A DNA stretch of 64,000 nucleotides from Sulfuriroseicoccus oceanibius (lineage in GTDB: Bacteria; Verrucomicrobiota; Verrucomicrobiia; Verrucomicrobiales; SLCJ01): NCBI RefSeq assembly GCF_010681825.2, contig NZ_CP066776.1, positions 1,736,001-1,800,000 of the forward strand. Reading direction: 5' to 3'. The notes under the pieces were generated by a model. It was not told the DNA's origin. It did not search any database and worked only from the letters and a program-made list of their open reading frames with translations. Of the stretch, positions 1-64,000 are shown one piece after another; the stretch's first letter is position 1; every line of letters begins with the position of its first letter. Both the position numbers and the translations under genes were made by a program.

Positions 1-34
1 GCGGGCCGCTGGCTCTTGAAAATTTTCTCTCCTT

Positions 35-1660
35 ATGAAGTCCTGGCACGTTCTCCTCGCAGTCGTCATTTGTTGGGCGGCGATCTATCTTCCCGGATTG
101 TCGTCTCTTGAACTGCGGGGCGAGGAGCCACGGCGTGTGCTGCCGGGGATGGAAATGATGCAGACTAGCGACTGGATCACGCCGCGGATAGCGGGCGAGG
201 ACTACCACCGCAAACCGCCGTTGGTGAACTGGTTGGCCGCAGCGAGCTTCTCTGTGACCGGCACTTACTCCGAGTGGGCCGCGCGTTTGCCCTCCGTTCT
301 CTCCGTGCTCGCCTTGGCGCTGACGGCTGCCGCCGTGGGGTGCCGGTTGTACGGGTTGTCCGGCGGTTTGTTTGCCGGGGTGGTGTTGTTGACCAACATA
401 GGAATGTTGGAAAAGGGGAGGCTGGCTGAGATTGAGCCGCTTTATATTGCGTTGTTCGGGATTGGTTGGTTGTTGTGGTTTTTACTTTGGCGTGAGGAGA
501 AGTCGCCCTGGCTGTATTGGCTCGTTCCGTCGGTGCCGTTGGGGCTGGCGATTTTGGCGAAGGGGCCGGTCCATTTGGTGTTTTTCTATGCATTGGTGGT
601 TTGTTTGCTCGGGGCGAAGAAGCAAAAGAAGGCGTTATTGCATCCGGCGCATTGGCTTGGAATTGGCGTGCAGTTGGCGGTTGCCTTGCCGTGGTTTTTG
701 GCGAGCAGCTCCAATACCTCGGACGGCGGTGCTGCGGCAGGGACATGGATGGATCAAATCACCAGCCGGCTTGCGCTCGACGATGTGAGCTGGGTTGGCT
801 GGCCGATTGCGATTGTCCAGGCGGCGGTCAACTTCCTGCCTTGGGCGGTGCCGTTGGTGATGTTGTATTTCGCGCGTTTCCGTGAGCGCGTCGGGATTCC
901 ATCGCGTGAGCAGGACCTGGTGCTCGACGGGCTGCTGCGGGGCTTGTTGATCGCGTTCCTGTTGATCGTATTGATCCCAACGAGCCGTCCGCGCTTTACG
1001 CTGCCGCTGATGGTTCCGGCGACGTTGTTGCTGACCCACGGGGTGGCGATGATGGCGGATGCAGGGCGTGAGTCGTTGGTGGTCTGGTGGCGTCGTGTTT
1101 TGCGGGGGCTGCTTTTGTTGGTAGGAATTGCGGCGGTGGTCGCCCCATTTTTCGCAGTGGTGGACGCGCGGCTGACTACAGCAGTTGGCTGCGGCGTGGT
1201 CGTGGTCGGCGTGTGGATTCTGTGGCACCTGCTGGCGATCCATGGCGAGGGACAGATCGACCGCTTGACGCTGGTGACGGGATCTTGGGCGGCGATGGTC
1301 GTGGCGTTCTTTGTCTTTGCCGCCGTGCCGCACCTTCAGTTGCGTGAGAAGATCAAACCGACCGGACTGGCGGTGAAGTCACTGCTTGAGCCCGACGAGA
1401 AGGCAGTGCTCTACAAAGGCGGGTATCAGCCGTTTGTATTCTATGCCTGGCCGCAGGTCGAAGAGTGGCCATCGTGGGACAATGTGCCGTCGTCGGTTGA
1501 CCAGATGCCGCGCGTGTTTCTGATGGAGAAAAAGGACTGGGAGAAGAAGTCCGAGCGCAAGAAGTTCATCAAGCGCTTTGGTGAGCCTGTTGTGTTGCGC
1601 GAGATTGCCAACGAATGGGGTGGCGGCAAGCCACTGGTTGCGCTCGGCTTTAAAGAATAG
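35..1660 (+). CDS. GT-C (ArnT/PMT, GT39-like) membrane glycosyltransferase
   Basis: Integral membrane protein of 541 aa with a first membrane helix at about residues 5-25 and roughly ten more further on. The N-terminal loop carries GEEPRR and, about 25 residues later, the W-ITPR...YHRKPPL pattern typical of ArnT/PMT-type transferases, where the acidic pair takes part in transfer from a polyprenyl-phosphate sugar donor. A soluble C-terminal part follows from about residue 440. It probably transfers a sugar to a lipid or envelope acceptor in the periplasm; substrate is unknown. It converges on the acyltransferase gene, with stops 13 bp apart. Family call is firm, substrate is not. Confidence 0.85.
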   Translation: MKSWHVLLAVVICWAAIYLPGLSSLELRGEEPRRVLPGMEMMQTSDWITPRIAGEDYHRKPPLVNWLAAASFSVTGTYSEWAARLPSVLSVLALALTAAAVGCRLYGLSGGLFAGVVLLTNIGMLEKGRLAEIEPLYIALFGIGWLLWFLLWREEKSPWLYWLVPSVPLGLAILAKGPVHLVFFYALVVCLLGAKKQKKALLHPAHWLGIGVQLAVALPWFLASSSNTSDGGAAAGTWMDQITSRLALDDVSWVGWPIAIVQAAVNFLPWAVPLVMLYFARFRERVGIPSREQDLVLDGLLRGLLIAFLLIVLIPTSRPRFTLPLMVPATLLLTHGVAMMADAGRESLVVWWRRVLRGLLLLVGIAAVVAPFFAVVDARLTTAVGCGVVVVGVWILWHLLAIHGEGQIDRLTLVTGSWAAMVVAFFVFAAVPHLQLREKIKPTGLAVKSLLEPDEKAVLYKGGYQPFVFYAWPQVEEWPSWDNVPSSVDQMPRVFLMEKKDWEKKSERKKFIKRFGEPVVLREIANEWGGGKPLVALGFKE

Positions 1661-1673
1661 TAGCAGGCCGCAG

Positions 1674-2858
1674 CTATTTTCCGTCGCTCTGGCCGTGGAT
1701 CCTGTGTTTGCGCAAGGTGGACGGGCTGAGGAAGGCGGCTTCGATGAAATAGTAGCTCGCTGAGCTGACCAGGAAAATCATGGTCAGCATGAGTGCGCTG
1801 CCGGGTAATGGGTGGTGCATGAACGAGTCGGCGGGTGCCTTTTCCAATGCGTTTTCCCAGTTTTGCATCACAGGCATGTGCCAGAGGTAGAGGCTGTAGC
1901 TGATGGTGCCGATCCATGGCAGTGGTGTGCGTTTGAGCCACTTTCCGATGGCGGGATCCCATGAGACCATGAGCAGAAGCAGCGTGGAAATTGGGATGCT
2001 GGCGATGAACGGAAACCACAGCACCATCGAGCGCTTGCGATCCCACACCTCGCCATGTTCGTGGAAGCGCAGGACTGCCACAGTGCCGAGTGCGAGCACG
2101 ACGAGGAGGGCAGCCAGCGCGACCCTCGGGCGCTTCAGTTTTTCCAAGACCTTGGTTCGTTCGACGAGGATGGCGCAGGCCACACCGCACCCGAAGTGGG
2201 TGAGCATGCCGAGTGGGTGAAAGAGTTTGCTGCCGAAGTTCACCCAATCATTGGTGAGAGCGAGGCGGTAGGCGAACCCAACGAGCACCAATGTTGCGAC
2301 GATGCGCCACGGTTTGCCCGTGCGGATCGGGGCGGCGGCCAGCGCCATCAGACCGTAGAAGAACCACTCGTGGGAGAGTGTCCAGTAGGGGCTGTTGATG
2401 GCGAGTACGGACTCCTTGAAGAATGCGTGGATCAGCGGGATGTGGGCAACGACGTTGGTCCAACTGCTGCCGTCAGAGATCCAGCGTGCCTTGACGACTG
2501 CGACAATGATCAGCAACGAGAACCAGTAGGCTGGAAGGATGCGGCGCGATCTCGAGTTGAGATAGCGTTTGAGTTGGAACTCTTTCGGGCGCGAGATCGT
2601 TTGGTAGATCAAGTATCCGCTGAGGATGAAGAAGATATCGACTCCGAGACGACCGACTTCTTCAAATGCGGGAATGTTGCCAGGGAGGCGGAGCGACGCC
2701 CAGTGGCTGAGTAGTACCAGAAGCGCGGCAACTGCCCGCAGCACATCGAGACTGACGATATGTTGGCGTGATGGTGGGGCGGCTTCCTTTTTGGGGGCGC
2801 TGAGGTTCGGTAGTTTTCTAGCGGATTTTCGTACGGGGATCTCGGCTTCGGTTAGCAT
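1674..2858 (-). CDS. Acyltransferase 3 family membrane protein
   Basis: A 394-aa membrane protein of the acyltransferase-3 (OafA/NodX-like) family. After a cytoplasmic N-terminus of about 35 residues it shows SLDVLRAVAALLVLLSHW, the classic first-helix motif with the conserved His, then FFILSGYL at about residues 75-82, both hallmarks of the family. About ten helices follow and the C-terminus is basic. Members O-acylate envelope sugars such as O-antigen or peptidoglycan. Being next to a GT-C glycosyltransferase fits a role in surface-polysaccharide or lipid decoration, but the acceptor cannot be read from sequence. Confidence 0.88.
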   Translation of the reverse strand: MLTEAEIPVRKSARKLPNLSAPKKEAAPPSRQHIVSLDVLRAVAALLVLLSHWASLRLPGNIPAFEEVGRLGVDIFFILSGYLIYQTISRPKEFQLKRYLNSRSRRILPAYWFSLLIIVAVVKARWISDGSSWTNVVAHIPLIHAFFKESVLAINSPYWTLSHEWFFYGLMALAAAPIRTGKPWRIVATLVLVGFAYRLALTNDWVNFGSKLFHPLGMLTHFGCGVACAILVERTKVLEKLKRPRVALAALLVVLALGTVAVLRFHEHGEVWDRKRSMVLWFPFIASIPISTLLLLMVSWDPAIGKWLKRTPLPWIGTISYSLYLWHMPVMQNWENALEKAPADSFMHHPLPGSALMLTMIFLVSSASYYFIEAAFLSPSTLRKHRIHGQSDGK

Positions 2859-2930
2859 AGGGGAGAGCCAGCCGTAACGAGGTCGGGAGGGTTCTGTCGA
2901 GGTCTTATTTCGCCGTGAGGCCTGTTGTGC

Positions 2931-2967
2931 AAAGAAAACGCCCCATCCTGTAAATTGGACGGGGCGT
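2931..2967 (-). terminator. Rho-independent terminator of ribBA
   Basis: Read on the minus strand, a GC-rich hairpin (ACGCCCC pairing with GGGGCGT, extended by TCC/GGA) is followed by a T-rich run (AAAGAAAA on the plus strand). It lies about 40 bp downstream of the ribBA stop. Confidence 0.8.
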
Positions 2968-3006
2968 CTTGCTGAGAGAGTTCTCTATGCGTTGTTCGCA
3001 TTCGGC

Positions 3007-4227
3007 CTAGAACATGTGGCCCATGCGGTCCTTCTTGGTTTGAAGGTATTTCGCATTGTGCTCGTTCGGGCACTGAACGATTGGCACTTGTTCGACCACT
3101 TCGAGTTGGTGGCCTCCGATGCCGACGATCTTTTTCGGATTGTTGGTCATCAGGCGGATCTTGCGCACGCCGAGGTCGTGGAGGATCTGGGCGCCGGTGC
3201 CGTAGTCGCGCAGGTCGGCCGGGTAGCCGAGCTTTTCGTTGGCTTCCACGGTGTCGAGGCCTTGCTCTTGGAGCTTGTAGGCTTTGATCTTGGCTGGGAG
3301 ACCGATACCGCGGCCTTCCTGACGCATGTAGAGTAAGACGCCGGTGCCTTCGTTCTCGATCTGTTGCATCGCGGCGTGAAGCTGGCCGCCGCAGTCGCAG
3401 CGCTGGGACATGAAGACATCGCCGGTGAGGCATTCGCTGTGAACGCGCACCAGCACAGGTTCGTCTTCTTTGATCTCGCCTTTGACCAGAGCCAGGTGGT
3501 GGCCACCATCGATCTTCGAGTGGTAGAGGTGAAGTTGGAAATCGCCCCAGTCGGTAGGAAGTTTGATGTCTTCGTCCTTTTCGATCAGAACCTCGCGCTC
3601 GCTGCGGTATTCGATGAGCGACTTGATGGTGCCGACTTTGAGGTTGTGCTTCTCGGCGAACTTGAGCAGTTCGGGCAGGCGGGCCATCGATCCGTCTTCG
3701 TTCATGATCTCACAGATCACGCCAGCGGGCTGGAGGCCTGCCATGCGGGCGAGGTCGACTGCGGCTTCGGTGTGGCCGGCGCGGCGCAGCACGCCGCCGT
3801 CCAGGGCGTCGAGCGGGAAGACGTGGCCGGGTTGGACCAGGTCGTTCTCGTTAGAGTAGGGATCGGCGAGGATTTTGATCGTTGCGGCACGGTCGGGCGC
3901 GCTGATGCCGGTGGTGATGTCTTTTGCGGCATCGACCGAGACGGTGAAGCGTGTGCGCTGGCTTTCGCGGTTGTTTTGCACCATGGGTGGCATGCCGAGG
4001 GCGCGTGCGCGCTCGCTGGTGACAGGAGCACAGATGAGTCCGCGGCCGTGGGTTGCCATGAAATTGATCGCCTCGGGAGTCACCAGTTCGGCAGCCATTA
4101 CCAGGTCGCCTTCGTTTTCGCGGGCTTCGTCGTCGGTAATGATGACCATGCGTCCGGCGCGGACTTCATCGAGGAGTTCGTCGACGCTGGCCAATGCCGG
4201 GTGGGATGATGTGGAATCTGTGCTCAT
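3007..4227 (-). CDS. ribBA: Bifunctional 3,4-DHBP synthase / GTP cyclohydrolase II
   Basis: Riboflavin biosynthesis enzyme of 406 aa. The N-terminal half (about residues 10-205) is RibB, which makes 3,4-dihydroxy-2-butanone 4-phosphate from ribulose 5-phosphate; it has [12 protein letters not shown] with the metal-binding acidic residues. The C-terminal half (about 210-405) is RibA, which opens GTP; its zinc site is visible as C-L-T-G...R-C-D-C, and RQEGRGIG follows. Length is normal for the fusion. I looked for an FMN riboswitch in the short leader and saw none. It ends in a clear terminator. Confidence 0.96.
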
Positions 4228-4328
4228 GAATCTGGGTGCAGGTTGCCACTGGATTCTTGATGAAGCAAGGGACTGGGCAATCTTCGTGGTTTTCTCCGAG
4301 GATCCCTGGGGGCGGGGTCGGCGGTGGG

Positions 4329-5534
4329 TTAATGATTACGGTTACGGCTGCGGTAGCTGGTTGGGCTCTCTCCTGTTTCTCGCTGGAAGAAGCGGCTCAT
4401 TTCGTGGGCGGAGGAGAAGCGCATCGCGGCGGCGATTTCGCCGAGTGATTTTTCAGAGTCCTGGATCAGCGTGGTGAGGTGGGTCAGGCGGACGCGTTTG
4501 ATCTCGGTTTTCGGGCCGTGGCCGAGGTGGGATTTGATCCGTTGCTTGATGGTACTGAGTGACCAATCCGATTCCTTTTCCAAGTCGGCGACTTGGATTG
4601 GATGGTTGGGTGCCATTTCCCGGATCCAGCGGACGAGGCGTGCGGTTTCTGGGTCGTCGATGGCGAGTGGGGCGGTCGACTCGCGGGTGGTGACCGGATC
4701 CGGCGGAACGCGGGGCGAGCTGTGATCATTCGGTCCGTGCTCCATTTGCTCAGCAAGCAGATGGGCGGCCTTGTAGCCAATGGTGTGCGCCGGATATCCA
4801 ATGCTGGTCAGCGATGGGGTGGACGCGTGGCACAAAAAGGGATCGTCGCCGAAGCTGATGACAGAGATTGCGTCGGGCACGATGATGCCTTCGCGCCCAG
4901 CCGCGCGCAACGCGACGTTGGCGAGCATGTCGTCGACGGCGAACAATCCCGTGCGATGCGGCAATTGAGTGAGCAATGAGGCCATTGACGCTTCAAGTGA
5001 TTGCCATGTTTCGCCGGGTTCGCGCATGACATCTGGAAGGTAATGGACCGACGGAGAATGCCCGTGGCGCTGCAGCTCTGCTTTGAAGCCTGCCAGCCGC
5101 TCGCGGGCGTAGTAGCGGAAAGCCGGCTCATAACCAGAGGTGTACGAGGTCATTTCACGCCGACTGACGAATGCGAATGAGGAGAGCCCAAGCCCGAGCA
5201 GTTCCCGCGCCGCCAGTTTGCCCGCTTCCTGATTGTCCGGCAGAACGCGCGGGAAGTCGTGGTCGGGACCTTCTGTGCTGAGCAGAACGACTGCGATGCC
5301 TCGTTGGGCGAAGTCGTCGAGCTCGGCTTCGGTGGCGCGGTAAAGGATGACGCCATGGCCCTGCCAGCCGACGCCAATCTGAGTTGGCTCAAGTTCGGCG
5401 CTGGTGAGGGACTCTGTGGTCAGTTGCCAGGCACCATGCTCCCGTGCGAACTCCGCAACGCCTTCAAGGATGCGGATCGCAGTGGATCCACTATGGGGTG
5501 GGAGACGAAGACCGATGATAGGACGGGTAGGCAT
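4329..5534 (-). CDS. XylR-like regulator: LacI-type sensor plus AraC HTH
   Basis: A 401-aa regulator. The N-terminal part (about residues 5-280) resembles the periplasmic-binding-protein-like sensor of LacI-family proteins ([33 protein letters not shown]). The C-terminal ~100 residues form an AraC-type double helix-turn-helix, ending in [29 protein letters not shown] split over the usual positions. This is the XylR/DNA-binding arrangement used to sense sugars; such proteins are abundant in Verrucomicrobiota. It is divergent from the TonB2-type operon, so it may control that operon, but I see no operator that proves it. Confidence 0.88.
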
Positions 5535-5708
5535 GGGTGGTTATGGTTGACCATTTCAGAGGATCGCGCGGGGCGCAATCGGATCCGGTGGCTTGTGGAG
5601 GGAAATTCTCGACCGGACGACCGCGGACGGATAGTGAATGGTATTGATTTTCCATCAATGGTGCTTGCTTCTGGAACGGGATGCGCCATTTTGAGAATCT
5701 GTCTCAAT

Positions 5709-6473
5709 ATGGATATGCGCGTATTACTCACGACATTGGGCGCCCTCGGGGTGTGGGCTGGGGTTGCGGTGGCTGAACCTGCGCCTTCTGGTAACGAGCC
5801 GGCGCGTGAGTTGGTGCGGCAATGGGTGGAGACCGAGAGGCTGATTTCGCGGGAGGCTGCGGACTGGGAGGAGGCGCGTGAGCGGATGACGCGGTTGCTT
5901 GGATTGCACGCGGTGGAGTTGGAACGGTTGGGAGAATTTTTGAGTCAGGCGGGAGCGTCTGCGGATGGGTATTTACAAGAAAAGGACCGATTGAGTGATG
6001 AGTTGTCGGGGTTGCGGGTGGATCGCGATGCGTTGGCTCGGAAGTTGGAGTCGTTGCGTCCGCGGATGGTGGCACTTGGGCAGCGATTGCCGCAGCCATT
6101 GCAGGAGGAGCTGGAGTCCGCGCTCGAGCAGGTGGAGGCGCTGGATGCGGTGGAGGAGACGCAGGGGCTGTTGCAGTCGATGGCGTCGGTGGTAACGGCA
6201 GCGGCGAAGTTTGATCAATCGATCACGGTGGCGAACGAGGTGCACGCGATTGGAGGAGTCGACCGTCAGGTGGAAGTGATGTACCTGGGCTTGGCCCGGG
6301 CGTTCTTTGTTTCGGGCGATGGCAAGGTGGCCGGAGTGGCAGTGCCGGCGGCGGAGGGATGGCAATTTGTGGAGCGCGATGGATTGGGGGCGCAGGTGCG
6401 GCGGGCAATTGAGATTACCCGGGATGAGGGGCGGCCTGAGTTAGTCAGCTTGCCGGTAGGGGTTGAGAACTAG
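5709..6473 (+). CDS. DUF3450-like periplasmic coiled-coil protein of TonB2-type operon
   Basis: A 254-aa exported protein: the signal peptide covers residues 1-22 (ending AVAEP), and residues 30-190 are strongly coiled-coil. Start at 5709 was chosen because it puts a good signal peptide at the N-terminus; the reading frame is open farther upstream but overlaps the divergent regulator. Position as first gene before TtpC-like ExbB, ExbB, ExbD, TonB and a TPR protein is the standard place of DUF3450 proteins in TonB2-type systems, where they are thought to help couple the proton channel to the outer membrane. A second ATG at 5715 is possible. Family assignment rests on context as much as on sequence. 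Confidence 0.75.
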   Translation: MDMRVLLTTLGALGVWAGVAVAEPAPSGNEPARELVRQWVETERLISREAADWEEARERMTRLLGLHAVELERLGEFLSQAGASADGYLQEKDRLSDELSGLRVDRDALARKLESLRPRMVALGQRLPQPLQEELESALEQVEALDAVEETQGLLQSMASVVTAAAKFDQSITVANEVHAIGGVDRQVEVMYLGLARAFFVSGDGKVAGVAVPAAEGWQFVERDGLGAQVRRAIEITRDEGRPELVSLPVGVEN

Positions 6474-6493
6474 AATTCAGTGGGGATACGAAG

Positions 6494-7876
6494 ATGAGAC
6501 GAACTCAGATTTTTCGAGGCATGATGGCGGCGGCACTTGGCGTGCTGTGGGTGGCGTCGCCTGTGGTTGGTGCGGCCGATGATGGTGCCAGGCAATTGAG
6601 TGCTGCGGCCGAGGCGGCGCGCGCGGATCTTGCCGACGCGTTGAAGCGGTTGTCGGCGCAGCGCGATGTGATTGCGGCGGAGAAGCCGGAGTTAGCGGCG
6701 GAGTTTGCCAAGGTGGAAGCGGAGTTGTTGGAGAAGAGGCGGATGGTGGAAATTGCCACCGCCGAGCGTTCCGAGCGCGATACGGTGTTGCGCGATCTCA
6801 AGCGTGATCTGGCGACGTATCAGCGCGAGGCGACTTACTTTGACGGATTGCTGACGGATCTCGGGCGGAGTCTGCGCACGGCGGCGGCAGGACCGCGTTT
6901 CGCTCCACTGGGCGAGCGCCTCGATGCGGCGGACGATCCGCTGGAGTCGCTGGTGGCTGGTGTGGAAATGCTCGAAGCCGCGCTGGGCGGGGATGTGATC
7001 GCCGGGCGGGCGGTGGCTCAGGATGGAACTCTAACCGACGGACAGTTCGTAGTACTGGGCTCAGAGTCCTGGTTTGTGGCAGACGACGGGGCAACCGTGG
7101 CTCGGGTGGATGCCACCCAGGGCGCGGACCCGCATTTGCTGCCGTTGTTGCGCGACGAGTCGGCGCAGGTGCGGCAATTGCTCGCTGGCGGGGAAGCGGA
7201 GTTGGCTCTGGACTTCACCGGGGGGCGGGCTGTCGAGCTCGAGCAACTACAAAGCGGGCCGCTGGAGTTGATCCGTAAGGGCGGTGTCTGGGTATGGCCT
7301 ATCTTGCTGATTGCTGCGGTTTCCTTGGTGTCGGCGGTCGCGAAGTGGCTGCAGATCGCGCGCATGAAGGCACCCCGCGATGGCTGGGTGGCGGGGCTTC
7401 TGGAAAACGTGCGGGCCGGCGAGATGGACCGTGCGCGTGAGCTCGCGGCTGAGCCTAACTTTCCGGCGTCTGAAATGCTGACCGCCGCGCTCGAACGGGT
7501 CGATGCCGGAGCGGATGTGGTCGAGGAGGTGATTTACGAGAAAATGATTGGAGTGCAGTCTTCGTTGCAATCCTGGTTGCCGTTCATTGCGATCACGGCG
7601 GCCACCGCGCCGTTGCTCGGGCTGTTGGGGACTGTGTCCGGGATGATCAGCACCTTCGATTTGATCACGTTGTTTGGCTCCGGCGATGCGAAGTCATTGG
7701 CAGGCGGGATTTCGGAAGCGTTGATCACGACCTTGTTCGGCCTGGTGGTGGCGATCCCTTCGCTGGTGATTCACGCACTGCTATCGCGCCGTTGTCATGG
7801 CATTCTGCAGACTTCCGAGCGACTGGGGATCACGTTTGTGAATGGCTTGCGGGTGCGCGGGAAGGAGGTGGCGTGA
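6494..7876 (+). CDS. TtpC-like MotA/TolQ/ExbB proton channel protein
   Basis: A 460-aa member of the MotA/TolQ/ExbB family with a long N-terminal extension. A signal peptide (residues 1-28) is followed by coiled coil to about residue 130 and a periplasmic region to 260. The first membrane helix is at about 268-290 (VWPILLIAAVSLVSAVA), and the channel core follows (AATAPLLGLLGTVSGMISTF and GISEALITTLFGLVVAIPS). This is the TtpC arrangement known from Vibrio TonB2, where it works beside a normal ExbB. The stop overlaps the start of the next gene by one base (TGATG), indicating translational coupling. Confidence 0.88.
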   Translation: MRRTQIFRGMMAAALGVLWVASPVVGAADDGARQLSAAAEAARADLADALKRLSAQRDVIAAEKPELAAEFAKVEAELLEKRRMVEIATAERSERDTVLRDLKRDLATYQREATYFDGLLTDLGRSLRTAAAGPRFAPLGERLDAADDPLESLVAGVEMLEAALGGDVIAGRAVAQDGTLTDGQFVVLGSESWFVADDGATVARVDATQGADPHLLPLLRDESAQVRQLLAGGEAELALDFTGGRAVELEQLQSGPLELIRKGGVWVWPILLIAAVSLVSAVAKWLQIARMKAPRDGWVAGLLENVRAGEMDRARELAAEPNFPASEMLTAALERVDAGADVVEEVIYEKMIGVQSSLQSWLPFIAITAATAPLLGLLGTVSGMISTFDLITLFGSGDAKSLAGGISEALITTLFGLVVAIPSLVIHALLSRRCHGILQTSERLGITFVNGLRVRGKEVA

Positions 7877-8424
7877 TGGCCGCGTGGTGGAATGAGTTGC
7901 GCGTGATGTTCGATGAGGGCGGGTTCGCGTTATGGGGGCTGGTGGTGATTTCGATCGTGCTTTTTACGATGCTCGCCAACGCGTGGGCGACCTTGATCCC
8001 ACTGCTGGCGATCAGGAAGCGCGGGTTGCCCGACGAGATTGGTTCGCAGTTGGAGCTGATGGAATCACCGAACCAGGTGAGTGCGGCATTTGCCGGCTTC
8101 GAGTTGGACAAAGTCGCGTATGTCCAGCGGCGGGTGCCATTTATCGGAGTGCTGGTGGCGGCGGCTCCGTTGACTGGGTTGCTGGGCACGGTGGCGGGAA
8201 TGTTGGTCACCTTTGCCGGCCTTGCCACAGGGGGGAATGCCGCGCCCATCGACAAGATCTCCAATGGGATTTCCCAAGCGCTGGTGACGACCCAGGCCGG
8301 GCTGGTGGTGTCGATTCCCGCTGCGTTCTTGTTGGGCTTGCTCGCGCATCAGTTGTCGAGGGTCGAGGCGATGTTGCACAGCCGAATGTATCAAGCGCGC
8401 GCCGCGGTGCGGGAGGGGGCGTGA
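7876..8424 (+). CDS. exbB: ExbB proton channel subunit
   Basis: A 182-aa ExbB/TolQ-family protein with three membrane helices (about residues 18-40, 98-120, 140-165). The family core is present as PLTGLLGTVAGMLVTF and GISQALVTTQAGLVVSIPA. The start is fixed by a strong ribosome binding site, GAAGGAGG, and by a one-base overlap with the preceding gene. With ExbD it forms the proton-driven motor that energises TonB. Confidence 0.92.
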   Translation: MAAWWNELRVMFDEGGFALWGLVVISIVLFTMLANAWATLIPLLAIRKRGLPDEIGSQLELMESPNQVSAAFAGFELDKVAYVQRRVPFIGVLVAAAPLTGLLGTVAGMLVTFAGLATGGNAAPIDKISNGISQALVTTQAGLVVSIPAAFLLGLLAHQLSRVEAMLHSRMYQARAAVREGA

Positions 8425-8426
8425 CG

Positions 8427-8555
8427 ATGAGTGGTTTTAGACAGGATTTACATGATGAACAAGATGGTATCACTGCTGCAGATCTCCGGGGTGCAAGTCA
8501 GCTCAACGCGAAACGGCATGAGCTGACGGCAGTTCGTTTGGAGCAGTTAATTTAA
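8427..8555 (+). CDS. 42-codon ORF between exbB and exbD, possibly repeat-derived
   Basis: A 42-codon frame starts two bases after the exbB stop, behind GGGAGGGGG, which could act as a ribosome binding site. The product begins MSGFRQDLHDEQDG and is polar and not similar to any Exb component. Its first part is encoded by GACAGGATTTACATGATG, which resembles the ACAGGATTTACAGGAT-type dispersed repeat seen in many Planctomycetes and Verrucomicrobiota genomes. I consider it more likely an inserted repeat that happens to be open than a functional protein. Confidence 0.35.
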   Translation: MSGFRQDLHDEQDGITAADLRGASQLNAKRHELTAVRLEQLI

Positions 8556-8564
8556 TGTGCAGAC

Positions 8565-8969
8565 ATGCGTAGGTTCAGAGATTTTCAGGGGAGCGGGGGG
8601 AATTCCGCATCGATCGACATTTCTCCGTTGATCGATGTGGTGTTCATTTTGCTGATCTTCTTCATCGTCACGACGGTGTTCATCGACGAACCGGGGGTGG
8701 AGGTGAACAAACCGCGTGCCGCATCGGCCGAGACGTTGGAGACCGAAGCCATTTATGTTGCGGTGACGCAGAATGGGGAAATTTGGTACGCCAACCGCGT
8801 GATGAGCGTGGAGGGGATCCGTGCGATTATTAGCCGCAAACTCCAGCAGGACGAGAATACGCCGGTAATTATCCAGGGGGATACCGCATCTAACTACGGA
8901 GCGGTAATGCAGGTGGTTGACGCTGCGAAGCTGGCTGGGGCCAAGGTCTCGCTGGCCACTGCGGATTGA
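8565..8969 (+). CDS. exbD: ExbD biopolymer transport protein
   Basis: A 134-aa ExbD/TolR-family protein: short cytoplasmic N-terminus, one membrane helix at about residues 18-42, then a periplasmic domain. ISPLIDVVFILLIFF carries the essential proton-binding Asp at residue 24. It is separated from exbB by about 140 bp, unusual for this operon. No clear Shine-Dalgarno is seen in front of the start. Partner of ExbB in the motor complex. Confidence 0.92.
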   Translation: MRRFRDFQGSGGNSASIDISPLIDVVFILLIFFIVTTVFIDEPGVEVNKPRAASAETLETEAIYVAVTQNGEIWYANRVMSVEGIRAIISRKLQQDENTPVIIQGDTASNYGAVMQVVDAAKLAGAKVSLATAD

Positions 8970-8987
8970 TTTTCGATTTTCCAGACC

Positions 8988-9686
8988 ATGCGCACCCGGC
9001 TTTTCACCTACGCGATTGGACTCGCCGCCACACTGGCCATCCTCGGCCTGATTGTGGCGACGCGGATCCTGGCGGAGGCCGGGCGTCCCGAGGTGGTTGT
9101 GTTGCAGGAAGTGGAGGTCATTGATGCCTCGCAGCTCCCGCCACCGCCGCCGCCACCACCACCGGAAAACCCAGCCGACCAACCGCCACCGCCTGTCGCC
9201 TTGCCCGAGTTGCAAATCACCCAGGACCTAGCCATGCCCGCGCTGCCTGTGGCGGACGTGCCGCTGGACCCGCGGCTGAGCGTGGACACCTTTGCTCTGG
9301 ACGCTTCGGTGGCGGAGTTGCCTGCGGAGGCGCCGCCAAAAGTGGTGGCAAAACCCGCACCTAGACCTGTGAATCCGGCGCCGGTGGTGCGTCCGGACGC
9401 GCCGATGAGTCTCAAGCAGCTCGATGGAAAACCGCGGCTCATCTTCAGTCCGAAGGTACGGTTCCCATTGGACGCCCCACGGTCAATGCGCTCGGGCCAG
9501 GTGTTGGTGCGCGTGATCATCGATACCAATGGCAAGAGCTCGCTCCACAGCGTCGTGCGCTCATCACACCCGGCTTTTGTGGATGCAGCCAAGCGCATCG
9601 CTAATGGTGCGCGATTCACGCCACCGCAAGCCGGAGGGAAAAAGGTGAAGGCCATCATGCTGTGGCCAATCACGATCAACCGTTAG
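8988..9686 (+). CDS. tonB: TonB family energy transducer
   Basis: A 232-aa TonB-like protein. An N-terminal membrane anchor (about residues 5-28) is followed by a short proline-rich segment (eight successive Pro at about 46-53, then PPPP), an Ala/Pro spacer, and a C-terminal TonB domain (about 150-232) with SGQVLVRVIIDTNGKS and the final FTPPQAGGKKVKA...WPITINR strand. It spans the periplasm and transmits motor energy to TonB-dependent receptors. It is 18 bp from exbD and 11 bp from the next gene. Confidence 0.92.
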   Translation: MRTRLFTYAIGLAATLAILGLIVATRILAEAGRPEVVVLQEVEVIDASQLPPPPPPPPPENPADQPPPPVALPELQITQDLAMPALPVADVPLDPRLSVDTFALDASVAELPAEAPPKVVAKPAPRPVNPAPVVRPDAPMSLKQLDGKPRLIFSPKVRFPLDAPRSMRSGQVLVRVIIDTNGKSSLHSVVRSSHPAFVDAAKRIANGARFTPPQAGGKKVKAIMLWPITINR

Positions 9687-9697
9687 ATATTTTAGTT

Positions 9698-11074
9698 ATG
9701 CGAGTACCAGCAATCCTTCTTTTGTCGCTTTTCGCCGGTGTGGGCTCGATCCATGCGGACGACAAGCCATTGCCGCTGAACTGCGCGATATGGAGTGATC
9801 CTTCGTTTGTGGCGTCGTTCAATGGATCGTACCGGCCGGAAGCGAGGATCGAACCGACTTTGACCAGTGCCGAGCGCGGAGTGTTGGTCGACGTGCAGAA
9901 GTTAATGGCAGATGGGAAGCGGGACGATGCCGCGGCGAAGTTGAGTCAGGCTCTGAACGAGTCCCCGACGGCAGCGCTGTTTTTTAATCTGGGCAATGTG
10001 TGCTTCGAGTTGGGTAAAACAGAGGACGCGATCGATGCCTTTGAGAAGGCGATTGAGAGCTTCCCTTCATTCCGTCGTGCACATCGCAACCTGGGGATTG
10101 CGTTGATCCGCGCGGGCCGCAACGACGCTGCCTTGAAGCCCATGGTGGAGGCGGTGCGTTTGGGGGACATGGACGGCACGACTCTGGGAATGCTCGGCTA
10201 TTTGCGCCTCAACCGGGGGGAGTATGCCTCTGCGTTGCAGGCGTATCGGCAGGCGCAGTTGACGCAGCCCGAGGCCGTCGAGTGGATGGCGGGGATTGCC
10301 CAGGCGTTGGCGCAGTTGGAGCGATCGGCAGAGGCGGTGGCTCTGCTGGATGAAGTGATTGCGGCGCGTCCTGCCGAGCCTTCCTATTTGCTGATGCAGG
10401 CGCAGATGATGGCGGCGGCGGATCGCGATGACGATGCGATTGTGAATGTCGAGTTGGCGCGGCGATTGATGAGGGCGGCGTCGGGTGATGGGGCGGTCGA
10501 TCTTGCTGCGGAGGACTTGCTCTTTTTGGCATCGTTGTATTTGCGCACCGATGCGGGCGAGCGGGCGAGGGATGTGTTGCTGGCGGCGGTGATGCGCGAG
10601 CCGGCCGCTCCTTTGGAGTCGGTCGTCCGGCCGTTGGCGCATTTGGTGCGCGGCGGGCAGGTGGAGTTGGCCGAGCCGGTTGTTGAGGCGGTTGAGAAGC
10701 GCTATGCCGATGCGATCGAGGGCTCAGCGGACTTTCTGCGTACGCGGGCACGGATTGATCTCCAACGCGAGCGGGAGGATCGGGCGGTCGCTGTGCTAGA
10801 GCAATTGATTGCCAAAGATCCGACCGATGGGGAGTCGCAGCTCGTGCTTGCCCGGGAGCTGGGTGATCGTGATCCGGAGCGCTCGGCGCTTTTGTTCGAG
10901 CGCGCGGCGATGGACGAAAGTGTTGCCTATGAGGCGTGGGTCGGGCTGGCGCAGTTGCAGGCGGGGCGTGGGTACTACCAGCGAGCGGTCGAGGCGGCTA
11001 AAAAGGCGCAGGAGGTCTCTCAAAATGCCGGGCTCGGTGAGTACATTGAAGCTCTGGAGAAGCTGGCAAAGTAG
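9698..11074 (+). CDS. TPR-repeat protein of TonB2-type operon
   Basis: A 458-aa exported protein with a signal peptide at residues 1-20 and about ten tetratricopeptide repeats from residue 55 on (for example AALFFNLGNVCFELGKTEDAI and FRRAHRNLGIALIRAGRNDAA in successive positions). A TPR protein is the usual last gene of DUF3450/TtpC TonB2-type operons. The start at 9698 gives the signal peptide; a longer frame would overlap tonB. It probably acts as a periplasmic scaffold. Confidence 0.85.
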   Translation: MRVPAILLLSLFAGVGSIHADDKPLPLNCAIWSDPSFVASFNGSYRPEARIEPTLTSAERGVLVDVQKLMADGKRDDAAAKLSQALNESPTAALFFNLGNVCFELGKTEDAIDAFEKAIESFPSFRRAHRNLGIALIRAGRNDAALKPMVEAVRLGDMDGTTLGMLGYLRLNRGEYASALQAYRQAQLTQPEAVEWMAGIAQALAQLERSAEAVALLDEVIAARPAEPSYLLMQAQMMAAADRDDDAIVNVELARRLMRAASGDGAVDLAAEDLLFLASLYLRTDAGERARDVLLAAVMREPAAPLESVVRPLAHLVRGGQVELAEPVVEAVEKRYADAIEGSADFLRTRARIDLQREREDRAVAVLEQLIAKDPTDGESQLVLARELGDRDPERSALLFERAAMDESVAYEAWVGLAQLQAGRGYYQRAVEAAKKAQEVSQNAGLGEYIEALEKLAK

Positions 11075-11178
11075 CCGGGCGGTAGCTGGTGCGGGAATGG
11101 TGACGGAATCTCGGAAGGAGTTGTCTTTAATTCTATTGGGCTAGCGGCTATAATTCGGGTTCGGGGAGGATCAGACCC

Positions 11179-13404
11179 ATGGCCAATGCATCAATTTTCC
11201 GCTGGATGGCCGCAGGTGCCTGCGGTGCATTGTTCGGTATTGGGTTTGCTTGGACACCTCTTCCGGTGAGCGAGGATGACTTGGTCTTCATGCCGGGGAC
11301 CCAGCCGGCGGATGGGGTGTCGATCGAGGGAGTGGGGCAGTGCATGAACTGCCACAGTGGCTATGATTTATTGGTCGAACCCGGCACGACGTGGCAGGGA
11401 TCGATGATGGCGCAGGCCGGACGCGACCCGTTGTGGATGGCCAGCGTGGTGGTGGCATTGCAGGACTCGATCTGGTTGCTCGGAAATGCCAATGCCGGCG
11501 ACTTGTGCGTGCGGTGTCATGCTCCGGTCGGATGGCTGGGCGGACGCAGCGACCCGCCGAACCTGACGGCGCTCGAGCCGTCGCAGGGAGATCTTGAGGG
11601 AGTGAACTGCTCGACTTGTCACCAAATGGTGGATCCGGTGGTGGCTCGGCGGCAGTTGCCGTTGGTGCCCGAGGAGACGGATCCGGTGGCAATTGCGGCA
11701 GCGGACACGACTTATGCCCGCGACGTGACAGTGATTTCAGCTTCCAAGTTGTTTGATGGCAGTGGGTTTATCGACGCCTCAACCGAGATGCCGGTGCATT
11801 ATGGATCGGGCGACCTACCGGGGTATATCGAAGCGACTTCGGGGCAGTTTTTCATGGAGCCTGATCCGAATATCAAACGGGGGAACCGGCCGGATGCCGA
11901 ACCGAAGAGTCACTCGGTCTATTATTCCCGTTTCCATAAAGGGCCATACCAGTGCGCGACTTGTCACGATGTATCGAACCCTGCGTTGGCCAACGTGGTG
12001 ATCGGTGCGGGAACCAGTGAGTCCCAGTCGGCTGCGACGTATTTTCACTTGGAGCGCACGTTCAGTGAGTTCTTGCTCAGCGCGTACGCTGCTCCAGGCG
12101 GAGCTCCTACCAATGCGCCGTTTGCGGAGATCGGGGTGGGAAGTGCCGGCACCTGCCAGGACTGCCACATGTCGACTGCAGTGGGGCGGGCGTGTAACAA
12201 GAATAATGTGCCGATCCGCAATGATTTGCGCGTTCATGACCTTACCGGAGGTAACGTCTGGGTAGGTAGGATCTTGGCGAGCCTGGACCAATCGGCGGAC
12301 AACCCGGATCGTGATGCGTTCAACTACGCGTTGCTGAGTGGAAGCCGCTATCCGGGAGCCGTGATCGATGTGGGCGGATTGCAAGGTGTGGGGGCGGCGT
12401 TGGCGCAGGCCGCGGACCGTGCGGAGCAGAACCTCGGGCGGGCGGCCACGATGATGCCGGTCGCGGATTCGGTCGCAACGGCTGGTCTGAGGATCTATAA
12501 CAACACCGGACACAAGTTGATCTCCGGCTTTCCCGAGGGGCGTCGGATGTGGGTGAACGTGCGGTTTTACGATGCGGCGAATGAAGTGATCGGAGAACTC
12601 AATGCGTACGAACCTTTGGTGGTCAGCCGCGATGCGGAGGGCGTGCCTAGTTACGTCTCAGGTGGTGTGCTGCAGCGCGATCGCGATGATTTGGTGTTTG
12701 AAGCGAAGATGCAAAGCGACCTGACGGGGGAGACGGCGAGCTTCCACATGGTGCTGGCCACGGATCGCTACAAGGACAACCGGATCCCGCCGAAAGGGTT
12801 CAATAGCGATGCGGCGTCGGCCAGGTTGGCCCAGCCTCGGAAGGGCGGTGAGGATGCGTTGGATTACTTCAGTGAGGTCGAGTATGCGGGCGGCTATCAC
12901 GATGTCTATTTCGACAAACCTGCGGGAACGGTGACGTGGGATGCTCGCTTGTACTACCAAACCACGTCACTTGAATACGTTCGCTTCTTGCGGGATGAGA
13001 TCAATGGCACGGCATCGACCTTGGTGAGCCCGTCGCCGAGCGGTGAACCGGCAGCGTACATCGTGGCGAGCGATCCATTTTTCACCACACTCAAAGACTG
13101 GGGGAATGCGATCTGGGAGCTTTGGTTGCACAATCAGGGATCGCCGCCAGTGGAGATGACGACGACGATCAGCCCACCGGGTATCCGCCACATGATCCAC
13201 GAGATCGATGGCTTCCATGTCGGGGTGCAAACGGCGGTGGGAAGAGGATATGCGCTGGAAGCGAATGACGGCCTCGCAAGCGGTGGCTGGACGTTGATTG
13301 ACGGTCCGGTCGCCGGGGATGGGGCGCTGGTGGATTTGATTGACCCTGATGCGTCAGAGCACGAGCGCAGGTTCTACCGGGTGGTGAACTTTGTGGGGGA
13401 GTGA
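11179..13404 (+). CDS. Exported pentaheme cytochrome c (cytochrome c554-like)
   Basis: A 741-aa protein with an N-terminal export signal (residues 1-25) and five CxxCH heme-binding motifs at residues 55-59 (CMNCH), 110-114 (CVRCH), 144-148 (CSTCH), 259-263 (CATCH) and 326-330 (CQDCH). The heme part resembles cytochrome c554/c' family proteins; the long C-terminal half has no heme motifs and ends in a segment with W-T-L...FYRVV, a tail common in exported Verrucomicrobiota proteins. Likely periplasmic or surface electron carrier; the electron donor and acceptor are unknown. It follows the TonB operon by 104 bp and may be a separate unit. Confidence 0.85.
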   Translation: MANASIFRWMAAGACGALFGIGFAWTPLPVSEDDLVFMPGTQPADGVSIEGVGQCMNCHSGYDLLVEPGTTWQGSMMAQAGRDPLWMASVVVALQDSIWLLGNANAGDLCVRCHAPVGWLGGRSDPPNLTALEPSQGDLEGVNCSTCHQMVDPVVARRQLPLVPEETDPVAIAAADTTYARDVTVISASKLFDGSGFIDASTEMPVHYGSGDLPGYIEATSGQFFMEPDPNIKRGNRPDAEPKSHSVYYSRFHKGPYQCATCHDVSNPALANVVIGAGTSESQSAATYFHLERTFSEFLLSAYAAPGGAPTNAPFAEIGVGSAGTCQDCHMSTAVGRACNKNNVPIRNDLRVHDLTGGNVWVGRILASLDQSADNPDRDAFNYALLSGSRYPGAVIDVGGLQGVGAALAQAADRAEQNLGRAATMMPVADSVATAGLRIYNNTGHKLISGFPEGRRMWVNVRFYDAANEVIGELNAYEPLVVSRDAEGVPSYVSGGVLQRDRDDLVFEAKMQSDLTGETASFHMVLATDRYKDNRIPPKGFNSDAASARLAQPRKGGEDALDYFSEVEYAGGYHDVYFDKPAGTVTWDARLYYQTTSLEYVRFLRDEINGTASTLVSPSPSGEPAAYIVASDPFFTTLKDWGNAIWELWLHNQGSPPVEMTTTISPPGIRHMIHEIDGFHVGVQTAVGRGYALEANDGLASGGWTLIDGPVAGDGALVDLIDPDASEHERRFYRVVNFVGE

Positions 13405-13454
13405 AGGGCGGGGATTGTGTTGTGTTTGGTGTGGCTTGTTGTTAGGTTTTCGGT

Positions 13455-13817
13455 ATGGCTTTTGGTCACGAACAACTGGATGTGTATCAGCTTGCGATTG
13501 GGTACGTTGGCTGGGTTTACGAGAAGTGTGAATCTCTGAATGGTTCCCGGCGGTTTACTCGCGATCAATGGCTTCGAGCGAGTCAATCGATTCCGCTGAA
13601 CATAGCGGAGGGGAATGGGAAGGGCTCAAAAGCGGATCGCCGCAAGTTTTTTGAGATCGCGAGGGGCTCTGTTTTTGAATGTGCGAGCATCCAGGATGTG
13701 TTGGTCGCCATAGGGGGCTTGGACCTTCAAGATAGTGAGTTCCGCAAACGGGAACTGGATCGAATCGGAGCGATGTTGACAGCTCTCGGAGGACGCGGGT
13801 TTTCAAGTGATAGGTGA
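13455..13817 (+). CDS. Four-helix bundle protein (S23 / TIGR02436 family)
   Basis: A 120-aa protein of the four-helix-bundle family first noticed as 23S rRNA intervening-sequence proteins. Diagnostic parts: LDVYQLAIGYVGWVYE near the start, QWLRASQSIPLNIAEGNG in the middle, and RRKFFEIARGSVFECAS. Function is unknown; the diversity-generating-retroelement accessory protein Avd is a distant relative, but no reverse transcriptase is near. The gene is directly followed by ATCGAT-type hairpin repeats. Confidence 0.88.
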   Translation: MAFGHEQLDVYQLAIGYVGWVYEKCESLNGSRRFTRDQWLRASQSIPLNIAEGNGKGSKADRRKFFEIARGSVFECASIQDVLVAIGGLDLQDSEFRKRELDRIGAMLTALGGRGFSSDR

Positions 13818-13847
13818 GGAACCTATCAGCTGTCGCGCTACAAGCGC

Positions 13848-13950
13848 TTCCTCATCGATATCGATATCGCAGTCGCGATCGACTGGTAATGGTGGGGGCT
13901 TCCGCGAAAGATCGGTTCGATGAGGATATCGATATCGACATCGATAAGGA
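13848..13950. repeat. Paired ATCGAT-rich simple-repeat arms
   Basis: Between the four-helix-bundle gene and speA two arms rich in ATCGAT/GATATC occur: one near 13850-13870 and one near 13922-13946, about 55 bp apart. Each arm is nearly self-complementary, and the pair can also fold on each other (CCTCATCGATATCGATATCG against CGATATCGATATCC-like sequence). They may end transcription from both sides or mark a mobile hairpin. Confidence 0.6.
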
Positions 13951-13959
13951 TTGTTTCAA

Positions 13960-15906
13960 TCAGATATCGCTCTCGAAGTAGGTGTACCCATCCAGTCCGT
14001 GGCGGTAGCTCTTCATTACTTCCTTCCTTTCACGCGGGGTGATTTTTCCAGAGTTCACTGCGTTTTCGGCGAACGAGCGGAACTTCTCGACCAGCACTTT
14101 TGGTTCGTATTCCACGTACGAGAGCACGTCGGCGACGGTGTCGCCTTCCACTTCGTGGGAGTAGACGGGTTTGCCGTTTTCGAGGTGGACGCCGACGACA
14201 TTGGTGTCGCCGAGGAGGTTGTGCAGGTCGCCGAGGGTTTCCTGATAGGCACCGACGAGGAAGACACCGATGCAGTAGCCTGTGTCGTCCGGCTGGATCG
14301 GGTGCAGTGGCAGGGTGTGGGCGACGTCACGACGGTCGACGAAGCGGTCGATCTTGCCATCGCAGTCGCAGGTGATGTCTGCGAGCACGGCCTGTTGGGT
14401 TGGTTTCTCGGCCAAGCGGTGGATCGGCATGATCGGGAAGAGCTGGTCAATGGCCCACGAGTCCGGCAGCGATTGGAACAAGCTGAAGTTACCGTAGTAG
14501 TAATCGTGGGTTTGGCTGCGCAGTTCGGCGAGTTCTTCCGGGACGAACTCGAGTTCGCTGAGACGTCGCGTGATCTTGGTGACAATGTTCCAGAACAAAT
14601 GCTCGGCGTATCCGCGTTCGCGCAGGCTGACCCGGCCGTGGACGTGCATTTCACGGATTTGGTCACGGTAGTAGGTCGCGTCGTTGAAGTTCTCCTGCAG
14701 CGAGTCGGTGGAGATGTTTTCGGCGACGTCGATGAGGTTCTTGAGCGTCGGCGACATGGTGGCCGGTGGAGTTGGTGGGGTGTCGTCGAGTTGGAACTTG
14801 GTGACGTCGAGAATGTTGAAAACGAGCACCGAGTAGTAGGCGACGACCGCACGGCCGGATTCCGAGATGATGGTCGGGTGTTCGATGTTCTCGGCCGTGC
14901 AGGTTTGGCCGATGACCTCTACGAGGTCCGCGCAGTATTCGCTGATGGTGTAGTTACACGAGGCGGGGAAGTCGGTGTGCGAGCCATCGTAGTCGACGGC
15001 GAGGCCGCCTCCGGTGTCGAGGATGCCCATCGGGGCGCCTTCCTTGACGAGGTCGATGTACATGCGGGTGGCCTCGGTGGCGGCTTCGCGGATGGCGCGG
15101 ATGTTCGGGATCTGGCTACCCTGGTGGTAGTGGAGCAATGTGAGGCAGTCGATGTAGCCGCTTTCCTTGAGTTGGTCGACGGTTTCGATGATCTGTGAGG
15201 CGCTGAGACCGAAGACGGATTTGTCGCCGGCGGATTCCTGCCATTTTCCTTCGCTCTTGGTGGCGAGGCGGGCGCGGACTCCGAGCAATGGGCGGATGCC
15301 GAGTTTCTCCGCGCGCTCAATGACCAGGTTGAGCTCGCTGGGCATTTCGAGCACGATGATGACTTGCAGGCCCATCTTGCGCGCGGTCAGCGCCAGGTCG
15401 ATGAATTCTTCATCCTTGTAGCCGTTGCAAATGAGGTAGGCCTCCTCGTCGTGCATGTGGGCGAGGGCGGCGATGAGCTCGGGTTTCGATCCGGCCTCGA
15501 GTCCGTAGTGGAAGCGTTTTCCGAACGCGGTGATCTCCTCGATGACCTGGCGTTGCTGGTTGACCTTGATCGGGTACACGCCGCGGTAGTCGCCTTGATA
15601 GTTGGAGTCGGCGATGGCGGTGCGGAACGACTGGTTGAGCTCGGATATGCGGTCGTGGAGCAGGTCGCGGAAACGTAACAACACAGGGAAGTCAGTGCCG
15701 CGGTCGCGCAAGCCGTCGATGATGCTGGCGATGGGCACTTCACTGCGTTTTTTGCCGTCTCGCAGGCGCACGGTCACCTCGCCGGCATCGCTGACGGAGA
15801 AGAAGTTGTTGCCCCAATCGGTGATGCCATAGAGCGCCGCGGAATCATCAGCGGACCATGCGGAAGCGGGGACGGATTCGAGGTGGGAGGTGTCGGGTGT
15901 GGACAT
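13960..15906 (-). CDS. speA: Biosynthetic arginine decarboxylase
   Basis: PLP-dependent fold-III decarboxylase (648 aa, the usual SpeA length) turning arginine into agmatine for polyamine synthesis. YGITDWGNNFFSVSDAGEV at the N-terminus, YPIKVNQQ with the PLP-binding Lys, and DTGGGLAVDYDGS are all SpeA signatures. The frame is open for another 290 codons upstream, but only the start at 15906 begins with normal protein sequence; the rest overlaps the divergent glycosylase gene. Confidence 0.95.
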   Translation of the reverse strand: MSTPDTSHLESVPASAWSADDSAALYGITDWGNNFFSVSDAGEVTVRLRDGKKRSEVPIASIIDGLRDRGTDFPVLLRFRDLLHDRISELNQSFRTAIADSNYQGDYRGVYPIKVNQQRQVIEEITAFGKRFHYGLEAGSKPELIAALAHMHDEEAYLICNGYKDEEFIDLALTARKMGLQVIIVLEMPSELNLVIERAEKLGIRPLLGVRARLATKSEGKWQESAGDKSVFGLSASQIIETVDQLKESGYIDCLTLLHYHQGSQIPNIRAIREAATEATRMYIDLVKEGAPMGILDTGGGLAVDYDGSHTDFPASCNYTISEYCADLVEVIGQTCTAENIEHPTIISESGRAVVAYYSVLVFNILDVTKFQLDDTPPTPPATMSPTLKNLIDVAENISTDSLQENFNDATYYRDQIREMHVHGRVSLRERGYAEHLFWNIVTKITRRLSELEFVPEELAELRSQTHDYYYGNFSLFQSLPDSWAIDQLFPIMPIHRLAEKPTQQAVLADITCDCDGKIDRFVDRRDVAHTLPLHPIQPDDTGYCIGVFLVGAYQETLGDLHNLLGDTNVVGVHLENGKPVYSHEVEGDTVADVLSYVEYEPKVLVEKFRSFAENAVNSGKITPRERKEVMKSYRHGLDGYTYFESDI

Positions 15907-16050
15907 TTCGGTGAGAGTGCGTGCGGGCTCGTGGGAGGGGTGATCTGAATGGGGATCAGACGGGCAGTCTAAATCAAGAATTTGAGCTCTGCCACAGTTG
16001 GCTGATTTCTTTCTTGTCTTGATTTCATCCAGCGGCGATCGAGTGATGAG

Positions 16051-16806
16051 ATGCCTGACAATTCTTCTTTTGATTCCGATGTGATTGCCGATGGCTTGGT
16101 GGCTGCCGCCCGTGCATTGTGCGAGGCGCTTTCCGGTTTGCGTTTTGGTGCGCCGGTGACTCACGTTTACCAGCCGTTGGACTATGCCTGGGCTCCGCAT
16201 GAGGCGTATTTGCGGCGGTGTGGGGCTGGGCGAAAGCGGGTTTTGTTTCTCGGGATGAACCCAGGGCCGTGGGGAATGGCACAGACCGGTGTGCCTTTTG
16301 GCGAGATTCCGGCGGTGCGCGATTGGATTGGGATCCGCGAGGAAGTGGGGAAACCGGAGAACGAGCACCCCAAGCGGGTGATTGATGGGTTTGATTGCAA
16401 GCGCTCGGAAGTGAGTGGTCGGCGGTTGTGGGGCTTGTTCTCCGAGCGGTTCCCGAATTCGGCGGACTTTTTCGCCGACCATTTTGTGGTGAACTTCTGC
16501 CCTCTGGTGTGGATGGAGGAAAGCGCGCGCAACCGGACTCCGGACAAGTTGCCCGCCGCGGAGATGGCCCCAGTGGAAGAGGCTTGCCTCGACCATTTGC
16601 GCCGGGTGGTCGATTTGCTCGACCCGGAATGGTGCGTGGGCGTCGGCAAGTTTGCGACGACCAAGTTCGAGCGCATCCGCACGGATGAATCCAACTGGAA
16701 GTGCGCCACGGTGCTCCACCCCAGCCCAGCCAGCCCAGCCGCCAACCGAGGGTGGGCTGAAGCTGCCGTGAAGCAGCTGGTCGCTCAAGGAGTATGGGAG
16801 AAGTAG
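16051..16806 (+). CDS. SMUG1-like uracil-DNA glycosylase
   Basis: A 251-aa protein of the uracil-DNA glycosylase superfamily. Motif 1 reads GMNPGPWGMAQTGVPFGE, with the Asn and the PFG signature of SMUG1, and motif 2 reads HPSPASPAANRGW, with the leading His and an inserted SPA. It would remove uracil or oxidised pyrimidines from DNA. Bacterial SMUG1 is uncommon but known (for example in Geobacter). It is divergent from speA, with no obvious partner genes. Confidence 0.88.
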   Translation: MPDNSSFDSDVIADGLVAAARALCEALSGLRFGAPVTHVYQPLDYAWAPHEAYLRRCGAGRKRVLFLGMNPGPWGMAQTGVPFGEIPAVRDWIGIREEVGKPENEHPKRVIDGFDCKRSEVSGRRLWGLFSERFPNSADFFADHFVVNFCPLVWMEESARNRTPDKLPAAEMAPVEEACLDHLRRVVDLLDPEWCVGVGKFATTKFERIRTDESNWKCATVLHPSPASPAANRGWAEAAVKQLVAQGVWEK

Positions 16807-16991
16807 GGGCGAGAAATATGCCCGTTTGGGCGGACAATGTTTGAATGCGGAAGGTGTGGAAAGTGACTGATTTGTGTGCTAAGGGGCGCGGTTGTGGCTC
16901 GCTCTACTGCGCGTCTTTGTGTTGGTGAGGGCGACTGGATCTCTGGCGGGTAAATCGCCGGGGTGGCCATGACATCACGCACATAAATACT

Positions 16992-17750
16992 ATGAAGAAA
17001 CACATGCTGAATATGGCGCTCGTGGCTGCAATGTCGGTCGGTGGCGCTCAGGCGGCGACCATCGTTTGGACCGGCAACGGCGGCGATGGTCTTTGGGGTA
17101 CTGCGGAAAACTGGGATAATGGGGTTCCATCCAGTTCGGATACCGTAATCATTGGAGCGGGAGCTACGGTGCAGGATACCGGTGGCGTCGCAGGCAACTT
17201 TGCCGAGCTGGAACTCGCCGAAGGTTCATCACTTGCCTATAGCGGCAGTGGTGGTGATATGGGCGGGATCTGGAATGTCAATGGAACGGTTCTCAGCAAT
17301 GGCGGCAATGGCACCTTCGGCATTGGCGGCAGCGGGGTCACATTTAACTTCGGCGTCAATGGTAGCTTCACCATGGCGGGAGGAACGCAGAACAACTTGT
17401 GGGCCAATGGTAATGCCTTGACCATTAGCGGTGTGATCGATCTCGGCGCTGCACCTGCGGGCACACTCGTGGAGAAGACTCTGTTCTCGTGGGCGGGTAG
17501 TCTTAGTGGCGGTGGCTTCGGTTCCATCACCGAGAGCTTTACCGAGCTCAATGGGTTGGGCTTGGTGCGAGTGGCAGACAATGCGGACGTGAGCACCTTG
17601 AAAGCGGGTGAGTACTCGTTCCAGACCAACCTGACCAGCAATGGTTCGATTGGTGTGGCCTACGTGACCGCTCAGGCTGTGCCAGAGCCTAGCTCCGCGG
17701 CTCTGCTTGGCCTTGGTGGCCTGGCGATGATCTTGCGCCGCCGCAAGTAA
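16992..17750 (+). CDS. PEP-CTERM exported protein, beta-rich
   Basis: A 252-aa exported protein. Signal peptide at residues 1-22 (ends AQAAT); the body is Gly/Asn-rich with TIVWTGNGGDGLWGTAENW and many short repeats, like autotransporter or beta-helix passenger segments. The C-terminus has VPEPSSAALLGLGG followed by a hydrophobic stretch and RRRK, a PEP-CTERM sorting signal for exosortase. Likely surface-anchored or part of an extracellular matrix. It ends in a strong terminator. Confidence 0.82.
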   Translation: MKKHMLNMALVAAMSVGGAQAATIVWTGNGGDGLWGTAENWDNGVPSSSDTVIIGAGATVQDTGGVAGNFAELELAEGSSLAYSGSGGDMGGIWNVNGTVLSNGGNGTFGIGGSGVTFNFGVNGSFTMAGGTQNNLWANGNALTISGVIDLGAAPAGTLVEKTLFSWAGSLSGGGFGSITESFTELNGLGLVRVADNADVSTLKAGEYSFQTNLTSNGSIGVAYVTAQAVPEPSSAALLGLGGLAMILRRRK

Positions 17751-17769
17751 TCGTTATTCGATCTTATGA

Positions 17770-17812
17770 TGCGCCTCATCCGGCATTCCGCCGGGTGGGG
17801 CGCATTTTTTTT
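17770..17812 (+). terminator. Strong intrinsic terminator after first PEP-CTERM gene
   Basis: A 15-bp stem (TGCGCCTCATCCGGC pairing with GCCGGGTGGGGCGCA, three G-T pairs) and a 5-nt loop, followed by eight T. Confidence 0.92.
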
Positions 17813-17920
17813 AAACGGTGTGTAAGGTCTTGTGGGTTAAGCGCTGTGGGTTTTCGAGGTGGGCTCTCTTAACACGAGTGAGTCGGGGCTAGCGCAAACA
17901 CAAAACAACAACAGACACCG

Positions 17921-18658
17921 ATGAAAAAACTAGTAACCAAACCAGCGCTACTTGCGGCTGTCGCCTCACTGGCGGCGGTGGGGAGTGCCGATGCCGCCAT
18001 TAGTCAGTGGCTGAACCAGGCGCAGAATACGGCGGGGAATGTCACTGCCGACAACACGGGCTGGACCTTCGATGGGACTGCCGGTGTGCAGTATGACTTC
18101 GGCACCCTTGATCAAGAAGGGATTGTAGTCGATGGCTCGACGGTCGAGTTTATCTTCAACTTCACTGATAACGCGACGTCGATGGCCATTGCCAGCGTCA
18201 TGGGATGGGCTCCGGGTAATGAAATGAATGTGCTCAAGCTCGAGCAGTGGTCGGACAAGGGGGTGATGGGGATTACGGTGCCTGGTTATTGGGACTACGA
18301 TCTGGCCACGGCATCTCCCTTTGATCAGGACGTGCACGTGGTTTTCCGCCGCAACGACGATGGGGGCAATGGGGGAAGTATGGATATCTTTGTTAACGGA
18401 GTCTATGCGGAGACCGATGTGAACAAAACCAACTGGCGTATGGACGGCAGTGTGGGGTGGTTGGGCTCCAACCATCAGGGGAATAACGATTTTGCCGAGG
18501 GGCAGATGTACGGAGTGGCTTCCTATGATGTCGCTCTTACCGATCAGGAGATCTCCGATCTGTATTCGGCCTTCAGCACCGACACGGTGCCCGAGCCGAG
18601 TTCGACCGCACTGCTTGGTCTTGGTGGGCTGGCAATTATTTTGCGTCGTCGCAAGTGA
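17921..18658 (+). CDS. PEP-CTERM exported LamG-like protein
   Basis: A 245-aa exported protein with a signal peptide (residues 1-27), a concanavalin A-like/LamG beta-sandwich body (GWTFDGTAG, VHVVFRRNDDG, MDIFVNGVYAETD, ASYDVALTDQEISDLYSA), and a PEP-CTERM tail with VPEPSSTALLGLGG and RRRK. It is the closer paralog of the next gene, sharing SQWLNQAQNTAGNVTA-type sequence; tandem duplication is likely. Possible glycan binding; not provable here. Confidence 0.83.
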   Translation: MKKLVTKPALLAAVASLAAVGSADAAISQWLNQAQNTAGNVTADNTGWTFDGTAGVQYDFGTLDQEGIVVDGSTVEFIFNFTDNATSMAIASVMGWAPGNEMNVLKLEQWSDKGVMGITVPGYWDYDLATASPFDQDVHVVFRRNDDGGNGGSMDIFVNGVYAETDVNKTNWRMDGSVGWLGSNHQGNNDFAEGQMYGVASYDVALTDQEISDLYSAFSTDTVPEPSSTALLGLGGLAIILRRRK

Positions 18659-18674
18659 TTGAAGGTGATTCTTT

Positions 18675-18714
18675 TGCGCTTTGCCGGGAGTTTTCCGGCA
18701 AAGCGCATTTTTTT
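18675..18714 (+). terminator. Strong intrinsic terminator after second PEP-CTERM gene
   Basis: A perfect 13-bp stem (TGCGCTTTGCCGG with CCGGCAAAGCGCA) followed by seven T. Confidence 0.92.
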
Positions 18715-18869
18715 GTACCAAGCGATGTAAGGTTTTTTCGGGCGAGGCTGTCCTTAGGTGCTCACCAGTCCCATGTCGTCTGTTTTTTGGTGACTGAGGT
18801 CTGTTTGGGTGTTCTGAGAATTCCGCCAATCGGGATTCTTTCCATCAAAACGATAACAAACACAGATAT

Positions 18870-19598
18870 ATGAAACATATCTCAAGCAAAGCCAAAGTGG
18901 CTGCTGCCGTGGTCGCATTGACCGCTGCAGGTTCGGCGAATGCCGCGATCACTCACTGGCTCACACAAGCACAAAGCACGGCGGGCAATGTGACCGCTTC
19001 CAACGCCGGTTGGACCTTCAATGGTTCAGAAGGGTTCTCGTATGACTATGGTGTACTTGATGGGATTGGGGGCGCGCCAGTCGATGGCTCGACGGTTGAG
19101 TACATCTTTAACTTTTCCGACAATGGGGCGTCGGTTGCCATTGGTAGCCTCACCGGATGGAGTCCGGGGAACGAGCGCAATGTGATGAAGCTGGAGCAGT
19201 GGAATAACACAGGCAAGTTTGGTGCCACGATTCAAGGGATTGCCGACTATTCGCTCGCTACGGACTCGATTTTTGGTGAAGACGTGCATGTCGTTTTCCG
19301 CCGCAATAATGACGGAGGAACTATGGACCTGTTCGTGAATGGTGCATTCGTTGAGCAGCATGGTGCGAAAACCAACTGGCGTATGGACGGGGGCGTTGGC
19401 ACACTCGGAGCGAACTGGAACAACAACGCCGATTTCGCGACTGGTGATATGTTCGGTGTTGCGTCTTATGACGTGGCGTTGAGCGATGCTGAGATCGGTA
19501 ACCTCTATGCGGCGTATGCCGTGGCGGTTCCTGAGCCGAGCTCCACAGCACTTCTTGGCCTTGGAGGCCTGGCTTTGATCTTGCGTCGCCGCAAGTAA
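18870..19598 (+). CDS. PEP-CTERM exported LamG-like protein, tandem paralog
   Basis: A 242-aa paralog of the previous gene: signal peptide at residues 1-26, the LamG-like body with the same landmarks (THWLTQAQSTAGNVTA, VHVVFRRNNDG, MDLFVNGAFVE, NWRMDGGVGTLG), and the PEP-CTERM tail VPEPSSTALLGLGG...RRRK. The proteins match over their whole length but the intergenic DNA does not, so the duplication is old or selection acts on the coding part only. Confidence 0.83.
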   Translation: MKHISSKAKVAAAVVALTAAGSANAAITHWLTQAQSTAGNVTASNAGWTFNGSEGFSYDYGVLDGIGGAPVDGSTVEYIFNFSDNGASVAIGSLTGWSPGNERNVMKLEQWNNTGKFGATIQGIADYSLATDSIFGEDVHVVFRRNNDGGTMDLFVNGAFVEQHGAKTNWRMDGGVGTLGANWNNNADFATGDMFGVASYDVALSDAEIGNLYAAYAVAVPEPSSTALLGLGGLALILRRRK

Positions 19599-19614
19599 TT
19601 GGAGCTGATTCTCG

Positions 19615-19654
19615 TGCCTCACCTGGTGTTCTGCCGGGTGGGGCATTTTTTTTT
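19615..19654 (+). terminator. Intrinsic terminator after third PEP-CTERM gene
   Basis: A stem of about 12 bp (TGCCTCACCTGG with GCCGGGTGGGGCA, G-T pairs included) followed by nine T. Confidence 0.88.
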
Positions 19655-19853
19655 GGGGAAAGGGTGTAAGAGTTTCGTGATCGAGGCTGTCTGGCGTTGG
19701 CTGGACGAGTTCTGCTTTAATTTTGCAAGTGTGTCGGTTGGTGAGGAATTCACCGATCGCGGCTTCCAAGGATGAGAGCTAGGTGTTGTCCGGCGCCAAA
19801 GCGATGAGGGGTTCTCTTCTGAGGGCTCCACGAGCTAAGAACCTTAATAACAT

Positions 19854-20507
19854 ATGAAAATGAAAACAATTGGCGCGGCTGTCGCGCTTTCGCTCGGTCT
19901 TGCGGGCGCTGCGAATGCGGCGCTGATCAATGCAATTGACTCCGGTGGTAGCGCGGCTCTGGTTAGTACAACCACTGTGTTCCAACAGGGTGACGTGTTG
20001 GACGTGAGTGATGGTGATGTCGGAACGATCGCGGATTACGGGAACAACGGCCAGATCTTCACCAATGACCCAGGCGCTGGTGGTGGCGATTATTTCGCCC
20101 AAGCTGCAGAAGCGATTATTTTCGATATCGATCTGGGAAATACCTACGCTATTGATGCAATTGCGTTCTGGAATCGAGGTCTCTATGGCGGCAACTCCGT
20201 GCGTACCTTTACGGCGACATTCTCGACGGATTCGGTGTTTGGTAATGGAGATGACTCGCAATTGTTTACTTTCAATGCGGCCGAGGGCGTCGGGCCGGAT
20301 CAGCAAGACTTTGATCTGGGGACTTTAGTGAGCAATGCTCAATACGTACAAATTTCGATTACCGACAACTTCTTCGGGGTGAATGGCGCAGCGGGTGGCG
20401 ATCGTGTGAATTTCTCCGAGTTCCAGTTCAATGCAGTGCCTGAGCCTAGCTCGGCGGCACTGCTTGGCCTTGGTGGTCTGGCTATGATCTTGCGTCGCCG
20501 CAAGTAA
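19854..20507 (+). CDS. PEP-CTERM exported protein, discoidin-like body
   Basis: A 217-aa exported protein with a signal peptide at residues 1-22 and a PEP-CTERM tail (VPEPSSAALLGLGG...RRRK). The middle (IIFDIDLGNTYAIDAIAFWNRG, RTFTATFSTDSVFG, YVQISITDNFFG) resembles the F5/8-type C or discoidin beta-sandwich that binds carbohydrate or phospholipid, but the match is partial. Fourth and last in the PEP-CTERM series. Confidence 0.8.
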   Translation: MKMKTIGAAVALSLGLAGAANAALINAIDSGGSAALVSTTTVFQQGDVLDVSDGDVGTIADYGNNGQIFTNDPGAGGGDYFAQAAEAIIFDIDLGNTYAIDAIAFWNRGLYGGNSVRTFTATFSTDSVFGNGDDSQLFTFNAAEGVGPDQQDFDLGTLVSNAQYVQISITDNFFGVNGAAGGDRVNFSEFQFNAVPEPSSAALLGLGGLAMILRRRK

Positions 20508-20536
20508 GCTGGACTTGTACCGGTTTAGATGAACTG

Positions 20537-20570
20537 ATGGCCCGCCGGAAAGTCTGGCGGGTCATTTTTA
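20537..20570 (+). terminator. Intrinsic terminator after fourth PEP-CTERM gene
   Basis: A 12-bp stem (ATGGCCCGCCGG with TCTGGCGGGTCAT minus the loop base) followed by TTTTTA. Confidence 0.85.
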
Positions 20571-20660
20571 TGTTTGGATGATTGGGCGTTGATTCTGAGT
20601 GATATTTGGGTTTTCAGAGAGGGGGCGTTCCGCTAGGAGTGTAGCCTCCCGAATGATTGG

Positions 20661-21209
20661 ATGGCGATGGACGATACGAACCACGATGAGAGCTCTGATT
20701 TTGTGCAGTTGTTGACTGCTCATCAGGGGGACTTGTGGGCGTATGTGATGGCGTTGATGCCGGGGGAGAGTGAGGCGAAGGACGTGGTGCAGCGGGTGAA
20801 CGTGGTGCTTTGGCGCAAGCGGGAGGAGTTTGAGTTGGGGACGAACTTCAAGGCGTGGGCGTTCGCTGTGGCTCGTTTTGAGGTGCTGGCGTACTTGAAG
20901 ACGAAGAAGCGGAGGCGGTGGTTGATGTTCAGTGATGAACTACAGGAGATGATTGCCGAGGAGTTCGTGGACGAACCTGAGACCAGTGAAGAGCGAATGA
21001 TGTATCTACAGGCGTGTATGGCGAAACTGCGCAAACCTGATCAGGAATTGATCAAACATCGGTATTATTCCAGGGAGGGGCTTTCTGTGTATGCAGAGCG
21101 GGTTGGGAAGACTGAATCCGCTCTGTCTGTGAAGTTGTTTCGTCTGCGGGCGGCGTTGCGTAAATGCGTTGAGAAGCAGGAATCTATGGTGAATGGAGGT
21201 GGCTTATGA
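20661..21209 (+). CDS. ECF RNA polymerase sigma factor (Rhodopirellula/Verrucomicrobium type)
   Basis: A 182-aa sigma-70-family ECF factor. Region 2 is at about residues 12-85 (HQGDLWAYVMALMPGESEAKDVVQ, NFKAWAFAVARFEVLAYLK) and region 4 at about 115-170 (ELIKHRYYSREGLSVYAERVGKTESAL). The family is typical of Planctomycetes and Verrucomicrobiota. Its stop overlaps the start of the next gene by four bases (ATGA), the usual arrangement with a FecR/LamG membrane partner that may control it. It stands right after the PEP-CTERM cluster. Confidence 0.9.
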   Translation: MAMDDTNHDESSDFVQLLTAHQGDLWAYVMALMPGESEAKDVVQRVNVVLWRKREEFELGTNFKAWAFAVARFEVLAYLKTKKRRRWLMFSDELQEMIAEEFVDEPETSEERMMYLQACMAKLRKPDQELIKHRYYSREGLSVYAERVGKTESALSVKLFRLRAALRKCVEKQESMVNGGGL

Positions 21210-22804
21210 GTGTGAAGAAGGTGGAGCTTGAGATTCAGGCGTTGTTGGACGGCACACTCAGCGAGGAGGGGTTCGCGCGTTTGCAGCAACAGATGGCGAG
21301 TGATCCTGAGGTGAGGCAGTTGTACTACCGCTATGTCCGCCTACATCAGAGCTTGGAGATGTCCTACGGTGGGGCTCGGGACGTGTTGTCGGTGGGCGAG
21401 GCGCGTCGTCAGCGATTGCAGGCGAGGTATCGTCGGGTGGCCGCGTGGGCGGCTGTTGCCGTGTTGTTAATTGCTGCGGTGGCGTTGCGATCGGTTTATC
21501 TCGGGCCTGAGGAGCGGTTGGCCTATAGGGTGGCTCCGGGCGGGCTATTGGAAGTTCAGCATCCTGCCGGGAGTAGGGCGGGCGCTACAGAGTTGGAGAA
21601 GGGCTCGAAGCTGGAGATTTTGCAGGGAACTGTGGAGCTTGAGCTGGGCAGTGGCGTGATGGGGTGGATTGACGGGCCGGCAGAAATCGAAGTGGTGGAT
21701 GCGGGGTTGGTGAAGATGCCGTACGGAAGTGGTCGTTTTCACGTCAGCGATGGAGCTGAGGGCTTTACTGTGGAAACCGATGAGGTACGGGCGGTGGACT
21801 TGGGGACGGAGTTTGGAGTGGTGGCATGGGCTGACCGACCGGACGAGTTGCATGTCTTTTCTGGAAGAGTTGCGTATGAGATGGAAAGTGGAGCGGCAAG
21901 TGGTGAGGTGGTTGGTGGCCAAGGCGTGCGCTTTCTTGACGATGGCGTGGTGATGATGGATGCCGTTGATGCGGAGTTTAAGCAGGGATTGCCGGACTCA
22001 TTGCGCTATGCGCATTGGTCATTTGATGGCGGGCGTCCGGTAGGGACGTTGGCTACAGAGGAGAACATTCACCATTGGATGGAGAATGGAGGCGGGCAAA
22101 CCTTGGTCGATGGCGTTGAGGGATCCGCACTGGCATTGGGCTCGGATGGCGCTGGGGCGCTGATGACCAATTGGCGCGGAATCGGTGGCGATGCTCCGCG
22201 AAGTGTTGCGTTTTGGGTCAAGCTGCCGTCGGCGGCCCAGCGCAGGGTTGATGGGACATCGGTTTTGCTAGCCTGGGGGCGTCAGCAACCACACATGTCG
22301 TCAACGCGATCGATCAATAGCAAATGGAGTGTCCACTTGGACCACTCCGAAAAACGTGTGCCGACTCTCAATGTGAGCTTCGGTGGCGTTTGGTATCACT
22401 GCCCTCGGGTGATGCTTGAGGATGATCAATGGCACCACGTGGCGATTGTGTACCGTGGTGGCGTGACTGGCAGCGAGATCCCAGAGGTGGACGTGTATTA
22501 CGATGGGCGGATTGCGCCGACGTATTACAGCTTTTACAAGGATATAGAGGTTGATTTGAGTGACGATGGCCGGGTCGTCATTGATACCGAGTCGTTTTCG
22601 CCGCTTCGTATCGGAGGCGGGATGGTGAACCAGTCACCATTTGATGTGACCACTCATCAGGGGGGCTCCCGTTTCACTGGAGACACTCATTTCACCGGAT
22701 GGATCGACGAGTTGTTCATTATCGAGGGGGTAATCGATAAGTACGACGTGTGGCAGATGATGAACGATCATCGCTACCAGCCGGCGGAGCGAGAGGGCCG
22801 CTGA
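21206..22804 (+). CDS. FecR-like / LamG membrane protein, partner of the ECF sigma factor
   Basis: A 532-aa membrane protein. Residues 1-70 are cytoplasmic and resemble the anti-sigma-like N-terminus (VELEIQALLDGTLSEEGFARLQ); a membrane helix follows at about 76-96. Residues 105-255 are FecR-like (LEILQGTVELELGSG, GRFHVSDGAEGF, AVDLGTEFGVV), and about 265-530 form a LamG/concanavalin-like domain (VAFWVKLPSA, WHHVAIVYRGG, GWIDELFIIEGV). It probably senses an extracytoplasmic ligand and controls the sigma factor encoded by the overlapping gene. Confidence 0.88.
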   Translation: MSVKKVELEIQALLDGTLSEEGFARLQQQMASDPEVRQLYYRYVRLHQSLEMSYGGARDVLSVGEARRQRLQARYRRVAAWAAVAVLLIAAVALRSVYLGPEERLAYRVAPGGLLEVQHPAGSRAGATELEKGSKLEILQGTVELELGSGVMGWIDGPAEIEVVDAGLVKMPYGSGRFHVSDGAEGFTVETDEVRAVDLGTEFGVVAWADRPDELHVFSGRVAYEMESGAASGEVVGGQGVRFLDDGVVMMDAVDAEFKQGLPDSLRYAHWSFDGGRPVGTLATEENIHHWMENGGGQTLVDGVEGSALALGSDGAGALMTNWRGIGGDAPRSVAFWVKLPSAAQRRVDGTSVLLAWGRQQPHMSSTRSINSKWSVHLDHSEKRVPTLNVSFGGVWYHCPRVMLEDDQWHHVAIVYRGGVTGSEIPEVDVYYDGRIAPTYYSFYKDIEVDLSDDGRVVIDTESFSPLRIGGGMVNQSPFDVTTHQGGSRFTGDTHFTGWIDELFIIEGVIDKYDVWQMMNDHRYQPAEREGR

Positions 22805-22855
22805 TGGCCCGCTGCCTGATCTGCCTGTGAACGTGAGATACGCTAGATCCCGTGT

Positions 22856-23113
22856 CTAGGAGGCGTGCGAGTCGAGTAGAATCGCGGCATCCGGAACGAG
22901 GACGGGGATTCCTTGTTGATCGGGATAGGCGTGGGTGCCCGCTTCGTTGATCCAGGCGGCTTCGAGTTTGCCGTTGATTTTTACGCCGTCGACTTGGATG
23001 ACCTGCTCCAGCTGTCCGGCGGCGAGGGCCAGGTTGATACGAGCCAAGGTGTCCCCCGATGCGGCGGTGAGCTTGGTGTGGGTGATCGGGCAACGGAGGG
23101 GAAGATCGGACAT
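22856..23113 (-). CDS. Trm112-like small protein
   Basis: An 85-aa protein of the Trm112/COG2835 type: LPLRCPITHTKL at the N-terminus and HAYPDQQGIPVLVPDAAILL at the C-terminus match the family. The usual first CxxC has only its first Cys (C-P-I-T), and no second pair is seen, so zinc binding looks lost. The start at 23113 or 23116 is chosen over a longer frame, which overlaps the divergent gene. Role unknown; Trm112 proteins activate methyltransferases or help in lipid-A-related steps. Confidence 0.68.
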   Translation of the reverse strand: MSDLPLRCPITHTKLTAASGDTLARINLALAAGQLEQVIQVDGVKINGKLEAAWINEAGTHAYPDQQGIPVLVPDAAILLDSHAS

Positions 23114-23195
23114 CATGACAGCGTGAATTGACCCTGCAGGAAACCATGGGAAACGGGTCTTGGCAAATACTCGAATCCGGCTAACCTCTGCGCCG

Positions 23196-23831
23196 ATGAT
23201 TGCTGCCCTTCCAACTTCCGTCCGTCTGGTCTTGTTGCTTTTTCTGTGTGCTGCGATGACATCGTGTGGTTCGACGCGCAAGTTACGCCAACAAGCCGAT
23301 GCGATTGTGGCTCGGGTTGAGTTGCCTGCGCAAAAGGTGGAGCTGCGTGATTTACAGCGGGAGTGCCACCGGCTGGCACAGCATCGATTGCCTTATGTGT
23401 TTGGAGGCGAATCGTTGGGCGAGGGCGGGATGGATTGTTCGGGTACAATACATCATGTGCTGACTCGTGTGGGATTCCGTTATGTGCCGAGGCAGAGCAA
23501 CCACCAGTACCACTGGCTGGCAAAAGCGGGAACATTGAAGAAGGCGTCGCGTCTGGACGAACGTACGCTGCGCAAGATGCGGCCGGGGGATTTGATGTTC
23601 TGGAAAGGGACCTACCGCACAGGCAAGCGGTGGCCGAATGTCTCGCACGTGATGATTTACATGGGGCGCGATCCGAACACCGGCAAGCATTGGATGTTCG
23701 GCGGGCGCGGGCAGTCGGCGTCGGGCCGCAATGGTGGCGGGGTCGACTTTTTCTCGTTCAGTCCACGCGAGGGGGGGCGGCGCAACTCCAAGTTCATCGG
23801 CTTCGGGCGGGTGCCGGGGGTGAAGCGCTGA
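23196..23831 (+). CDS. NlpC/P60 family peptidoglycan hydrolase, lipoprotein
   Basis: A 211-aa probable lipoprotein: a signal peptide with lipobox-like MTSC-G at about residues 22-26. The NlpC/P60 core contains the catalytic Cys in GMDCSG, the His in VSHVMIYMG, and a third polar site near KHWMFGGRG. It would cut peptidoglycan stem peptides at the cell wall. An upstream ATG at 23160 would give a longer N-terminus without a proper signal, so 23196 is preferred. Confidence 0.85.
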   Translation: MIAALPTSVRLVLLLFLCAAMTSCGSTRKLRQQADAIVARVELPAQKVELRDLQRECHRLAQHRLPYVFGGESLGEGGMDCSGTIHHVLTRVGFRYVPRQSNHQYHWLAKAGTLKKASRLDERTLRKMRPGDLMFWKGTYRTGKRWPNVSHVMIYMGRDPNTGKHWMFGGRGQSASGRNGGGVDFFSFSPREGGRRNSKFIGFGRVPGVKR

Positions 23832-23991
23832 GTACCAGTGCCAATTGAACGGGTAATGGCTGAATGGCGGAGAGCCTTTTCGAATGAAGTGGGGCGTGAA
23901 CCATTAGCCTAACGGGCTATCTGAGCTGTGAGCCGCAAAGGACCACTTAACCTACCGATTCAACTCCCCTCGGTGACGCCACCGTGAGTGC

Positions 23992-25983
23992 TCACTTGGT
24001 AGATGCCTGGAATGATGGCTCCTTGGAGTAGATGTCGTAGGAGAATTGTGTCTCGAAGCCGAGAATGCGCGAGTACTTGGTGAAGCCATTGGCGGGATCG
24101 TGAAGGTAGTCCAGGCAGGCCTTCTTTTTCGGGTCTTTGGCGATCAGCGATTCTCCGCAGACGGCGATAAAGACAGGAAGTTGTGCTGCGGTGGCTTGTT
24201 CGTCCACTTTCCGGAGGTCTTTCACGGAGCGCAGGGTATGGATATGTGGGTCGTAGGTCCGCAGACGCTTGACGCTGAAGCCAACGGCAGCGGTGACACG
24301 ATCTTTGATCTCGGGAGTACCGAAGGTAGGGGCGTTGCCGCGAAGCTCAGCCGCGACTTCTCGTAGCGGTTGGCGAGGAACTGCAGCCAAGTGCTCTCGT
24401 TGGGGCTGCGTGGCGATTGCGTAGGCCGTGAGCCATGCGGCGGCTACCAAACTTGAGAGCACCAGAGGAAGGCGTGTGGTGGGCTTTTTGACTGCTGTCA
24501 GCAGAAGCGAGCAGGCGTAGCCGCAAAGCAGAGCAAATGGCAGCAGCGAATAGAGCAGATACCAGGGGAGAGCCGGCGAATCCACCAGCCGGTTGTGAAG
24601 GTAACCAAGAACGGGGCCTGCTGTGAGCGCGGCGATCAGCAAGATTTGGCGGCGGTCGCGGGTGATCAACGCGGAGATGATGCCGAGTCCGACGACCGCG
24701 GGTACGATGCGCCATAACAGACTCTCGACCCATGGGGCTTGGGCGAAGAGTTGGGGTGCCGTGATTCCTGCGTTGAGCTCACCGGAGCGCTCCCATGGTG
24801 GAACTCCGAGCACCAAGTGATGGTAGAAGTCGTTCAGCCATCCCGGAGCGAAGCCGTGGATGAGAGGGTTTTCCAGGTAGTAGAGGAACTGAGGAATCGA
24901 AGGAGCCGCCAGGGGGATAAAGATCGCGGCAGCCGCCAGGTTGGCTGCAAGCAAACGATAGGTCGGTTCCACGAGCTGGGATTTGCTCCGACCGCTCGTC
25001 ACAATCCACGCGAGGGCTGCGAGGTTGAGAGCGACGGCGACGTAGACCGAAGCAAAAAACGATAGCATGAAGCCCGCTTCGGCGATGGCGAAGCCGACCC
25101 AGTAGCGCCGCTTTCCACTGTGCAAGGCGAGGAACAAGCAAACCAGCGCGACCAAGATGAGGAACAGTAGGAGGGAATATCCCCGGATTTCTGTCGAATA
25201 GCGTATGTGCCACGGGCTCAATGCGAGGGTGGCTGCGGCGACAATACCCGCGATCGGGTGAAAGCCCCGCCATCCTATCCACCCGATGAGTAAGACGGTT
25301 CCCAACGAGGCTAGGAAAGGGACGATGCGCGCGGTACGCTCGGAGAAGAAATTGCCGTCGTTTCCCCGGATGGCGTTGTCCGTCTGGATCGTGAGCTTTG
25401 TGAGTGCGCTATTGAGGACGTGATTGGAGCCACCTCGGTTGTAGAAGAGCGTCTTTTCCCACGATGCTGGCTTGAACTTGAGCTCGGCTGCCTCGCCGGC
25501 CACCTTTTGCTTACTGTATTTGCCCCACGAGTAATCCTGGATGGTGACTTCTTCGTCGTTCCAGAAACTGTGGTCCAAGCGCGGAGCACGAGCGAATGCC
25601 GCGATTGCAGTGATCGCGATGAGAGCAACCCACATCGTGATGCGGGTGCTTCTCCGCTCAGCTTTTGAAGTGAGAGGCTCTGTTACCGGAGCGTACCGTG
25701 AGGTCCAGAGTTTGTGGGATGCGGTGAGCAGTGCACCAATGATTGCCGCGGCGGCTGCGGCCCACCAGAGCGTTAGGTCGATGTATTGATCTACAGTTGG
25801 CGGTTGGTCGGCAGCGGTACGCTTGGCCACGGCTTGTTGGAGCTCGTCATTCCAAGGGATGGGGAGCCGAACCATGGCAATGACTCCGGCCACCATCAGC
25901 GCGATGGCAAACGCCCAAAGAATGCGCGCTTTTGGGGCGTTCGGAATGGCGCGTAAGGAGCCGGATAAAGAGGCGGAAGTCAT
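23992..25983 (-). CDS. GT-C family membrane glycosyltransferase
   Basis: A 663-aa membrane protein with a first helix at about residues 20-40 and a cluster of roughly ten more. The loop after the third helix has RLDHSFWNDEEVTIQDY, an acidic motif in the place used by GT-C/PMT-type transferases. A periplasmic C-terminal domain of about 150 residues follows (REVAAELRGNAPTFG and on). Distantly related to the first gene of the window. Donor is probably a polyprenyl-phosphate sugar; acceptor unknown. Confidence 0.78.
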   Translation of the reverse strand: MTSASLSGSLRAIPNAPKARILWAFAIALMVAGVIAMVRLPIPWNDELQQAVAKRTAADQPPTVDQYIDLTLWWAAAAAAIIGALLTASHKLWTSRYAPVTEPLTSKAERRSTRITMWVALIAITAIAAFARAPRLDHSFWNDEEVTIQDYSWGKYSKQKVAGEAAELKFKPASWEKTLFYNRGGSNHVLNSALTKLTIQTDNAIRGNDGNFFSERTARIVPFLASLGTVLLIGWIGWRGFHPIAGIVAAATLALSPWHIRYSTEIRGYSLLLFLILVALVCLFLALHSGKRRYWVGFAIAEAGFMLSFFASVYVAVALNLAALAWIVTSGRSKSQLVEPTYRLLAANLAAAAIFIPLAAPSIPQFLYYLENPLIHGFAPGWLNDFYHHLVLGVPPWERSGELNAGITAPQLFAQAPWVESLLWRIVPAVVGLGIISALITRDRRQILLIAALTAGPVLGYLHNRLVDSPALPWYLLYSLLPFALLCGYACSLLLTAVKKPTTRLPLVLSSLVAAAWLTAYAIATQPQREHLAAVPRQPLREVAAELRGNAPTFGTPEIKDRVTAAVGFSVKRLRTYDPHIHTLRSVKDLRKVDEQATAAQLPVFIAVCGESLIAKDPKKKACLDYLHDPANGFTKYSRILGFETQFSYDIYSKEPSFQASTK

Positions 25984-26096
25984 GACAAGGCGTGAGCTTG
26001 AGAAGATGGGGCTGCCTTGTCAAAGCGTGATCTTAACAGATGGTCAAGAGAATAGACGAAAGATGCTATACGGAATCAGGTGACTGAGTGGATGCG

Positions 26097-26560
26097 CGGA
26101 TTTTTAATCAGACTGGGTTTGGAATGTTCCACCATCGTATGGGCGTTCCACACAGAGTGATTGTGAACAACTTGTCAGGTTTGGGGGAAAGTGGGTGAAA
26201 AATGAGTTGGTTTGCCGTTGATGCGCTTTGGGGCGGAGGTGTGGCGATGAACTGAACGGGGCGATATGCAAGGCTATGTATTATTCTAATAGGGTTGTTT
26301 TAGAATGGATAAGGGATTCTTATCAATGTGCGTAAGTGGTTTGTGGTGAGTTTTTTATAGGGTTTGTTTTAGCCGAGGGGTTTGTGCCTTAGATTGGCTT
26401 CGGCATGTCCTCATTGGCATAAGTCGATGATTATGTGCGGTTCATCAGCTATTCCAGAAGGCGGCGGAGCGGACTTGTGGGCAATTGTTTACCGATTGTG
26501 AATAACTTGAGAACAAGTGTTCAGAAGTAGGTGAAAATCCAGCAAATCAGCGGGTTGTGG
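26097..26560. other. 778-bp intergenic region with DnaA-box-like repeats (possible origin)
   Basis: The region between divergent genes (25984-26761) has no convincing ORF. It holds two related blocks of about 47 bp, 335 bp apart: 26160-26206 and 26495-26541, both ATTGTGAAYAACTTG, about 16 bp, then GTRGGTGAAAA. TGTGAATAA (26497-26505) fits the DnaA-box pattern TGTGNATAA; TGTGAACAA (26162-26170) and TGTGCGTAA (26327-26335) differ by one or two bases. The middle is AT-rich. It might be a replication origin or a promoter region for isocitrate dehydrogenase. Confidence 0.35.
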
Positions 26561-26689
26561 GGCCGGTGATGAAGAAACAAATTCCTGCGGTGGGCAGGGA
26601 ATGCTTGACCTGCTATGGTGTCCACTTTAAATCCCGCCTATCTATTCGTGGGCGCGAATTGGCAGGAATCATTGGCCGCCGGAAATTGA

Positions 26690-28993
<2,304 letters not shown>

Positions 28994-29016
28994 TCGTCGC
29001 ATTGATTGAATCACAG

Positions 29017-29052
29017 GCCGGATCGGGAGCTCTTCCGATCCGGTCTTTTTTT
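29017..29052 (+). terminator. Intrinsic terminator of isocitrate dehydrogenase
   Basis: An 11- to 12-bp stem (GCCGGATCGGG with TCCGATCCGGT) followed by seven T. Confidence 0.88.
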
Positions 29053-29071
29053 ATGGATCGGGAGGTGGGGA

Positions 29072-29104
29072 CAAAAAACGGCCACCGCGTTTCCACGGTG
29101 GCCG
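29072..29104 (-). terminator. Intrinsic terminator of the small lipoprotein pair
   Basis: Read on the minus strand, CGGCCACCG pairs with CGGTGGCCG and is followed by TTTTTTG. It faces the isocitrate dehydrogenase terminator about 20 bp away. Confidence 0.88.
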
Positions 29105-29118
29105 ATTCAAGCATTCGC

Positions 29119-29388
29119 TTAGTAATAATAGTACGGCCGACTGCGATGGTACATCGAGTTGGTCTTGCCGTAGCGGTCGCCGGCGAGGCCGCCGACGGCG
29201 GCTCCGATGGCGGCTCCGCCCCATGAGCTGCCGCCTTTGACGTTGTTGCCGATGACGGCACCGGTGACGCCACCGACCACGGCTCCCGTGTTGCGCCCGC
29301 GCTGGACGTAAGGATCCGGGTGGTAGCACGAGCCCAGCATCGCGCAGGATGCCAGCATCGTGGTTGCGATTAGAATTTTACGTTTCAT
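29119..29388 (-). CDS. Glycine-zipper lipoprotein
   Basis: An 89-aa probable lipoprotein with a lipobox near residues 18-21 (MLGSC) and a glycine-zipper middle (GAVVGGVTGAVIGNN, GGAAIGAAVGGLAGD), as in YMGG-like or SlyB-like outer-membrane lipoproteins. The end is Tyr-rich (PYYYY). Its start overlaps the stop of the EF-hand gene by 4 bp, so the two are co-translated. Confidence 0.82.
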   Translation of the reverse strand: MKRKILIATTMLASCAMLGSCYHPDPYVQRGRNTGAVVGGVTGAVIGNNVKGGSSWGGAAIGAAVGGLAGDRYGKTNSMYHRSRPYYYY

Positions 29389-29834
29389 TGGGATGCTGCG
29401 TTTGAGAGTTTCTCCAGGTCGGTTTTTCCTTCGGCTTTGGCAGCCTTATCAAAGAAGGTCTTCACTTCTTCCTGGCTTAGTTGACCGTCGCCATTGGTGT
29501 CGATTTTCTTGAACAGACTCTTCATCGTCTGCTGCGACTCCCAGAAGGCTTTGGCCTCTTCGGGTGTGATGACACCATCTCCATTGGCATCGACTTTCTT
29601 GAAGCCTTCCTTGGTGGCATCAGAGCCTGAGGCCAGATACTCCTCAAGGGTGACTTTGGAGTCGCCATCCACATCGACGGAGGAGTAGATGGCTTCGAGC
29701 ATGAAGCGGTCGAACTCCTGATAGGAGATGGATTGGTTGCCATCGGTGTCGGCGAGGGCGAAGCCGTCCCTTTTCTCGCACGAGGCGAGTGAGAGCGCGA
29801 GCGATGCGGTCGCCAGAGTGACTAGGTATTTCAT
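29385..29834 (-). CDS. EF-hand lipoprotein with four calcium loops
   Basis: A 149-aa probable lipoprotein (lipobox LASC near residue 19). Four EF-hand loops follow the order DTDGNQSISYQEF, DVDGDSKVTLEEY, DANGDGVITPEEA and DTNGDGQLSQEEV, each with the D-x-D/N-x-D/N-G pattern and a terminal Glu or near it. It probably binds Ca2+ at the cell envelope. The start at 29834 gives the signal peptide; a start 21 bp upstream is possible but less fitting. Confidence 0.88.
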   Translation of the reverse strand: MKYLVTLATASLALSLASCEKRDGFALADTDGNQSISYQEFDRFMLEAIYSSVDVDGDSKVTLEEYLASGSDATKEGFKKVDANGDGVITPEEAKAFWESQQTMKSLFKKIDTNGDGQLSQEEVKTFFDKAAKAEGKTDLEKLSNAASQ

Positions 29835-29921
29835 ACGGCTGATAGATATCCACAATTTGTTAGATTGTTGGCTTAAGTAAGCCCGCCGTGAAGGATGTGG
29901 ATGGCTCCGCGGCAGTACCGA

Positions 29922-31088
29922 TTACGCCTGAGGGCGCAATGCGGACTGCCAAATTTGGGTCGCCTGGGTGTCGCGCAGTTCGATATCGTCGAGGGTCACG
30001 GTCTGCCCGGCCTCGAGGTTGCGAATCACGCGGCATCCGTCCATCAGGCCGATAGGTACGGCATTTGGTTCGTCGGCGATGCGGGTGGCTTCACCACGGA
30101 AGAACTGGCCGCCGATGGCATTAGCGACGTCGGTTCCTGCGGCGATGTCCTTTTTCGCGATGGCGCAGACGTTGATGGTTGGGGTGGTGGTGTTGTTGAG
30201 CAACACGCCACCGCCATCGAGCACTCGGCGGATGGTGCGCGGGATCTCGAGATGGCAAAGGTGGTATGGACGGATCAGCGTGTAGAACGGGCCGTCTCCG
30301 AGTTTGAGGTAGCGCAACACGTTCGGGTCGGCTTCCTCGTTGCGTCCGGTGATGAAGACCCCAGGAGGGAGCTTGCCGTTGAGTACGTAGTCGCTGATAG
30401 GTTTGCCGTGGTGTTCGGCGCGTTCGGCGAGGTAATTGCCGCCTTCTTCGAGGCCCATGCCTTCGATGCCGCTAAGTCCGCGGGTGAGGATGTCGGTCTT
30501 GAGGCCGTTGGCGACAAATGCCTGCTCCATTTGAATCTTGGTGCCGTCGGTGAAGCTGGTGACCTGGGGAACGCTGATGCCCTGTTTGTTCGACCAGAAC
30601 TCCATGTCCTCAACGGTCGGCTGGTGGTTGAGGAACCCTTTGATGTTACCGTAGACGAGCGGACTGAAGCCCATTTCCACCGCTTCTTCGTGGAGCGCGG
30701 CGAGGCAACCAGGCTGGTCGCCTTCGGCTTCGGTGATCAGGCCCTTGCCGGCGAAGTACGAGCCGACGGTGACATGGAACTCGGTGGCCATGGTGACAAC
30801 CGGAAGTCCGGCGTTCATTGCGGCATCCACAATCGGAGTCGCGTGATGGACGTCGCCACTGCACTCGACGATGAGGTCGCAGTTGTCTACCAACTCGTTG
30901 ATGGAGTCGGTGTGCAAATCCGCTACCCGACCGGAGAACTGGTCCTTGGGACGGCGTGAAAGTACCTTCGCTGGCTGCATGCCGGGCTGGTGGCTCAGGA
31001 CAGAGACCAATCCGGTTGCGATGAATCCAGTGCCGACCACCCCGATGCGGGCCGGCTTTTCCGATGAGTAAGATTTGCTATTGGGCAC
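29922..31088 (-). CDS. NAD(P)-binding oxidoreductase with SAF-like C-terminus
   Basis: A 388-aa cytoplasmic protein. Residues 15-45 hold the dinucleotide-binding motif GVVGTGFIATGL and the fold continues to about 130 (LIVECSGDVHHATPIVDAAMNAGLPVVT). The middle resembles homoserine-dehydrogenase-like catalytic parts (TKIQMEQAFVANGL); the C-terminal ~80 residues (INVCAIAKKDIAAGTDVANAIGG...LEAGQTVTLDDIEL) look like an SAF domain. Such enzymes are found in surface-sugar gene clusters, but none is visible here. The specific reaction is unknown. Confidence 0.78.
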   Translation of the reverse strand: MPNSKSYSSEKPARIGVVGTGFIATGLVSVLSHQPGMQPAKVLSRRPKDQFSGRVADLHTDSINELVDNCDLIVECSGDVHHATPIVDAAMNAGLPVVTMATEFHVTVGSYFAGKGLITEAEGDQPGCLAALHEEAVEMGFSPLVYGNIKGFLNHQPTVEDMEFWSNKQGISVPQVTSFTDGTKIQMEQAFVANGLKTDILTRGLSGIEGMGLEEGGNYLAERAEHHGKPISDYVLNGKLPPGVFITGRNEEADPNVLRYLKLGDGPFYTLIRPYHLCHLEIPRTIRRVLDGGGVLLNNTTTPTINVCAIAKKDIAAGTDVANAIGGQFFRGEATRIADEPNAVPIGLMDGCRVIRNLEAGQTVTLDDIELRDTQATQIWQSALRPQA

Positions 31089-31195
31089 GCTGAATTATGG
31101 GTGCAGCGAGCCACTTGGCAATCGTGAATCCATGGAAATTATGGATGAGGGAAGACGGATCGGACGGATCTGGGTTGCTGAAAGGAACGGGGAGC

Positions 31196-31368
31196 AAAGC
31201 CCAACGGCTTTAGCCTTGGGTATCGAGGGGATCAGACCTGAGGAGCCACCCTGATAGGGTGGTGGGAAGGGGCCTTGGGCTTTTGTCACCGTGAAACAGG
31301 GTGGCCTCCCGCGCCCTGTCAGGGCGCAGTTATATCGGGTGCTATCATCACAGGCCTGAAGGCCTGTG
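31196..31368. repeat. Cluster of four short perfect palindromes in a 317-bp gene-free stretch
   Basis: Four short perfect hairpins lie in 173 bp: 31196-31211 (AAAGCC/GGCTTT, 4-nt loop), 31246-31262 (CCACCCT/AGGGTGG, 3-nt loop), 31311-31327 (GCGCCCT/AGGGCGC, 3-nt loop) and 31349-31368 (CACAGGCC/GGCCTGTG, 4-nt loop). No gene is found from 31089 to 31405. Palindrome clusters of this kind are dispersed in many Planctomycetes/Verrucomicrobiota genomes. Confidence 0.75.
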
Positions 31369-31405
31369 CTCTGTTCCAGCCTCCTTTCAGGATGGCGAAC
31401 GATGG

Positions 31406-32263
31406 CTATTCCGGAGTGTCCTCTTGGCGGTCTCTGAATGGATCGAAAGATGAGGGTTGATGCGCTCTTTTCGGTTCGCCTTCAATTGGTTGTCGACGTT
31501 TTGAGAAAACTGGCTTGTCGATCCGGGAGTCTCCAATCATGGGCGGATCGATGAGTGACCTCATGAGATTTGCGGCTGTCTCGTACGCGCTCCAATCGCG
31601 ATTCTCGGGGTGGTGCGTTTTTCCGAGGTTCGAATTTTCCACCGAAATGATTTGGTAGCCAGTCCGGCTGCGCATTTCGAATACCCAAATCGAGGGACTC
31701 CCGAATGATGTTGTGTGTCGCCAGATGTATTCCTCAGGCAGAGGGCTCCAGAACTTTTCTACTCTCAGCAACTTTTCTAGAGTGTCAGTTTGCTTTGAAG
31801 TGAATTCTAGGTCTCTGTCGTCCGTGGCGAGTGTCGTCGGATTCGTTTGGTCGAGTTTGAATGTCGCCGTGCGTCCGGTCACTTTGTCACCAGAGATTTC
31901 GAGGCGTATCACTACCCAATCATGTTGGAACTCCAACCCGTTCATCACACTCAGCCTGATGATGGTTTCCACGCCATCTGGTAGCTCAGACTGGATGGAA
32001 GGTTCCTCAAGAAATGCCAAGATCTGAGCGTGTCGAGGGGCGGCGCCGGGTAAGTGGCGGGCATTTTTTCCCTGAGGGAAATAGTGCCTGCCTTGTGCGT
32101 CGGTTTCCGGCGGTCCTAAGACTTGATCGAGCTCCGTTCGCAGTTCTTGGAGTTTTTCCGAGTAAGGTGGGGGAGCAGTCTGCTCAGTGGGTTCATTTGT
32201 TCCCTCACCGCGCAAAAGACCAATAGCGCAGCATAATGCAATCAGACCGACTCTCGATTTCAT
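31406..32263 (-). CDS. Exported protein of unknown function
   Basis: A 285-aa protein with a signal peptide at residues 1-19. Family not recognised. The body is mixed alpha/beta with no membrane helix; PQGKNARHLPGAAPRHAQILAFLEEP and WSPLPEEYIWRHTTSFGSPSIWVFEMRS are the most distinctive stretches. It has a polar, charged C-terminus. Start at 32263 is chosen because it gives the signal peptide; the longer frame overlaps the pyrophosphatase gene. Confidence 0.7.
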   Translation of the reverse strand: MKSRVGLIALCCAIGLLRGEGTNEPTEQTAPPPYSEKLQELRTELDQVLGPPETDAQGRHYFPQGKNARHLPGAAPRHAQILAFLEEPSIQSELPDGVETIIRLSVMNGLEFQHDWVVIRLEISGDKVTGRTATFKLDQTNPTTLATDDRDLEFTSKQTDTLEKLLRVEKFWSPLPEEYIWRHTTSFGSPSIWVFEMRSRTGYQIISVENSNLGKTHHPENRDWSAYETAANLMRSLIDPPMIGDSRIDKPVFSKRRQPIEGEPKRAHQPSSFDPFRDRQEDTPE

Positions 32264-32297
32264 CTTGTGATGATGTTGATCCGGAAGCAGATCCGCA

Positions 32298-32335
32298 ACA
32301 AAAAGCGAGCGGTGAACCAGTCGGTCCACCGCTCG
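32298..32335 (-). terminator. Intrinsic terminator of hppA
   Basis: On the minus strand, a 9-bp stem (CGAGCGGTG with CACCGCTCG) is followed by CTTTTTG. It lies 30 bp past the hppA stop. Confidence 0.82.
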
Positions 32336-32364
32336 TGTGTTGTTTTCGGTTGTTGGGAATTCGG

Positions 32365-34554
32365 TTAGATCAGTGGGGCGATGACCAGGGCGACTACGGA
32401 CATCAGTTTGAGCAGGATGTTCAGGGACGGGCCCGAGGTGTCTTTCAGTGGGTCGCCGACGGTGTCTCCGACGACGCCGGCTTTGTGGGCGGCGCTGCCT
32501 TTGACGAGTTTTTCGCCGTTCACTTCGATGCCTTCCTCCATCATCTTCTTGGCGTTGTCCCAGGCACCGCCGGCGTTGGACTGGAAGAGAGCCATCAAGA
32601 CGCCGCAGACGGTGACGCCGGCGAGCAGGCCACCGAGCATCTGACCTCCACCGATGAATCCAAAGGCAACCGGTGTGGCGACCGCCAACAATCCGGGCTT
32701 CACCATTTCCCGGATGGCGGCTTTGGTGGAAATCTCGACGCACTTGCTGTATTCGGCTTTCCCTTCTGCGGCCTCAAAGTCGGCGCGATCCTGATCGCTC
32801 CATTCGCTTTGCTCTTTGCCTTCGTTGCGGGTCATGGCGTCGAGTGCTTTGCGCAGCGCCGGGATTTCGTGGAACTGCCGGCGCACTTCTTCGATCATCG
32901 ACATGGCGGCCCGACCCACAGCTCCCATCGAGAGAGCGGAGAACAAGAAGGGCATCATGCCGCCGAAGAGGAGTGCCGCCATGACCCGGGGATCCGTGAT
33001 TTCGATGCTCAATGTGGTGCCATGCGTTTGTTCGTACGATGTCTTGAACGCGGCGAAAAGGGCGAGGGCAGTGAGCGCTGCGGATCCGATGGCGAAGCCT
33101 TTGCCGATGGCTGCCGTGGTGTTGCCTACGGCGTCGAGTTTGTCGGTGCGTTGGCGGACTTCTTTGGGTAGTTCGCTCATTTCGGCGATGCCGCCGGCGT
33201 TGTCTGAGATGGGGCCGTAGGCGTCGACCGCGAGTTGGATGCCGGTGTTGGAAAGCATGCCGACGGCGGCGATGGCGATGCCGTAGAGTCCGGCGAAATG
33301 GTGGGCGCCGAGGATGCCGGCGGCGAGGATGACAATCGGGATCGCGGTGGACATCATGCCGACGCCGAGGCCGGCGATGATGTTGGTGGCCGAGCCTGTG
33401 ACTGATTGGCGGACAATTCCCATCACCGGTTTGGTGTGGGTGCCGGTGTAATGCTCGGTGACTTTGCCGATGCCGAGGCCGGCGGCGAGTCCGATGAGAA
33501 TGGCGATGAAGACACCGCTGGCGGTGTAGGTGCGAGCGCCGTCCGACCATTCGGCGGGCAGCATCCAGCCGATGATGAACCAAGTGAGCACGAGTAGGAT
33601 GAGAGCTGAGCCAAACTCGCCGATGTTCAAAGCAGTTTGCGGGTTGCCGCCGTCTTTCACTTTCACGAACATGCCGCCGATAATCGAGGTGACGATGCCG
33701 ACTGCGGCGAGAACGAGTGGCAGTAGAACCGCGCCGAGGCCATTGAAGTTTTCGCTCATTTCGGGTGCGGTCATGAAGACGGCTCCGAGCACCATCGTGC
33801 CGATGATCGATCCCACATAACTTTCAAAGAGGTCCGCCCCCATGCCGGCGACGTCGCCTACGTTGTCGCCCACGTTATCGGCGATGGTGGCTGGGTTGAG
33901 TGGGTGGTCCTCCGGGATGCCGGCTTCGACCTTGCCGACGAGGTCGGCTCCGACGTCCGCGGCTTTGGTGTAAATCCCGCCACCGACGCGGGCGAAGAGA
34001 GCGATCGAGGAGGCTCCGAACGAGAACCCCGTGACGATGGTCATGACCAGCGTCACATTTTCCACGGTGTCGATCCCGAATACGGAGGAGAATATGGCAA
34101 ACAATCCACCGAGACCGAGTACGCCGAGGCCGACCACGCCGAGTCCCATGACCGAGCCTCCGGAGAATGCGATTTCCAATGCTTTGCCCAGGCCATCGCG
34201 GGCGGCATTGGTGGTGCGAACATTGGCCTTGGTGGCGACCTTCATGCCAATGAACCCGGCGAGCCCCGAGCACAGGGCACCGACGACGAATGAGACCGCG
34301 ACGAGCGGATGGGATGCTTCGTTATTGGCACCACTGACCGCCAGCAGAACCGCAACTGAGATCACAAAGATCGAGAGGATCTTGTACTCGGCATGGAGGA
34401 ATGCCATGGCACCTTGCTGGATGCTCTTGGCGATGCCCTGCATCTTCTCGGTTCCAGGGTCTTGTTTGGCGACCCACGAGGACTTGAAGAAGGTGTAGAT
34501 CAATCCGAGGACACCAAAGGCGGGCACACAGAGGATCAGCGATTGCGTGGTCAT
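32365..34554 (-). CDS. hppA: K+-dependent membrane-bound pyrophosphatase (H+ or Na+ pump)
   Basis: A 729-aa protein with about 16 membrane helices. It hydrolyses PPi and pumps cations. The active-site motifs are [11 protein letters not shown] and the acidic cluster [21 protein letters not shown]. In [18 protein letters not shown] the residue after GNTT is Ala, the sign of the K+-dependent subfamily (Lys marks K+-independent ones). Sequence reading cannot settle whether the pumped ion is H+ or Na+. The start at 34554 gives a normal N-terminus. Confidence 0.93.
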
Positions 34555-34732
34555 GATAGGGAGTGTTGATGGTTGATAGGTGGTCTTGGATGAGGATCCA
34601 CCCCAGCGCGGCATGGATGGGCCGCGCTGCTAAATGCAGGGAACGTCTGCCGCTTTGTTATGGGCGCATGTTTTGTATAGAATTCGATGAGTTTCCTGTG
34701 TGGCGAGGTGGCGTGCGTTCCGTGGCAATAAA

Positions 34733-34768
34733 CAAAAAAAGCGACCACCTGGATCAGGTGGTCGCTTT
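34733..34768 (-). terminator. Intrinsic terminator of tatA
   Basis: On the minus strand, a perfect 13-bp stem (AAAGCGACCACCT with AGGTGGTCGCTTT, 5-nt loop) is followed by a T run (CAAAAAAA on plus). Confidence 0.92.
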
Positions 34769-34803
34769 GGGAAAGTTGGTTTGTTTGGGGGCAGGGAGGA
34801 GAT

Positions 34804-35037
34804 TTATCCTTTGGAGGACTTCTCGCCTTCGTCGATGGACTTCTTCACTTCTTTCTCAGCCGAGGTGATTTCCTTTTCGAATTCCTCGCGGGCTTTCTTG
34901 AATTCGCCCATGCTCTTGCCCATGCCGCGTGCGAGCTCAGGCAACTTTTTCGCGCCGAAAAGCAGCAGGATCAACACGAAGACAATCCACATCTCCTGGC
35001 CGCCGAAGGCGAAGGCAATAATTGAAAGTTCGTTCAT
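34804..35037 (-). CDS. tatA: Sec-independent protein translocase TatA/E
   Basis: A 77-aa TatA: an N-terminal membrane helix (about residues 12-24, WIVFVLILLLFGAKKLPELARGMG with the FG hinge), then an amphipathic helix and a charged tail (KSIDEGEKSSKG). It forms the pore of twin-arginine export. It stands alone with its own terminator; no tatC is in the window. Confidence 0.93.
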   Translation of the reverse strand: MNELSIIAFAFGGQEMWIVFVLILLLFGAKKLPELARGMGKSMGEFKKAREEFEKEITSAEKEVKKSIDEGEKSSKG

Positions 35038-35114
35038 ACGCTCTAAACATCACGCTTAATATCCCAAGTTTCAACAGGATTCGCGGAATCTTCGCGCATC
35101 CTCCGACTGACTCC

Positions 35115-37694
35115 ATGAGCCCATCTTCCTTACAACCGTTGCCGATCGATCAAATTGCCGATCAAATCGTTCAATTATCCCGATCCATGGCGAAGGGCGA
35201 GTGTCCTGCGCGGGCGGTGTTGCAGGCGCCAACCGGCTCTGGAAAATCGACGCGTGTGGGGGCGATGCTGGTGGACGGTGGTGCGGTGAATGGAGACGTG
35301 TTGGTGCTGCAACCTCGGCGGATGGCTGCGCGGATGTTGGCGCGGCGGGTGGCGTATGAACGCGGCACCAAGCTGGGCACGGAGGTAGGCTATCAGGTGC
35401 GGTTCGACCGAGTGGGAGGCAAGGATACGCGGCTGTGGTTTGTCACCGAGGGGATTTTGTTGCGGAGGTTATTGGCGTCGCCGGAGCTGCGTGGAGTGGG
35501 GGCGGTCGTGTTTGATGAATTCCACGAACGTCATCTCGACGCGGATCTTGGGATTGCGTTGTTGAGTCAACTTCAGCGGACCAAGCGGCCGGACCTGCAG
35601 TTGTGGGTGATGTCGGCCACGCTCGATCATATCTCGCTCGATGATTGGTGTCCGCCGGAGCAGCGGCTCGAGTCTCACGGCCGCACGTTTCCCGTCGAGA
35701 TCGAGCATGTGCGCCACGAGCCGAAGGTGAGTGTGCCGGTCTGGATGCACGCGGTGGCCGGGTTGCGGGAAATGATCGCCAACCGTCAGGTCGAGGGCGA
35801 TGCCTTGGTCTTCATGCCCGGGCGATACGAAATCACGAAAACGCTGGCTGAACTGAAGAGCGCCAAGTGGGCGAAGGGGATGGATTTGCTGCCGCTTTAT
35901 GGCGATATGCGCCCTGAAGACCAGGATGCCGTGCTGGCGGACACCGGAAGGCGGAAAATTGTCGTGGCAACCAATGTGGCGGAAACGTCGCTGACGATTC
36001 CGGGGATCCGAATCGTCGTGGACTCCGGGTTGGCTCGAATTGCAGACTACGATCCCAAGCGTGGGTTGAACACATTGATGGTCGAGCCCATTTCCAGGGC
36101 GTCGGCGGACCAGCGGGCCGGGCGCGCGGGGCGTGTGGCGGAGGGTCATTGCTTGCGCTTGTGGACGGCGGCCAACCACTCGGCGCGCAGTGCGCAGTTG
36201 GCGCCTGAGATCGATCGCTTGGACTTGAGTGGTGCTTTTTTGTCACTCGCTGCGGCGGGTTATGGGGATTTGGGCGCGCTCGACTGGGTGGAGAAACCGA
36301 AAGCCGGGCGTCTTGAACATGCGGTTGAGACCTTGGTGATGTTGCTGGCAGTCGAGGCCGAGGGTGAGGTGATGCGGATCACAGAGGTCGGGCGGCAAAT
36401 GGCAGCCTTTCCGGTGCATCCGCGATGGGCGCGGGTACTGGTTGACTTGGCTTTTGCCGGGTTGGGTGACGTTGGGTGTCGCTTGGTGGCATTGGCCGAA
36501 GGGCGCGGGATCTGGGCGAGCAAGAATGGACCGGACTTTAATGGACGCGGTGGCGCTTCGGAATTCGTCACAGCGGATGACGACTCGGATTTGTTGCCGA
36601 TGATGCGAGCACTTGATGGTGCGATTGCGCGGCGCTTTGACATGCAGTGGTGTCGCGAGCGCGGTGTGCATGCGGGCGCGGCGCGTGAGGCGGCCGAGTT
36701 GGTGCGCCAGCTCGACCGTGTGGTGCAGGGGTTGGTTTACGACGCGGAGGTCGTGACTCCAGAGAATGAATGGGATGCGGTGAAGCGTGCGTTGCTGGCG
36801 GCTTTTCCCGATCATGTAGCGGTGAAGCGCAGCGCGGGAAGCCTGGCGTGCAGTCTCGGGGACGGGCGCTCGGGTAAGATGAAAGACGGCAGTCTGGCGA
36901 GGAAGTCGTCGCTGGTGATTGCCGGTGAGATTGCCGAGATCTCCGGGCGCGACGTGAGCGTGGTGCTGGGGATGTTGTCGGCGGTGAATGAAGACGATTT
37001 GCAGGCGGTTTGGCCGCAGCGAATGCGGGTGACCAACGAGGATCGGTTCGACCCTCGGAGCAAGAGGGTGGTGCGTTTTGCGGAGACTCGCTTCGGGGAC
37101 TTGGTTCTGCGGTCGTCTGCCGGTGATGGTGCTGACCGGTTGGTCGCTGCGGAGATTCTCGCGGCCAAGGTGATGGCGGGGGAAATGGTGCTCAAGAATT
37201 GGAACGATCGCGTCGAGCAGTGGATTGCCCGGGTTCAATGCGTGGCGAATCACCTGTCGGAGCTGGGGATCAGCCCGATCGATGACGAGGCGCGTCAGAT
37301 GATCATCACTGAAGTCTGCGAGGGCGGCTATTCACAACGCGATATCAAAGACCGTGACGTATGGACGGCATTGCGCAATTGGTTGTCGCCCGAGCAACGC
37401 AGCGCGATCGATTATTATGCGCCGGAGACTATTAAGCTGGAGAATGGTCAAACCGCGAAGGTGCGCTACTCAGAGGCCGGCGTGCCGGAGATCTCGATGG
37501 TGCTGCAGCGCTTGTACGACATTCACCGCCACCCGACGATTGCCGACGGTAAAGTGCCGGTGGTGGTGCATATCCTGGCGCCGAACCAGCGACCGGCGCA
37601 GACGACCACCGATTTGGGGGCATTCTGGACGACCAGTTATGAGGCGGTGAAAAAAGACCTCAAAGGGCGCTATCCGAAGCACGAGTGGAGATAA
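35115..37694 (+). CDS. hrpB: ATP-dependent RNA helicase HrpB
   Basis: An 859-aa DEAH/RHA-type helicase. Motif I is APTGSGKST at about residues 38-46, motif II is DEFH (as in HrpB proteins rather than DEAH), motif III is SATL, and QRAGRAGR is motif VI. The C-terminal third has the HrpB-specific region with EDRFDPRSKRVVRFAETRFGDL and the tail RPAQTTTDLGAFW. Start at 35115 excludes an upstream extension overlapping divergent tatA. Role in bacteria: RNA/ribosome-related helicase. Confidence 0.94.
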   Translation: MSPSSLQPLPIDQIADQIVQLSRSMAKGECPARAVLQAPTGSGKSTRVGAMLVDGGAVNGDVLVLQPRRMAARMLARRVAYERGTKLGTEVGYQVRFDRVGGKDTRLWFVTEGILLRRLLASPELRGVGAVVFDEFHERHLDADLGIALLSQLQRTKRPDLQLWVMSATLDHISLDDWCPPEQRLESHGRTFPVEIEHVRHEPKVSVPVWMHAVAGLREMIANRQVEGDALVFMPGRYEITKTLAELKSAKWAKGMDLLPLYGDMRPEDQDAVLADTGRRKIVVATNVAETSLTIPGIRIVVDSGLARIADYDPKRGLNTLMVEPISRASADQRAGRAGRVAEGHCLRLWTAANHSARSAQLAPEIDRLDLSGAFLSLAAAGYGDLGALDWVEKPKAGRLEHAVETLVMLLAVEAEGEVMRITEVGRQMAAFPVHPRWARVLVDLAFAGLGDVGCRLVALAEGRGIWASKNGPDFNGRGGASEFVTADDDSDLLPMMRALDGAIARRFDMQWCRERGVHAGAAREAAELVRQLDRVVQGLVYDAEVVTPENEWDAVKRALLAAFPDHVAVKRSAGSLACSLGDGRSGKMKDGSLARKSSLVIAGEIAEISGRDVSVVLGMLSAVNEDDLQAVWPQRMRVTNEDRFDPRSKRVVRFAETRFGDLVLRSSAGDGADRLVAAEILAAKVMAGEMVLKNWNDRVEQWIARVQCVANHLSELGISPIDDEARQMIITEVCEGGYSQRDIKDRDVWTALRNWLSPEQRSAIDYYAPETIKLENGQTAKVRYSEAGVPEISMVLQRLYDIHRHPTIADGKVPVVVHILAPNQRPAQTTTDLGAFWTTSYEAVKKDLKGRYPKHEWR

Positions 37695-37757
37695 GTTTGA
37701 GGGAGTTTGCTGGTTTGCTAGTGTTCAGTTTTCAGTGGGCGTTTGTGTGTGCGGTCG

Positions 37758-38140
37758 GGGAATGGTGACTTGGTTTGCTATTCTTATCGCTCTCGGCCTA
37801 GGAGGATCAGGATAAGGAAGAGGATAAAGATAAGGAGTCTCCGCAGCGGAGCTTGTGATGGATTGGTCGGTTTTCCGGGTAGACGGAGTCGCGCGCAACC
37901 TCAAGAGTGAGGTTGGTCCATCGGGGTGAGGTGTGCTCCGGGGAAGGGTGGCTTGGTTTGTTGCCCTTATCTTTATCCTTATCCTCTTCCTTATCCTTAT
38001 CGCCATCGCCATCGCTATCGCTATCGCTATCGCCGTCGGTCCTGGTCGGATCAGGATAAAGAAGAGGATAAAGATAACGAGTCTCCGTGGCGGAGGTTGT
38101 GATGGGTTGGTCGGTTTGCCGGGGGAGCGGAATCGCGCAT
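37758..38140. repeat. Direct duplication containing simple-sequence hairpins
   Basis: This 450-bp gene-free stretch (37695-38144) contains two diverged copies of one block: GGATCAGGATAAGGAAGAGG at 37804 and GGATCAGGATAAAGAAGAGG at 38048, each followed by AAAGATAA-GAGTCTCCG...GTTGTGATGG-TTGGTCGG. The second copy has an upstream arm (about 37964-37996, CTTATCTTTATCC type) complementary to the GGATAAAGATAAG part, with six to seven ATCGCT/ATCGCC hexamers between, so it can form a long hairpin. Confidence 0.8.
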
Positions 38141-38144
38141 TACC

Positions 38145-39167
38145 TTACGCGGCGATCCAGAAATCGGTGCCTTCGGTGCGGCCGGTGGCGAGGAGTTGGT
38201 CGCGGATAATTTGTCCTGCGCCCCGGTTGCCGACATAGCTTACGATGACGGATTCTTCGATTGGGGGGAGGGTGTCGGCGGAGATGATGGGGCGGCCGGC
38301 GAGTGATCGGCCGATCTTGCGCGGGTCGATGTCGATGAAACCGGCGGCCACTTGGTAGGCAGCTTCGAGAAGGCGGGCGTTTTTACGTGCCGGGCGGCCT
38401 GCGCCCCAGATCCACAACGGGCGACCGCCCGCTGCGGACCGAACGATCGCATTGGCTAAAAATGGCGCCTTGCAGCGGTGGAACTCAGGCATCGCGTACC
38501 GTGGGTCGTTACGCGACAGGCGGGTCGGTGGGTCATTCCATAGCAGCACGGGATGCGGGACCTTGCCCACGAGCATGCCATTGTCGAACCAACGCAGCAT
38601 CAGCTCGTAGTCTTCAGGGAACTCGCCATCGCGGTAGCCTCCGAATTGCTCGACAAGCGTGCGCCGGTACATCAGCGACGGGTGGGGGAAGGGAAGATCG
38701 ACGAAGCGGTTGTGCGCGATTTGCTCAGGTGTGACCAGTTGGTTGGTCCAATCGACGTGAGCGCCATATCCGGCGGCGGACTCCCGGCACCCCGCAAACT
38801 CAACCTGGCCACTAACCGCGTGGTGGTGCGGGTGGTCGGCCAGCCAGGTGTATTGGTCCGCGAGTCGGTTCGGGGTGGATTGGTCATCGGCGTCCATGCG
38901 CGCGATGACGGGGGCGCGGCTGGCGGCGAAGCCTGCGTTGGATGCGCCGACGACGCCACGGTGCGGCTCGTTGAGAACACGTATGCGTGAGTCGGCAGCG
39001 GCGCATTGGCGGGCGATTGCCAATGTGTCGTCGGATGATCCGTCGTTTACGATTATCAACTCCCAGTCAGAAAATGACTGGGCGGTGATGCTGGCGATGG
39101 CGCGTTCAATGGTGGCCTGCGCGTTGAACGCAGGCATCACCACGGAAATAGCGGGTGGAGCGTGCAT
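38145..39167 (-). CDS. Family 2 glycosyltransferase
   Basis: A 340-aa GT-A-fold transferase. Landmarks: ISVVMPAFNAQATIERAIASI at residues 7-27, ELIIVNDGSSDDT at about 36-48, and ARMDADDQ with the DxD metal site at about 89-96. The C-terminal ~100 residues lie outside the GT2 core and include FHRCKAPFLANAIV and a segment with GRPLWIWGAGRPARKNARLLE, which looks like a small nucleotide-binding extension. It probably acts on surface polysaccharide; substrate unknown. Confidence 0.88.
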   Translation of the reverse strand: MHAPPAISVVMPAFNAQATIERAIASITAQSFSDWELIIVNDGSSDDTLAIARQCAAADSRIRVLNEPHRGVVGASNAGFAASRAPVIARMDADDQSTPNRLADQYTWLADHPHHHAVSGQVEFAGCRESAAGYGAHVDWTNQLVTPEQIAHNRFVDLPFPHPSLMYRRTLVEQFGGYRDGEFPEDYELMLRWFDNGMLVGKVPHPVLLWNDPPTRLSRNDPRYAMPEFHRCKAPFLANAIVRSAAGGRPLWIWGAGRPARKNARLLEAAYQVAAGFIDIDPRKIGRSLAGRPIISADTLPPIEESVIVSYVGNRGAGQIIRDQLLATGRTEGTDFWIAA

Positions 39168-39185
39168 GATCCGTGCGTACCTGTG

Positions 39186-40688
39186 CTAGCGGACGATGCG
39201 TTGCAGTGCCATACCGGACTGCTTGAGGTGGTCGTTTACGCGGTCTGCGAGATCGGCGTCGATGTAGGCGTCCGGGCGGTTGCCGCTGAAGACAATGTGG
39301 TGCACGCCGTCGACGGGGGAGTTCAGAGCGGCGGCGACATCTTCCATGCGCAGGATAGGTTTGCCATTGATCGATTCGACGGGAAGTCCGCGCATCTCCT
39401 CGTAGCCGACGGTGGCCGGGGTTGGGATGGTGTAGCTGAGGAAGACGAACTTGCGGCCTGTGGCGGTGCCTTGTTCGAGTTCGTCGGTATTGGCCATAGC
39501 AGCTTGAAGTTCGATCGGGGCGTTGTCGCGCCAATCGCGGAACGAGGTGATGTAATCGCGCGAGAGTTCCTGAAGCAAAAGCCCGCCAAGCATCAGGTAG
39601 TTAGGGCCACGATCGTAGATGAACGGATCGATCACGTAATTGTGTGGGGCCTTGCGTGTCACGGTGGCGTTTACGGTCATGTGTTTGCCATCGCGCAGGA
39701 TGTCGAGTTCCACCGAGTCGCCGACGTAGCGGCTGGAGATGAGGTGGGAAAAGCTGAGTTTGCCGTAGCGATCCGAGTCGTAGTTGCCGCGGCGGTCAAT
39801 GGCTTTGCCGTCGATGGAGACGAGCACGTCGCCTTCTTTGAGCCCGGCTTTGTCCGCCGGCGTGTTGGTGGCCACTTTGGTGATGTAGATGCCGCCCTTG
39901 GTGCCGTTGAGGCCAAGGTATTTGCGGAATGTCTCGTCGGTGGTTTCCGCGTAGCCGACGCCGAGTGAGGGGAATCCCTGGTAGTCCCCGTCGTCGAGAT
40001 CGGTGAGGAAGTGGCTGATCACAGGTCCTGGGATGATGCGGGCGACTTGTTCGTCGGCGGTGAAGCTGAGCAGGATGCCGGCGAGCTTGCCATCGCGGAC
40101 CAGAGGCAGCGAGAACCCACCGGTTTTGTTTTCCAGACTGATGCGCACATTGAAGCGTAGGAAGCGCCGGTGGGAGAGTGCGTAAGTGTTCACTTCAGCG
40201 CGGTTGACGATACCGGTGGTCAGTACCGGTGTGCCTTCTTTCTCCAGTTGCCAGGTCGTCAGACTGTGACCGACTGCGAGGCGCTCGTCGATCGCGAGTG
40301 GCACCATTCCTTCGAGGAAATTGTCGGGCGACTCCACCGGTTGGACCACAGCCAGGTTCGCCTCATAGTCGCGGCCAACGACTTTGGCGGTGGTTTTCGC
40401 GCCGTCAGTCGGGCGTTCCAGTTCAATGAACGTGGAGTTGGCAATGAGATCCGCGCTTACGAGCAAGCGGTTGCCGTGGATCAGGGCGCCGATGCCGCGC
40501 TTGCGACGTGGCTGCTTCTTCTCCCAGGGCTGGAGGATGTTGAATTCTTGCTCGGTGGCAGTTACCCAGCAGGTGGATGTGGCTGGGGACGGTGAGGCGG
40601 CGGTGATTTCTTGCGCGCGCACGGCGGCAGGAAGAACGATCACCAGCGCAGCGACTGCGAGCGCCAGACGGAAAGTGAATGAGATCAT
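39186..40688 (-). CDS. Degenerate trypsin-like/PDZ protein (probable pseudo-protease)
   Basis: A 500-aa exported protein with a signal peptide at residues 1-25. It has the layout of its neighbour: a protease-like domain, then a PDZ domain (KGGIYITKVATNTPADKAGLKEGDVLVSIDG, about 290-320) and a second PDZ-like region at the end. The catalytic sites look lost: the place of the GNSGGP motif reads KTGGFSLP, and the usual HV is replaced by ADLI. It is probably non-catalytic, perhaps a binding partner. Only 37 bp separate it from the intact paralog. Confidence 0.8.
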   Translation of the reverse strand: MISFTFRLALAVAALVIVLPAAVRAQEITAASPSPATSTCWVTATEQEFNILQPWEKKQPRRKRGIGALIHGNRLLVSADLIANSTFIELERPTDGAKTTAKVVGRDYEANLAVVQPVESPDNFLEGMVPLAIDERLAVGHSLTTWQLEKEGTPVLTTGIVNRAEVNTYALSHRRFLRFNVRISLENKTGGFSLPLVRDGKLAGILLSFTADEQVARIIPGPVISHFLTDLDDGDYQGFPSLGVGYAETTDETFRKYLGLNGTKGGIYITKVATNTPADKAGLKEGDVLVSIDGKAIDRRGNYDSDRYGKLSFSHLISSRYVGDSVELDILRDGKHMTVNATVTRKAPHNYVIDPFIYDRGPNYLMLGGLLLQELSRDYITSFRDWRDNAPIELQAAMANTDELEQGTATGRKFVFLSYTIPTPATVGYEEMRGLPVESINGKPILRMEDVAAALNSPVDGVHHIVFSGNRPDAYIDADLADRVNDHLKQSGMALQRIVR

Positions 40689-40725
40689 AGGAGGGAAATG
40701 GGTGGAATGATGTGGTCGGCGTGGA

Positions 40726-42333
40726 TTAGGCGGCTTCATCCAATGGCTCGATCGCTGGTGAAGTTTCCTCGTTCTGGTGTTCGAGTTCGTAGTTTTCGTA
40801 GTCGAGGAAGTGATCCGAGCTGACACCGTACTTGCTGCGGATGCGGGCGTGGGCCTCGATCATTTTTTCGGATTCGATGACGATGGGGCGCTCGGCTCCG
40901 AGGCAGTGGATGGTGGTGAACTCAGGCAGCTTGCCTTGTGCCATCGGCTGGTAGAGGTGGTCGAAGACATCCTGGAGCTTGCGGATCTTCACGCCGTTGA
41001 TTTTGTCCACCACCATGCGGCGGAACCCGGTCACATCCGCGTTGATGGAGTCGGGAAGAATTTGTGTCAGAACGACAATCTCCTCCCAATCGGTGTAGAG
41101 ACCTTCGCCGATGTAGTCGGCAATCAGCTTGCGGCCCTCCAGATCGCTGATCGGGTGAGCGGCCATGACGTTGCGGTTCAGTGGCTGGAAGACAAAGCCG
41201 GCGGCGGTGACGAAGCGTGGGCGTTCGCCGTAGCGGATTTGGAAAATGCGTGATGGATCGAATGGCTTGAGTGAGACGGTGACTTCTTCTGCTTCACCAT
41301 TGCGCAGCACCTCCAGCTTCACGAGGTCGCCGGCGAACTTGCGCTCCACGATCTCGTGCATGGTGACGCTTTCGCCGTTGAGGTTTACTTTGCCGTCTGA
41401 GAAAATCGGGTGGTCGTCGATGGCCATCAGGATGTCACCAGACTCCAGCTTGCCGTCGCAGGTGCCTCCTTTGAGCACGGAGACCACAAGGATGCCCCTG
41501 TCGTTGTCGGGTAATCCCAAGGCTTTGCGTTGGGCCGGGTTCATTAGAGGGAACTCATCGATCGCCAGGTCAACGTAATGGTCATAGCTGCCGTCCCCGA
41601 CGTCGGTGAGGAAGCGTTTAATGACGGGAGTCGGGATCATGTAGCCGGTGTTGTCGGCGGAGGTGAGTCCCTGGAATGCGACTCCGACGACTTTGTTGGC
41701 TTGGAGTACGGGACCGCCGCTATTTCCTGGGTTGATGGCGGCGTCGATTTGGATGACGAGGTGTTGGTCTACCTGGCTGTGACTATACGGGCGGAAATCG
41801 ATACGCGAGACGACGCCGCGGGTCACCGAGATGCGCTCGCCTCCCACAGGGTAGCCGATGACGCGGACTTCGCTTTCCAGGCGGGGGACTTCACCGATTT
41901 CAAGCTGAGGGACGCCTTCGAATGCGTTTTGATAATCTTCGTCATCAATGATCTCGAGCAGCGCGAGGTCGCAGTCATGAGCGATGGCGACAATGCGGGC
42001 CGGAAGCTCGCGGGGGGACCCGTGTTTGGTAACGAGGAGACGTCGTGTGTTGCTGACGACGTGGGCGTTGGTGAGGAACCGGTTTTCCCCAACGAGAAAG
42101 CCACTGCCGGTGCCGCCGCTGTAGTTGCCCGGGTTCCATGGCGTGCGGTAGTCCGCAATCTGTGACGAGTTTTGAATCCGGATGACGCTCTGGTAGGCGG
42201 CGGTAGGAGTGGATTCAGTGGCGGGCGTGGTCTCGGCAGCGTGGCTGGCGAGCGAGGTTCCCAGCGCCGCCGTCACGAGCGTGACGGCGCGGCGCAGGGA
42301 TGATGAGATGCGGAAAGAGAATGCTTTGGTCAT
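40726..42333 (-). CDS. DegP-like serine protease with PDZ domain
   Basis: A 535-aa exported protease with a signal peptide at residues 1-32. All three catalytic sites are visible: TNAHVV (His), DCDLALLEI (Asp) and NPGNSGGPV (Ser). One PDZ domain follows (about 290-370, GILVVSVLKGGTCDGKLESGDIL), and the C-terminal part resembles Deg9-like plant/bacterial proteases. It likely works in the periplasm for protein quality control. First of the two-gene unit with the degenerate paralog. Confidence 0.92.
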   Translation of the reverse strand: MTKAFSFRISSSLRRAVTLVTAALGTSLASHAAETTPATESTPTAAYQSVIRIQNSSQIADYRTPWNPGNYSGGTGSGFLVGENRFLTNAHVVSNTRRLLVTKHGSPRELPARIVAIAHDCDLALLEIIDDEDYQNAFEGVPQLEIGEVPRLESEVRVIGYPVGGERISVTRGVVSRIDFRPYSHSQVDQHLVIQIDAAINPGNSGGPVLQANKVVGVAFQGLTSADNTGYMIPTPVIKRFLTDVGDGSYDHYVDLAIDEFPLMNPAQRKALGLPDNDRGILVVSVLKGGTCDGKLESGDILMAIDDHPIFSDGKVNLNGESVTMHEIVERKFAGDLVKLEVLRNGEAEEVTVSLKPFDPSRIFQIRYGERPRFVTAAGFVFQPLNRNVMAAHPISDLEGRKLIADYIGEGLYTDWEEIVVLTQILPDSINADVTGFRRMVVDKINGVKIRKLQDVFDHLYQPMAQGKLPEFTTIHCLGAERPIVIESEKMIEAHARIRSKYGVSSDHFLDYENYELEHQNEETSPAIEPLDEAA

Positions 42334-42397
42334 GGCGGTCGATGAGCGTGCGCTGACTATTTGTCATCACACATGCGCTCAAAGCGCCACCGCCAAA

Positions 42398-43513
42398 TCA
42401 AACATTGAAAAGAAATTCCACCACGTCGCCATCGTTGACGACATACTCTTTTCCTTCCGAGCGCAGCTTGCCGGCGTCACGTGCCGCGCTGAGCGACCCG
42501 CACTCGACGAGGTTGTCGTAGCTGACCACCTCGGCGCGGATGAAGCCGCGCTCGAAGTCGGTGTGAATCACACCAGCGGCCTGTGGGGCCTTGGCTCCTG
42601 CAGGGATGGTCCATGCGCGGGTTTCCTTTTCACCTGTGGTGATGTAAGTGCGCAGACCGAGCAGGTGGTAAACGCCACGGATGAGTGTGCTGACCCCGCT
42701 GTCGGTGACGCCGAGTGCGTCGAGGTAATCTTTGGCGTCGGCTGGGTCGAGTTCGATCATTTCCTCTTCAATGCGGGCGGAGATGACGAGCGCTTCGGCG
42801 TTGTGGGATTCCGCGGCGTAGGCGCGCACTTTCGAGACGAATGGGTGTGAGTCCGGATCGTCGATTGCTGCGGCCAGTTCGTCTTCGATGACGTTGCAGG
42901 CGTAGATGGTGCGCTTGGCGCTGAGCAATTGGAAGTCGGCCATGACGTCGGCGTCTTCTTTGCTCAGTTCCAGTGTGATGGCTGGGTTGCCTTCGTTCAG
43001 GTGAGGGAGGAGCTTGTCGATGACTTCGACTTCGCGGCTCGACTCCTTGTCGCCGCCTTTGGCTTTCTTGGCGCGGCTCTGGCGGCGCTTTTCCAAGGAT
43101 GCAATGTCCGCCAGGATCAACTCCGAGTTGATGATTTCGATGTCGCGGATCGGATCGACCGAGCCCATTTCGTGAATGATGTCCGGATCTTCGAAGCAGC
43201 GGACCACCTGCACCACGGCATCGACCTCGCGGATGTTGGCGAGGAACTGGTTGCCAAGACCGGCACCCTCGCTGGCTCCTTTAACCAACCCGGCGATGTC
43301 GACGAACTCGATCGCGGTCGGGATGACTTTCTGCGATCCTGAAATCTTCGAGCAGACGTCGAGGCGTGGGTCTGGCACGGTGACGATCCCTTTGTTCGGG
43401 TCGATGGTGCAGAATGGATAGTTCGCAGCCTCCGCTTTGCGTGAGCGGGTGACAGCGTTGAAGAGAGTCGATTTTCCGACGTTTGGCAGTCCTACGATTC
43501 CGGCTTGAAGCAT
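42398..43513 (-). CDS. ychF: Redox-regulated ATPase/GTPase YchF (OLA1 family)
   Basis: A 371-aa Obg-family NTPase. The P-loop GLPNVGKST is at residues 6-14, then [20 protein letters not shown] (switch region), and NVIEDE (G4-like, the altered specificity of YchF). The C-terminal TGS domain covers about 285-370 ([48 protein letters not shown]). It binds ribosomes and probably regulates protein synthesis or stress response. Confidence 0.95.
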
Positions 43514-43830
43514 AACGCAGCAACCCTAGTCATGAATTGCCACGGGTGCATCTGATTTGTGCACTGGGAGATAAAGAAATCTGTAGGCTGGCGACGCTTG
43601 TTTCGAGCCTTGGAAATTGGTTGGGTTTCCCTGATGCCTGCGGAGAGGCAACCGATTTCATCTTGTTCTAATAATTCTTGCATAGATGCAGTTTTCTCTC
43701 TGAAAACCTGCTAGTCTGGATATCCGACCATTTGCCTTGAGTTGACTACTTGAACTTTCGCCAAGCGCGGGGCAATGTGACGCCCAGTCTGAGTTTTTGA
43801 AAATTCCCCACCCCAACCCAAACCCTATCC
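43514..43830. other. 317-bp gene-free stretch, probable promoter region
   Basis: No reading frame or strong hairpin is convincing here. It lies between divergent ychF and the TonB-anchor/PA14 gene, so promoters for both are expected; I cannot place the -35 and -10 boxes with confidence. Confidence 0.5.
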
Positions 43831-45084
43831 ATGGAGAATCAAGACCCCAACGTCGATCCAAACGTAGCGGCAGAGGCATCTGTTGCGGCGCCACTGCCTG
43901 AAATTCCACGCATGACCGCTGAGGAGGCTGAAGCAAAGCACCAGCAAATTCTGCGTCGGGAGCGGCTTTCGTCGGTGATGATTGCCGTGTTGGTCCACGT
44001 GCTGATTGTGATTGGTCTGGCTGTTTGGAAGCTGGCGGTGGATGAGCCTGCGGAAGTGAAGATCCAGGCGCGTGTCGCCAACCAGCGTACGACCGACGCT
44101 CCGACCCAGCAGGTGACCTCCGACAGCATGAAGCGCAAGCCTTCGCCGCCGTCCCAGAGTGCGAAGTTGATTACGGCTAATGTCGATAGTGCTGCCGTGT
44201 TCGTTCCTGAAGTGCAGGTCGAGACCGAGCTTTTCAATATGGGAACCGGCGACACCATCGGCCTGGGACTGGGTACCTTCGGTGTGGGTGACGGCGACGG
44301 TGGCGGTGGAGGCGGTGACTTCGGTCGCGCCAGCCGTGGAGCCAGCTCGTTGGAAGGAAATCTTTACGACTTCAAGCAGGACGAGAAGGGCAAAGCTGTC
44401 CGCTATGACATCCGCAACCGTGACCACTTCGTGAAAAGGGTGAAACGTCTTCACAGTTCGCGTTTCTCCGAGTCGTCGTTCGGTCGCTTTTTCAAGGCGC
44501 CGAAGCAGCTCTTCCTGACCACCCTGGCGGTGCCGTTCTCCGATGCATCGGCTGGTCCGCGCTACTTTGGTGCGGCAGACAAGATCAAGCCGTCCGGATG
44601 GGTGGCTCACTACAGCGGCAAGATTGCCGCACCTGAAGACGGTACCTACCGTTTCGTCGGTAACGGCGACGACTACCTTGCCGTGTTCCTGCGCAAGCAG
44701 CCTCGTCTGATCGCATCGTGGACAGATATTCAAGGCGAGCTGGATCGCGGGTTCCGCGCCACTGATCCAACCGGTAAGCACAAGGGGCCGTTCAACATTC
44801 CGTTGATTTACGGTGAGTGGTTCCGCATGCGTGCAGGTGAAGAGATTCCTATCGACATCTGCCTCGGTGAGCGTCCGGGTGGTAAAGTGGGCTTTGTTCT
44901 GATGATCGAGAAGAAGGGCGTGGAGTATGGTAAAGGCGCCGATGGTCGTCCAATCCTGCCGTTGTTCACCACCACCGATTTCTCGGCGAAAGAAAAAGAG
45001 CGCATCAAGAGTGGCTTCGGTGCGTTCCAGTTCGACTGGAAGAATGTGCCGGTCTTCACCGCAACCGAAGACGACGGCTTCTAA
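43831..45084 (+). CDS. TonB-like membrane anchor fused to PA14-like domain, copy 1
   Basis: A 417-aa membrane protein of no known family name to me. Residues 1-45 are cytoplasmic with a charged RRERL patch; the single membrane helix at about 48-68 (VMIAVLVHVLIVIGLAVW) resembles the TonB anchor, and the next 100 residues are extended, with a Gly-rich run (GDGDGGGGGG). The C-terminal ~200 residues look PA14-like: WVAHYSGKIAAPEDGTYRFVGNGDDYLAVF, then ERPGGKVGFVLMIEKKG. It may bind glycan or other ligand in the periplasm. Confidence 0.7.
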   Translation: MENQDPNVDPNVAAEASVAAPLPEIPRMTAEEAEAKHQQILRRERLSSVMIAVLVHVLIVIGLAVWKLAVDEPAEVKIQARVANQRTTDAPTQQVTSDSMKRKPSPPSQSAKLITANVDSAAVFVPEVQVETELFNMGTGDTIGLGLGTFGVGDGDGGGGGGDFGRASRGASSLEGNLYDFKQDEKGKAVRYDIRNRDHFVKRVKRLHSSRFSESSFGRFFKAPKQLFLTTLAVPFSDASAGPRYFGAADKIKPSGWVAHYSGKIAAPEDGTYRFVGNGDDYLAVFLRKQPRLIASWTDIQGELDRGFRATDPTGKHKGPFNIPLIYGEWFRMRAGEEIPIDICLGERPGGKVGFVLMIEKKGVEYGKGADGRPILPLFTTTDFSAKEKERIKSGFGAFQFDWKNVPVFTATEDDGF

Positions 45085-45119
45085 GCCGAATTGCTGACAC
45101 ATTCTAAAGAAGCTTCCCC

Positions 45120-45160
45120 AGCCCGTCCGGATCTCATTTCCGGGCGGGCTGATTTTTTTT
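45120..45160 (+). terminator. Intrinsic terminator between the PA14-like paralogs
   Basis: An AGCCCGTCCGG/CCGGGCGGGCT stem with an 8- to 9-nt loop is followed by GATTTTTTTT. Confidence 0.88.
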
Positions 45161-45239
45161 CCAAGGATTGGATGTGGGGCGGTTCATACGATGTGACCGC
45201 ACGCTGGTTCGTGCGGGAAACCCTAGAAACTAACTGCGT

Positions 45240-46472
45240 ATGAACCCTTCTTTGGAAACTAAACTGGTGGCCGGCGGTGGCGGAAGTCTCACTGGCTCGA
45301 ACATTGGTGATCAGGCCGAACTGGAGCGGCAGCTGATCCTCCGTCGCGAGCGCGTCTCAGCGATGATGATCGCGCTGCTCGTTCATGCGCTGATAGTGAT
45401 TGGGTTGGGTTTATGGACACTCACTGTAGATCCTGAGCCGGAGGTGACGATCCATGTGCGCCCGAAGCCTGCGGATTCTCCGCCCAAGCCGGAAAAGCCG
45501 GCGATTACGGACAGGCCGAACGTGAGGCCGCCATCTGCGAGCCCTCCGAGGATCAACGTATTAGTGGCCAAGGTGACGGACGCCGCGATGTATGTGCCCG
45601 AAGTGACCAACAATGTGTTCCTCCCGGATATGGGGACCAGCACAACACTGGGGTTGGGGAGCGGGCTTGACGGAGTCATTGGTGAAGTCGGGAACAATCC
45701 GCTGGGGAGTGAGCAGGTAACGAGTTCCGCGCTGGTCGGGCGGCTTTATGACTTCAAGCAGAATGCGAGTGGGCGCGCCGAGCGTTATGACGTTTCCAAC
45801 CGCGAGGATTTTGTGAAGCGAGTGAAGCGCTTGCAGCGGTCGTGTTTTTCGGAGTCGTCGTTGAAGCGTTATTTCCAAGCGCCTAAGGAGTTGTATCTTT
45901 CGGTCTTGGCGGTGCCTTTTTCGCCGGCGGAGGACGGTCCGGGGTATTTTGGTGCGGCGGATACGATCAAGCCGTCTGGGTGGCTGGCTCACTACAGTGG
46001 CAAGGTGATGGCTCCTGAGGATGGTGCTTACCGTTTTGTGGGTATTGGGGATGACTACCTTGCCGTCTATCTGAGCAACCGCGCGGCTTTGGTCGCGTCG
46101 TGGCCTGATATTCAAGGTGCGCTGGCCGGGCGGTTTGAGCCGACCGGGCCGGAGTCCGGGCACATGAGCCCGATGAACGTTCCGTTGGTGTACGGCGAGT
46201 GGGTGCAGTTGCGCGCTGGTGAAGCGGTGCCGATCGACATTGCCATTGCTGAACGCCCAGGGGGCAAGGTGGGGTTCCTGCTGATGGTGGAAAAGCGGGG
46301 GGAATCCTATCGTAAAACTGCCAGCGGGCGTCCGGTGTTGCCGTTGTTCACGATCGGGCAACTGCAGGCGGGGGAGCGCGAGCGGATTACGCAGGGGTTT
46401 CCTGGCTTTGAATTCGAGTGGGAGAACGTGCCGGTGTTTTCTGCCAGCGAGGACGATGGCTTTTCGTTTTAG
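45240..46472 (+). CDS. TonB-like membrane anchor fused to PA14-like domain, copy 2
   Basis: A 410-aa paralog of the preceding gene: the same charged RRERVSAMMIALLVHALIVIGLGLW anchor (about residues 35-60, split over patch and helix), a Pro-rich linker with PEVTNNVFLPDMG, and a PA14-like C-terminus (WLAHYSGKVMAPEDGAYRFVGIGDDYLAVY, ERPGGKVGFLLMVEKRG, ending EDDGFSF). The linker is diverged and lacks the Gly run of copy 1. The two are separately terminated, so the duplication is not one operon. Confidence 0.7.
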   Translation: MNPSLETKLVAGGGGSLTGSNIGDQAELERQLILRRERVSAMMIALLVHALIVIGLGLWTLTVDPEPEVTIHVRPKPADSPPKPEKPAITDRPNVRPPSASPPRINVLVAKVTDAAMYVPEVTNNVFLPDMGTSTTLGLGSGLDGVIGEVGNNPLGSEQVTSSALVGRLYDFKQNASGRAERYDVSNREDFVKRVKRLQRSCFSESSLKRYFQAPKELYLSVLAVPFSPAEDGPGYFGAADTIKPSGWLAHYSGKVMAPEDGAYRFVGIGDDYLAVYLSNRAALVASWPDIQGALAGRFEPTGPESGHMSPMNVPLVYGEWVQLRAGEAVPIDIAIAERPGGKVGFLLMVEKRGESYRKTASGRPVLPLFTIGQLQAGERERITQGFPGFEFEWENVPVFSASEDDGFSF

Positions 46473-46529
46473 CGACAAGAAAGTTAGATGATGCTGGAGC
46501 CGGGGTGCGTTTTGTAGTGCTTTAAAAGC

Positions 46530-47480
46530 ATGAAAAGTTTGATTCATCGAACCCTGATGGGGATGGCGGCCGGAGCATCTCTGGCGTCGTTCGTAGTTCC
46601 GGCGTCGGCGGCTGAGCCGGTGACAGAAGATATTTACACTGAAGAGTTGCCGGCTCAGGTGTTCTTCGATGAAGGCGAGAACGCAAAGTTCACCGAGCGC
46701 TTCGGCAAGCTGGTGGATGAAGGGAAGGCCTTTACCACAACCGCTTTGCTCAAAGATGTGGGCAAGGCGGGTTCGGAGAAGGTGCCTGCCTCGCAGCTGG
46801 CTCAGGTGGATGCGGATTCCAAGGATCTTGCGCTTCCGGATCTCTACGACCAGTCGGTGGATTCTGTGTTGATGATCGCCAGCCTCTACAATTGCGGCCG
46901 CTGTGACAACTGGCACGTCGGGGCGATCGCTACCGCTTGGGCTGCCAATGAAGACGGGATTGTGGTGACCAATTATCACGTGCTGGAAGGAAAGGGCGAA
47001 GAGCACTTTCTCGGTGTGATGACCCGGAGTGGCAAGGTGTACCCAGTGGTGGAAGTGCTCGCCGGCGACAAGGCCGCAGATGTAGCATTCATCAAAGTCG
47101 ATACCTCTGGTGAAAAATTGCAGCCATTGGCTCTCGGTGCTTCGGCTCGAGTCGGTGAAGATGTGACGGTCATCAGCAACCCACAGCGCCGCAAGTGGGT
47201 GATGACCCACGGAATCGTTTCGCGCTACTTCTTGAACAAAATTTCACCTCAAGCTGGTTTCGTGACCCGGATGTCGATCACTGCGGAGTACGCGGTGGGC
47301 AGCAGTGGTGGTCCGTTGTTGAACAACAAAGGCGAAGTGATTGGCATGGTGTGCAGCACACAGCCTGTGTTTGCGCGCAATGACAACCAGCCGAAGGACA
47401 CACCGGGTACGGTGCAGATGGTCTATAAGGACAGTGTGCCGGTGGTGGCCATCCGGGCGTTGGTGGATGAGACCAAGTAA
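46530..47480 (+). CDS. Exported trypsin-like serine protease
   Basis: A 316-aa exported protease with a signal peptide (about residues 1-28, ending ASAAEP). The catalytic triad shows in TNYHVL (His), ADVAFIKV (Asp) and SSGGPLL (Ser). No PDZ domain is present. Before the protease domain lies a ~110-residue N-terminal part of unknown role (EELPAQVFFDEGENAKFTERFG), including CGRC near residue 121. It stands 57 bp behind the PA14-like pair, so it may act on the same envelope process. Confidence 0.88.
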   Translation: MKSLIHRTLMGMAAGASLASFVVPASAAEPVTEDIYTEELPAQVFFDEGENAKFTERFGKLVDEGKAFTTTALLKDVGKAGSEKVPASQLAQVDADSKDLALPDLYDQSVDSVLMIASLYNCGRCDNWHVGAIATAWAANEDGIVVTNYHVLEGKGEEHFLGVMTRSGKVYPVVEVLAGDKAADVAFIKVDTSGEKLQPLALGASARVGEDVTVISNPQRRKWVMTHGIVSRYFLNKISPQAGFVTRMSITAEYAVGSSGGPLLNNKGEVIGMVCSTQPVFARNDNQPKDTPGTVQMVYKDSVPVVAIRALVDETK

Positions 47481-47586
47481 TCTTCCCGGCTCAGACTCTC
47501 TGAAGTTCCATTTTTGCAGGGCGCATTCGGCGGGCAATCCGCTGGATGCGCCCTTGCGAATTTTTAGGAGCGGGTATCGTAGGGCG

Positions 47587-48402
47587 ATGAGCAGCGAATC
47601 TTCTGAATCCGGCGAACTGAACCGTCAGGACCCCGCGGTGCGCTATGGCGGAACCGCCAGACTTTATGGACGTGCCGGCTTCGAGCGGGTGCGGGCCGCA
47701 CGTGTTTGCGTGATTGGGGTCGGGGGGGTTGGGTCCTGGGTGGCGGAGTCCTTGTTGCGCTCCGGCGTGGGGACCATCGGTTTGGTGGACTTGGACGATG
47801 TTTGTATGACCAACACAAACCGTCAGGTGCATGCGCTCGAGCGAACCGTGGGGCAGCCGAAAGTGGAGGCCATGCGCGATCGGTTGCTGGCAATCGATAG
47901 TGCGGCGCGGGTGGAGACCTATGGGCGGTTCTTCACGGCCGCTTCATCGGATGAGCTGCTCGGGCACGATTGGGACTTTGTCGTGGACGCGATCGACAGT
48001 GTACGGGCGAAGTGCCAGCTGATAGCAGATTGTGTTGGCCGGCGGATCCCGATGGTGGTGTGTGGCGGGGCTGGCGGGAAGTCGGATCCGACCGCGCTGC
48101 GCACGGGAGATGTGGCGACGGCTACCCACGATCCGTTACTTAAGAAAGTGCGGCGTGTGTTGCGCACCGAGCATGGGTTTAGCAAGGCAGAGCGCGAGGC
48201 GTTCGGCGTGCCTGCGGTGTATTCGGTACAGAACCCGGTCTTCCCTTGGGCGGACGGATCCGTTTGCGAAACTCCGGAGCCCAATCAGTCGCTGCGGTTG
48301 GATTGTGCCAGCGGCTTTGGGACCGCATGCCATGTGACGGGCGCTTTCGGATTTGCTGCCGCTGCGGTGGCGATGCGTACATTGGCTGAGAGCGCACGCT
48401 GA
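47587..48402 (+). CDS. tcdA: tRNA threonylcarbamoyladenosine dehydratase (E1-like)
   Basis: A 271-aa ThiF/MoeB/E1-like ATP-dependent enzyme, near the 268 aa of E. coli TcdA (CsdL). Landmarks: RYGGTARLYGRAG at the start, VCVIGVGGVGSWVAESLLRSG (nucleotide site), LVDLDDVCMTNTNRQVHA, and VVDAIDSVRAKCQL. It cyclises t6A37 to ct6A in tRNAs. The start at 47587 matches the family N-terminus. Confidence 0.92.
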   Translation: MSSESSESGELNRQDPAVRYGGTARLYGRAGFERVRAARVCVIGVGGVGSWVAESLLRSGVGTIGLVDLDDVCMTNTNRQVHALERTVGQPKVEAMRDRLLAIDSAARVETYGRFFTAASSDELLGHDWDFVVDAIDSVRAKCQLIADCVGRRIPMVVCGGAGGKSDPTALRTGDVATATHDPLLKKVRRVLRTEHGFSKAEREAFGVPAVYSVQNPVFPWADGSVCETPEPNQSLRLDCASGFGTACHVTGAFGFAAAAVAMRTLAESAR

Positions 48403-48456
48403 TTGCAACGCATCTGATAACTCTATGGTTGACCCAATCTGGCAGAAGTTCAGAGT

Positions 48457-50148
48457 GTGGAGGAAATTGCCATCAACCCACGATCTTCCAATTTGAGTGC
48501 TTCTTCTCCATCCGCACCTGGAGGCGCCGACGCGTCGACAAAGGTAGCCGCCGCCTCACCGTCCGGATCCTCATCGGGGAACCGGGTCAGTGTTCGCACC
48601 GGCGCGTGGATCGCCGAACGCTTGGATAACAGCCAAGGCGTTCGTTGGTCTATTCTGATCGTTTCTATTCTGGCGCTGTTTTTGTTGGTGGACTCGCCGG
48701 TTGAGGGAAGCCGCTTTTTCCACGAGCGCTACAAGGGGTTGCTCGTCGGTGGCTTGATACTGGGGGCTGCGTTCTTCCATTTGTTGCTTGGTCATCGGGA
48801 CCGTGTGTTTGGTCGCAACTGTCGACTGTTGTTGGTGTTTGGGATGATGTTCGGCCAATTGGCGCTGATGAAAGTGCTGCAGCATTGGTTGATCTCGTAC
48901 TTGGAGATTCCGGCGGCGCAGGTCGGGTTGTTTTTGCCGATGGCGATCGCACCGTTGGTGTTGTCGGTGATGTTGGGCCAGCGTGCGGGGATCTTTGCGA
49001 CGATTTACGGCAGTTTGCTCGGGGCGTTGGTGATGAATGCCAGCGAGCCGTATCTGTACATCATTCTGATGATGGTGACCGGGTTGACGGCGGTGGCGTT
49101 GGTTGGCCGCGTGCGCAAGCGGGGGCGGTTGATTCAGGCGGGTTTGTGCATCGGTGTGGTGCACTTGATCTTGGCGTGGGCATTTGGTCTGGCATCACCA
49201 ATCCAGTGGTTGCCGGATGGTGCGGGGGTTGACTGGGTGGGGGGACTGACGCAGGCGCTGACGATCCTGGGGGTGGAGCTTTTTGTGGCCACATTGATTT
49301 CGGGCATGCTGCCCGTGTTGGAATCGTTTTTCGGCATCACCACGGAGATCTCGTGGATTGAGCTGGCGGACTTGAACAACCCGCTTCTCAAGCGACTGAC
49401 GATCGAGGCCCCAGGAACCTACCACCACAGCCTTCTGGTGGGAACGTTGGCGGAGAATGCCGCCGAACGGATTGGTGCCAATGCGACGATGGCCCGGGTT
49501 TGTTCCTATTTCCACGACATCGGGAAGCTTACATCGCCTGATTACTTCATTGAGAACCAGGGGGAAGGGATCAACCCTCACGACGATCTCACTCCGCACA
49601 TGAGTGCCAAGATGATTCTCTCCCACGTTCCGGACGGGGTGGCTCTGGCCGTGCGGCACCGCCTGAACCCGCGCATCATGGATGTGATTCGCGAACACCA
49701 CGGAACATCGCTGGTTTATATCTTCTACAAGCGGGCAATGCAGATGCGCGAGACGCAGCTCAAGGAGGTCGAAGATGGGATGCGCGCCGAAGAGGATGTG
49801 GTGAGCGTGGATGAAGCGGATTTCCGCTATAAGGGGCCACTTCCCGTGACCAAAGAGAGTGTGATTATCAGCTTGGCGGATGCAGCGGAGAGCGCACGTC
49901 GTAGTCTGAGCAGCAATGACGTGAAGGAGATCAGTGAATTGGTCGACCGCTTGGTTGAGGAGCGGATCAAGGATGGGCAACTCGATGAGGCGGATATTAC
50001 AATGGAAGAGCTCTCAACCATTAAGAAGTCGTTCGTCAGTGACTTGAAGAATATGAGCCACTCACGCCCGTCCTATCGCGGTGAAGGGACGAAGGAAGGT
50101 GCAGCGGTGGCGACTCCGGATGGCGACAAGAAGCCTGATGTGGTGTAA
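48457..50148 (+). CDS. PgpH-like membrane HD phosphodiesterase, short form
   Basis: A 563-aa protein beginning with GTG. It has a polar N-terminus of about 65 residues, about eight membrane helices (65-290) and a C-terminal HD domain (about 320-500) with YHHSLLVG, SYFHDIGK and REHHGTSLVY. The layout matches the 7TM-HD c-di-AMP phosphodiesterase PgpH (YqfF), but the large extracellular 7TMR-HDED domain is missing, making it short. It is followed 10 bp later by ybeY, the same gene order as in Firmicutes. It would hydrolyse c-di-AMP. Confidence 0.85.
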   Translation: MEEIAINPRSSNLSASSPSAPGGADASTKVAAASPSGSSSGNRVSVRTGAWIAERLDNSQGVRWSILIVSILALFLLVDSPVEGSRFFHERYKGLLVGGLILGAAFFHLLLGHRDRVFGRNCRLLLVFGMMFGQLALMKVLQHWLISYLEIPAAQVGLFLPMAIAPLVLSVMLGQRAGIFATIYGSLLGALVMNASEPYLYIILMMVTGLTAVALVGRVRKRGRLIQAGLCIGVVHLILAWAFGLASPIQWLPDGAGVDWVGGLTQALTILGVELFVATLISGMLPVLESFFGITTEISWIELADLNNPLLKRLTIEAPGTYHHSLLVGTLAENAAERIGANATMARVCSYFHDIGKLTSPDYFIENQGEGINPHDDLTPHMSAKMILSHVPDGVALAVRHRLNPRIMDVIREHHGTSLVYIFYKRAMQMRETQLKEVEDGMRAEEDVVSVDEADFRYKGPLPVTKESVIISLADAAESARRSLSSNDVKEISELVDRLVEERIKDGQLDEADITMEELSTIKKSFVSDLKNMSHSRPSYRGEGTKEGAAVATPDGDKKPDVV

Positions 50149-50157
50149 TAGGGAAGC

Positions 50158-50640
50158 ATGTCAGCTTCACTAGAGATTTGTGTTTCCAACCAGCACCCGG
50201 CATTGCCTTTCGATGAGGCTTGGCTGGAGTCGCTGATGGGGGATGCGCTGGAGGCGTGTTTGGCGCAGCCTGGGAGTCATCCTGAGCGGATGGTTTTGCC
50301 GGTGCTCGATGAATTGGATGTGGCGCTGGTGGATGATGAGACCATCGCTGATGTTCATGTGCGCTTCATGGATATTCCGGGGGAGACCGACGTCATCACC
50401 TTCGATCATGGGGAAATTGTCATCAGCCTCGATACAGCGCAGCGCTATGCCAAGGAGTTTGGCAATGGCTTCGTTGAGGAAGTGGCCCGCTATGCCGTGC
50501 ACGGGTTGCTCCATTTGAATGGGCATGAAGATGCCGAGGAGGGCGAGCGTGCTGCGATGCATCGTGAGCAGGAGCGGATTCTCGCTGAGTCGCTTGCGCG
50601 CGTGGCTCCATATCCTGCATCATCAGGAGACGAGGGGTAG
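50158..50640 (+). CDS. ybeY: Endoribonuclease YbeY
   Basis: A 160-aa UPF0054 metal-dependent RNase for 16S rRNA maturation. The zinc motif reads HGLLHLNGHEDAEEG (usual HGxLHLxGHDH; the last His is replaced by a Glu/Asp pair), preceded by ETDVITFDHGEIVIS. The start lies 10 bp after the PgpH-like gene. The change in the third zinc-site residue is notable, although nearby acidic residues may substitute. Confidence 0.9.
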   Translation: MSASLEICVSNQHPALPFDEAWLESLMGDALEACLAQPGSHPERMVLPVLDELDVALVDDETIADVHVRFMDIPGETDVITFDHGEIVISLDTAQRYAKEFGNGFVEEVARYAVHGLLHLNGHEDAEEGERAAMHREQERILAESLARVAPYPASSGDEG

Positions 50641-50645
50641 GGACA

Positions 50646-51374
50646 ATGGACGATAAGCTCAGAATCAGCAGCGAGGATGAGGACGACCGCGCGATCCACG
50701 ATTTGGTGCGTGTCTTGCGGATGTGCCGTCCGACCGAGCCGACGGGAAGTGTGTTGTCCTTCGCTCCCGATTATGTGCGCACGCACGAGTTTCCGGCATC
50801 GATGCCGCTGAGCCGCCGGATCGAGGTGATGAGGCGCTTGCACAGCGAAGCGTGGTGGAAGTGGGTGAAGTCTGAGGACGCGGTTCACGGGCGCAGGCAG
50901 TTTTTGCGCGACTTTGAGTTGGCCAGTGCGTTGCGTTTGCGTGAGTTGGAGGCGGAGACGCAGGGGGCAGCGCCTGTGAGTGACTCTGCCCGTCGTCTGG
51001 TGTGCAAGCTTGCCGAGCGGTTGGCTGGCGCGCTCCATCCGCGGCCGATCGTGCGCTTTGCCGAGAGGGTGCTCGAGCATCCAGAGCGCTATTCGCACAT
51101 CACGTTGTTGGCGGTCTTTTACAGTGCCTTCAATTTCCGCACGGACATCGCATTGGGTGTGTGGCATTTCGCCGAATGGAAGTCCGGGATGCGGCCGTTC
51201 TTCGCCTCTTTGCGCGAGGATGGCATTGATTTCCCCGAGGGGGTGAGTGTCGATGACGTCGAGCAATTTATCGCGGATAACCCTGGCGGGTTCCTTCATG
51301 TGGTTCGTAATTGGTCGGGGGGCACCGAGATCGATCGAGAAGCGCTCGCGCTCACTCTGGACAGCGACATTTGA
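50646..51374 (+). CDS. Unknown protein between ybeY and clpS
   Basis: A 242-aa soluble protein, family not recognised. No signal peptide or membrane helix; it is rich in Arg, Trp and acidic residues, mostly helical. Notable stretches: RRIEVMRRLHSEAWWKWVK and FYSAFNFRTDIALGVWHFAEW. It starts 5 bp after ybeY, hence likely the same transcript, and it precedes clpS. Confidence 0.72.
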   Translation: MDDKLRISSEDEDDRAIHDLVRVLRMCRPTEPTGSVLSFAPDYVRTHEFPASMPLSRRIEVMRRLHSEAWWKWVKSEDAVHGRRQFLRDFELASALRLRELEAETQGAAPVSDSARRLVCKLAERLAGALHPRPIVRFAERVLEHPERYSHITLLAVFYSAFNFRTDIALGVWHFAEWKSGMRPFFASLREDGIDFPEGVSVDDVEQFIADNPGGFLHVVRNWSGGTEIDREALALTLDSDI

Positions 51375-51440
51375 GTCGCTGGATCCGCTTGATGGGCGGG
51401 AGTTGTTTGATTAGAACGAAGATTTGATACTGATTTCTTT

Positions 51441-51779
51441 ATGTCATTGCAGATGCAGACCAAGTCATGCGCGGTGAGCGCGATTCAGCTTTCCTCCGGC
51501 GACACGGAAACCGTGATCGTCGAGAAGCCGATGGTGAGCACGGCCCGTCCGTGGGCGGTGGTGATCTACGATGACCCGGTGAATTTCATGGACTACGTCA
51601 CGATGTGCATTCAGCGGATCTTTGGTTATTCGCGGGAGCGGGCCAAAAAGCACATGCTTGAGGTGCATGAGCAAGGGCGCAGCCAGGTTTGGTCGGGAAA
51701 TAAAGAGAAGGCTGAGTTGTACGTGCATCAACTGCATGCCGCACAACTACAGGCGTCTCTGGAGCGTGCGGGCGAGTGA
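51441..51779 (+). CDS. clpS: ATP-dependent Clp protease adaptor ClpS
   Basis: A 112-aa ClpS. The family core runs from about residue 38: WAVVIYDDPVNFMDYV (with DDxxN), then KHMLEVHEQGRSQVWSG. It delivers N-degron substrates to the ClpA/ClpC chaperone. No clp gene is next to it here. The following gene matches the usual partner of actinobacterial-type ClpS. Confidence 0.93.
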   Translation: MSLQMQTKSCAVSAIQLSSGDTETVIVEKPMVSTARPWAVVIYDDPVNFMDYVTMCIQRIFGYSRERAKKHMLEVHEQGRSQVWSGNKEKAELYVHQLHAAQLQASLERAGE

Positions 51780-51803
51780 GAACCTCAATCAGGGAATATT
51801 GCT

Positions 51804-52367
51804 ATGATGGGAATCTATTTGGACGATGAGCGCGGCGGATTGGTGTTGGCCGATCTGGACGAGGGTTCGCTGCCAATCCTCGAGGCACTGCCGAAGTTCG
51901 CGCGTGGGGAAGGTTCGGAGTTGTTTCTCAACCCATCGGTTGTGCGGGGGAACGAGGCGGTGACCGAAGAGGGCAAGGAAATGAACGAGGACTGGGCGGA
52001 GTTTGTGGCTCCGGACCTGCAGACTTTGTTCGACGAGCAGCTGCAACGTGTGGAGGCGGACATGGAGGCGGCCGAGCCTTCTGTAGGGGTGCCGGGAGCG
52101 GTCGATGTTGTGATTGCCCCCAGTCATTTGGAGGCCTGGTTTGGCGCTCTCAACCAGGCGCGTCTCGCGATGAATGAAGAGTTCGACTGCGAGGCGATCG
52201 AGGAGCCCGAAGCGCACGATCCGAACGTGGTCGAGAAGCTCACGGATGAGCAGCATTTCGCCATGCATCACTTCATGTTTTACCGGTTTCTACAGGAAAT
52301 GGTGATGCAGGCGATGAGGGTGTCCGGTTTGATGGAAATTGACGACCAGTCGGGTGACGACGAGTGA
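51804..52367 (+). CDS. DUF2017-like partner of ClpS
   Basis: A 187-aa acidic protein without membrane segments. It stands 24 bp after clpS, the position taken by DUF2017 proteins in other phyla; the C-terminal stretch PSHLEAWFGALNQARLAMNEEF and the final helix EQHFAMHHFMFYRFLQEMV fit that family's helical pattern. Assignment depends largely on context; function is unknown. Confidence 0.65.
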   Translation: MMGIYLDDERGGLVLADLDEGSLPILEALPKFARGEGSELFLNPSVVRGNEAVTEEGKEMNEDWAEFVAPDLQTLFDEQLQRVEADMEAAEPSVGVPGAVDVVIAPSHLEAWFGALNQARLAMNEEFDCEAIEEPEAHDPNVVEKLTDEQHFAMHHFMFYRFLQEMVMQAMRVSGLMEIDDQSGDDE

Positions 52368-52377
52368 CGGCTGCTTC

Positions 52378-53007
52378 TCAGTTCACCGACCACCAGTTGT
52401 ATGCGCCGTGGACGACGATGGCTAGAGTGAGCATGGTCAGCGCCCGCCAAAGCTGGGCTGGTTGACGGGACTTGATGTGGTGATCCCACACGCGAAGCAT
52501 GCCCATGGATGCGATGATGGAACATCCAATGTGCACGATAACGCAGACAGTCCATCGGTAAGATGCGAGCTCCGCTAGATCGGCAGGTGAGTAGTGCGCT
52601 GCGTAGATCTCGAGGTAGAGGAAGTTTTCGACGGTGGCGAAGGCGAGGGCGCTGAGGATGGCGGCGATGGGAAATTGCCAGCCGCCGGTGATGAGCCATG
52701 GGCGGAGTTTGATCAACAACATCATGCCCGCGAGTTTGAGGATTTCCTCGATAGTCGGAACGAGAGCGACCAACCAGACGATGGCCGATTTCTCCGATGG
52801 GCGGAAATCGACAAAGGATACCAGCAGGGCGACCGGTGCGGTGACCAGCGCCGCGATCAAGGTGACCAACAGCGCCTGGGCCAGGGAGGTTTGACTGCGC
52901 CGCCTTTCGATGAGCTCCCGGAATCTGCCAGCGGGGGAGTCACCTTGGTCTACGCGCTTTGTCTCGGCGAGGTCTGGCGGGTTGTCCGCTGGGCTGGTGG
53001 GGCACAT
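52378..53007 (-). CDS. PrsW-like intramembrane metalloprotease/glutamic protease
   Basis: A 209-aa membrane protein with a polar N-terminus of about 42 residues and about five membrane helices. The conserved PrsW pieces are visible: PTIEEILK (EExxK), LAFATVENFLYL (E-N), HIGCSIIASMG and VVHGAYN. PrsW-family proteins cut membrane-anchored anti-sigma factors or similar substrates. It is the last gene of a minus-strand set with three envelope proteins. Confidence 0.8.
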   Translation of the reverse strand: MCPTSPADNPPDLAETKRVDQGDSPAGRFRELIERRRSQTSLAQALLVTLIAALVTAPVALLVSFVDFRPSEKSAIVWLVALVPTIEEILKLAGMMLLIKLRPWLITGGWQFPIAAILSALAFATVENFLYLEIYAAHYSPADLAELASYRWTVCVIVHIGCSIIASMGMLRVWDHHIKSRQPAQLWRALTMLTLAIVVHGAYNWWSVN

Positions 53008-53074
53008 GCCGGTGGGAGCGCTGCGGACTTGGGGATTGGTCTGATTGAGCCTGATCGATCTGGCCCAACGCGAG

Positions 53075-53479
53075 TTACTGGCCGGGGGCGGCGGGGCGGA
53101 TGCGGCTGTCCGGGTCGTTTTGGATCAGCGGACGGAAGGAGTCGCTGTGGGTGTCGACACGGAAGCGCAGTGAGGCCAGGTCTCGGTTCATCGCAGCGAG
53201 CTGAGATGTGAGTTGACTGACCTGGGTCTTCAGGGACGTGAGTTGTTTGCTGTTGCTGCCGTCTGGAGTGCCCGAATCCTGGCTCCATCCGTTGGAGGCT
53301 CGGTTGCCGAGCCGTTCTTCCAATTCGGTTTCCTGAGCCGCTAACAGCGTGGCAGTGGTCTCGGTGGAAACGAAGCCAAACTGGCCAGCATCGGATTCTC
53401 GGATAACCCAAACTGTGACACCAGCTCCGAGAGCGAAGCCTGTGATTACAGCTAGAAGAACAATAACAGCAGCGCGCAT
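53075..53479 (-). CDS. Small membrane-anchored coiled-coil protein
   Basis: A 134-aa protein with one N-terminal membrane helix (about residues 4-26) and a periplasmic coiled coil at about 78-110 (LTSLKTQVSQLTSQLAAMNRDL). Not assigned to a named family. It lies 20 bp behind the next gene of the minus-strand group and likely belongs to the same operon. Confidence 0.7.
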   Translation of the reverse strand: MRAAVIVLLAVITGFALGAGVTVWVIRESDAGQFGFVSTETTATLLAAQETELEERLGNRASNGWSQDSGTPDGSNSKQLTSLKTQVSQLTSQLAAMNRDLASLRFRVDTHSDSFRPLIQNDPDSRIRPAAPGQ

Positions 53480-53499
53480 GTGGGAAAAATGGGGATGGG

Positions 53500-54111
53500 T
53501 TAGCGGTTGGTCGCCGGGCGCGGTGTGGATAAGATGACCTGCTCGATCTCGCGCAATGCGGCGTCGAGGTTCTTTTGATGTTGCTCTGCCTCCTCGGCGT
53601 AGCTCTTGAGTACCGAGCTGACGGTCGAGCTTTGTTCGGGTGTGCGTGGGTCGAACCCGGGATCGGCGAACTTCAGCGCGCCGTCAGCTTCCGATGCAGG
53701 GACGATAATGAATGTAGGGAAGCGGAGCGTGACAATGCGGCCGTTGTCGAGTTGAACTTTGCGGGTGATGGGCGGAAGGGTTTCTGATGGGCGGATTTCC
53801 CAGCCTGGAGGGAGAGGGGTTTTAGGGCGCGGCGCGTACGGGAGGTAGACTTTGCCGGGGGTTTTCGATTGGTTATTGGTGGCGACGGGGCGGCCGACGA
53901 CGACGTCCTCGCCGTGATCGGCGCTGGAGGTAGCGACTTTTGGGATTAGTGCGGCTTTCCAAGACTCATCGGCAGCGGGCTCATCGCTGTTCTCCTCGGC
54001 GGGCGCGCTTTCGGTGACTGGTTGCGGAGTCGGGCTGGCCTCGGCTTGAGCCAGTGCGGGGAGCGTGGCAAATGTGGAGCCGAGAAGCAGGCAGGCAAGG
54101 GGGCGGATCAT
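53500..54111 (-). CDS. Exported Pro-rich protein of unknown function
   Basis: A 203-aa exported protein (signal peptide at residues 1-22, ALAQA). An acidic linker is followed by a Pro-rich stretch (YLPYAPRPKTPLPPGWEI) and a helical tail with a coiled-coil look (SVLKSYAEEAEQHQKNLDAAL). No family recognised. It is 19 bp after the membrane protein upstream. Confidence 0.7.
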   Translation of the reverse strand: MIRPLACLLLGSTFATLPALAQAEASPTPQPVTESAPAEENSDEPAADESWKAALIPKVATSSADHGEDVVVGRPVATNNQSKTPGKVYLPYAPRPKTPLPPGWEIRPSETLPPITRKVQLDNGRIVTLRFPTFIIVPASEADGALKFADPGFDPRTPEQSSTVSSVLKSYAEEAEQHQKNLDAALREIEQVILSTPRPATNR

Positions 54112-54130
54112 GATCTGAAATGGGCTTGGG

Positions 54131-55027
54131 TTAGAAGGTGACGATGACCTCGTTGGCTGCGGGCTGGCTGGTCGGCGCGGCTTGGCGTGGGCGCTTTACC
54201 GGAGTGGCTGGTCGCACGGTTGGTGCGGGATTGGCCTCGACCTGTGTCGGGCGCTTCACGGGTTTCGGGAGATCCAGCGGGGCGCTGTTGGATGGGGTTG
54301 CAAGGCGGGTGTCCGGCAACTTGCCATCGGTGATTTTGTGGAGCGTCGGGCTGTCCGGGCGCAGGACCTCGTAGGGTGAGGATTGCACAAGGAGTTGGTT
54401 CCACTGGCGGAGCAGGCTCTCGGACTCGCGCTCGAGGGCTCCCATGTCTTTTTGGAGTTGTTTGAGACGGGCGAAGATGTATTCGGCGTGTTTGCGGTGC
54501 TCCGGGGCGATGCGCAACATGCGCGACTGGTATTTGGCGGGCAGTTCGGCGGAGATCTCTTGCAGTTTGCCATTGCCGAGGTCGGCGACCATCACGTATT
54601 GCACGAGTTGGTTGGTGTTCTCGAAGAAGTCCTCGCGGGCGACGGTCGGGGCGTTGGGGTCTACCAACTCAGCGGTTGGGTTTGCCAGAGAGCCTGCCGT
54701 TGTTCGCTTTGTGCTGGTGGATGGCAGGGCGCTGCCTGTCGGAAGCCACGCGGGCTCGGCGGCGGCGGGAGAGACGCTTTCATCGACGGCTTGCTCGCCG
54801 GTGATCGCGGACCGCAGCGATTCGAGGGAATCCGTCGGAACGGGGGAGGACGTGATGTAGAGGTAGGCAAACAACGCGGAGGTCAGCGTTGTGCAAACCA
54901 ACAGCGGAAAATAGCTCTGCTGCAACAAGGTGGTCTGAGGCTTCGCTTTGCGGGCGCTGCGTTTCGGGGTGGCCGGGCTTTCGGAGCTGGCCGCCTTCTT
55001 TTCTTGTTCTTTTGGAACCTTGAGCAT
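54131..55027 (-). CDS. Membrane-anchored coiled-coil protein of unknown function
   Basis: A 298-aa protein with a basic N-terminus (residues 1-32), one membrane helix at about 38-58 (YFPLLVCTTLTSALFAYLYI), a Ser/Thr/Pro linker, a helical coiled-coil region at about 160-205, and a Pro-rich end (RPTQVEANPAPTVRPATPVK). No named family. It is the first gene of the minus-strand set ending with the PrsW-like protein. Confidence 0.7.
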   Translation of the reverse strand: MLKVPKEQEKKAASSESPATPKRSARKAKPQTTLLQQSYFPLLVCTTLTSALFAYLYITSSPVPTDSLESLRSAITGEQAVDESVSPAAAEPAWLPTGSALPSTSTKRTTAGSLANPTAELVDPNAPTVAREDFFENTNQLVQYVMVADLGNGKLQEISAELPAKYQSRMLRIAPEHRKHAEYIFARLKQLQKDMGALERESESLLRQWNQLLVQSSPYEVLRPDSPTLHKITDGKLPDTRLATPSNSAPLDLPKPVKRPTQVEANPAPTVRPATPVKRPRQAAPTSQPAANEVIVTF

Positions 55028-55211
55028 GCGGAGGAGGATTTGAGCTGGGACTTCGAGGGATGATTCCTAGAGGGAATGTGGCCGGATTGAAAGTCAAAGA
55101 TGAGAGGATTGCGAGCCGAATTCTCGAGATGGAAGTTGCCCGTTTCCTAGGAATCTGTATAGGGAGGAGCCTCAGATTTCGAGACGATAAGCAGCGTTCA
55201 TTTTCCAACCT

Positions 55212-57251
55212 ATGGCCGATAAAGGATTCTCACTTTCCCAGCTCAATGCCCCCCAACGCGAGGCGGTGGTCACTCTCAAGGGCCCCGTTCTGATTCTCGC
55301 CGGAGCCGGTACCGGCAAAACCCGGACCATCACCGCGCGCATTGCGCACATGATGGATCAGGGGATTGACCCGAAGACCGTGCTGGCGGTGACCTTCACC
55401 AACAAAGCGGCGGTTGAGATGCGCGAGCGGATCGACGGCATGATTCCAGGCGGCAAGGCGAAGGACATGACGGTGTGTACGTTCCACTCGCTGTGCGTGC
55501 GGATTCTGCGCCAGTCGATCGAGCGTCTCGGCTACAAGCCGAAATTTGCGATCTACACCCAGGGCGAGCAGACCGGGTTGATCCGTCGATTGATCAACAA
55601 GTATGCCGGTAAGGATGAGAACCTCGACCCGAATGCTGCCATCTCGATGATCAGTGCGGCCAAGAACAAAGGGCAGGCGGTATCGGATCAAAATGACTCG
55701 CTGATTGCCGAGGTCTACCGTGCCTACGAGGAGGAGAAGCGCCTGCTCAATGCGGTGGATTTCGATGACTTGTTGGTGCTCGCCGAACGCGTGCTGCGCG
55801 AGAACCCGGACGTGCGTGATTACTGGCGCAGTTGTTACCACTACATCACCGTCGATGAGTTCCAGGACACCAACAAGCTGCAGATGCAGGTCGTGCAGCA
55901 CATCGTGGGCAAGGAAGCCAATATCTGCGTGGTGGGTGACGATGACCAGAGTATCTATGGCTGGCGTGGTGCGGAGATTTCCAATATTCTCGATTTCGAG
56001 CAGTTCTTCCCGAACCCGAAAGTGATTCTGCTTGAGGAGAACTATCGCTCGACGACCCCGATTCTGCACACGGCGAACAGCTCGATTAAGTTCAATACGA
56101 GCCGCCGGGAGAAGAAGCTGTGGAGTAGCAACGTGAGCGAGGAGAAGATCCGGCTCATCGCCATGCCCGGTGATGTGGAGGAGTCCGAATTCATTGCCGA
56201 TGAGATTTTCGAAATCGTGCAGGTTGAAAAGCGACCGTTCGAGGACTTTGCGGTGATTTTCCGTACCAACGCCCAGTCGCGTGTGATTGAAGAAGCGATG
56301 CGTGAGCGCAAGATCCCGTACCGTGTGGTGGGGGGGCAGAGTTTCTTCGATCGTCGTGAGATCAAGGACTACCTGGCCTATCTCTCGGTGATGTTGCATC
56401 CGGAAGACGACATCAATCTGTTGCGGATCATCAACACGCCGGCGCGCGGTATCAGCAAGACAACCATCGACCTGGCGATCGGCGATAGCCGCGAACGCAA
56501 AGTGACGGTGTGGGAGATTTTGCAAGACCCTGAGTTCGTGGGGCAACTCGGAACCCGTGCCCAGAACTCAATCGCAGCGTTTGTCGAGCTGATGCAGCGT
56601 TATGGCAACGAAGCAGACCGCCCGTCGGCAAACTATGGCGAGATCGCCGAGCGCTTCTTGAAGGAGATCGACTTTGACGACTTCCTCGAGCGGCAGTGCA
56701 AGACGGTCGAGGAGGCGGACAAGCGCAAGGAAGGGATTCACTCGTTGACCCAGGACTTGTACCGCCACCACGGCGACCCTAAGAAGCGTGAGCGTGGGTT
56801 GCGCGGTTTCCTCGATGATATGGCGCTCAGTAGTGACCGCGATGACGATGAGGATATCTCCAAACAAAAAGGTGTGTGCTTGATTACGATGCACGCCGCC
56901 AAAGGCTTGGAGTTCCCGGACGTCTATCTGATTGGTCTGGAGCAGGGGATTCTGCCTCACAAGCGCTCGCTGGTGGAGGACACTGTGCCTGAGGAGCGAC
57001 GTTTGTTCTATGTTGGTGTGACTCGCGCTATGACGCGGCTGACGATGTCGTATTGTGCGACCCGTAAGAAGTGGAATGAGCTCATCACCTGCGAGCCGAG
57101 TATCTTCCTGACCGAGGTCGACAAGACCTATATCGAGGAGTTGTCACTGGATGATATTCAGGGCGAGCCGTTGGACGATGAAGAGTCCGAAGATGCCTTC
57201 GCCAACATGATGGAGATGTTGGAAGGGATTGAAGGCGTGGAGCTTGATTGA
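55212..57251 (+). CDS. UvrD/PcrA-type ATP-dependent DNA helicase
   Basis: A 679-aa SF1A helicase. LNAPQREAV (Q motif) comes at residues 10-18, AGAGTGKTRT (motif I) at about 30-39, VDEFQDTN (motif II), DDDQSIYGWRGA (motif III), and the C-terminal TMHAAKGLEFPDVYL and VGVTRAM motifs are all in place. The end is acidic (EDAFANMMEMLEGIEGVEL) in place of the longer PcrA tail. It unwinds DNA in repair and clears protein from DNA. Confidence 0.92.
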   Translation: MADKGFSLSQLNAPQREAVVTLKGPVLILAGAGTGKTRTITARIAHMMDQGIDPKTVLAVTFTNKAAVEMRERIDGMIPGGKAKDMTVCTFHSLCVRILRQSIERLGYKPKFAIYTQGEQTGLIRRLINKYAGKDENLDPNAAISMISAAKNKGQAVSDQNDSLIAEVYRAYEEEKRLLNAVDFDDLLVLAERVLRENPDVRDYWRSCYHYITVDEFQDTNKLQMQVVQHIVGKEANICVVGDDDQSIYGWRGAEISNILDFEQFFPNPKVILLEENYRSTTPILHTANSSIKFNTSRREKKLWSSNVSEEKIRLIAMPGDVEESEFIADEIFEIVQVEKRPFEDFAVIFRTNAQSRVIEEAMRERKIPYRVVGGQSFFDRREIKDYLAYLSVMLHPEDDINLLRIINTPARGISKTTIDLAIGDSRERKVTVWEILQDPEFVGQLGTRAQNSIAAFVELMQRYGNEADRPSANYGEIAERFLKEIDFDDFLERQCKTVEEADKRKEGIHSLTQDLYRHHGDPKKRERGLRGFLDDMALSSDRDDDEDISKQKGVCLITMHAAKGLEFPDVYLIGLEQGILPHKRSLVEDTVPEERRLFYVGVTRAMTRLTMSYCATRKKWNELITCEPSIFLTEVDKTYIEELSLDDIQGEPLDDEESEDAFANMMEMLEGIEGVELD

Positions 57252-57398
57252 ACGAGGTCGCTTGGCCGAAATGGGGCGGTGGTGCCGTGACGGGCTACCG
57301 CGCCCCCTCGGTCTGAAGCCGCTTTTCCCGCGCTGATGTAATTTTCATATTGCGCCAAGCGCCGAGGTGTGATCGATTACGCCTCCACTGTCCAAGAC

Positions 57399-57470
57399 GC
57401 ACCCGTAGTTCAATGGATAGAACGACGGTTTCCGGAGCCGTAGATGTGAGTTCGATTCTCGCCGGGTGTA
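57399..57470 (+). tRNA. tRNA-Arg (anticodon CCG)
   Basis: The cloverleaf folds fully. Acceptor GCACCCG pairs with CGGGTGT (one G-T); the D arm holds GTTCAATGGATAGAAC; the anticodon stem ACGGT/GCCGT closes the loop TTCCGGA with anticodon CCG; the T arm is around GTTCGATTC; discriminator base A. CCA is not encoded. The anticodon reads the CGG codon (Arg). It marks the left end of the apparent integrated element. Confidence 0.95.
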
Positions 57471-57547
57471 TTTGGTGTAAGGTGTTGATTTTAAGCGATT
57501 TGAGTGGTGGTGGTGAGCCTCTTTTGATGTGGGGCTGGAAGCGGATT

Positions 57548-57610
57548 TGATACCAGTTTCGGCTCGTTTCGGCCTGTTTCCGTTCGTTTTTTGGTATCAG
57601 ATTGGTATCA
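57548..57610. repeat. Short repeats next to the tRNA (candidate integrase/excisionase arm sites)
   Basis: TGATACCA (57548-57555) is followed by three decamers of the form TTTCGGCTCG, TTTCGGCCTG, TTTCCGTTCG (57557-57586), then two 11-bp copies TTGGTATCAGA/TTGGTATCAGT (57591-57612), whose core TGGTATCA is the reverse complement of the first site. The 432 bp from 57472 to 57903 hold no other supported feature; the short frame on the minus strand is not convincing. Confidence 0.6.
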
Positions 57611-57903
57611 GTTTGCGAGGGCGAGCGAGCAATACGCGACGGTGGGGCAGTTGGGATTACGTGAGTTCCCCCGAACTTGGTCGAACCGGATGGTAGAATT
57701 TACCGATTTTTTTGGCAGGGCTGCATCTTGGACCTTCCGAGCGAAGATGCTGCACGCAAACCCATCGACACATGGCCTGTGGGTACTGCCTATCACGAGC
57801 CCCATTCAATGCCCCTAGTTTTGGTGGAGAAAAAAAACAGCTTCTTTGCGTAAGAGTAGATTCTGCGATGACGTTTGGTCGACACCTTTAGCAGTTAGAA
57901 ATC

Positions 57904-59391
57904 ATGTCAGATAAATCCCGATCGCACGACGGTAAGAGCTTGCCAACCCAGTTTGAGCTGTCCCAGCTAGCAGCGTTAGTGGCAGACAAATCGATATTTA
58001 CTCAGGCTGATTTTAGGGGGGATTTTAACGCAGTCGAAGCAGTGAGGCGCGCAATGAACGTCTGGCGGGCTGCTGGCGAGGAACTCCATCGTCAGCATGA
58101 GCCTCAACCTGTAAGGAGCAAGCCATCCCACCGGGATCTCACTGATCAAGAGAAGAATGTCGCAAAGGAATTTGCGGTGAATGGTGAATCTCGCTCGTTC
58201 CATGGTTGGTCGGGTGGTGGCTTGGCTGAGAATGACCCGCAATTGAGGGTGAGTTTCGCTGACTTTCGCAAAGAAGCGACTGGGCTAAAGAATGCGACAC
58301 AGCAGTTGAAGTCCGTTTGTCAATGGTGGTGGGACCAGAATATTGGAGGTGAAACTGGCGATGATTTATTCGATCCGAATAATCTCGAGTTTTGCATCAA
58401 TCGGGAAGATAAAGGTTACCTGTCGGCCCTAAAGACAAAGATTCGTCGATTAGAATCGAAGCTGAAAGGGAGCACTGAGCTGGACAAGGGAGCGGAGCTG
58501 GACAAGGGAGCGGAGCTGGATAAGGGAGCTGAGCTGGATAAGGGAGCTGAGCTGGATAAGGAGGCTGAGCTGGATAAGGGGGCTGAGCTGGACAAGGGGG
58601 CTGAGCTGGACAAGGGGGCTGAGCTGGATAAGGGAGCTGAGCTGGATAAGGGAGCTGAGCTGGATAAGGAGGCTGAGCTGGATAAGGGGGCTGAGCTGGA
58701 CAAGGGGGCTGAGCTGGACAAGGGGGCTGAGCTGGATAAGGGGGCTGAGCTGGATAAGGGAGCTGAGCTGGGTAAGGGAGCTGAGCTGGATAAGGGAGCT
58801 GAGCTGGACAAGGGGGCTGAGCTGGACAAGGGGGCTGAGCTGGATAAGGGGGCTGAGCTGGATAAGGGAGCTGAGCTGGACAAGGGGGCTGAGCTGGATA
58901 AGGGAGCTGAGCTGGATAGGGGGGCTGAGCTGGACAAGGGGGCTGAGCTGGACAAGGGGGCTGAGCTGGATAAGGGGGCTGAGCTGGATAAGGGGGCTGA
59001 GCTGGATAAGGGGGCTGAGCTGGATAAGGGGGCTGAGCTGGATAAGGGGGCTGAGCTGGATAAGGGGGCTGACCAGGACAATGGTGCTGCGACTATCACA
59101 AAGCTTGAGAGGATCTGGCTTGAATTTCAATTGGCTGAAGCACAGAGGGAGCTATTATCCTACGAGCCGACTGAGAAGGGAACCATTGAGGAGGCCGATG
59201 CGAGGCTGGTGAAAGCTCGGGCAGCTCATTCACAAGCTGAATGGGCGCGTCTTTGGAGTGATGAAGAGGAACAGCAGATGCTCAAGAATGCGTGCCAAAA
59301 TTGGTGGGGCGAAGGCGGAAAAACAGCGGCTGAGGCTACCAAGTATTTGTGTCGGTACCGGTTGTGGAAGTCGCTCGGCGGGCAATTGTAG
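57904..59391 (+). CDS. Large repeat protein with 33 hexapeptide repeats
   Basis: A 495-aa protein of no known family. Residues 1-191 are polar and contain a LKSVCQWWWDQNIGG segment; residues 192-389 are 33 copies of the hexapeptide ELDKGA (variants ELDKEA, ELGKGA, ELDRGA), then one degenerate copy; the C-terminus (396-495) has another related segment, LKNACQNWWGEGG, which looks like a copy of the N-terminal one. No signal peptide or membrane helix. It is the first gene of the element and its repeat-rich, charged middle is probably extended or helical. Confidence 0.8.
   Translation: MSDKSRSHDGKSLPTQFELSQLAALVADKSIFTQADFRGDFNAVEAVRRAMNVWRAAGEELHRQHEPQPVRSKPSHRDLTDQEKNVAKEFAVNGESRSFHGWSGGGLAENDPQLRVSFADFRKEATGLKNATQQLKSVCQWWWDQNIGGETGDDLFDPNNLEFCINREDKGYLSALKTKIRRLESKLKGSTELDKGAELDKGAELDKGAELDKGAELDKEAELDKGAELDKGAELDKGAELDKGAELDKGAELDKEAELDKGAELDKGAELDKGAELDKGAELDKGAELGKGAELDKGAELDKGAELDKGAELDKGAELDKGAELDKGAELDKGAELDRGAELDKGAELDKGAELDKGAELDKGAELDKGAELDKGAELDKGAELDKGADQDNGAATITKLERIWLEFQLAEAQRELLSYEPTEKGTIEEADARLVKARAAHSQAEWARLWSDEEEQQMLKNACQNWWGEGGKTAAEATKYLCRYRLWKSLGGQL
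58477..59070 (+). repeat. 33 x 18-bp in-frame tandem repeat
   Basis: Exactly 33 units of 18 bp, typical form GAGCTGGATAAGGGGGCT, with GAT/GAC and GGA/GGG/GAG variants. Units 3-8 (58513-58620) and 9-14 (58621-58728) are identical over 108 bp, showing a block duplication. A degenerate unit follows at 59071-59088. Confidence 0.97.
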
Positions 59392-59966
59392 GGATTGATC
59401 AAGTGGGCGGGCAATGCCTCGTCTCTTCTGGGGGACGCTACAGGATGATGTGTTGTCATCTGCTGGCGTTGAGTCGTGTCGACAGCTGAATAGGTCAGTC
59501 GTAGTCCCTCATATCGATGGCGTGATAGATCGCCTGAAGAGGTGGAGGCTCAGCATGATGGAACGCTCGGCTATGAATGATCTAGCCTAACTGGTTGGAT
59601 TGTGGGTGATCTCTGACCCGGCTCAGGTCAGAGTGAGCTTCCCCCGATTTAGTCCTGATCGCTGGTGAGCGAGGCTACTCGTTGGTCGCGGCGGCGGAAA
59701 CGTGAGGCTGATTAGTGTTGATCGAATTTTTTCTCAAAAAAAAATGATTTTATCGGACTGGGGGACGTGGTGGTGATTGTTCCGGCAGATGCCTCGTTCG
59801 TTTCAATGTAGCTCCAGTTCGTGAGGCGTACCTTTCAATCCGAGGCTGGAGTTGCGCTTAATCTTTCAATTTCCGGGTTGAAGCTTACAGCCTGTGTCTT
59901 TTGTATCTGCTTGGTGCAGAGTGGGTTGGGTTGACTGTCTGGTGTGTTTCGGTGATGGGTAGATCC
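59392..59966. other. 575-bp gene-free stretch, with one perfect hairpin
   Basis: No reading frame is convincing. A hairpin with 8-bp stem CTCTGACC/GGTCAGAG lies at 59609-59631, and an A/T run (GAATTTTTTCTCAAAAAAAAA) at about 59729-59750. It probably holds the promoter of the excisionase-like gene; I cannot place it exactly. Confidence 0.55.
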
Positions 59967-60161
59967 ATGAAGCAACTACCACAGATCACGAAACATGACG
60001 AATCGCTCATCACGACCCGCGAACTTGCCCGAAGGCTAAAGGTCACTGAGCGGACCATTGAGAACTGGCGCAGGGATGGGCGGATCCCTGCGCTGAAGAT
60101 TGGTCGTGCCGTGCGGTTCCTGTGGAGTGATGTGATCGACGCTCTCAAGTCACCCGAATAA
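59967..60161 (+). CDS. Excisionase/AlpA-like helix-turn-helix protein
   Basis: A 64-aa DNA-binding protein of the excisionase (MerR/AlpA, HTH_17) type: LITTRELARRLKVTERTIENWRRDGRIPALKIGRAVRFLWSDVIDAL over residues 13-59, in pieces ITTRELARRLKVTERTI and IPALKIGRAVRFLWSDV. Such proteins direct excision or control gene expression in integrated elements. Starts at 59955 or 59901 are possible; 59967 gives the shortest conserved form. Confidence 0.85.
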   Translation: MKQLPQITKHDESLITTRELARRLKVTERTIENWRRDGRIPALKIGRAVRFLWSDVIDALKSPE

Positions 60162-60289
60162 CCCCGACATAAACGGAGGAAGGTGTCTGAGCTCTGGTCA
60201 TCGGGGTGACTACGCGGGGTGGAATTTCGCCCAACGCGTCGAGAAACGGTGACATCTGGCCCAGCCCCCTCACAACCAAACCCATAGAT

Positions 60290-60547
60290 ATGACTAGCCA
60301 TACTACAGAGTCCACACTGATGGATCAAAGCCATAGAGGGATGCTTGAGGCGCTCTGCGCCGCAGGTATCGAAGTGCTGAATTACGGAAGCCTGATCCTG
60401 ATTGACTGCCCGAATCCCGACCATGTGGAGGGATACCCGTGTTGCGCGTACTTGAGTGGAACATCTCAATTCCACTGCGGTATCTGCGGCTGGAGCGGAC
60501 AGCTCTCTGACGTGCTCGAACAAGTCAATGTAGACCAGAAGAAATAG
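60290..60547 (+). CDS. Small CHC2-like zinc-finger protein
   Basis: An 85-aa protein whose core, LIDCPNPDHVEGYPCCAYLSG and FHCGICGWSGQLSDVLE, looks like a CHC2/DnaG-type zinc ribbon: the first half has C-P-x3-H, the second CGIC and a G-W-S-G turn. The same layout occurs at the N-terminus of the following primase gene, so the two zinc-binding proteins are neighbours. It may assist the primase on DNA. A longer frame from 60206 is open but has no supporting sequence. Confidence 0.68.
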   Translation: MTSHTTESTLMDQSHRGMLEALCAAGIEVLNYGSLILIDCPNPDHVEGYPCCAYLSGTSQFHCGICGWSGQLSDVLEQVNVDQKK

Positions 60548-60659
60548 AAACCCACGGTCGAATGGCTCGAGTCGTGGGCATCTACGTTAACGAATTTTGC
60601 AGGTCCGTTAACGATGATGATAAGCGACTTGAGTCATTCGGTCAAACGAATGCAACAAG

Positions 60660-61802
60660 ATGAAGATTTCAGATGCGGCGGATCGTCGCAAGGAAACAAT
60701 CAAGAGTAGGGTCCGCGATGTGCTCGATGCACTCAGGATTGAAACCCACGACCGTGGGGCATATGTGATGTTCCGGTGCCCCTGCCTCGAGCACGATGAC
60801 AACACCCCTAGTGCGGTCTTGTACCGGAATGCGCAGTACGTCGAGTGCTTCGGCTGTGGGTGGAGGGGAGATGCCTTGGACGTCATTGCCTTGAAGCGGG
60901 GGTTGGATGTTCAAGTCGAGTTCCCGGAAGTCCTTGATGAGGGGGCGCAGCTCCTGGACTTGCCAAGTTCACCTCGTGATTCAGGGGCGATTAGCTCCAA
61001 AGATCGGGAGACGAAGCGTAAAGAGCGCAGAGCTAAGAAGGAGCATCGCCAGAGGGCGATCGAGCGCGCCAAGCAGGAAGTCGACCGCATCATTGAAGCC
61101 TCCGGCGATAGCAATCTTTCGTATGACGAAATGGCGAAGGCTCTGGTCGATGCGTCTCCGATTCCGGTTCCTGATTCGGAAGCATCAGAATCAGCAGCTC
61201 ATCTGATGGTTCGGACTCTCTTCGCCGGTAAACGGATTTGGCTTGGGCGTTTTTCTTCTGATGGAATTCCCAAAGGGAGGATTGTCGACGTGACGGAAGA
61301 CTCTTTGGTGTGTGAGCTCCAGGCAGCAAAAGCCAAAGGAAACGACCTGCGTCTGACTCCGAGCACTTACCTGTGTATGCAAGATCACCGTCGTGGAGAG
61401 AATGTGCATGAGCAGTGCTATGCGGTGCTGGAAATGGACGAGCTTCGGGGGCGTAAGCCTGAATCGGCCGATGAGATTGAGGAGCTGAAGTGTCGTTGCT
61501 TGATCTTGATCAAGTGGTTGACCGAGCACGGAGTGATCAGGCCGGTCGCCGTAGTGGATACTGGCAATAAGTCACTTCATGTGTGGATCGAGGCTCCCTC
61601 TGAGGATCGTGCGCAGGACGTGCTCGATCAAGTTGATGCGATGGGCTTCGACTTGAGGTCTTACAAAAACAAGGTCGGACCGTTCCGCTTGCCGGGCTGT
61701 GTTCATAGCGAGACCAAGCGTGAGGCTCGGTTGCTATGGCTAGCCCCCCCTTCGGGAGGCACGGAGGCAGTTGAGACAGGTAGCACTTGTGAGAACCAGT
61801 AA
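60660..61802 (+). CDS. CHC2 zinc-finger primase with AEP-like motifs
   Basis: A 380-aa protein. Residues 40-66 form a CHC2 zinc finger (C42-x2-H45, TPS, C63-x2-C66), the DNA-binding part of primases. A basic linker follows to about 150. The C-terminal part lacks a TOPRIM but shows archaeo-eukaryotic-primase-like motifs: hhExDE (E258, D260, E261), N-K-S-L-H (303-307), and FRLPG (R343-G346). I read it as the replicative primase (or primase-polymerase) of the element. The next gene starts 15 bp later. Confidence 0.75.
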   Translation: MKISDAADRRKETIKSRVRDVLDALRIETHDRGAYVMFRCPCLEHDDNTPSAVLYRNAQYVECFGCGWRGDALDVIALKRGLDVQVEFPEVLDEGAQLLDLPSSPRDSGAISSKDRETKRKERRAKKEHRQRAIERAKQEVDRIIEASGDSNLSYDEMAKALVDASPIPVPDSEASESAAHLMVRTLFAGKRIWLGRFSSDGIPKGRIVDVTEDSLVCELQAAKAKGNDLRLTPSTYLCMQDHRRGENVHEQCYAVLEMDELRGRKPESADEIEELKCRCLILIKWLTEHGVIRPVAVVDTGNKSLHVWIEAPSEDRAQDVLDQVDAMGFDLRSYKNKVGPFRLPGCVHSETKREARLLWLAPPSGGTEAVETGSTCENQ

Positions 61803-61817
61803 CAGGGAGGTAGAAGT

Positions 61818-63320
61818 ATGCTGAATATTACATGTTTTCCAGATGCTCCAAGCGCAGAGAACCCGTTGCTGAGAATTCTGCGCGCACCGATGCCTGCGTC
61901 CGCCGAGCTCCCGGAAAGGGGCTCTGGATCCGGTTCGCCCGATCTGACAGAGGAGGAGCTTGAGGCGATCCGCCGGGCATCCTATGACAAAGCGAATACC
62001 TATTACAATGGAGAGACCCAGCAGTTCTATGTTCGGGTCTCCGGCGATAGGTATCAAGTGCGCTCGGAGAGGGAGCTCAGGCGCTTTATGGAGGCCTCGG
62101 GAGTTGTCGGTAAGGAGGCTCAAAATAGCGATCTGGTGGATATCCAGCTGACGCATCGAGTTGAATATGCTCACCCATTGAGCGGGCATGATGCCGGAGT
62201 GGTGGACCTAGGGAATACCAAATTGCTGATCACTAATTCGCCGCCTCGGATCGTGCCTCAAGCGGGTGATTGGCCGACCATACATGGCTTTTTGCGCGCT
62301 CTCTTCGGTGCGGAGGATCAGGTTCAGGTCTTCAAGCAATGGCTGAAGCTTGGCTATGAGCTCATCCACTGTGGTGGTGGGCAGAAGCAGAGCCAGCTGT
62401 TGTGTTTGATTGGTGCCGCCGGCTGTGGGAAGTCCCAGTTGTCCCGACACATTATCGGGCCTGTTCTTGGCCGATCAGGCTCCGGAGTAGAGTTGTATTC
62501 CAACACCGATTTCAATGCTTCTGTGTTCGCCCTTGAGCTCCTCGAGTTGGACGACGTTCCAATCGGCCGGGGATTGGGAGGTCGCGATAGGTTCATGGCC
62601 CAGACCAAAGAGGCTTTGGTTGCCAACAGTCTTTTTTGCAACCCCAAGGGGGTGAATGGTTACCAGGTTTCCCCAAAGTGGCGGCTGGTCATGATGATGA
62701 ATGATGACCCTGAGCTGCTTGAGGAATTCCCGCTCAATGTTTCTGGGTGGGATGACAAGGTGATCATGCATCGCTGCCAGGACGCCAGCCAGCTTCTCGG
62801 ATCGTCAACTGATGAGATGGCGAGGTTTGATGAAGCGGTGAGGAGGGAGTTGCCAGCCTTCATTCATCATCTCGTTAACTGGGAGTGTGACCCATGCTAT
62901 CGGAGTTCTCCGGGTGAAGGTACTCGCTTTGGGGTCGATTCCTATAAGCATCCCGCATTGGTGCGCGAAGTCTTCGAGAACAGCAAAGAGGCGCAGATGG
63001 AGCAGCTTCTGATCATCGCTCACAGAAACCGAGTGGTGAGAGATGCGCTGAAATCAGACGGGCAGGCAGATCCGACAGCAAGCTACTGGTGGAATCATTC
63101 CGACTTTCGCTCATGCATGGACCACTCTGACCGGGAAAGAGCCGATAGGCTGGTGCCAGATCCTCAACGGTTTGGCACGATGATGGCGAGGCTGAGTCGT
63201 TCATCCGAGTTGCAGGGGCGACTTGAGAGACGTCATGGCAACCGGCGGAACGAGTGGGAGTTTACCCCGAATCTAGTGCAGGGAGTCTTACCTGAGACGG
63301 ACCCATCTACCGGAAGTTAG
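61818..63320 (+). CDS. SF3-type helicase / phage-plasmid primase-family ATPase
   Basis: A 500-aa protein. The ATPase core shows GAAGCGKS (Walker A, residues 199-206) and ALELLELDDVP (Walker B, about 239-249), then KWRLVMMMNDDPE and a GWDDKVIM loop as in superfamily 3 (D5/DUF5906-like) replicative helicases. The N-terminal ~150 residues are of unknown type. Starting 15 bp behind the primase, it would unwind the element's origin. The iteron cluster begins at its stop codon. Confidence 0.82.
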   Translation: MLNITCFPDAPSAENPLLRILRAPMPASAELPERGSGSGSPDLTEEELEAIRRASYDKANTYYNGETQQFYVRVSGDRYQVRSERELRRFMEASGVVGKEAQNSDLVDIQLTHRVEYAHPLSGHDAGVVDLGNTKLLITNSPPRIVPQAGDWPTIHGFLRALFGAEDQVQVFKQWLKLGYELIHCGGGQKQSQLLCLIGAAGCGKSQLSRHIIGPVLGRSGSGVELYSNTDFNASVFALELLELDDVPIGRGLGGRDRFMAQTKEALVANSLFCNPKGVNGYQVSPKWRLVMMMNDDPELLEEFPLNVSGWDDKVIMHRCQDASQLLGSSTDEMARFDEAVRRELPAFIHHLVNWECDPCYRSSPGEGTRFGVDSYKHPALVREVFENSKEAQMEQLLIIAHRNRVVRDALKSDGQADPTASYWWNHSDFRSCMDHSDRERADRLVPDPQRFGTMMARLSRSSELQGRLERRHGNRRNEWEFTPNLVQGVLPETDPSTGS

Positions 63321-63596
63321 TGGAGGCGTGGAAGCAGAGTGGAGGCTTGGGAGATTGAGCTTCCACTCTGCAATTCATTTATGTTGAGGCGTTTGTCGTG
63401 AATGGTGGAGGTGTGGATCCTGAATCAAAGAGTTGGGTGAGTTTGCCTGGGTACAAGAGGAACTCTTAAAAGTGTGTATGAATCCCATATCTAGCGTCCA
63501 CGCTTCCACTAATTGCTTTTGCCCCACAACTTTTCAGGGATGCAGCGTGGAAGCTGGCTGAATCGAAAGCCTCCACCGTTGGCAAAAAGTCTCCAC
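63320..63596. other. Iteron-like cluster: candidate origin of the element
   Basis: Eleven copies of GTGGA or its reverse complement lie in 277 bp, at 63320, 63328, 63339, 63362(r), 63405, 63413, 63497(r), 63505(r), 63547, 63572(r) and 63592(r); a random sequence would have about 0.5. Seven of the eleven extend to GTGGARGC. A stem at 63334-63371 (GCAGAGTGGAGGCT/AGCTTCCACTCTGC, one mismatch) joins two of them. Position right after primase and helicase supports an origin of replication. Confidence 0.65.
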
Positions 63597-63615
63597 TTTA
63601 AGGGCGGGCGATGAC

Positions 63616-63990
63616 TCAGACCATCTTGTTGAGGAACGGAAATTCCCCGAAGTAATCGGCTTTACCCAGGATCCTGCGATCGATCGGGTGTGATTGCATC
63701 AATGAGTCGAATCGCTGAGGGTAGAGCAGTCGGTAGTTCTGCAGCCAGAGAGGTGCAGGCATCCCTTGCTCCTCATAGTCAACGCAGCCTTGTATGTCTG
63801 CCTGTGACGGTCGATTGAACCAATCCAGCAGTTCGCGTGATGAGGGGATCTCCCCGGGATGTGTCCAGATCTTGTTGGCCCACATCAGCTTTTCGAGCGG
63901 GGTTTCCTCGAATTTGGTGGCAAAGTCGCTATTGAGGACGAAGAGCCTGCAAAACGATTCGATTGCCCGATACTGAGCGTCTTTCACCAT
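63616..63990 (-). CDS. Unknown protein of the element, N-terminus may lie outside window
   Basis: A 124-aa frame on the minus strand with no recognised family; aromatic-rich, with LLDWFNRPSQADIQGCVDY and LWLQNYRLLYPQRFDSLM. No membrane helix or signal peptide. The first Met is at 63990 but the frame stays open to the window edge, so the true start could be further on. It converges on the helicase gene across the iteron cluster. Confidence 0.6.
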   Translation of the reverse strand: MVKDAQYRAIESFCRLFVLNSDFATKFEETPLEKLMWANKIWTHPGEIPSSRELLDWFNRPSQADIQGCVDYEEQGMPAPLWLQNYRLLYPQRFDSLMQSHPIDRRILGKADYFGEFPFLNKMV

Positions 63991-64000
63991 CCGACTGCAA

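Follow-up and report, generated by a model that had tools for sequence, protein, structure and literature searches.

An in-frame 18-bp coding minisatellite, probably encoding an acidic interdomain tether, in a gene of a likely tRNA-Arg island of Sulfuriroseicoccus oceanibius

Within the 64,000 nucleotides of S. oceanibius DNA analysed here (contig NZ_CP066776.1, positions 1,736,001 to 1,800,000; hereafter, the window), an 18-bp sequence is tandemly repeated 33 times in the middle of a 495-aa ORF. In-frame repeat expansion is of a familiar kind, and this array is an ordinary example of it. The reading we consider likely is that of a coding minisatellite situated where the two end regions of an accessory protein of the island meet; there it would form an acidic, probably disordered tether, adjustable in steps of six residues. 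The role of tether is suggested by the position of the array and by its composition. The gene and its parts are as follows.

57904..59391, + strand: 495-aa ORF carrying the array, most likely the island's first gene; its N-terminal region has a paralog in the genome
57904..58476, + strand: N-terminal region, residues 1-191, homologous by BLASTP to the repeat-free paralog L009:10363-11052(-)
58477..59070, + strand: coding minisatellite (ELDKGA)33, 33 units of 18 bp, residues 192-389, net charge -34
58513..58728, + strand: duplicated block, units 3-8 (58513-58620) identical to units 9-14 (58621-58728), from sequence comparison and shuffling
59071..59088, + strand: decayed 34th unit, DQDNGA, matching the consensus unit at 13 of 18 bases
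59071..59388, + strand: C-terminal region, residues 390-495, for which no relatives were found

As the first-pass annotation had described, the array consists of 33 ELDKGA-type units of exactly 18 bp, all in frame and free of indels, although their number in a public assembly could be off because the array exceeds the length of a short read; Tandem Repeats Finder gives the same picture (period 18, 33.2 copies, 0% indels, score 1000). Seven distinct unit sequences occur, with the top three types making up 27 of the 33 units, and at the peptide level ELDKGA (29/33) is accompanied by ELDKEA (2/33), ELGKGA (1/33) and ELDRGA (1/33). That only synonymous or mild changes are present, as was originally proposed, is slightly generous, since the G to E change in two units and the D to G change alter the charge. 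Both G to E units are plausibly the product of one event copied by block duplication. The reported 108-bp identity of units 3-8 and 9-14 was borne out; compared at an offset of six units, the sequence is in fact identical over a run of 122 bp. When unit order was shuffled in 20,000 trials, a non-overlapping repeated block of at least six units appeared in 1.4% of them (P 0.014), and the 12 observed pairs of identical neighbouring units exceed the 6.7 expected under such shuffling (P 0.017). The duplicated six-unit block and the shuffling tests thus support growth of the array by block duplication or unequal exchange, which had also been suggested from the sequence.

Such an array would have begun as an 18-bp stretch duplicated locally where the end regions join, and slippage together with unequal exchanges, involving one or several units at a time, would then have expanded it into a 198-residue, strongly acidic tether. 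As 18 bp is divisible by three, each gain or loss of a unit changes the length of the protein by six residues without breaking the gene, and the array would therefore tune the distance between the end regions, with no on/off switching of the gene. It is reasonable to expect that the array differs between cells by whole units. Two ORFs on the minus strand overlie it (58416-59099 and 58450-59130) and encode serine/leucine-rich repeats; they are long because the 18-bp unit is free of stop codons in those frames and, being by-products of the repeat, should not be annotated as genes. Hairpin energies of a single strand of six units are modest. Elsewhere in the window, at 37802-38038, there is a cluster of short, imperfect tandem repeats with units of 6, 12 and 18 bp.

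The surroundings of the gene point to a mobile element, of which the following features lie in the window.

57399..57470, + strand: intact tRNA-Arg(CCG), left attachment site of the likely island (ARAGORN, Rfam; repeated 3' half)
59901..60161, + strand: small HTH_17 protein (excisionase/AlpA-like), island neighbour (Pfam HTH_17, E 2.9e-11; PHROG excisionases)
60660..61802, + strand: primase-like protein with a CHC2 zinc finger, island neighbour (Pfam PF01807, E 1.3e-6)
61818..63320, + strand: DUF5906 helicase-like protein, island neighbour (Pfam PF19263, E 3.9e-7)

The array ORF starts 433 bp after the end of the tRNA-Arg(CCG) gene (57470). Around 49.8 kb downstream, a fragment corresponding to the 3' half of this tRNA (genome 1843157-1843229, window-equivalent 107157-107229) is called a tRNA by ARAGORN, yet it is not preceded by a matching 5' half, and a gene for a 389-aa tyrosine integrase adjoins it. 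In a genome of the same genus, the tRNA-Arg is closer to the distal fragment (93% over 44 bp) than to the near, intact one (83% over 70 bp), which would be expected had a new 3' half arrived with the element. With the 3' part of the tRNA directly repeated at the far end, the integrase beside one end and the same-genus comparison all in agreement, a tRNA-inserted genomic island about 49.8 kb long is most likely present here (window 57399 to window-equivalent 107229, genome 1793399-1843229), with the array gene as its first gene. Beyond the helicase-like gene come a type I restriction system, a pair of DUF262-like proteins and a PDC-S37/Hhe-like protein of very large size, and further to the right, still between both tRNA copies, a 1924-aa RHS-like gene and others. 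The restriction system, the DUF262-like pair, the giant PDC-S37/Hhe-like protein and a GIY-YIG-like protein form a defence cluster of the island. Just within the left end, at window 57591-57611, two direct TTGGTATCAG motifs lie 11 bp apart, and related GGTATC motifs are found near the far tRNA fragment; these are perhaps integrase arm sites. Judging by the position of its gene, the array protein perhaps serves the island in regulation or replication.

The earlier label 'repeat protein' proved misleading, as the array is flanked by an N-terminal region of 191 residues and a C-terminal one of 106 residues, in which an LKNACQNWW motif weakly resembles the N-terminal LKSVCQWWW. The whole 495-aa protein matched no Pfam family at E 0.1 and, by sequence, had no relative of note in the Protein Data Bank. 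Matches to PHROG 5353 and 819 fell on the array and vanished when the end regions were searched alone, a search that returned nothing of note. The N-terminal region does have a paralog in the same genome, a repeat-free protein of 229 aa encoded at L009:10363-11052 on the minus strand (27% identity over 141 aa, pairwise BLASTP E 8e-9; E about 3e-5 to 4e-5 in genome searches, 3.1e-5 in one of them). The two proteins have the N-terminal region in common, and both are encoded in an integrated element with a tyrosine integrase, but the paralog contains neither the array nor a matching C-terminal region; the array is therefore not a fixed part of that family. The paralog gene directly follows its integrase, and its element also encodes an AAA_25 protein and a terminase small subunit. 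This second integrated element (L009:6326-12472, genome 3276326-3282472), which includes a primase-like protein as well, has a gene layout resembling that of a phage satellite. A third one (L026:8516-18005) comprises an integrase, a P4-type primase-like protein and a further primase-like protein, the latter closely resembling the one encoded in the second element.

Searches with the whole protein, the N-terminal region, a two-sequence alignment or the paralog retrieved no relatives from GTDB contigs or viral contigs, and the genomes of the order contained none beyond the paralog. Weak matches in two genomes (G103 and G138) were discarded, their frames looking unrelated, as were phage and plasmid matches, which reflected low-complexity similarity to collagen-like, tail and other repeat proteins. 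The array gene is absent from two other genomes of the source family; the ELDKGAELDKGA pattern occurs in the source genome only, among 388 genomes of the phylum, and is missing from viral contigs. The array gene is thus known from one genome.

Charged residues with alternating signs make up 51% of the array, and its isoelectric point is 4.25. For well-mixed polyampholytes of this kind, polymer rules predict an extended coil. AlphaFold models, run without an alignment (a mode in which the method handles repeats poorly) and confident in no part, are in line with this prediction: 23 units alone (138 residues) formed neither helix nor strand (pLDDT 51), and in the full protein (mean pLDDT 37) both ends were drawn helical, with the array almost devoid of secondary structure. 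The array is thus probably a disordered, extended acidic polyampholyte, and the end regions may be mostly helical. The models were too poor for a fold search. We consider it very unlikely that the hexapeptides instead stack into a solenoid, be it a left-handed beta-helix like that of hexapeptide acyltransferases or another rod, which would act as a rigid rod or binding filament. Left-handed beta-helices follow the short hexapeptide rule [STAV]-x-[LIV]-[GAED]-x-x, and A-E-L-D-K-G obeys it; however, the full PROSITE hexapeptide pattern is unmatched, neither the bacterial transferase hexapeptide family nor any other in Pfam matches at E 0.1, strands are absent from both low-confidence models, and the Protein Data Bank holds no relative by sequence. 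Of the two roles put forward in the first-pass annotation, spacer or binding filament, the former fits the location of the array between the end regions and its acidic composition, and the latter is unsupported.

The same 18-bp units might, in principle, serve at the DNA level, as iterons of an intragenic replication origin bound by a replication initiator, an arrangement known from phage lambda, where iterons lie within gene O. The length of the unit would suit iterons, and the island's HTH, primase-like and helicase-like genes are close by. Nevertheless, we regard such an origin as extremely unlikely: 33 units are far more than is usual for iterons, the synonymous positions of the units vary, no A+T-rich stretch adjoins the array, the paralog in the other element has no such array, and the N-terminal region shows no DNA-binding match in Pfam or PHROG.

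Whether the peptide is under selection bears on a further alternative, that the array is a neutral by-product of slippage in a little-constrained island accessory gene, has no role and persists because its 18-bp unit leaves the frame intact. It had been argued that frame conservation suggests selection; this part of the claim is weak, because a period of 18 bp gains or loses whole codons only, and exchanges of 18-bp units both keep the frame and homogenize the array. The types of substitution also fit neutrality: among the seven distinct changes in the units, four are synonymous and three alter an amino acid (P 0.06-0.15, neutrality not rejected), and among transitions alone, three of six are synonymous (P 0.43, neutrality likewise not rejected). 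The frame-neutral period, the paralog without an array and the failure to find a relative conserving it in the genomes of the order or in the 388 of the phylum are all compatible with a neutral origin. In contrast, the spectrum of units argues for constraint, as only 4 of the 33 differ in peptide and 19 differ only synonymously from the commonest unit, a combination of few peptide-changing and many synonymous units reached in 0-5%, and mostly in <1%, of neutral turnover simulations in which exchange size, transition bias and rate were varied. This spectrum statistic was picked after seeing the data and depends on the model, so that the synonymous excess lends modest, post hoc support to purifying selection on the array peptide. 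On balance, we view a purely neutral array as unlikely and favour the interdomain tether.

Coding minisatellites are in-frame variable tandem repeats, for which a review stresses cell-surface genes (PMC3899988). Our array shares with them near-identical tandem copies inside an ORF, a unit longer than 10 bp and divisible by three, and internal duplication of blocks (here, units 3-8 equalling 9-14); it differs in residing in an island accessory gene without a family match and in having been seen in one genome. A comparable architecture occurs in the CobS-like AAA ATPase WP_129545930.1 of the Aliivibrio salmonicida plasmid pRVS1-224, in which a 36-bp unit is present in 14 copies coding AIDAKAELDAQA. 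There, too, a near-perfect in-frame repeat on a mobile replicon encodes a charged segment that separates the N-terminal region from the C-terminal one, but the flanking regions are unrelated and the unit is another, which makes the likeness one of convergence, not homology. That plasmid has two coding minisatellites that keep the frame (36 bp x 14 and 39 bp x 7, at L014:4241-4751 and 7446-7719), located in nearby CobS-like and vWA-domain genes.

A more far-reaching version of the tether, which we hold to be very unlikely, would place the protein in a new family whose genes lie close to integrases and to the ends of islands. Its reach, set by the number of units, would adjust a process of the island such as excision or replication; if this were true, in-frame gain and loss of units would make the cells of a population differ in island activity. 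The array also cautions against taking an intact frame, on its own, as a sign of selection where the repeat period is a multiple of three. As an in-frame coding minisatellite in a gene of a mobile island, probably acting as an interdomain spacer, it is a further clean example of its kind.
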